Below are positions 1-33,342 of a stretch of 33,342 nt of DNA, piece by piece (positions within the stretch are counted from its first letter, which is position 1; each line of letters begins with the position of its first letter). The stretch is from NCBI GenBank assembly GCA_024695225.1, contig JAILIO010000227.1, positions 1 through 33,342 on the forward strand, read 5' to 3'. Origin of the DNA: Lachnospiraceae bacterium (GTDB taxonomy: Bacteria; Bacillota; Clostridia; Lachnospirales; Lachnospiraceae). The position numbers and the translations under genes were made by a program. The notes under the pieces are model-generated. The model did no database searches and was not told the DNA's origin. It saw only the letters and a program-made list of their open reading frames with translations.

Positions 1-860
1 TAGTCCATTGCAAGTCCTTCAGACGACTTAAAGACAAGACTCAGGGCTTTCTTTCCCCGGACGGCGATCATTACAGGACCAGGCTGACACATACACTGGA
101 AGTAAGCCAGATCGCCCGCACGATGGCCAAGGCTCTCAGGCTGAACGAGGACCTGACCGAAGCCATCGCCCTCGCCCACGATCTGGGGCACACTCCCTTT
201 GGCCATGCAGGGGAGAGGGCCCTTGACAGGATATGCCCCATGGGTTTCAGACACAATGAACAGAGCGTCAGGGTGGTGGAATGTCTTGAAAAAGACGGAA
301 GGGGACTCAACCTGACATATGAAGTCATGGACGGGGTGCTGAACCACGAGATGGATCTAATGCCCGCCACTCTGGAGGGAAGGTGCGTCCGGCTGGCCGA
401 CAAGATAGCTTACACATATCACGACATGGATGATGCGGTCAGAAGCGGCATACTCAGTGACAATGTGCCCGAGAAAATAAGTAGAGAACTGGGGGATAAC
501 GCAAAGGCCAGGCTCAACACCCTGGTGCACGATGTCATAACCTACAGTGACGGTACTGACGATGTGAAGCTTTCTCCGGAGGCGGAGAATTCTTTAAAGG
601 AACTGCGTTCATTTATGTTTGAGAAGGTATATACGAATCCCAGGGCGAAGTCTGAGGAGGGCAAGGCCGAGAAACTGGTGGAAACACTTTACGACTATTA
701 CCTTTCCCACTGGGATAAACTTCCGTCCTATCTTCTGGAGAAAAGGGACAAGGGCGAGAAGACAGAGAGACTGGTCTGCGATTATATCGGCTCTATGACT
801 GACAGATACGCCATAAACCGTTATTCGGAATTGTTTGTGCCCAGGATCTGGCACGGTTGA
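1..860 (+). CDS. dgt: Deoxyguanosinetriphosphate triphosphohydrolase-like HD-domain protein (5'-truncated by window edge)
   Basis: Frame open from the window start (VHCKSFRRLKDKTQGFLSPDGDHYRTRLTHTLEVSQIARTMAKALRLNEDLTEAIALAHDLGHTPFGHAGERAL); HD motif and dGTPase-type context; located before dnaG. Confidence 0.9.
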   Translation, partial: VHCKSFRRLKDKTQGFLSPDGDHYRTRLTHTLEVSQIARTMAKALRLNEDLTEAIALAHDLGHTPFGHAGERALDRICPMGFRHNEQSVRVVECLEKDGRGLNLTYEVMDGVLNHEMDLMPATLEGRCVRLADKIAYTYHDMDDAVRSGILSDNVPEKISRELGDNAKARLNTLVHDVITYSDGTDDVKLSPEAENSLKELRSFMFEKVYTNPRAKSEEGKAEKLVETLYDYYLSHWDKLPSYLLEKRDKGEKTERLVCDYIGSMTDRYAINRYSELFVPRIWHG

Positions 861-878
861 AGGGCGGAGGTTTTTTCG

Positions 879-2660
879 ATGTATTATCCCGAAGAGGTCA
901 TACAGCAGGTCATAGACCGCAATGATATAGAGGATGTGGTGTCATCCTGTGTGGAACTTAAGAAGTCCGGGTCAAACCTTGTGGGACTCTGTCCGTTTCA
1001 CAATGAAAAGACGCCTTCATTTACCGTGTCCCCCAACAAGCGTATGTTTTACTGCTTTGGCTGCGGGGTGGGCGGCAATGTGATCAGCTTCGTTATGAGA
1101 TATGAAAATATGGACTTTCAGGAGGCCCTGAAATACCTGGCAGAAAGGGGCGGGGTCACGCTGCCTGAGAGCAGGTACAGCAGGGAGGACAGGGAAAAGT
1201 CCGAGCATAGGCAGCTCATGCTGGATGCAAACAGGGAAGCGGCCGTATTTTATTACAAGAATCTGTATTCCCCCAAAGGGATAAAGGGACTCAAGTACCT
1301 GAAGGAGGAGAGAAGGCTGTCGGATGAGACCATAAAGAAGTTTGGCCTGGGGTTTTCCGAGATCACGGATTCCTCATTGGTGAAACATTTGAAGACCAAG
1401 GGCTTTGCCGACAAGGTGCTCATCGATGCAGGGCTGGCGTTGTTCGATGAAAAGCGGGGGCTCAGGGACAGGTTCTGGAACCGGGTCATGTTTCCCATAA
1501 TGGATATGCACCGGAAGGTCATCGGTTTCGGCGGCAGGGTGATGGGTGACAGCAAACCCAAGTATCTGAACACGTCGGAAAGCCCCATATTTGACAAGAG
1601 CAGGAACCTGTTCGGACTGAATTACGCCAGGGGCAGCAGGGCAAATAACTTCATCATATGTGAAGGATACATGGATGTGATATCAATGCATCAGGCGGGT
1701 TTTGATCAGGCTGTGGCAAGCCTTGGCACGGCCTTTACCAATGAACACGCTGCGATGCTGGAGAGGATCACACAGAAGGCAAAAAAGAAGATACTTCTGG
1801 CCTATGACAGCGATGGAGCGGGGGTTAACGCCGCTCTGAGAGCCATAGATATGCTCAGGGATGTGGGGATCATGCCCCGGGTTATAAACATGAAGCCCTA
1901 CAAGGACCCGGATGAATTCATAAAAAATCTGGGACCTGAAGAATTTCAGAAAAGGATCGACGAAGCGGAAAACGGTTTTATGTACATCTTACGGCAGACT
2001 GAGGCCGATTTCGACATGTCGGATCCCGAAGGCAAGACCTCATTTGAAAAAAATATCGCCATGCTCCTGTGTACCCTGAACGAGGGGGCGGAAAGAGACA
2101 ACTACGCCGAGACCGTGTCCAGAAAGTACAATATAACCATGGAAAACCTGAGGAAACTTATGGTCTTCTATTCAACCGGGATCTTTCAAACCCAGAAGAG
2201 ACCATCCAGGGAAGACCTGAGCAACAGACCAAAGGTAAAGGACTCCGGGAAGAATCAGAAACTGCTTTTGGGGTGGATCTCAAACGACCCTGAACTGTAT
2301 CCGCAGATCTCATCCATAGTGAAACCGGAGGATTTCGACGAAGGGGTGTTGAGGGAGTCCGCAGAGAGACTGTTTTCAGACATACAAAACGGAACCATCA
2401 ATATACCGGCCATGATCGCCGCATATGAAGATCCAGAATCACAGTCTGAGGCCGCATCCATATTCGGGGTCAGGATGATAATGCCGGAGACAAAAGAAGA
2501 GAGATCAAAGGCTTTTACGGAACTGGTGGAGAAGGTAAAAAGAAACAGTTACAGCAGATGGGCTGAAGCAAGCGCCGGAAGCGCCGAGGATATGATCAAA
2601 GCAATTGAGATGAAGAAAGCCCTTGAAAAACTGAAGGATCTGAAATTGGACGTAAAATAA
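879..2660 (+). CDS. dnaG: DNA primase
   Basis: 593 aa; N-terminal zinc finger CPFHNEKTPSFTVSPNKRMFYCFGCGVGG; TOPRIM-like IICEGYMDVISMHQAGF; followed by rpoD. Confidence 0.97.
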   Translation: MYYPEEVIQQVIDRNDIEDVVSSCVELKKSGSNLVGLCPFHNEKTPSFTVSPNKRMFYCFGCGVGGNVISFVMRYENMDFQEALKYLAERGGVTLPESRYSREDREKSEHRQLMLDANREAAVFYYKNLYSPKGIKGLKYLKEERRLSDETIKKFGLGFSEITDSSLVKHLKTKGFADKVLIDAGLALFDEKRGLRDRFWNRVMFPIMDMHRKVIGFGGRVMGDSKPKYLNTSESPIFDKSRNLFGLNYARGSRANNFIICEGYMDVISMHQAGFDQAVASLGTAFTNEHAAMLERITQKAKKKILLAYDSDGAGVNAALRAIDMLRDVGIMPRVINMKPYKDPDEFIKNLGPEEFQKRIDEAENGFMYILRQTEADFDMSDPEGKTSFEKNIAMLLCTLNEGAERDNYAETVSRKYNITMENLRKLMVFYSTGIFQTQKRPSREDLSNRPKVKDSGKNQKLLLGWISNDPELYPQISSIVKPEDFDEGVLRESAERLFSDIQNGTINIPAMIAAYEDPESQSEAASIFGVRMIMPETKEERSKAFTELVEKVKRNSYSRWAEASAGSAEDMIKAIEMKKALEKLKDLKLDVK

Positions 2661-2870
2661 AGACTGAATGACCTGGAACCGGATGTCAAATTAAAGACGA
2701 AACCCGAAACGGGATGCGAAATAAAACCAAAGCATCCGGAACCCGGAGTCGGATAAGAAACTGAGAACCAAAGGATCTTAAACCGGATATCAGATAAAAA
2801 TCCGAAAGATCTGAAACCGGTTGTGGGATAAATGCTGAAATACTTTACTTGGATGTCAAATATATTTAAC
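2634..2870 (+). repeat. Degenerate 33-bp tandem repeat array (7 units) starting in the dnaG 3' end and filling the dnaG-rpoD intergenic region
   Basis: Units at 2634, 2667, 2700, 2733, 2772 (after a 6-nt insertion), 2805 and 2838; approximate consensus aaggatctgaaaccggatgtcagataaaaacyg. Confidence 0.75.
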
Positions 2871-2878
2871 GGAGGGGA

Positions 2879-4942
2879 ATGATGGAGAAAAACAGGGAAA
2901 AGAAGGTGGCGCCGGCAAAGAAAGAACCCGGTAAGAAAGTGAAACCCGCTGCGCCGGCGGCTTCAAAAAAATCAACTGCAAAGTCTGAACCTGCAAAGTC
3001 CGCCATCAAAGAGGATAGCAAAAAGTCTGCAGCAAAGGCTTCTTCCGGGGCGGCAAAAAAGACAGAGCCCAAGAAGACGGTAAAGACTGAGCCCGTGAAG
3101 GCTGCAGCGAAGACGACATCCGGAAAAGCGGCTCCGAAGACTGTGCCCGGGAAAAACACGGATAAGGCGGGAACCAAAAAGGCTCCTGCAAAGACTGAGC
3201 CTAAAAAAGCTGCCGGAAGCAAAGAAAGCAAAGAAGTAAAGAAAACTCCTTCAAAAGCAGCTCCCGAAAAAGCGACGAAGACTTCCGGAAAGGCTGTTTC
3301 AAAAGAGGGTTCAAGGGTAGAGCCTGCAAAAAAGACGGTTAAAGCCGAGTCCGGGTCATCCGGGAAAAAGGAATCCGCAGAAAAGACAAAAGCCGGGAAG
3401 GTTGCTCCTGAGAGGAAGACACCTCCCATGAAAAATGGAACCCCGGTAAAAGAAGCAGCCGGACAGGCGAAAACCGCAAAGGAAAAGGCTTCCGTGAAAG
3501 AGCCGGAAAAGAAGGGAAGTCCCGAGAAGAAGGGAAACCCTGAAAAGAAGAGCGCCGGAAAAGAAACCTCCGTTAAAGAGAAGAGCAAAAAAGAGAAGGC
3601 AGATAAGGAAAGTTCTGAAAAGGCAGCTGCAAAACCTGAGGCTGCCGGGAAGAATGCTGTATCGAAGGCCGATAAGGACAAGAAAGCCAAGGCATCCAAC
3701 GGCGGAAGCGATGATGAGAACAAGGGAATACTGGATGAAGACAGAGAAAAACAGGAAGAGAAACTCAATCAGCTGATCCTTCTCGGGAAGAAAAAGAAAA
3801 ATGTGCTGGAACCCCAGGATATATCCGAAGTGTTCCCCAAGATCCCGGTTGATGATGAAAAATTCGATTATATAGTTGAGGTCCTGGAGCAGAATAATAT
3901 CGATGTACTTCAGATAACTGATGACATCAGCGATGATGAAATGAGCGATGACGGGGAGGAAAGGGACGAGAACTCCGAGGAAGTCGATCTGGAGAAGATC
4001 GATCTGTCTGTGCCCGACAGCGTCAGCACGGAAGATCCTGTACGTATGTATTTGAAGGAGATCGGTAAGGTTCCCCTTCTCACTGCGGAAGAGGAGATAG
4101 CACTTGCCAAGCGCATGGAGCAGGGGCTCAAGGCGGAAGAAACCCTTGCTGAACTTCCGGATAATGCCAAAAACAAAAAGAAACGGGAAAAACTGCTGGA
4201 TGAGGTGGCTGACGGAGAGGCGGCAAAGAAGTCTCTGGCAGAGGCCAATCTCCGCCTGGTTGTCAGCATAGCAAAGAGATATGTGGGACGCGGGATGCTG
4301 TTCCTCGATCTCATTCAGGAGGGCAATCTGGGACTGATCAAGGCAGTTGAAAAATTTGACTATACCAAGGGCTATAAGTTCTCCACTTACGCCACATGGT
4401 GGATCAGGCAGGCCATAACCCGCGCCATTGCAGACCAGGCCAGGACCATCAGGATCCCTGTCCACATGGTTGAGACCATAAACAAACTCATAAGGGTCAG
4501 CAGACAGCTCCTGCAGGAACTGGGCAGGGAGCCTGTGCCCGAAGAGATAGCGGAACACATGGACATGCCTGTGGAAAAGGTTCGTGATATCCTTAAGATA
4601 TCCCAGGAACCCGTGTCCCTTGAGATGCCCATAGGTGAAGAGGAAGACAGCCATCTGGGCGATTTCATACAGGATGACAACGTCCCTGTTCCTGCGGAAG
4701 CCGCCGCTTTTGCAGTGCTGAAAGAGCAGCTGAGAGATGTGCTGGATACCCTCACAGAAAGAGAGCAGAAGGTGCTGAGGCTCCGTTTCGGCCTGGACGA
4801 CGGAAGAGCCAGGACATTGGAGGAAGTGGGCAAGGAGTTCAACGTCACCCGTGAGAGGATCAGACAGATAGAGGCCAAAGCTCTGAGGAAACTCAGACAT
4901 CCCTCCAGGAGCAAGTGGCTCAGGGATTTCCTCGATCCATGA
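2879..4942 (+). CDS. rpoD: RNA polymerase primary sigma factor with long Lys/Ala-rich N-terminal extension
   Basis: Region 2 ([66 protein letters not shown]) and region 4 ([51 protein letters not shown]); RBS ggagggg upstream. Confidence 0.97.
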
Positions 4943-5667
4943 AAAAACTGTCACCAAGGCTTTGTATGTGCGCCGGCATGGTCACTCCGGGAAACACGCT
5001 CACAGATGTGGGATGTGATCATGCGGGACTTGCCATATGGCTTGTGGAAAAGGGCGTATGCCCGGGAGCGGTGGCTTCCGATGTGGCAAGGGGACCTCTC
5101 TCAAACGCCGAAAGGGAGATCGAAACTGCAGGGCTCACAGACAGGATAGACACGGTGCTGTCAGACGGACTTAAAGATCTCTCGCCTGAGAGGGGCGGCA
5201 CCCTGGTTCTGGCCGGAATGGGAGCAGCGCTGATGCTTAAGATCCTGTCGGACAGTCCCGAAAAGACGTCTTTATTTGCGGAATATGTATTCCAGCCCCA
5301 GTCCGAGGACGAGCTTATGAGAAGGAGCCTGCAGGGACTTGGGATCCGGATAGAGGACGAAAAGGATCTCTACGAGGGAAATAAATACTATCACGCCATG
5401 AGATGCACCAGGGGCGAGGCGGAGGATCCGGGGATCGACCTTCCGGACAGGATCCTTTTCAGATACGGCCCGGTGCTTTTGAAAAACAGGGGCGAGTGCA
5501 CGAAAAGACATGTGAGGTCTGAACTTTTGCGGTACAGGAAAGCTCTTGAAGAAAATGAAAGAAACGGTGGTGAGGATTCTGAGAGCCGCTGTTTGGAACT
5601 TGCCGGATATGTTAAAGACTGTGAGATCACAGACGCATACCTTAACCAGAAAGGGGGAGAAAGATGA
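4939..5667 (+). CDS. trmK: tRNA (adenine(22)-N(1))-methyltransferase, TrmK family
   Basis: [35 protein letters not shown]-binding region; ATGA overlap with rpoD stop; usual location after rpoD in Firmicutes. The supplied ORF starts at an upstream GTG (4915). Confidence 0.88.
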
Positions 5668-7322
5668 TCACGCTGAAGATAAACGGAAAAGACTGTCTTT
5701 ATGACGAGGGACTGAAATACGAGGTCATTGCGGGACAGTTTCAGAGTGAGTACAAGGACAGGATATCTCTGATCACCATGAACGGGAAGATACGCGAACT
5801 GATGAAAAAGGCTGACCGGGACGGGACCCTTGATTTTATAACCACCACGGGGGAGGCCGGACACAGGACCTACTGCCGCACAGCCATAATGATAATGATG
5901 AAGGCTGTGGAAGACGTACAGGGAAAAGGGGCGTCTGCGGATGTGAAGGTGGATTTTACAAACGGACCTGCATTTTTCTGCTGCTTCCGCGGGGTCGAAA
6001 AGATGTCTCAGGAACTCACTGACAAGATCAAGGACAGGATGCAGAAGATAATAGAGGCGAACATTCCCATCACAAAGAAGTCCTATCCTCTCGATGAGGG
6101 CATCGAGCTTTTCAAAAAACGGGGGATGAACGACAAAGTCAAGCTCTTTGGGTTCCGCAGAAGTTCAAATGTGAACGTGTACTGCCTGGGGGACTATTAT
6201 GATTATTATTACGGCTACATGATGCCCAGCACCGGATATGTGGATCTCTTCGACCTGGTGCCCTATGAAAACGGGGTAATGCTGGTGCTCCCCTGGAAAC
6301 ACGATCACTCAAAGCTTCCTGAATTCAAACCCAGGAGAAAACTTTATGAGACCATGACCCAGTCCGGCGCATGGAACGCCATGATGGGAATAGACAGCGT
6401 GGGGGATCTGAATGAACTTATCTGCGCCAACAGGACAGAGGAACTGATCATGGTGCATGAGACTCTCCAGGAGAGAAGGATAGGGGAGATCGCAAGGGAG
6501 ATAAAGAGCAGGGAAACCGTGAAGGCAGTGCTTGTGGCCGGCCCTTCATCCTCGGGAAAGACCACGTTTTCAAAGAGACTGTCCGTGCAGCTGGTGACCA
6601 TGGGGCTGAAGCCTCATATGATCAGCCTGGACGATTATTATCTCGATCACGAGTTCACCCCTCTGGATGAGGAGGGGAATCCGGATTACGAGACTGTGGA
6701 CGCCCTTGACACAAAGAGATTCTCCGAGGATATGAACAGCCTGCTGGCGGGAAATGAAACAGAACTCCCCATTTTTGACTTCCAGACCGGAAAGAGACAT
6801 TCCGATGTGAAGAGGATGAAACTGGAGGACAATGATGTCCTTGTGATCGAGGGTATTCACGCTCTTGGTGACAAACTGATCAAGGAGATACCCAGAGAGA
6901 AGACTTTCCGCATATTCATAAGCGCTCTCACAAGTCTCAACATAGACGAGCACAACAGGATACCCACCACGGATACCAGGCTTATCAGACGTCTCATAAG
7001 GGATTACAGGACCAGGGCCTCAAGCGCACAGAGGACCATAGGTATGTGGGATTCCGTCAGGAGGGGAGAGGAGAAATATATATTCCCCTTCCAGGAGGAG
7101 GCGGATGTCTTCTTCAATTCATCCCTGGTGTACGAACTGGCGGTGTTAAAACCCTACGCAGAGCCCCTGCTTTACAGCGTGCCCAAAGGGACTCCGGAGT
7201 ATTATGAGGCAAAGCGGCTTCTCAAATTCTTTGATTATTTTCTGACCATACCGGAAACCGCCATCCCCGGAGACTCCCTGGCCAGAGAATTCATAGGGCG
7301 TGGGATATTCGGCATGGGATGA
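5664..7322 (+). CDS. Nucleoside kinase (TGS/ThrRS-like N-terminus plus uridine kinase domain)
   Basis: Walker A VLVAGPSSSGKTTFSKRL; DDYYLDHEFTPLDEEGNPDYETVDALD uridine-kinase motif; ThrRS-like N-terminal segment; ATGA overlap with trmK. Confidence 0.9.
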   Translation: MITLKINGKDCLYDEGLKYEVIAGQFQSEYKDRISLITMNGKIRELMKKADRDGTLDFITTTGEAGHRTYCRTAIMIMMKAVEDVQGKGASADVKVDFTNGPAFFCCFRGVEKMSQELTDKIKDRMQKIIEANIPITKKSYPLDEGIELFKKRGMNDKVKLFGFRRSSNVNVYCLGDYYDYYYGYMMPSTGYVDLFDLVPYENGVMLVLPWKHDHSKLPEFKPRRKLYETMTQSGAWNAMMGIDSVGDLNELICANRTEELIMVHETLQERRIGEIAREIKSRETVKAVLVAGPSSSGKTTFSKRLSVQLVTMGLKPHMISLDDYYLDHEFTPLDEEGNPDYETVDALDTKRFSEDMNSLLAGNETELPIFDFQTGKRHSDVKRMKLEDNDVLVIEGIHALGDKLIKEIPREKTFRIFISALTSLNIDEHNRIPTTDTRLIRRLIRDYRTRASSAQRTIGMWDSVRRGEEKYIFPFQEEADVFFNSSLVYELAVLKPYAEPLLYSVPKGTPEYYEAKRLLKFFDYFLTIPETAIPGDSLAREFIGRGIFGMG

Positions 7323-7326
7323 TGCC

Positions 7327-7355
7327 TTGACCTCGTTATTAAAGAGGAATAAAAT
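7327..7355 (+). promoter_or_regulatory. Sigma-A-type promoter for RNase P RNA
   Basis: TTGACC (7327-7332), 17-bp spacer, TAAAAT (7350-7355), about 10 bp before the predicted rnpB 5' end. Confidence 0.75.
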
Positions 7356-7365
7356 CGGATTTTAA

Positions 7366-7703
7366 GTCGAGAGGGACGGATGATCGCGGAGGATTCATTC
7401 CTTCGAGGAAAGTCCGGGCTTCACAGGGCGGGATGCCGGATAACGTCCGGCGGAGGTGACTCCCGGGATAGCGCAACAGAAATGATACAGCCCCTTTCGG
7501 GGAGCAATGGTGAAATGGCAGTGTAAGAGACTACCGGTCCTGCGGTAACGCAGGGCGTCAATGCAAGCCCCATCCGAAGCAAGACCAAACAGAGGACTCA
7601 GGTGCCCTGCCAGTCCTCAGGTAGGTCGCTAGAGACTGTCGGCAACGGCAGCCCCAGATAGATGATCATCCAAGACAGAACCCGGCTTACAGTTCCTCTC
7701 GAC
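7366..7703 (+). ncRNA. rnpB: RNase P RNA (bacterial, apparently A-type)
   Basis: GAGGAAAGTCCGGGCT, ACAGAAA, GTAAGAGACTACCGG, GATAGATGATCATCCAAGACAGAACCCGGCTTA conserved elements; 5' GTCGAGAGG pairs with 3' CCTCTCGAC (P1). Confidence 0.95.
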
Positions 7704-7738
7704 ATTTTTACTGACATGATTAAGGAGGCGATCTGAAA

Positions 7739-8941
7739 ATGAGTAAGACAAAAATCGATGTGATATCCGGCTTTTTGGGGGCGGGAAAGACCACCCTCAT
7801 AAAGAAACTTCTGGAGGGCCCGCTTAAGGATTCCGGCACGGTGCTCATCGAAAATGAATTCGGTGAGATAGGCATAGACGGCGGGTTTCTCAAGGATTCC
7901 GGCATAGAGATAAAGGAGATGAATTCGGGCTGTATCTGCTGCTCCCTGGCAGGCGATTTCGGAACATCCCTGAGGGAAGTGCTGGATCAGTATCATCCCC
8001 CCAGGATAATAATAGAACCCTCCGGTGTTGGAAAACTCTCCGATGTGCTGAAGGCTGTTGAAAGCGCCATGAAGGAGAGGGAGGACGCTGAGTTCGGAAG
8101 CGCAGTTACCGTGGTGGACGCGTCGAAAGCCAAGGTCTATGCCAAGAACTTCGGTGAATTTTTCATAAACCAGATAGAGCATGCAGGCACCATCGAACTC
8201 ACCAGATCCGACAAGATAGACGATGAGAAGATGAAGGAAGCCGTGAGCCTGATCCGCAGTTACAACAAGGATGCCAGGGTCATCACCACAGCCCTTTCGG
8301 AGCTGGATGCGGCAGCGGTGCTGAACATAATAGAAGGCTCCAGGGAACTGGAGGACAGGATGCTTGAGAAGGCTCTTGCGGATTCGTCGGGGCATCACCA
8401 TCACCACCACGAAGAGAACGGGGAGAGCGTTGTGGATGAGAAGGGAAGAGTCCATCATCACCACCACCATCACGACCACGACCATGAGCATCATCACGAT
8501 CACGACGAGCATGAGCACCATCACGACCACGACGAGCACGAGCACCATCACGATCACGACGAGCACGGGCATCATCACGACCACGACGAGCATGAGCATC
8601 ATCACGATCACGACGAGCACGGGCATCACCACGATCACGATCATGAACATCATCACGACGCCGACGAGGTCTTTGAGAGCTGGGGACTGGAAACCCCTGA
8701 GAAATATACCCTGAGTCTTGTGAATGCAAAACTGGATGCCTTAGACGGCGGGAACTTTGGCGTTATCCTGAGGGCAAAAGGCATGGTTCCGGACGCAGAC
8801 AGCGACGGATACATCTACTTTGACTATGTGCCCGGAGAAAAGGATGTCAGGGTGGGAGAAAAGGCTGAAAACGGCCTCATCTGCGTGATCGGGTCCCATC
8901 TGAAGGACGACGATCTGGATAAGCTTTTTGAACTGTCATAA
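7739..8941 (+). CDS. CobW/COG0523 G3E-family GTPase with long His-rich metal-binding insert
   Basis: Walker A GFLGAGKTTL; CxCC motif GCICCSL; IIEPSGVGKLSDV; His/Asp/Glu-rich stretch of about 90 aa; CobW C-terminal-like domain; RBS aaggagg. Confidence 0.93.
   Translation: MSKTKIDVISGFLGAGKTTLIKKLLEGPLKDSGTVLIENEFGEIGIDGGFLKDSGIEIKEMNSGCICCSLAGDFGTSLREVLDQYHPPRIIIEPSGVGKLSDVLKAVESAMKEREDAEFGSAVTVVDASKAKVYAKNFGEFFINQIEHAGTIELTRSDKIDDEKMKEAVSLIRSYNKDARVITTALSELDAAAVLNIIEGSRELEDRMLEKALADSSGHHHHHHEENGESVVDEKGRVHHHHHHHDHDHEHHHDHDEHEHHHDHDEHEHHHDHDEHGHHHDHDEHEHHHDHDEHGHHHDHDHEHHHDADEVFESWGLETPEKYTLSLVNAKLDALDGGNFGVILRAKGMVPDADSDGYIYFDYVPGEKDVRVGEKAENGLICVIGSHLKDDDLDKLFELS
8498..8656 (+). repeat. 27-bp coding tandem repeat (DHDEH[E/G]HHH) in the His-rich GTPase
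   Basis: Five full 27-bp units at 8498, 8525, 8552, 8579, 8606 plus a partial unit from 8633. Confidence 0.9.
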
Positions 8942-8950
8942 TGTTTTTAG

Positions 8951-8966
8951 ATGCCCTGCAGGGCAT
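8951..8966. promoter_or_regulatory. 16-bp perfect palindrome between the two GTPase genes
   Basis: ATGCCCTGCAGGGCAT is its own reverse complement; 10 bp after the first GTPase stop. Function unknown. Confidence 0.4.
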
Positions 8967-9003
8967 GCACATACTGTGATATGGCTATGAAAGGTATTTT
9001 TGA

Positions 9004-9942
9004 ATGAAACCGGTATATGTTATAAACGGCTTCCTGGACAGCGGGAAGACGCAGTTTATCGCTTTTACAATGGAACAGCGCTATTTTGCCATAGGCGGGC
9101 GCACCCTCCTTCTCTTATGCGAGGAGGGGGAAAACGAATACGGAGATATGCTCCTCAGGACCACCCGGACTGTCATCCACAAGATAGATGATCTCTCAGA
9201 GTTCACTCCCGAAAATATGCGGGAACTGGACAGGAAATACAAGCCTGAACGCATACTGATCGAGTGGAACGGGATGTGGGATTTCCGGAAGCTTTGTCTC
9301 TCCGACAACTGGTATATAGAGCAGATAGTCACAAATATAGATGCATCTACCTTCAAGATCTATTATTCCAACATGAAATCTCTCCTGGCTGAGATGGTGA
9401 GGAGAAGCGAACTTGTGATCTTCAACAGATGCGACGGCCTGCCGGAATCGGACCTGAATTCCTTCAAGAGAAACGTGAAGGCGGTGGCGCTGCAGTCTGA
9501 TATCATCTTTGAGGACAAAAACGGTGAGATAACTTCTATCCTGGAGGACGATCTGCCCTACGACCTGAATTCCCCGGTGCTGGAACTGGACGAACGCGGT
9601 TACGGCATATGGTTCATAGATATGATGGACCATGCGGACAGGTATCTGGGAAAGACCATCGAATATGTGGGACAGGTGATGAAACCCGAGGGAGACAAGG
9701 GTGGATATATGGTGCCCGGCAGGCTTGCAATGACCTGCTGCGCCGCCGATATGAGTTTTCTGGGTTATCCCTGTTTCACGGATAAGCTGTCTTCATTTAA
9801 AGAACGCGACTGGGTAAAAGTCAAAGCGAGGGTGAGTCTGGAGCATTTCAAGGATTACGGCGACGAGGAAGGTCCTGTGCTGCATGCAGAGGATATCGTT
9901 TCCGCCCCTAAACCTGCTCAGGAGCTCATAAGTTTCTCATGA
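9004..9942 (+). CDS. CobW-like G3E GTPase lacking CxCC, with DUF1980/YcgQ-like C-terminal region
   Basis: N-terminal VINGFLDSGKTQFI Walker A and FNRCDG (NKxD-like); C-terminal GKTIEYVGQVMK...GRLAMTCCAADMSFLGYPC...DWVKVKARV resembles the TIGR03943/DUF1980 C-terminus (recalled similarity, not searched). Confidence 0.8.
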   Translation: MKPVYVINGFLDSGKTQFIAFTMEQRYFAIGGRTLLLLCEEGENEYGDMLLRTTRTVIHKIDDLSEFTPENMRELDRKYKPERILIEWNGMWDFRKLCLSDNWYIEQIVTNIDASTFKIYYSNMKSLLAEMVRRSELVIFNRCDGLPESDLNSFKRNVKAVALQSDIIFEDKNGEITSILEDDLPYDLNSPVLELDERGYGIWFIDMMDHADRYLGKTIEYVGQVMKPEGDKGGYMVPGRLAMTCCAADMSFLGYPCFTDKLSSFKERDWVKVKARVSLEHFKDYGDEEGPVLHAEDIVSAPKPAQELISFS

Positions 9943-11534
9943 TGAACAGGACAGAAGAGATCAACAGAAGGCGAACCTTTGCCATCATATCCCACCCGGA
10001 CGCGGGAAAGACCACCCTTACGGAAAAGTTCCTGCTGTACGGCGGCGCCATAAACCTGGCGGGGAGCGTGAAGGGAAAAGCCACTGCAAGACATGCGGTC
10101 TCCGACTGGATGGAGATAGAGAAGGAGAGAGGTATCTCCGTCACTTCAAGCGTCCTGCAGTTTGAATATGAGGGCTTTTGCATCAATATACTGGACACCC
10201 CGGGACACCAGGATTTCTCAGAGGACACATACAGGACCCTTATGGCTGCCGATTCCGCAGTGATGGTGATCGATGCAGCCAAGGGAGTTGAGGCTCAGAC
10301 CAGGAAACTGTTCAAAGTCTGCGTCATGCGGCATATCCCCATATTTACATTTATAAACAAGCTGGACAGGGACGCTCTGGACACCTTTGAACTGCTGGAT
10401 AACATCGAGAAGGAGCTGGGCATAGACACCTGCCCCATGAACCTGCCAGTGGGATCCGGAAAAGATTTCAAGGGAGTTCTGGACCTCAGGGAAAATAAGA
10501 TCATCCTGTATTCGGACACTCTCAAGGGCACCAAGGAGGGGGTTGCTGAGGAGATCAGTTTAGACGACGAAAAGGCTGTGGCTGAAAAGATAGGACAGGA
10601 AGCCTGTGAAAACCTGCTGACTGAGAGGGAACTCTTCGAGGGCGCAGGCGCATCCTATGACATAGACAAAGTCAGGTCCGGCGTGCTGACCCCGGTATTT
10701 TTCGGTTCGGCCCTGACCAATTTCGGTGTGGATATTTTCCTGAAAGAGTTCCTCAGGATGTCAATGCCTCCATCCCCCAGGATGTCCGACAAGGGGGAGA
10801 TAGATACCATAGACGGAGGCTTTTCCGCCTTTGTATTCAAGATCCAGGCAAATATGAACAAGGCCCACAGGGACAGGGTGGCCTTTATGCGCATATGCTC
10901 CGGTCATTTCGATCCCTCAAAGGAGGTCAGGCATGTTCAGGGGGGCAGGGTTATGAGACTGTCCCAGCCCCAACAGATCATGGCTGATGAGCGGAAGATC
11001 CTGACGGAAGCCTATGCGGGCGACATAATCGGAGTCTTCGACCCCGGGGTGTTTTCCATAGGCGACACCATCTGTGAGCCTTCGGAGGAGTTCAGGTACG
11101 AAGGCATCCCCACGTTTGCGCCGGAACATTTCTCAAGGGTCACTCTTTTGGATACCATGAAGAGAAAGCAGTTCGTGAAGGGTGTGAACCAGATAGCCCA
11201 GGAGGGCGCCATACAGGTCTTCCAGGAGTATCAGACCGGTATGGAGGAGATCATCGTTGGGGTCGTGGGCATGCTGCAGCTGGACGTGCTGAAATTCAGG
11301 CTCACAAATGAATACAATGTGGAGATCAGACTGGATCCCCTGCCTTACGAGTATATCAGGTGGGTGGACAATGCCGAGGAGATGGACATCGGCAATATGA
11401 CAGGCACCAGCGATATGCATAAGATCAGGGACCTTAAGGGAAATGTGCTGCTCTTATTTGTCAACGAGTGGAGCCCCCAGATGACAGTTGAGAGAAATAA
11501 GGGCCTTAAACTTTCAGAGTTCGGAAGGAACTGA
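9939..11534 (+). CDS. prfC: Peptide chain release factor 3
   Basis: RRTFAIISHPDAGKTTLTEKFLLYGGAI; DTPGHQDFSEDTYRTL; NKLDRD; 531 aa RF3 architecture. Confidence 0.96.
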   Translation: MMNRTEEINRRRTFAIISHPDAGKTTLTEKFLLYGGAINLAGSVKGKATARHAVSDWMEIEKERGISVTSSVLQFEYEGFCINILDTPGHQDFSEDTYRTLMAADSAVMVIDAAKGVEAQTRKLFKVCVMRHIPIFTFINKLDRDALDTFELLDNIEKELGIDTCPMNLPVGSGKDFKGVLDLRENKIILYSDTLKGTKEGVAEEISLDDEKAVAEKIGQEACENLLTERELFEGAGASYDIDKVRSGVLTPVFFGSALTNFGVDIFLKEFLRMSMPPSPRMSDKGEIDTIDGGFSAFVFKIQANMNKAHRDRVAFMRICSGHFDPSKEVRHVQGGRVMRLSQPQQIMADERKILTEAYAGDIIGVFDPGVFSIGDTICEPSEEFRYEGIPTFAPEHFSRVTLLDTMKRKQFVKGVNQIAQEGAIQVFQEYQTGMEEIIVGVVGMLQLDVLKFRLTNEYNVEIRLDPLPYEYIRWVDNAEEMDIGNMTGTSDMHKIRDLKGNVLLLFVNEWSPQMTVERNKGLKLSEFGRN

Positions 11535-11587
11535 TGTCCGCAATTGGATGCTGACAAATATTCGGATTTTTGGTATCATTAGACTTT

Positions 11588-11751
11588 GATATGTGCTGCG
11601 GACGATCGGATATATTATGAAATGTATCGATATGTGCTGCAGGCGATCGGATATATTATGAAATATATCGATATGTGCTGCAGGCGATCGGATATATTAT
11701 GAAATATATCGATATGTGTTGCGGACGATCGGATATATTATGTTATATAAC
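11588..11751. repeat. Four 41-bp tandem repeats with internal dyad, intergenic prfC-asp23
   Basis: Units 11588-11628, 11629-11669, 11670-11710, 11711-11751; consensus GATATGTGCTGCRGRCGATCGGATATATTATGAAATATATC; degenerate remnant near 11784-11806. Confidence 0.95.
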
Positions 11752-11824
11752 GATTTTGACTGAAGATGATCTGCTGCATGTGTGCATGTGTTGCAGACGA
11801 TGATTTTTAAATGAGGGTGACAAG

Positions 11825-12199
11825 ATGGCCGGAAGAAAGAAAACGGAACGGAAGACAAAGGAAACCGCAGTAGTTGAGAGCGGAAGTGAGATGAAGCTCG
11901 GATCTGTCAGTATCGCCGATGAGGTGGTGTCTTCCATCGCCACCATCGCTGCCAGTGAAGTGGACGGTGTGGCCAGCGAGATCAAAAACGGTGTGGCCCA
12001 GTCCGGCAGCGCGAAAGTCAGGGTTACCGGGAAGAACGTGGACCTGCTGTTGAACATCACGATCTCCTACGGTCACAATATCCCTGAGACCTGCGGCCAG
12101 GTTCAGAGCAGGGTCAGGACCGCTGTGGAAAACATGACGGGACTGATGGTAAAGAGCGTGAACATAAAGGTCGTAGGGGCCGAGATAGGAGCAAGGTGA
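11825..12199 (+). CDS. Asp23/Gls24 family envelope stress response protein
   Basis: GSVSIADEVVSSIATIAASEVDGVASE...VDLLLNITISYGHNIPETCGQVQSRVRTAVENMTGLMVKSVNIKVVGA; upstream of nusB as in many Firmicutes. Confidence 0.92.
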   Translation: MAGRKKTERKTKETAVVESGSEMKLGSVSIADEVVSSIATIAASEVDGVASEIKNGVAQSGSAKVRVTGKNVDLLLNITISYGHNIPETCGQVQSRVRTAVENMTGLMVKSVNIKVVGAEIGAR

Positions 12200-12205
12200 C
12201 TTTAT

Positions 12206-12637
12206 ATGTCACTCAGCAGACATAAAAAAAGAGAGCAGCTCTTCAAACTGCTTTTCAGGCTGGAATTCCATGACGAAATGGAAATGGAAGAACAGAAGAG
12301 GCTTTTTTTCGGGGAGAGACCGGATGGTGAACCGGAACTGACCGAGGAGGATATCTCTTCGATCAGCGGGAAATTCGACAATATCACCGGGAAACTTACG
12401 GAACTGGACGCTATGGTGTCAGAACGCACTTCCGGGTGGGATATAAACAGGATCGGGAAAGTGGAGCTTGCCATACTCAGGCTGGCTTTGTATGAAATGA
12501 TATACGATGAAGATGTGCCTGAGAGTGTTGCCATAAATGAAGCCGTCGAACTTTCCAAAAAATATGGTCAGGACAATTCTTCGTCCTTTGTAAACGGTGT
12601 ACTGGCGCTCTTTGCGCAGAAAGCAGAAGATGGCTAA
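12206..12637 (+). CDS. nusB: Transcription antitermination factor NusB
   Basis: RHKKREQLFKLLFRLEF...VELAILRLALYEMIYDEDVPESVAINEAVELSKKYGQDNSSSFVNGVL. Confidence 0.95.
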   Translation: MSLSRHKKREQLFKLLFRLEFHDEMEMEEQKRLFFGERPDGEPELTEEDISSISGKFDNITGKLTELDAMVSERTSGWDINRIGKVELAILRLALYEMIYDEDVPESVAINEAVELSKKYGQDNSSSFVNGVLALFAQKAEDG

Positions 12638-14042
12638 CGTCTCTAACATCTATTCGGTGTCTCAGATCACCGATTATATCAAGAGTATTTTAACAACTGA
12701 TACGTTGTTGAATGATATCAACGTCACCGGTGAGATCAGCAATTATTCTGTATCCAAATCAGGACATATATATTTTACCCTTAAGGACAGCAACACCCAG
12801 ATACCCTGCGTCATGTTTAAAGGAAAGATAAATAAGGGGCTGAGTTTTGATCCTGCTAACGGGGATAAGGTAACAGTCAAGGGGAGTGTGGATGTTTATA
12901 AAGAGGGAGGCAGGTACCAGCTTTACGCAGACAAGATTGAGCGTTCCGGCGTGGGAGAACTGTTTCGCAAGTTTGGAGAACTGAAAGTAAAACTTGAAGA
13001 AATGGGGATGTTCGATCGGTCCCATAAAAAGCCCCTTCCCCGGTATGTAAGCACTCTGGGGGTTGTGACGGCACCCGGAGGAGCCGCCGTAAGAGATATC
13101 ATAAAGACCGTGAGGCGTCATGCCCCGGGGGTTCAGATCATTTTGTATCCGACCCTGGTACAGGGGAAAGATGCTGCAGAGGGTATAGCTCAGGGCATAC
13201 AGGCATTGCAGTATACGGAAGCCCAGGTCATCATAGTAGGGCGCGGAGGCGGTTCCATCGAAGACCTTTGGGCGTTTAACGAGATGCCGGTGATACAGGC
13301 GGTCTTTAATTCTGAGATACCCATAATTTCCGGTGTGGGTCACGAGACAGACACCACCCTCTGCGATCTGGTGGCTGACTGTATCGCGTCCACCCCCACA
13401 GCTGCAGCGGAGATCGCGGTGAGCGGCACAGAACAGCTGGATAAAAGTATCAGGGAAATGAATGCGAAACTGGACAGTCTTATGAAAGCCTGTGTCAGGG
13501 AATACGGGATAAGGCTTAAAGAAGATATGTCAAGGCTCGACCTGCCCTGGGAGAGGACTCTTCAGAGATACAAAGACCATGTGAGGGATGACAGACCCCG
13601 GATGCTGCTCTCCTGGGAGAAGCTGGTATCCGTTTACAAAAACCGGACGGGAAACGATCTCACCAGGATCGGAATGCCCTGGCAGATGAATCTCAGGCGG
13701 TACAGGGAAAGGGTAAATAAGGACAATCTCAGACTGTCAAATCAAAGTCCCGAACGCAAGGTCAGAGATTATGAGAACAGGCTTGCTCATCTGTACGACA
13801 GAGCGGAGGCTTTGATCAACGCCAGGATAGAAAAGGAAAAGGGAAGATGCCGCATGGATCACGCGTCGCTCAAGGCCCTGTCCCCGGCTGAGAGGCTGAG
13901 CCAGGGGTACTCATTTACGGAAGATGAGAACGGTGTTCCCCTAAAGAGTGTAGGCGATGTGAAAAAGGGTATGGCGGTCAGAACTTATTTGAAGGGCGGA
14001 CATATAACATCCGAAGTCATGGAGGTTACGGAAGATGAGTGA
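12630..14042 (+). CDS. xseA: Exodeoxyribonuclease VII large subunit
   Basis: YSVSQITDYIKSIL...INVTGEISNYSVSKSGHIYFTLKD; VGRGGGSIEDLWAFNE; GHETDTTLCDLVAD. ATG at 12630 overlaps nusB end; supplied ORF extends upstream to 12597. Confidence 0.96.
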   Translation: MANVSNIYSVSQITDYIKSILTTDTLLNDINVTGEISNYSVSKSGHIYFTLKDSNTQIPCVMFKGKINKGLSFDPANGDKVTVKGSVDVYKEGGRYQLYADKIERSGVGELFRKFGELKVKLEEMGMFDRSHKKPLPRYVSTLGVVTAPGGAAVRDIIKTVRRHAPGVQIILYPTLVQGKDAAEGIAQGIQALQYTEAQVIIVGRGGGSIEDLWAFNEMPVIQAVFNSEIPIISGVGHETDTTLCDLVADCIASTPTAAAEIAVSGTEQLDKSIREMNAKLDSLMKACVREYGIRLKEDMSRLDLPWERTLQRYKDHVRDDRPRMLLSWEKLVSVYKNRTGNDLTRIGMPWQMNLRRYRERVNKDNLRLSNQSPERKVRDYENRLAHLYDRAEALINARIEKEKGRCRMDHASLKALSPAERLSQGYSFTEDENGVPLKSVGDVKKGMAVRTYLKGGHITSEVMEVTEDE

Positions 14043-14295
14043 AGAAGCAAAAAAAGAAATGGAAGAAAAGAGTATCGATGAGCTTTTAAGCGAGGCGGAA
14101 GCCAGGATAAGCGCCCTGGAGGGAGGCAGGCTCTCTCTTGAGGCTGCCTTCAAAGCTTATCAGGAAGGAATGAACCTGCTGAAGGCTTCCTCCGAAAAGA
14201 TAGACATGGTCGAGAAAAAAGTTCAGCAGTTGAATTCACAGGGGGAATTGAGCCCCTTTGACGAACCTGATACGGAGGGCGACGATGGCCAGTGA
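14035..14295 (+). CDS. xseB: Exodeoxyribonuclease VII small subunit
   Basis: 86 aa; SIDELLSEAEARISALEGGRLSLEAAFKAYQEGMNLLK; overlaps xseA. Confidence 0.92.
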   Translation: MSEEAKKEMEEKSIDELLSEAEARISALEGGRLSLEAAFKAYQEGMNLLKASSEKIDMVEKKVQQLNSQGELSPFDEPDTEGDDGQ

Positions 14296-15193
14296 CGGAT
14301 TCAAAAGCCTTCTGAAGGAAAAGACATCTGAGGCAGAGAAGACCGTATTGTCATTTCTGCCCGAGGAATCCGGCTTTCAGCGGGATGTGGCCGAAGCTGT
14401 GAATTACGGGGTCAGGTCCGGAGGAAAGAGACTGAGGCCCATTCTGATGAAGGAAGCTTTTCTCATGTATGGAGGACAGGATCCTGCCATAGATGCGTTT
14501 ATGGCTGCCATCGAATTCATCCACAATTATTCTCTGATCCATGACGATCTGGAAGCCATGGACAACGATGAGTACCGGAGGGGAATAAAGACTACCCACG
14601 CAGTTTACGGGGAAGGCATGGGAGTCCTGGCAGGAGATGCGCTCCTGAACCTGGTCTACGAGATCACATCCTCACAGGTGATGGATTCTCCTGATATGGA
14701 GACCATGAAGAGGAGAGCCCTGGCCCAGCATATACTTGCAGACAAGGCAGGTATAAACGGTATGGTGGGAGGACAGTCAGCAGATCTGTCCGCAGAGAAG
14801 AGAGGGGAAGCATCCGAGGAACTTCTGCTCTTTATGGATGAAAAGAAGACTGCATGTCTCATGGAGGCCTCCCTTATGGCAGGAGCCGCTCTTGCGGGAG
14901 CTTCGGAGGATGACATCAGATCCATGGAGGAATGCGGCAGCGCCATGGGCATTGCCTTCCAGATAAGGGATGACATACTGGATGTGACCGGCAGCCGTGA
15001 AGAGATAGGGAAGGACGCCGGCAGCGATGAGAAAAACGGAAAAATGACCTATGTTTCCGTATATGGACTTGAGGAGTGCAGAAGGAAAGTGGAGGAGCTT
15101 ACGGACAAGGCCCTGTCCATACTTAAGGACGCAGGGGGTGACCCGGGCTTTCTGTCAGATCTGATAGCTTCACTTTCCGGGCGCAGTAAGTGA
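14285..15193 (+). CDS. ispA: Polyprenyl (farnesyl) diphosphate synthase
   Basis: GGKRLRP; first Asp-rich motif HDDLEAMDNDEYRRG; second motif FQIRDDILDVTG; located between xseB and dxs. Likely start ATG 14285. Confidence 0.94.
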   Translation: MASDGFKSLLKEKTSEAEKTVLSFLPEESGFQRDVAEAVNYGVRSGGKRLRPILMKEAFLMYGGQDPAIDAFMAAIEFIHNYSLIHDDLEAMDNDEYRRGIKTTHAVYGEGMGVLAGDALLNLVYEITSSQVMDSPDMETMKRRALAQHILADKAGINGMVGGQSADLSAEKRGEASEELLLFMDEKKTACLMEASLMAGAALAGASEDDIRSMEECGSAMGIAFQIRDDILDVTGSREEIGKDAGSDEKNGKMTYVSVYGLEECRRKVEELTDKALSILKDAGGDPGFLSDLIASLSGRSK

Positions 15194-17055
15194 CCATGCT
15201 TCTGGAACAGATAAAAAAACCAAATGACATAAAGAAGATCCCGGCATCCGACATGCCCGCGCTGGCAGCTGAGATAAGGGAATTTTTGGTGAACTCCCTG
15301 TCAGAGACAGGGGGTCATTTGGGACCGAATCTGGGCACGGTTGAACTGACCATGGCCCTTCACATGTTCCTGGATCTGCCAAAAGACAAGCTGATATGGG
15401 ATGTGGGGCATCAGAGCTATACACACAAGCTGCTCACAGGCAGGATGGATGGGTTTTCAACCCTCAGACAGTATCAGGGACTCAGCGGTTTTCCGAAGCG
15501 GAGCGAATCGGACTGTGACTGCTTTGAGACAGGTCACAGTTCCACCTCTCTTTCCGCAGGCATCGGATTTGTCCGGGCAAAGCAGCTGACCGGGGAAAAG
15601 TATACGGTGGTGTCTGTCATCGGAGACGGATCCTTCACCGGCGGGCTTGCCTATGAGGCCCTTAACAACGCGTCAAAGCTCAATACGAATTTCATTATCG
15701 TACTGAACGACAACAATATGTCCATCGCGGAAAATGTGGGCGGTGTGGCGAAATATCTGAATACGATCCGCACTGCGGACAAGTATCTTGAGTTCAGGGA
15801 TGATGTCTACAATTCCCTGAAGAAGAAATCTGCAAATAATGACAAGATAATCGAGAGTATCCGGCGTACCAAGAATACATTTAAATCATTTTTCCTGCCG
15901 GGGATGTTCTTTGAGGAGATGGGGATCACATACTTAGGCCCCGTGGACGGACATAACATAAATGAGCTCCTAAGGACCTTTAAGGAAGCCAGGCGTGTCA
16001 GGAAAGCCGTCATTGTCCATGTGAAGACAGAGAAGGGCAGGGGATATGAACCTGCCATAAAGCATCCCGCCAGGTTCCACGGCACCGGACCCTTTGACAT
16101 AGAGACGGGGATACCCAAGAATCCCCGCACTGTCGCCAATTACACGGATATCTTTTCCACAGTCATGTGCAAGATGGGAAAGAGGGATGAGAAGGTGGTG
16201 GCTGTGACTGCGGCCATGCCCGGGGGCACCGGACTGAACCGGTTCAGGAACATGTACCCGGAAAGGTTCTTCGATGTGGGTATAGCGGAAGGCCATGCGG
16301 TGACCTTCGCTGCGGGACTTGCGGCGGGAGGTCTGAAACCGGTGGTAGCCGTGTATTCATCCTTCCTGCAGAGAGCCTACGACGAGATCCTCCACGATGT
16401 GTGCAGGCAGAATCTCCCTGTGGTTTTCGCCCTGGACAGGGCGGGGATCGTGGGAGCAGACGGTGAGACACACCAGGGCATATACGATCTGTCCTATCTG
16501 TCATCCATCCCCGGTCTCACGGTGATGGCTCCGAAGAACAAATGGGAACTGTCCGATATGCTGAAATACGCAATATCCCTGGAGGCTCCCGTGGCCATCA
16601 GATATCCCAACAGGGAAGCCTACACGGGACTTGAAGAGTTCCGTGAAGAGATCATCACCGGAAAGAGCGAAGTGATCTACAGGGAGAGCGGGGTATGCCT
16701 TTTAGCTGTCGGCAGCATGGTGAGAGTCGCAGAAAAGGTGAGGGAGCGCATGAAAGAGGCGGGAAAGCCCTGCACCCTTGTAAATGCCAGATTTGTAAAG
16801 CCTCTGGATGTGGAACTGATAAGGGATCTCTGCAAGGACCATGAACTCATAGTGACCATGGAAGAAAACGAGGCAGCAGGAGGCTATGGCAGCGCAGTGT
16901 CCATGTTTATGGAGAAGGAGGGACTTAAACCCAATTTCCTGGGCATAGCCGCTCCCGACATATACATGGAGCAGGGGGCTGTCGGCGTCCTTATGGAAAA
17001 ATACGGAATGGACGACAAAAGCGTCTTTCACAGGATACAGGAAATCCTCAAATGA
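15190..17055 (+). CDS. dxs: 1-deoxy-D-xylulose-5-phosphate synthase
   Basis: GHLGPNLGTVELTMALH; WDVGHQSYTHKLLTGR; GDGSFTGGLAYEALNN; DRAGIVGADGETHQG. Confidence 0.97.
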   Translation: MTMLLEQIKKPNDIKKIPASDMPALAAEIREFLVNSLSETGGHLGPNLGTVELTMALHMFLDLPKDKLIWDVGHQSYTHKLLTGRMDGFSTLRQYQGLSGFPKRSESDCDCFETGHSSTSLSAGIGFVRAKQLTGEKYTVVSVIGDGSFTGGLAYEALNNASKLNTNFIIVLNDNNMSIAENVGGVAKYLNTIRTADKYLEFRDDVYNSLKKKSANNDKIIESIRRTKNTFKSFFLPGMFFEEMGITYLGPVDGHNINELLRTFKEARRVRKAVIVHVKTEKGRGYEPAIKHPARFHGTGPFDIETGIPKNPRTVANYTDIFSTVMCKMGKRDEKVVAVTAAMPGGTGLNRFRNMYPERFFDVGIAEGHAVTFAAGLAAGGLKPVVAVYSSFLQRAYDEILHDVCRQNLPVVFALDRAGIVGADGETHQGIYDLSYLSSIPGLTVMAPKNKWELSDMLKYAISLEAPVAIRYPNREAYTGLEEFREEIITGKSEVIYRESGVCLLAVGSMVRVAEKVRERMKEAGKPCTLVNARFVKPLDVELIRDLCKDHELIVTMEENEAAGGYGSAVSMFMEKEGLKPNFLGIAAPDIYMEQGAVGVLMEKYGMDDKSVFHRIQEILK

Positions 17056-17861
17056 AAAAGAGGCTGGATGTTCTTTTGACAGAGCGTGGCCTTATGCCTT
17101 CAAGGGAACAGGCCAAGCGCATCATAATGGAGGGTATAGTATATGTGGAAGGCCAGAAGGAAGACAAGGCCGGAAGCACATTCCCGGAGGATGCGGATAT
17201 CGAAGTCAGGGGAGATACATGCCCCTATGTGAGCCGGGGCGGGCTCAAGCTTGAGAAGGCTCTCAAAGTCTTCGGGGTGAGCACCGAAAACAGGATCTGC
17301 CTGGACATAGGCGCTTCCACCGGGGGATTTACGGACTGTATGCTGAAGGGCGGCGCAGTAAAGGTATACTCAGTGGATTCAGGTCACGGGCAGCTGTCCT
17401 GGAGTCTCCGGTCTGACCCCAGGGTGGTGTGCATGGAAAGGACGAATTTCAGGTATTTCAAGCCTGAAGATATAGATGACAGGGTGGATCTGGCGACAGC
17501 TGATGTATCATTTATCTCACTGTCAAAGATACTCCCGCCGGCGTCTCAGGTGCTTAAAGACGGGGCAGACATGATATGTCTGATAAAGCCGCAGTTTGAG
17601 GCAGGCAGGGAGAACGTGGGAAAGCACGGCGTGGTCAGGGACAGCAGGGTGCATGAAGATGTGATCCGGAAAGTGCTTATTTACGCAAAAGAAAACCGGA
17701 TGTCTCCGGTGGGGCTGTCGTTTTCCCCCATAAAAGGACCGGAGGGGAATATCGAGTACCTGCTGCATCTGCTAAACTTTGAGACTGAGGAACCCTGCCC
17801 TGTGGATGAGAAGACGGTCAAAGAGACTGTCCTGAAAGCGGCGGAAGAGCTGAAGATATGA
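17052..17861 (+). CDS. tlyA: TlyA family RNA methyltransferase (S4 plus FtsJ-like domains)
   Basis: S4 domain KKRLDVLLTERGLMPSREQAKRIIMEGIVYV; YVSRGGLKLEKAL; CLDIGASTGGFTDCMLKGGA. Confidence 0.94.
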   Translation: MKKRLDVLLTERGLMPSREQAKRIIMEGIVYVEGQKEDKAGSTFPEDADIEVRGDTCPYVSRGGLKLEKALKVFGVSTENRICLDIGASTGGFTDCMLKGGAVKVYSVDSGHGQLSWSLRSDPRVVCMERTNFRYFKPEDIDDRVDLATADVSFISLSKILPPASQVLKDGADMICLIKPQFEAGRENVGKHGVVRDSRVHEDVIRKVLIYAKENRMSPVGLSFSPIKGPEGNIEYLLHLLNFETEEPCPVDEKTVKETVLKAAEELKI

Positions 17862-17936
17862 AGATATGATTTTTTTTTGATAACGGCAGGGGTATTTAAG
17901 ACACAGACATTTTGGTGGCATCAAAAGATTGCGGAT

Positions 17937-18770
17937 ATGAAGAACTTTTTGATAATTGCAAATGAATACAAGGATCCGGAGGCTGCATACACCCGGCAGA
18001 TCATGTCCTATCTGGGAGAACACGGGGCCAGACGGGTCATTTCCATGCTGCTGGGGGATGAGAGCCGGGACCGCAAGATAGATATCCCCTACGGTATAGA
18101 GGCGATACTGGTTCTGGGAGGGGACGGCACCATGCTGCAGGCGGCGAGGGCTACCCAGTCTTCCAGAGTGCCCCTTCTCGGCGTAAATCTCGGCACCCTC
18201 GGCTATCTGACCGAAGTGGAGACCGATGACATCGAGAACGCCATAGACAGGCTTATGCGTGATGACTACGTCATTGAAGAGCGCATGATGCTGAAAGGTA
18301 TCGCAGGAGACCATGTGGGCAGCGCGCTGAACGACATCGTGGTCACCCGCACGGGAAAACTTCAGATCATCAGATTTGATGTATATGTAAACGGAATCCT
18401 TTTGAACAGCTTTGTGGCAGACGGTATCATATGCGCTACACCCACCGGCTCCACTTCTTATTCTCTTTCTGCGGGAGGACCGGTGGTTGAACCCGGAGCC
18501 CGGACAATACTGCTGACTCCCATCTGCGCTCACACCTTTCACTCGAGATCCATCGTACTCTCTCCTGAAGATGAGGTGGTGATCGAACTCTGCAAGGGGT
18601 CCGGCGACAGGACCCAGACAGCCGAGGTCAGCTTCGACGGGACAGACAACATCCCCTTGGAAGCAGGTGACAGGGTGACTATCACAAGAGCCGTGGAGAC
18701 GGCCAAGATCATAAAACTTTCCCAGGAGAGCTTCCTGAATGTTCTCAGCAGGAAGATGAGCGGAAATTGA
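17937..18770 (+). CDS. nadK: NAD(+) kinase
   Basis: LVLGGDGTMLQAARA; GVNLGTLGYLTEVE; ATPTGSTSYSLSAGGPVV. ATG at 17937 preferred over the upstream TTG. Confidence 0.95.
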   Translation: MKNFLIIANEYKDPEAAYTRQIMSYLGEHGARRVISMLLGDESRDRKIDIPYGIEAILVLGGDGTMLQAARATQSSRVPLLGVNLGTLGYLTEVETDDIENAIDRLMRDDYVIEERMMLKGIAGDHVGSALNDIVVTRTGKLQIIRFDVYVNGILLNSFVADGIICATPTGSTSYSLSAGGPVVEPGARTILLTPICAHTFHSRSIVLSPEDEVVIELCKGSGDRTQTAEVSFDGTDNIPLEAGDRVTITRAVETAKIIKLSQESFLNVLSRKMSGN

Positions 18771-18839
18771 GGCATTGACGGGCTCAGCGGAAATAAGGAC
18801 TTTGTTTTTGTTTGAGAAAGGACGGTGATCTTTTAATAA

Positions 18840-20510
18840 ATGCTTCGTGAGGTACATTTGAAAAATCTGGCTCTGATAGAGAGTGCAGACATTACATTTA
18901 ACGACGGCCTGAACATAATGACAGGAGAGACCGGAGCCGGGAAATCCGTGATCATCGGCTCTGTTGCTGCAGCGCTGGGGGGACATGCGGACCAGAGCCT
19001 TATAAGACACGGCGCTGAATACGCCCTGATCGAACTCACCTTCGACACCGCGGGAGACCAAAGGGTCAGCGGGATGCTTTCGGAAATGGGTATCGATGAC
19101 GCAGGGGATGAAGTCCTGATACAGAGAAAGATATCGGAAAAGCGCAGCGTTATCAGGGTGAACGGTGAGACAGTCACCCTTAAAGCCATAAGATCCATAG
19201 CCCCTTACCTGATGGACATCTACGGTCAGAAGGAGCATCAGACATTGCTGTCTTCGGCTTCCCAGGCGGATGTGCTGGATTCCTGGGCAGGGGAGGAACT
19301 GTCCGGGCTAAAAGAGAAGATATCCGGCCTCTTCACGGAGATCAGAGGGATAAATGAAGAGCTTTCGGAGGAGGAGCGGGACGACCGCACAAGACAGAGA
19401 GAGGCAGATCTTGCTGAATACGAGATAAATGAGATAGACTCAGCAGATCTCAAAAAGGGTGAGTACGAAGAACTTCAGTAATATGTCAGGAAGGCCGGGA
19501 ACTCCGGCAGGATCAGGGAAGCCCTGGAAAAGGCGGTGTCCCTGTGCGAGGGGGACATGGTATCCGATGCCGTGAGGGCTGTAAGGGACGTGTCCGCTTT
19601 GGACCCCGGTGTGTCTGCCCTTGAAAGCGAACTGGAGGAGATCGATTCCCTGCTGTCCGATTTTATCAGGGAAGCCAATGATCAGATCGCTGATCTCTCC
19701 TTTGACCCAGAGGAATACGACCGGGCGGTGAAGAGGATGGACACCCTGAACCATCTGCAGGATAAATACGGAAACAGCTACGAGGCCATTATCTCCTACA
19801 GGGATGAGAGGGAGGAACTGTTAAATAAATTCAGGGACTGGGAGAATTACAGGGATAAGCTCCTTCAGAAAAAGAAAGAAATAGAGAAGAAACTTAAGGA
19901 TCTGTGTTCAAAAGCCCATGACATCAGGGTGAAGGCCGGGGAGGATCTGTCTGAACGTATGACTGACGCCATGAGAGGTCTTAATTTCCTGGATTCCAGG
20001 TTCAGGATAGACATACTCTGCGACAACAAGACCATCACCAGGACCGGCTGGGACACGGTGTGCTTTATGGTGTCCGTGAATCCCGGGGAGGATCTGAAAA
20101 GCGTTGCGGATACCGCGAGCGGAGGCGAACTATCCAGGATAATGCTGGCGCTTAAGACTGTCACCGCAGAGAAGGATGACGTGAGGGCCCTTATCTTCGA
20201 TGAGATCGACTCCGGCATAAGCGGCAGGACAGCTTTTAAGGTGTCTGAATCCCTGGGGGAGCTTTCAGGCGGCAGACAGATCATCTGCATCACCCATCTG
20301 CCCCAGATCGCAGCCATGGCAGATACCCACTTCCTCATAGAGAAGGAGACGGACAATACGGTCACCAGGACCCATATAAGGGAACTGGACGAGGAAGGAA
20401 GCCTTAAGGAACTGGCCAGAATGGTGGGAAGCGATGAGGAATCGGACGCAGCCCTGGAGAACGCCGCGGAACTTAGGAGGAAGGCGGCAGAGGTAAAGGG
20501 AAAGAAGTGA
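18840..20510 (+). pseudogene. recN: RecN DNA repair ATPase interrupted by one in-frame TAA (19479-19481)
   Basis: 18840-19481 (Walker A TGETGAGKSVIIGS) and the continuation 19482-20510 (VADTASGGELSRIMLALK; LIFDEIDSGISGRTA; CITHLPQIA) share one reading frame; reading through gives about 556 aa, normal RecN length. Confidence 0.9.
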
Positions 20511-20555
20511 TCGGGATCCATGATCTTTATGGCGTATCGAAAGGAGTAGTGTGAT

Positions 20556-21044
20556 ATGGGGAGAAGAGACAAGGTCAATTATTACCTGGATCTTGCAGAG
20601 ACCGTTCTGCAGAGGGGAACCTGCTTGAGACGGCTGTACGGGGCAGTTATCGTGAAAAACGATGAGGTCATATCCACCGGGTATGTGGGGGCTCCCAGAG
20701 GCCGGAAGAACTGTACTGATATGGGATACTGCGTGAGACAGAAGATGCAGATACCCCGGGGGGAGAGGTACGAACTGTGCAGGAGCGTACACGCCGAGGC
20801 CAACGCCATTATTTCCGCTCCCAGGTCCGAGATGATAGACGCGGATATATACCTGGTGGGGAAGGAAGCAGATACCGGGGATTATGTAAAAAATGCTTCC
20901 AGCTGCTCCATGTGCAAGCGCATGATAATAAACGCCGGGATCAAGAGGGTGATCGTGCGGGACACCAGGGATGATTACAGGGTCGTGAACGTGTCCGACT
21001 GGGTTGAAAATGACGAGTCACTTGAAGGACAGAAGGGTTACTGA
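20556..21044 (+). CDS. dCMP deaminase family protein (ComEB-like)
   Basis: CLRRLYGAVIVKNDEVISTGYVGAPRG; HAEANAI; CSMCKRMIINAGI; RBS aaaggag. Confidence 0.9.
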   Translation: MGRRDKVNYYLDLAETVLQRGTCLRRLYGAVIVKNDEVISTGYVGAPRGRKNCTDMGYCVRQKMQIPRGERYELCRSVHAEANAIISAPRSEMIDADIYLVGKEADTGDYVKNASSCSMCKRMIINAGIKRVIVRDTRDDYRVVNVSDWVENDESLEGQKGY

Positions 21045-21060
21045 TATACTATTATAGTAT
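21022..21060 (+). promoter_or_regulatory. Putative glgA promoter with inverted repeat overlapping the -10
   Basis: TTGAAG (21022-21027), 17-bp spacer, TATACT (21045-21050); dyad ATACTA-TTA-TAGTAT at 21046-21060. Confidence 0.5.
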
Positions 21061-21116
21061 TTATCATTCGCGTTATCCGGCGATGTTTACGGAGAGATCT
21101 GAGTGGGAGGTTTTAC

Positions 21117-22562
21117 ATGAAGAAAATACTTTTAGTTGCTTCCGAGGGAGTCCCGTTTATAAAGACAGGTGGACTTGCCGATGTTATCGGTTCCCTCCCA
21201 AAGGATATTGACAAGAGATATTTTGATGTTCGTATAATCCTTCCGAAATACATGTGCATGCACAGTGAGATGGTGGATAAACTGAACTATGTCACGAATT
21301 TCTACATGGATTTCAATTGGAAGAATGTTTATGTGGGTATTTTTCAGGCGGAGTCCGACGGCATCACATATTATTTCATAGATAACGAGTCCTATTTCGG
21401 CGGCGGCAGGCCCTACGGCGACGATCCCATTTACGAGATCGAGAAGTTCGCATTTTTCTCAAAGGCCGTGCTCTCTGTGCTGCCTGTCATAGATTTCAGA
21501 CCGGACATAATCCATTGCAACGACTGGCAGACCGGACTGATACCGGTATATCTCAAGGAAAGGTTTGCAGGCGGTGAGTTCTACAGGGGAATAAAGACCA
21601 TAATGACCATCCACAACCTGAAATTCCAGGGGAAGTGGGACATCAAGAAGGTCAGGGAGATCACGGGACTGCCCGCCTCCTATTTCACTCCGGACAAGCT
21701 TGAAAGCTATACGGATGCCAATCTGCTGAAGGGCGGGATAGTCTTTGCCGATGCGGTCACCACGGTCAGTCCCACCTATGCGGAGGAGATCAAAACCAAC
21801 TTTTACGGAGAGGGCTTGAACGGCATACTTGCAGCCCGGGCAAACGACCTGAGAGGTATCCTGAACGGCATAGATTACGATGAATTCGATCCTTCCAAGG
21901 ACACAGCCCTGACAAAGCGCTACGACGCCATCAATTTCCGGAAGGAAAAGGGCAGGAACAAGGTGGCGCTGCAGAAACAGCTGGGGCTGGAGGTGAGTGA
22001 GGACATAATGATGATCGGCATCGTGTCCAGGCTCACGGGGCAGAAGGGATTTGACCTGGTGGCTTATGTCATGGATGAGCTGTGCCGGGACAAAGTCCAG
22101 ATAGTGGTGCTGGGATCCGGGGAAGAGCAGTATGAGAACATGTTCAGGCACTATGACTGGAAATATAACAATAAGGTCTCTGCAAATATTTATTATTCCG
22201 ACGACCTGGCTCATAAGATCTACGGTTCCTGTGACGCATTCCTGATGCCTTCACTGTTTGAGCCCTGCGGGCTTTCACAGCTGATATCCTTAAGGTACGG
22301 CACAGTGCCCATTGTCAGGGAGACAGGCGGTCTCAAGGACACGGTGGAACCTTATAACGAGTATGAGAGCACCGGAACTGGCTTTTCATTTGTAAATTAC
22401 AACGCCCATGAGATGCTTTCCACCATCAGGTATGCGGAACGCATCTATTATGACAAGAAGAGAGAATGGAACAAGATCATCGACAGGGATATGGCTGCCG
22501 ATTTTTCCTGGAAGCAGTCTGCCGCAAGGTACCAGGAGATGTATGACTGGCTTATTGGATAA
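21117..22562 (+). CDS. glgA: Glycogen (starch) synthase, GT5 family
   Basis: KKILLVASEGVPFIKTGGLADVIGSLPK; HCNDWQTGLIPVYLK; MPSLFEPCGLSQLISLRYGTVPIVRETGGLKDTV. Confidence 0.96.
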   Translation: MKKILLVASEGVPFIKTGGLADVIGSLPKDIDKRYFDVRIILPKYMCMHSEMVDKLNYVTNFYMDFNWKNVYVGIFQAESDGITYYFIDNESYFGGGRPYGDDPIYEIEKFAFFSKAVLSVLPVIDFRPDIIHCNDWQTGLIPVYLKERFAGGEFYRGIKTIMTIHNLKFQGKWDIKKVREITGLPASYFTPDKLESYTDANLLKGGIVFADAVTTVSPTYAEEIKTNFYGEGLNGILAARANDLRGILNGIDYDEFDPSKDTALTKRYDAINFRKEKGRNKVALQKQLGLEVSEDIMMIGIVSRLTGQKGFDLVAYVMDELCRDKVQIVVLGSGEEQYENMFRHYDWKYNNKVSANIYYSDDLAHKIYGSCDAFLMPSLFEPCGLSQLISLRYGTVPIVRETGGLKDTVEPYNEYESTGTGFSFVNYNAHEMLSTIRYAERIYYDKKREWNKIIDRDMAADFSWKQSAARYQEMYDWLIG

Positions 22563-24221
22563 ATGGGCAAAAAGAGCGGGAATTCCGGTTTTATAAAGCA
22601 GGCCGGCATACTCGCCGTATCCGGAATAATTGTACGCATAATAGGCATACTGTACAGGAGCCCCCTGGCTGCCATAATAGGTGATGAGGGGAATGGCTAC
22701 TATGGGTATGCCTATAATATTTATACGAACATACTTCTGATCTCTTCCTACAGCATTCCCTCAGCCATGTCCCGCGTCATGGCGGGAAAACTGGCCAGGC
22801 GGGAATACAAGAGCGCCAAGCGTTTGTTAAATGGCGCTTTTATTTATGTTCTGATAGTTGGGAGCCTGGCGGCTGCCTTTGCATGGTTTGCAGCTCCGTA
22901 CCTGGTGGTGTCAAACGCGGTTCCCGTGCTGAGGATATTTGCGCCTACCATATTCCTGTCAGGGCTTTTGGGAGTGCTCAGGGGATTTTTCCAGGCCCAT
23001 CGTTCCATGGTGCAGACTTCGGTCTCACAGATACTGGAACAGCTTATGAACGCAGCCATAAGCGTTGGGGCAGCCTGGTTCTTTGTGAACAGTGCTGCCA
23101 TGACCCTTGGGTCCGGGGCGGGGGAGGATACTGCAAGAGCAGTGAGAGGGGCGGCGGGTTCCGCCATCGGAACCGGCGCCGGAGTGCTGATAGCCCTCTT
23201 GTTCATGAGCCTCATGTATTACTTAAATCGTGATTTTATTAATAAAAGAGTAAGTAGAGATTTAACTTATGATGATGAATCATATCCGGCGATATTGAAG
23301 GAGATATTCCTGGTGGTGACTCCTTTCATATTGAGCACATTTATATACAACTGTCTCACGGCTGTGGATCAGACGGTTTATTCAAGGATAATGATAAATG
23401 TCAGAGGTCACGGAGAGGCTGAGATCGCCACCTTGTACGGTATTTTTTCAGGGAAGACTATAGTTTTGAGAAATATACCGGTGGCCATCGCATCTGCGGT
23501 AAGCGCTGCGGTGATACCTGAGGCTGCAGCCGCCTGGGCTCTGAACGACAGGGAGAAGACTGAAGCCAGGACAGGGTCTGCAGTCAGGATCACAATGCTG
23601 GTGGCTATCCCCTGTATGGTGGGGCTCATGGTGTTATCGAAACCCATAGTCACGCTGCTCTTTCCACAGAGGGCATCCATAGACACGGCATCCCGTCTTC
23701 TGACAGCCATCGGTATAACGGTCATACTGTATTCGCTTTCCACGATCACAAACGGTGTACTGCAGAGTGTAGGTATGGTGAACCGCCCGGTGGTGCACGC
23801 TGTGGTGGCCCTTGTGATACAGTTTGGCATTCTGGAAGTTCTGCTCAGAAAGACCGATCTGAATCTGTATGCCCTGGTCATAGCAGATATAGCCTATTCA
23901 CTTATAATGTGCATTCTGAACGGGATATCCATAAGGAGAAATCTGGGATTCAGGCAGGAAGTGAAGAATACGTTCCTGCTTCCCCTGCTTTCTTCCGCAG
24001 TCATGGGCGTTGCAGCTATCGGCGTATATCTTCTTTTGGATCATATCACCGGATCGAATGCTGTTTCACTTTTCGCAGCGGTGGCTGTCTCCATGGTTGT
24101 TTATCTGCTCATCATGGTGTGGTCCGGAGCTGTGGGAGAAAGCGAGCTGTCCAGATTCCCCGGCGGTAAGAAACTGTCAAAGCTTTTGATCCGCAGAGTG
24201 GGTGACAGCAAAGAGGAGTGA
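22563..24221 (+). CDS. SpoVB/MOP-superfamily polysaccharide biosynthesis (flippase-like) membrane protein
   Basis: 552 aa multi-pass protein; FIKQAGILAVSGIIVRIIGILYRSPLAAIIGDEGNGYYGYAYNIY; starts immediately after the glgA stop. Confidence 0.88.
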   Translation: MGKKSGNSGFIKQAGILAVSGIIVRIIGILYRSPLAAIIGDEGNGYYGYAYNIYTNILLISSYSIPSAMSRVMAGKLARREYKSAKRLLNGAFIYVLIVGSLAAAFAWFAAPYLVVSNAVPVLRIFAPTIFLSGLLGVLRGFFQAHRSMVQTSVSQILEQLMNAAISVGAAWFFVNSAAMTLGSGAGEDTARAVRGAAGSAIGTGAGVLIALLFMSLMYYLNRDFINKRVSRDLTYDDESYPAILKEIFLVVTPFILSTFIYNCLTAVDQTVYSRIMINVRGHGEAEIATLYGIFSGKTIVLRNIPVAIASAVSAAVIPEAAAAWALNDREKTEARTGSAVRITMLVAIPCMVGLMVLSKPIVTLLFPQRASIDTASRLLTAIGITVILYSLSTITNGVLQSVGMVNRPVVHAVVALVIQFGILEVLLRKTDLNLYALVIADIAYSLIMCILNGISIRRNLGFRQEVKNTFLLPLLSSAVMGVAAIGVYLLLDHITGSNAVSLFAAVAVSMVVYLLIMVWSGAVGESELSRFPGGKKLSKLLIRRVGDSKEE

Positions 24222-24267
24222 CAGCAAAGGGGAGTGACAGCAAAGAGGAGTGACAGCAAGGAGGAGT
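24204..24267 (+). repeat. Four 16-bp tandem repeats across the flippase stop codon
   Basis: gacagcaaagaggagt x4 with single substitutions at 24204, 24220, 24236, 24252; each contains a Shine-Dalgarno-like purine run. Confidence 0.95.
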
Positions 24268-24291
24268 GACATGGCAGCATATTTCAGACGT

Positions 24292-26043
24292 TCAGACCTG
24301 TGTGAGGGCTGAAATATCCGAAGACATTACCATGGAATAGTTGGTGTAGTAGACCACAAAACCCGCAAATGAACCCTTCGGTTTCTTTACTTCCCTTTTT
24401 TTCACATAATCCACTTCCCCCTTGTCCAGATCCTTCAAACGTGAATAGTGGACTGCAAGGGCTGCAGCGTCTTCAAAGGCCGAGTCCGAAGGAGTGTCCT
24501 CGTTTTCATTTACTTTCAGGATCACATGGGAGCCCGGGACACCCTTGGCGTGGAACCAGTAGTCTTCGGGGCGGGCCAGTGAAAAAGTAAGCTGATCGTT
24601 CTGGCGGTTGTTCTTTCCCACGTATATGTGGTGGCCGTCCCGGCTCAGATAGTGCAGGGGTTCCGACTGGGATGCATTGCCGGATCTTTTTCTGCCTTTG
24701 CTGTCCGGAGACATTTTGATAAAGCCGTAATCTGCCAGTTCCCTCCGTATATCTGTAAGGTCAGCGTCGTTTTCTGCCATGTCTATGGCCTGGGAAATGG
24801 TTTCAAGGAGTTCGATCTCTTTTTTCACATCTTCTGTGAGTTTCAGGAGATTCTCCCTGGTGCGTTTTAATTTGTCATATCTGGCAAAATACCTGTTGGC
24901 GTTCTGCTTAAAGGTGAGAGTGGTGTCCAGTGGGATCTTGATCTCCTCACCGGTGCGGTAGTCTTCGGCAGTCAGGGTCTTGTCCCCGGGCTGTATGCTG
25001 TATCCGTATATCAAAAGAAGTTCTCCGTAAGTCCTGAGGGTGTCTGCTTTTTCCGTATCTTTAAGCTGCTTCTCCTGAAGGGAGAGTTTTTTTACATCCT
25101 TTGCAAGCAGCGAAGATACGGCTTTTTTTATATCAGAGCCTCTCTGCTTTATACGGGAGATCCTTTCTTTTTCTGAATAGAAAGAGATCATGGCCTCGCT
25201 TATGCCGGAGCAGGTAAAGGATTCCATCCCGGCGCAGGTGGTCAGGGGAACGGGTGAAAACTCCACGGGTTTACCCTTTTCCATGTAGATCACCGGGGAG
25301 ATTTTCCCGGATGATGCTTCTTCAATAAGGCCTTTCACCGCCAGATAGACTGAAGACATGTCTGAGGGCGAAAGCGTCTCCTGCAGAGAATCGGGAGAAA
25401 TCCCGGCCCTGTTGCACACTTCCTCCGCCGCAACCCTGGATATACCCTGGTAGGATGCGTTCAAAAAGGATGATATCGGCAGGGGGGAAGATGAAAGTGA
25501 CCGCATGAATGCTTCCGCTGAGGTTGTCAGAAAATCGGACTTCCCCTTGGTCTCCGGAAGGAAGTAGGTGGTCCCCGGAAGAACGGTGCGCACAGAACTC
25601 ATCGAGGGGGGGACATGTCTTATGGCGTCTATCACTTTGTCATCGTTTCCTGTCAGGATTATGTTGCTGTGTTTTCCCATGAGTTCCGTCACCAGGGTGT
25701 AGGTTTGAATGTCACCCATCTCATCGGAATGGCGGAAAGATATCCGGACAGCTCTTTCCAGACCGGGCTGAATTATGTCTTCGATCCGTGCTCCCTGCAT
25801 GTGTTTTCTCAGGACCATGCAGAAAGAGGGGGCAGCGTCAGGCGACTGTCTGTTGGTATCTGTGACATACAACAGGGGAAGAGAGGGATTTGCAGACATG
25901 AACAGGCGCTTATTTCCCATCTCCGTTTTGAAGGTGAGGATGATCGAATGATTATCCGGTTGTGATATCTTTGCCACTCGAAGCCCTTTAAATATGCTTA
26001 ATTCCCGGACTACAGCGGACAGGGTTATGCCGTCAAATGCCAT
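24292..26043 (-). CDS. rqcH: NFACT-family ribosome quality control protein RqcH (formerly fibronectin-binding protein)
   Basis: MAFDGITLSAVVRELSIFKGLRVAKISQPDNHSIILTF; C-terminal NFACT-R HYLSRDGHHIYVGKNNRQNDQLTFSLARPEDYWFHAKGVPGSHVILK. Confidence 0.94.
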   Translation of the reverse strand: MAFDGITLSAVVRELSIFKGLRVAKISQPDNHSIILTFKTEMGNKRLFMSANPSLPLLYVTDTNRQSPDAAPSFCMVLRKHMQGARIEDIIQPGLERAVRISFRHSDEMGDIQTYTLVTELMGKHSNIILTGNDDKVIDAIRHVPPSMSSVRTVLPGTTYFLPETKGKSDFLTTSAEAFMRSLSSSPLPISSFLNASYQGISRVAAEEVCNRAGISPDSLQETLSPSDMSSVYLAVKGLIEEASSGKISPVIYMEKGKPVEFSPVPLTTCAGMESFTCSGISEAMISFYSEKERISRIKQRGSDIKKAVSSLLAKDVKKLSLQEKQLKDTEKADTLRTYGELLLIYGYSIQPGDKTLTAEDYRTGEEIKIPLDTTLTFKQNANRYFARYDKLKRTRENLLKLTEDVKKEIELLETISQAIDMAENDADLTDIRRELADYGFIKMSPDSKGRKRSGNASQSEPLHYLSRDGHHIYVGKNNRQNDQLTFSLARPEDYWFHAKGVPGSHVILKVNENEDTPSDSAFEDAAALAVHYSRLKDLDKGEVDYVKKREVKKPKGSFAGFVVYYTNYSMVMSSDISALTQV

Positions 26044-26153
26044 TTGTACTGCTCCTGAAGGACCGCAATCTGTCTGACATGATAATGTCTGTGTTTAACG
26101 GTCTGTGACCGGCTGTCTGCGTGTACAGCTGTTAAGATCTACGGAACCTGTGC

Positions 26154-26182
26154 ATTGTAGCACGATGAAAAAAAGTAGTCAA
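26154..26182 (-). promoter_or_regulatory. Sigma-A-type promoter for rqcH
   Basis: Minus strand TTGACT (26182-26177), 17-bp spacer, TACAAT (26159-26154). Confidence 0.75.
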
Positions 26183-26289
26183 AATGCCGGGTATCATAGA
26201 TGACTGCAAAAAAGGCAAAAATATCAGTTTTTTTGTTGAAAAAAATGGTGTACACTCAACCTTGTACTTTTTAAGCTCTTCGTTCACAG

Positions 26290-26318
26290 TTGCCCCTTTT
26301 GGCGTTCCGTGTTAGAAT
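26290..26318 (+). promoter_or_regulatory. Candidate promoter for degV
   Basis: TTGCCC (26290-26295), 17-bp spacer, extended -10 TGTTAGAAT with hexamer 26313-26318. Confidence 0.4.
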
Positions 26319-26388
26319 TCCACAGTCAGATAAAATGCAGTTTGTTGTACGGGATCTGGAAGGAACTCTGACAGGACAGCTATGAGGG

Positions 26389-26428
26389 GGCTTGCCGTTT
26401 ATGCACGGTTGCATACCCCGGCAGGGCC
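26389..26428 (+). promoter_or_regulatory. Compound hairpin in the degV leader
   Basis: GGC-TTGCCG pairs with CGGCAG-(G)-GCC outside; inner TATGCA-CGGT-TGCATA stem-loop; about 35 nt before the degV start. Confidence 0.45.
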
Positions 26429-26462
26429 GCGAAGGGTACTTATTATACCGGAGAGGATTGCC

Positions 26463-27344
26463 ATGGCTAAGACTGCGGTGGTAACAGATACAAACAGTGG
26501 AATGCCTGCAAAGGAGGCCGAGAAGATGCATGTCTTCGTGGTCCCGATGCCGTTTTATGTGGGCGGTGAGACCTATTATGAAGGGATCAACCTGACCCAG
26601 AAACAGTTTTACACAATGCTGGAGGGGGATGTGTCCATCAGCACCAGCCAGCCGTCCCCGGAATCCCTGATGAACGTCTGGGACAGGGTGCTTACCAGTT
26701 ACGACGAACTGGTGTACATACCCATGAGCAGCGGACTTTCAGGCTCATGCCAGAGCGCTGCCATGCTGTCTTCCGACTACGATGGCAGGGTTCAGGTGGT
26801 GGACAACCAGCGTATATCCGTGACCCAGAGGCAGAGCGTTTTGGACGCCCTCCTTATGATAGAGCGCGGATACAGTGCCCTGCAGGTCAAACAGAGACTG
26901 GAAGAGACAAAATTCGAATCCAGCATATATATAATGCTGGAAACCCTTAAATATCTGAAAAAAGGCGGCAGGATCACCCCTGCGGCTGCGGCTATAGGGA
27001 CAGCGCTCAGGGTGCGGCCCGTGCTCACCATACAGGGCGAGAAACTCGACGCCTTCAGACTGGCCAGGACCAAGGGGCATGGCGAGGCTATAATGAAAGA
27101 TGCCGTCAGAAAAGATGCGGAAGAGAGATTTGGAGGTCTGGATCCTGAAAAAGTCTGGCTGGCTGTAGCGTACAGCGGCACGGACAAAAAGGTCGCCGAG
27201 GAGTGGAGAAAGGATGTGGAAAAGAGTTTCCCGGGCTTTCGCGTGCACATGGATCCTCTTTCCCTTTCGGTTTCCTGTCATATAGGTCCGGGAGCTCTGG
27301 CAGTGACTGTCACGAAGAAACTGGATATCGAAGATATAAGGTAG
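26463..27344 (+). CDS. DegV family (fatty-acid-binding) protein
   Basis: AVVTDTNSGM; ISTSQPSPESLMNVWD; IPMSSGLSGSCQSA; YLKKGGRITPAAAAIGTALRVRPVLTI. Start at 26463 after RBS-like gagagg. Confidence 0.93.
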   Translation: MAKTAVVTDTNSGMPAKEAEKMHVFVVPMPFYVGGETYYEGINLTQKQFYTMLEGDVSISTSQPSPESLMNVWDRVLTSYDELVYIPMSSGLSGSCQSAAMLSSDYDGRVQVVDNQRISVTQRQSVLDALLMIERGYSALQVKQRLEETKFESSIYIMLETLKYLKKGGRITPAAAAIGTALRVRPVLTIQGEKLDAFRLARTKGHGEAIMKDAVRKDAEERFGGLDPEKVWLAVAYSGTDKKVAEEWRKDVEKSFPGFRVHMDPLSLSVSCHIGPGALAVTVTKKLDIEDIR

Positions 27345-27360
27345 AACATTAGAGATATTT

Positions 27361-27429
27361 AATGTATTATGTATGAGAATGTATTATGTACGAGAATGTA
27401 TCAAGTATGAGAATGTATCATTGTATGAA
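27361..27429. repeat. Four 17-bp tandem repeats between degV and miaB
   Basis: aatgtattatgtatgag / aatgtattatgtacgag / aatgtatcaagtatgag / aatgtatcattgtatgaa at 27361, 27378, 27395, 27412. Confidence 0.93.
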
Positions 27430-27509
27430 GGATCCGCATGGCTTTACAGAAGCCGGTGGTGAATAGATGAAATGCTTTGAGAAGCAGGAAACGGTCAAAA
27501 TACAAAGCG

Positions 27510-28937
27510 ATGGAAATAATGACGGATAAAGCAAATGCAGCGGGGACGGAAGATAATATCCGCCCCCGTTTATATGAAAAAATAAGAGAGTTAACTGAGG
27601 CCGCCGGCAGGGATCTGAAAGCCTGTGTGGTCACCTTCGGCTGTCAGATGAATGAGAGGGACTCTGAAAAGATAAGGGGGACTCTCAGGAGCGCGGGATA
27701 TGCGCTGACAGAGTCAGAGAAGGAAGCTGACCTGGTCATATACAACACCTGCAGTGTCAGGGAGAACGCAGATGTCAGGGTTTTCGGGCGTCTGGGATAT
27801 CTCCATTCCCTCAAGGACAAAAAGCCTGCACTGAGGATCGGTCTCTGCGGCTGCATGGCCCAGGAGGAGAGAGTCAGGGAAAAGATCGAAAAGACCTATC
27901 CCTTTGTGGATATCATGTTCGGGACCCACAACATTTCAAGTCTGGAGGGACTTCTCCTAAAGAGCCTTGAGACAGGGGAGAGAGCATGGGATGTCAGGAA
28001 GGAAGGCAGCAGGATCGAGGAAGAACTGCCTGAATCCAGGACATATCCCTTCAAGTCCGGCGTCAACATCACCTTTGGGTGTAATAATTTCTGCACTTAC
28101 TGCATCGTTCCTTATGTGAGGGGGCGAGAAGAGAGCAGGAGGGCAGGCGACGTGCTGGAGGAGATCAGAAACCTTGCAGCGGAAGGGGTGACGGAGGTGA
28201 TGCTCCTCGGACAGAATGTGAATTCCTACGGCGACAGTGAAGGCATGCTCACATTTCCAATGCTCCTAAAAAAAGTGTGTGAGATCGATGGAATCAGGAG
28301 GGTCAGGTTTATGAGTTCCCATCCTGCGGACCTCTCCGATGAACTGATCGAGGTCATGGGGAGTGAAAAAAAGATCTGTCCTCACATTCATCTGCCGGTG
28401 CAGTCCGGATCTGACAGGATATTAAAGCGTATGAACCGGCATTACACAAAGGCTCATTACATAGAAATCACTGACAAACTGAGAAAAGCAGTCCCGGGGA
28501 TCGCCATCACCACGGATATCATCGTTGGTTTTCCCGGGGAAACCCGCGAAGATGTGGATGAGACCATAGAACTTGTGAAGCGGGTCAGATTTGACAATGC
28601 TTTCACCTTCGTGTATTCCCCCCGCCCCGGTACCCCTGCCGCAGACTATCCGGACCAGGTGCCTGAGGACATCGTGAAAAAAGAGTTTGACCGGGTGCTC
28701 AAGTGCGTGCAGGAAACTGCGAGAAATGAGATAAAAAGGCATGAAGGGGAGGTTCAGGAGGTGCTTGTGGAGCATCTGAACGAAAAGGATCCCTCCCTTG
28801 TAACCGGCAGGCTTCCGGACAATACAGTGGTACATTTCCCGGGAAATGAGAGCATGATAGGTCAATATCTGAAGGTAAGGCTTGAAAAATGTGAAGGCTT
28901 TTATTATATGGGAAAGCGAGAAGATGATGAGGACTGA
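27510..28937 (+). CDS. miaB: tRNA-2-methylthio-N6-dimethylallyladenosine synthase
   Basis: VVTFGCQMNERDSEKIRG; radical SAM GCNNFCTYCIVPYVRGREESR; TRAM-like C-terminus; followed by mutS-mutL. Start uncertain (27510 or 27519). Confidence 0.95.
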   Translation: MEIMTDKANAAGTEDNIRPRLYEKIRELTEAAGRDLKACVVTFGCQMNERDSEKIRGTLRSAGYALTESEKEADLVIYNTCSVRENADVRVFGRLGYLHSLKDKKPALRIGLCGCMAQEERVREKIEKTYPFVDIMFGTHNISSLEGLLLKSLETGERAWDVRKEGSRIEEELPESRTYPFKSGVNITFGCNNFCTYCIVPYVRGREESRRAGDVLEEIRNLAAEGVTEVMLLGQNVNSYGDSEGMLTFPMLLKKVCEIDGIRRVRFMSSHPADLSDELIEVMGSEKKICPHIHLPVQSGSDRILKRMNRHYTKAHYIEITDKLRKAVPGIAITTDIIVGFPGETREDVDETIELVKRVRFDNAFTFVYSPRPGTPAADYPDQVPEDIVKKEFDRVLKCVQETARNEIKRHEGEVQEVLVEHLNEKDPSLVTGRLPDNTVVHFPGNESMIGQYLKVRLEKCEGFYYMGKREDDED

Positions 28938-28989
28938 ACAATGCCTTTATTATCGTAAAGGAAAGCGAGAAGAGAATGGCAACTGAACA
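28900..28989 (+). repeat. Imperfect direct duplication (offset 46-49 bp) spanning the miaB stop / mutS start junction
   Basis: Copy 1 TTTATTATatgGGAAAGCGAGAAGAtgatgaggACTGAACA (28900-28940); copy 2 TTTATTATcgtaaaGGAAAGCGAGAAGAgaatggcaACTGAACA (28946-28989). Confidence 0.9.
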
Positions 28990-31642
28990 GCTGTCCCCCA
29001 TGATGCAGAAGTATATGGAGACAAAGCAGGAGTACACAGACTGTATCCTGTTCTACCGTCTTGGCGATTTCTATGAGATGTTTTTTGAAGATGCAAAGAC
29101 CGTATCCCGCGAGCTGGATCTCACCCTCACCGGGAAGAGCTGCGGTCTTGTGGAGAGGGCGCCCATGTGCGGCGTCCCCTATCATTCATGTGAATCCTAC
29201 ATAAACAGACTGGTAAAGAAGGGCTACAAGGTGGCCATCTGCGAGCAGGTGGAGGACCCGAGAAAGGCCAAAGGCCTTGTAAAGCGTGAGGTGATCCGGG
29301 TGGTGACCCCGGGCACCAATATGGACGACGATTCCGGAGAGACCGGGAAGAATTCATTTCTCCTGTGCGTATACGACGGCGGGGATTCCCTGGGGATATC
29401 CGCAGCAGATGTGTCCACGGGGGATTATTATCTCACGGAGGAGAAGGACAGATCAAAGATATTTGATGAGATAAATAAGTACGCTCCCCCGGAACTTGTG
29501 CTGTCGGAAAGCTTCCTGAACAGCGGATTCGATATAGATCTTTTGAGGCAGCGCTGGGGCACATCCGTGACTGCACTGCCCGATACGGCCTTTGACCCGG
29601 AGGGCAGCAGGAAACTTCTGATGAAGCACTTCAAGGTGAATTCCCTGACGGGACTCGGGCTTGACAGATTTCCAAACGGCACCACTGCGGCGGGGGTGCT
29701 CCTCAAATATCTCTACGACACCCAGAAAAGGGATATGGAGTATTTTACCAGGATATATCCTTATTCTCCCGGGACATACATGCTTTTGGACCAGTCCACT
29801 GAGAGGAACCTGGAACTTATAGAGACCATGCGGGACAAGACCAAGAAGGGTTCTCTTTTGGGAGTTTTGGACAGGACAAAGACCGCCATGGGGGGAAGGC
29901 TCTTGAGGAGAGTGATAGAGCAGCCCCTGGTGGATGCGGATGAGATCAGGATCAGGCAGCTTAAGGTCAAGGCCTTCAACGAAAACACACTGGCCCGGGA
30001 TGAGATAAGGGAATATCTGTCGGGGATTTTGGATCTCGAGAGGCTTTCTGCCAGGGCATCCTACGGAACTGCAAACCCAAGGGACCTTATTTCCCTGAGG
30101 GACTCGCTGTCAGTGCTGCCTGCGGTAAAGACTGTCCTGCAGGATGTGGACAGTGAACCCATAAAACAGATGCTGGACAGCTTTGACGACCTGTCAGATC
30201 TCTGCAGTCTCATAGATTCCGCCATAAAAGACGAGCCACCCATCCTGGTCCACGAAGGCGGGATAATAAAGGACGGCTACGACAGCGCAGTCGACGAGTA
30301 CAGGGCAGCAGGCACCGATGGCCGAAAATGGCTCATGGATCTGGAGGAGTCGGAGAAGGAAAAGACCGGGATAAAGAACCTGAAGATCAGGTACAATTCG
30401 GTCTTCGGTTATTATATCGAAGTCAGCAACTCCTTTAAGGACAAGGTCCCCCAGGATTATGTGAGAAAGCAGACTCTGGTTGGCAGTGAGAGATATATAA
30501 ACGAACCTCTGAAGCAGCTGGAGGACAAGATCCTCGGGGCAGAAGAGAAGATGTGCGACAGGGAGTACGAACTGTTTTCAAACATCAGGAAGGCCGTGTC
30601 CGATGAGACCCTGAGGATACAGAGGGCAGCGGAGATGCTCGCCAAACTGGATGTCATGACAGATCTGTCCTATGTGGGTGAGAAAAATAATTACGTCATG
30701 CCGGATATCACCGATGACGGCGTGATAGACATAAAGGACGGCCGTCATCCTGTGGTGGAACAGATGACGGGACAGGAGATGTTCATTCCAAACGACACCC
30801 TCCTGGACAACAAAAAGCACTGCGTGGCGGTTATTACCGGGCCAAATATGGCCGGAAAGTCCACATATATGAGGCAGACCGCCCTGATCGTGCTGATGGC
30901 GCAGATCGGGTCCCCGGTCCCCGCAAAGCATGCAAAGATAGGCCTTGTGGACAGGATATTTACCAGGGTCGGGGCGTCGGACGATCTGTCCACCGGAAGG
31001 TCCACATTTATGGTGGAGATGTCGGAGGTCGCAAATATCCTGAGGAACGCCACATCAAAGAGCCTTCTCATACTGGATGAGATCGGGCGGGGCACATCCA
31101 CATACGACGGGCTGTCCATAGCCTGGGCGGTGGTGGAGCACATCAGCAGCAAGAGGATACTGGGGGCCAGGACCCTCTTTGCAACCCATTACCACGAGCT
31201 GACGGAGCTTGAGGGGAAGATCGACAATGTAAATAATTACCGGGTTGCGGTGAGGGAAAAGGGAGACGACATTATTTTCCTGAGAAAGATAATGAAAGGA
31301 AGCGCAGACAGGAGCTACGGCATACAGGTGGCAAAGCTTGCAGGAGTCCCGGACATGGTGACAGACAGGGCAAAAGAACTGCTGTCAAGGCTTGCGGACA
31401 ATGACATCACGGAGAAACTTGAGGACATCGGTTCCGTAAACGGGGACATGAAGGCGGGGAAGGCTGAGAGGAAGAAGAACGCCGAGGCCATACCCGGACA
31501 GATGACTTTCTTCGACGCAGCCACGGATTCGGATATCGTTAAGGAACTTACGGATATCGATATCACGTCCCTGACTCCCATGGACGCCATGAATACGCTG
31601 TACAGGCTGCAGAATGAAGCGCTGAACAGGTTTAAGGCATGA
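28976..31642 (+). CDS. mutS: DNA mismatch repair protein MutS
   Basis: FYRLGDFYEMFFEDA; Walker A ITGPNMAGKSTYMRQ; LILDEIGRGTSTYDGLSIAWAVVEH; putative beta-clamp motif QMTFF. Confidence 0.98.
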   Translation: MATEQLSPMMQKYMETKQEYTDCILFYRLGDFYEMFFEDAKTVSRELDLTLTGKSCGLVERAPMCGVPYHSCESYINRLVKKGYKVAICEQVEDPRKAKGLVKREVIRVVTPGTNMDDDSGETGKNSFLLCVYDGGDSLGISAADVSTGDYYLTEEKDRSKIFDEINKYAPPELVLSESFLNSGFDIDLLRQRWGTSVTALPDTAFDPEGSRKLLMKHFKVNSLTGLGLDRFPNGTTAAGVLLKYLYDTQKRDMEYFTRIYPYSPGTYMLLDQSTERNLELIETMRDKTKKGSLLGVLDRTKTAMGGRLLRRVIEQPLVDADEIRIRQLKVKAFNENTLARDEIREYLSGILDLERLSARASYGTANPRDLISLRDSLSVLPAVKTVLQDVDSEPIKQMLDSFDDLSDLCSLIDSAIKDEPPILVHEGGIIKDGYDSAVDEYRAAGTDGRKWLMDLEESEKEKTGIKNLKIRYNSVFGYYIEVSNSFKDKVPQDYVRKQTLVGSERYINEPLKQLEDKILGAEEKMCDREYELFSNIRKAVSDETLRIQRAAEMLAKLDVMTDLSYVGEKNNYVMPDITDDGVIDIKDGRHPVVEQMTGQEMFIPNDTLLDNKKHCVAVITGPNMAGKSTYMRQTALIVLMAQIGSPVPAKHAKIGLVDRIFTRVGASDDLSTGRSTFMVEMSEVANILRNATSKSLLILDEIGRGTSTYDGLSIAWAVVEHISSKRILGARTLFATHYHELTELEGKIDNVNNYRVAVREKGDDIIFLRKIMKGSADRSYGIQVAKLAGVPDMVTDRAKELLSRLADNDITEKLEDIGSVNGDMKAGKAERKKNAEAIPGQMTFFDAATDSDIVKELTDIDITSLTPMDAMNTLYRLQNEALNRFKA

Positions 31643-33342
31643 TAAGGCTGTTAGATAAAGAGACCATAGACCGGATCGCCGCCGGGGAAGTGGTGGAGAA
31701 CCCCAGGTCTGTGGTGAAGGAGCTGGTGGAGAACTCATTTGACGCCGGTGCCCACAGGGTGACCATCCAGATAAGGGACGGGGGCCGGAGCCTGATACGG
31801 GTGTCCGACGACGGCTGCGGCATAGAAGCGGGAGAAGTGCTGACTGCCTTTGAACGCCACGCTACCAGCAAGATAAAGAATTCGGACGATCTTTCATTTA
31901 TTTCCACCATGGGCTTCAGAGGTGAGGCCCTGTCAAGCATAGCGGCAGTGTCCAGGACGGAACTTGTGACCAAGTGTGAAAAGGACCTGACCGGAGTCAG
32001 GGTCACCGCGGACGGAGGACAGATCTCGGAACCAGAGGAGATCGGCGCCCCCGGGGGCACCACTGTCATAGTGAGGGATCTTTTCTTCAATGTGCCCGCC
32101 AGGCGGAAGTTCCTGAAGACCGCAAGGAGCGAGGCAAATCAGGTCTATGACACGGTGGTAAAGCTCGCTCTTTCAAGGCCTGACGTTTCGGTATCCTATA
32201 TCCAGGACAACAGGGCGGTATTTCAGACCGGCGGAAATAATAACCTCAAGGAGGCCGCATACCGGATCTTTGGGAAGGAAGTCACAAAGAGCCTGATCCC
32301 TGTGGAGTTCGGGGACGACGAACTGGGGGTCCGGGTCAAGGGGTATCTGGGGGCGCCCTCGGAAAACCGTTCCAACCGGGAAATGGAGTATTTCTTTATA
32401 AACGGCAGGACCGTTTTGTCAAAGGTGTTTTCAAAGGCCCTTGAAGAGGGGGGCACGGGATTTTTCATGCAGCACAGATTCCCTGTGTGTTTCCTTCATT
32501 TCACCATAGATACCGACAGGGTTGATGTAAATGTCCACCCCTCGAAGCTCACGGTGAGGCTTCCGGACGAGCCTGAGATATACAACTTTATCTGTGACAG
32601 GGTGGCTGAGGCCTACAAGGCTGAGGAGCGGGTGCCCGACAGGGATCCCGAGAGCCGTGACCGCGGACCCGGAGCGGATATTAGGGAAGCATCGGCCCTC
32701 CCCGGCATGGTCAGGGATAAAAATGAGGAAAATGAGAGCTCTGCGCCAAAGACAGTGGAGAGAGGGACTCTCTTTGATGAAGAAAAGGACGAAAGCAAAG
32801 GCGCAGAATCCTTTGACGGCGACAGGCAAGAAGATCAGGACGAAAGCAAGGGCGCGGAGCTCTTTGACGACGATAAAGCCGGCAATAGTGGCAACGAACT
32901 CTTCGACGATGAAAAAGCCAGCAATAGTGGCGGCGAACTCTTTGGCGATGAAAAAGCCGGCAATAGTGGCGGCGAACTCTTTGACGATGAAAAAGAAGAC
33001 CATAACAGCGTAAATAAGGACGAAGAGCATTTTGCAGACGATAATGGCAACCGGCATTTTGATGACAGAAAATACATAAACAAAGGCAGTGATCCCGGCG
33101 AAGACACAATAAACGGGGCAGGCGGAAGGTCCTATAATGATCTGGACAATATGGAAGTCAGCAGTCCCGACGGTAATACATATAATAGCTCAGGCAGCAG
33201 TCCTGATACAGAAAACGGGGAAGATGGCAGGAAGGCATCCCCTGCTCCCGAATTGAACGATTTCAAAGAAACAACAGGTGAACAGGAATCCATGGATTTC
33301 GGGAACGATCCCGGAAATAAGGACCCCAGGATCCTTTCCGGG
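31639..33342 (+). CDS. mutL: DNA mismatch repair protein MutL (3'-truncated by window edge)
   Basis: Open for 568 codons to the window end, so absent from the ORF track; MIRLLDKETIDRIAAGEVVENPRSVVKELVENSFDAGA; STMGFRGEALSSIAAVS; ATGA overlap with mutS. Confidence 0.97.
   Translation, partial: MIRLLDKETIDRIAAGEVVENPRSVVKELVENSFDAGAHRVTIQIRDGGRSLIRVSDDGCGIEAGEVLTAFERHATSKIKNSDDLSFISTMGFRGEALSSIAAVSRTELVTKCEKDLTGVRVTADGGQISEPEEIGAPGGTTVIVRDLFFNVPARRKFLKTARSEANQVYDTVVKLALSRPDVSVSYIQDNRAVFQTGGNNNLKEAAYRIFGKEVTKSLIPVEFGDDELGVRVKGYLGAPSENRSNREMEYFFINGRTVLSKVFSKALEEGGTGFFMQHRFPVCFLHFTIDTDRVDVNVHPSKLTVRLPDEPEIYNFICDRVAEAYKAEERVPDRDPESRDRGPGADIREASALPGMVRDKNEENESSAPKTVERGTLFDEEKDESKGAESFDGDRQEDQDESKGAELFDDDKAGNSGNELFDDEKASNSGGELFGDEKAGNSGGELFDDEKEDHNSVNKDEEHFADDNGNRHFDDRKYINKGSDPGEDTINGAGGRSYNDLDNMEVSSPDGNTYNSSGSSPDTENGEDGRKASPAPELNDFKETTGEQESMDFGNDPGNKDPRILSG
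32882..32998 (+). repeat. 39-bp coding tandem repeats in the MutL linker
   Basis: Units 32882-32920, 32921-32959, 32960-32998 encoding (G/S)NSG(N/G)ELF(D/G)DEKA-like 13-mers; related diverged copies on both sides. Confidence 0.92.

Follow-up and report, generated by a model that had tools for sequence, protein, structure and literature searches.

Why does a recN gene that looks complete in every other respect carry a stop codon within its frame? The window analysed here, a stretch of 33,342 nucleotides from a Lachnospiraceae draft genome (contig JAILIO010000227.1), includes a recN frame on the + strand (18840–20510) whose sole interruption is a TAA at 19479–19481, with no indels and no other stop. 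A reading made from the sequence only had offered four options: a nonsense mutation of very recent date, an error made in sequencing or assembly, readthrough of the UAA, or a split RecN that still functions. The first two stand after the analysis described here, whereas the last two are unsupported. We put at roughly 53% the probability that a private single-base change from a Glu codon to TAA broke an otherwise intact and normally conserved recN.

Structure of the interrupted gene

The frame starts with the ATG at 18840 and runs for 213 codons up to the TAA, then for a further 342 codons to a natural TGA, whose last nucleotide is 20510. The two open reading frames, 18840–19481 and 19536–20510, share this one frame, and the coordinates given for them and for the TAA in the sequence-only reading proved exact. 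The read-through product matches the recN profile TIGR00634 with 423.5 bits (curated cut-off 407.85 bits), covering profile positions 1–560 of 563 over 556 positions including the one TAA, in agreement with the normal RecN length of about 556 residues proposed earlier. Without readthrough of the TAA, full-length homology above the cut-off is not reached. The location of the motifs is also as first described: Walker A (GETGAGKS) is in the N-terminal piece, and the signature (SGGELSR) and Walker B (ALIFDEIDSG), together with ITHLPQIAA, are in the C-terminal piece.

A RecN gene includes Walker A, the coiled coil, the signature and Walker B in one uninterrupted frame, and here that frame is broken at codon 214. 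In its full-length read-through homology, its complete set of motifs, its single copy and its congener-like neighbours the gene resembles typical members of TIGR00634, SMC-like ATPases that act in double-strand-break repair; it differs from them by the in-frame TAA, which is missing from the other RecN genes. A profile search of the genome revealed no second recN, the other matches being weak (20 bits or less). PDB 4abx, a fragment of D. radiodurans RecN that we take to be the coiled-coil domain, aligns with residues 182–324 of the congener protein, and the stop site lies inside that region. The GTG first suggested as a restart codon does have a weak ribosome-binding site, as had been noted, but an ATG downstream, preceded by GAGG, is a better candidate (Table 1).

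Table 1. Positions in the window of the two recN pieces, the premature stop and the candidate restart sites
Feature	Position	Strand	Basis
recN N-terminal piece: ATP-binding half-head, Walker A and start of the coiled coil; 213 aa, ends at TAA	18840..19481	+	Pfam AAA_23 (PF13476, 1.2e-13)
Premature TAA within the coiled-coil region; aligned codon of the congener is GAA (Glu214)	19479..19481	+	Alignment to congener
recN C-terminal remainder: rest of the coiled coil, ABC signature and Walker B; the natural TGA is the next stop	19482..20510	+	Pfam SMC_N below cut-off (26.8 of 40 bits); TIGR00634 above cut-off if read through
GTG, restart candidate of the sequence-only reading; weak ribosome-binding site	19536..19538	+	
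GAGG (19548–19551), 5-nt spacer and ATG (19557), better restart candidate for the C-terminal piece; Val in congener	19548..19559	+	

Comparison with the congener and other relatives

The one congener compared is a Lachnospiraceae MAG, Tb.RUG.206 (G001, contig JAEELB010000202.1). Its recN is uninterrupted and encodes a protein 73% identical to the window RecN. The residue replaced by the TAA, which had been proposed as a check, can be read from this alignment: the codon is GAA, one base apart from TAA, and there is no gap near the site. A frameshift or insertion at the stop was ruled out by this gap-free alignment. In more distant RecNs the residue aligned to codon 214 varies (E, T, A, D, K and others). 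The gene order xseA-xseB-ispA-dxs-tlyA-nadK-recN is common to the window and the congener, and the two contigs are collinear from rpoD to glgA, recN included, with the exception of an extra gene in the congener; this syntenic stretch shows no rearrangement at recN.

Neither half of the gene shows signs of decay. Measured against the congener, the part of the window gene that precedes the stop has a dN of 0.208 and the part that follows it 0.205 (dS is near saturation), and in both halves the window and congener proteins share equal mean residue counts, within one position, with 29 outgroup RecNs. Since dN is the same on the two sides and the window protein is as close to the outgroups as the congener protein, the half that follows the stop has not decayed, and the stop should thus be either very recent or an artefact.

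The stop is private to this assembly among the genomes surveyed. recN was found above the cut-off in 138 of 150 genomes of the family and in 133 of 146 of the order (the window genome being counted in each), and in both surveys the window genome alone has an internal stop. With the overlap removed, the 137 other family genomes and 132 other order genomes provide about 265 distinct uninterrupted recN genes. The sequence-only reading had specified that uninterrupted recN in sibling genomes would mean an error or a private mutation, and the congener and these genes leave the matter there. Two further candidates for a broken recN were rejected: in G130 the two matches lie on either side of a stretch of Ns in the contig, which removes it as a second case in the family, and in G032 the missing N-terminal part corresponds to a contig end. 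No recN copies were found in viral contigs.

One genus of the order is represented by four genomes (G463, G482, G511 and G518), none of which gave a RecN match better than 1e-6; one of them is a single 3.3-Mb contig with 95% completeness. Another genome, G526, from the same family as this genus, is also devoid of a convincing recN. Judged from these genome sequences, this looks like a loss of recN at the level of the lineage, and recN loss is tolerated in related lineages. A search of the literature on recN pseudogenes and on stop errors in metagenome assemblies yielded nothing useful.

Origin of the stop codon

The points for a nonsense mutation are the single lesion, the full-length read-through homology, the GAA of the congener, the intact relatives, the equal dN before and after the stop, the single recN copy and the tolerance of recN loss in related lineages. 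The ancestral codon would have been the GAA still present in the congener, and one base change would have generated the TAA. If the base is real, translation would end after 213 residues and leave a half-head with Walker A and without the signature or Walker B. E. coli RecN is described as having a central coiled coil that separates an N-terminal globular domain with Walker A from a C-terminal one with Walker B (PMC6856136). Because the two motifs are in separate globular domains, no activity is expected of the 213-residue piece by itself, and RecN would then have been lost in this strain by a change too recent to have been followed by decay elsewhere in the gene. The gene has the characteristics of an ordinary young pseudogene: one disabling lesion private to one lineage and seen in one genome only, intact relatives and no further decay. 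What was tested revealed no difference from such a pseudogene, the base in the window being that of the assembly consensus.

The same single-base difference from a sense codon, with no other decay, is also what would be expected if the organism's recN were intact and the TAA resulted from a consensus or assembly error, or from the assembler's choice of a base present in a minority strain. This is a serious contender, although we hold it to be somewhat short of an even chance. The genome is a fragmented draft (300 contigs totalling 2.28 Mb, with 87.9% completeness and 3.5% contamination) and has other lesions. On the other hand, the recN site is neither a homopolymer nor a repeat, the remaining genes of the 33-kb contig are all open, and there is no rearrangement at recN in the part syntenic with the congener. 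A coding-potential scan of 871 kb of the genome's contigs (818 kb in frames taken as coding), which recovered about 78% of simulated internal stops, listed 33 places. Ten of these were inspected by eye, and most of the remainder, where a start codon lies only a few codons away, were on this basis alone attributed to neighbouring genes. The internal stops found are those of recN and of one gene on another contig (C13). Of the 36 candidates from a frameshift scan, 11 were inspected, and one further lesion (on C41) looks real. Lesions in the draft are therefore few but present, and are compatible with errors or with a few young pseudogenes. Since broken copies of recN hardly ever occur in the family, a consensus error at the site is comparably likely; a recent loss of recN in the strain is slightly favoured over it.

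The C13 gene (L058, about 2172–2700, − strand) is a taurine-binding-protein-like ABC gene with a match to PDB 6ssy and carries an internal TAA and a frameshift. Short pieces upstream of it also look broken, and the congener has no copy of it. On C41 (L088, about 718) the apparent frameshift lies in a large protein, where the coding signal switches frame without a convincing start.

A functional gene would demand either readthrough of the UAA or separate synthesis of the two pieces, with a restart at 19536 or 19557 and the split RecN joined through the coiled coil. The motifs are kept and decay is lacking in both pieces, the break falls in the coiled coil, and an ATG with GAGG is located 75 nt past the stop. 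Absence of decay, however, is predicted alike by a very recent mutation, an artefact and retained function, and the non-conservation of the stop argues against retained function: it is seen in no other genome examined. Conserved readthrough or an established split gene would have both the stop and the restart site conserved in relatives, and the congener has GAA at the former and Val at the ATG of the latter. The UAA is followed by U, and U at +4 is described as reducing readthrough in the E. coli and yeast results of one source (PMC5289835). TAA is an ordinary terminator here: in the contigs sampled, which cover part of the genome, it closes about 150 other open frames, and none of the seven tRNAs found there is a suppressor. 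For these reasons there is little to support either conserved readthrough or an established split RecN, and we regard a functional gene of either kind as very improbable. The narrower version, in which this one species has a RecN of two pieces, the C-terminal one made from the ATG at 19557 and the halves joined through the coiled coil, is more improbable still. An SMC-like ATPase that functioned in split form would be of real interest, but no evidence found here points that way. An altered genetic code was ruled out by the open state of the other window genes and by the TAA-terminated frames of the sampled contigs.

No new mechanism is indicated, and the locus represents either an ordinary mutation that has recently disrupted a gene or a wrong base in the assembly. 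If the nonsense mutation is real, the strain would be without RecN and its double-strand-break repair should be poorer, an ordinary strain-level loss. Gene calling on this draft would split the gene into two fragments, and its annotation should flag recN as disrupted.

Other features of the window

In clostridia argR is often found between nadK and recN. Here nadK directly precedes recN (window 18770–18840), with no argR between them, in both the window and the congener. XseA (window 12597–14042) has 481 aa, about 50 residues more than the 431 aa of the congener protein, and includes an apparent internal repeat within its coiled-coil part. A class A RNase P RNA (RF00010, 302.8 bits) is located at 7368–7705 (+). 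Two CobW-type GTPase genes follow immediately, and a long His/Asp-rich repeat is present in the first of them. The MutL linker (window 32800–33100) includes a degenerate tandem repeat with units like GNSGGELFDDEKA.
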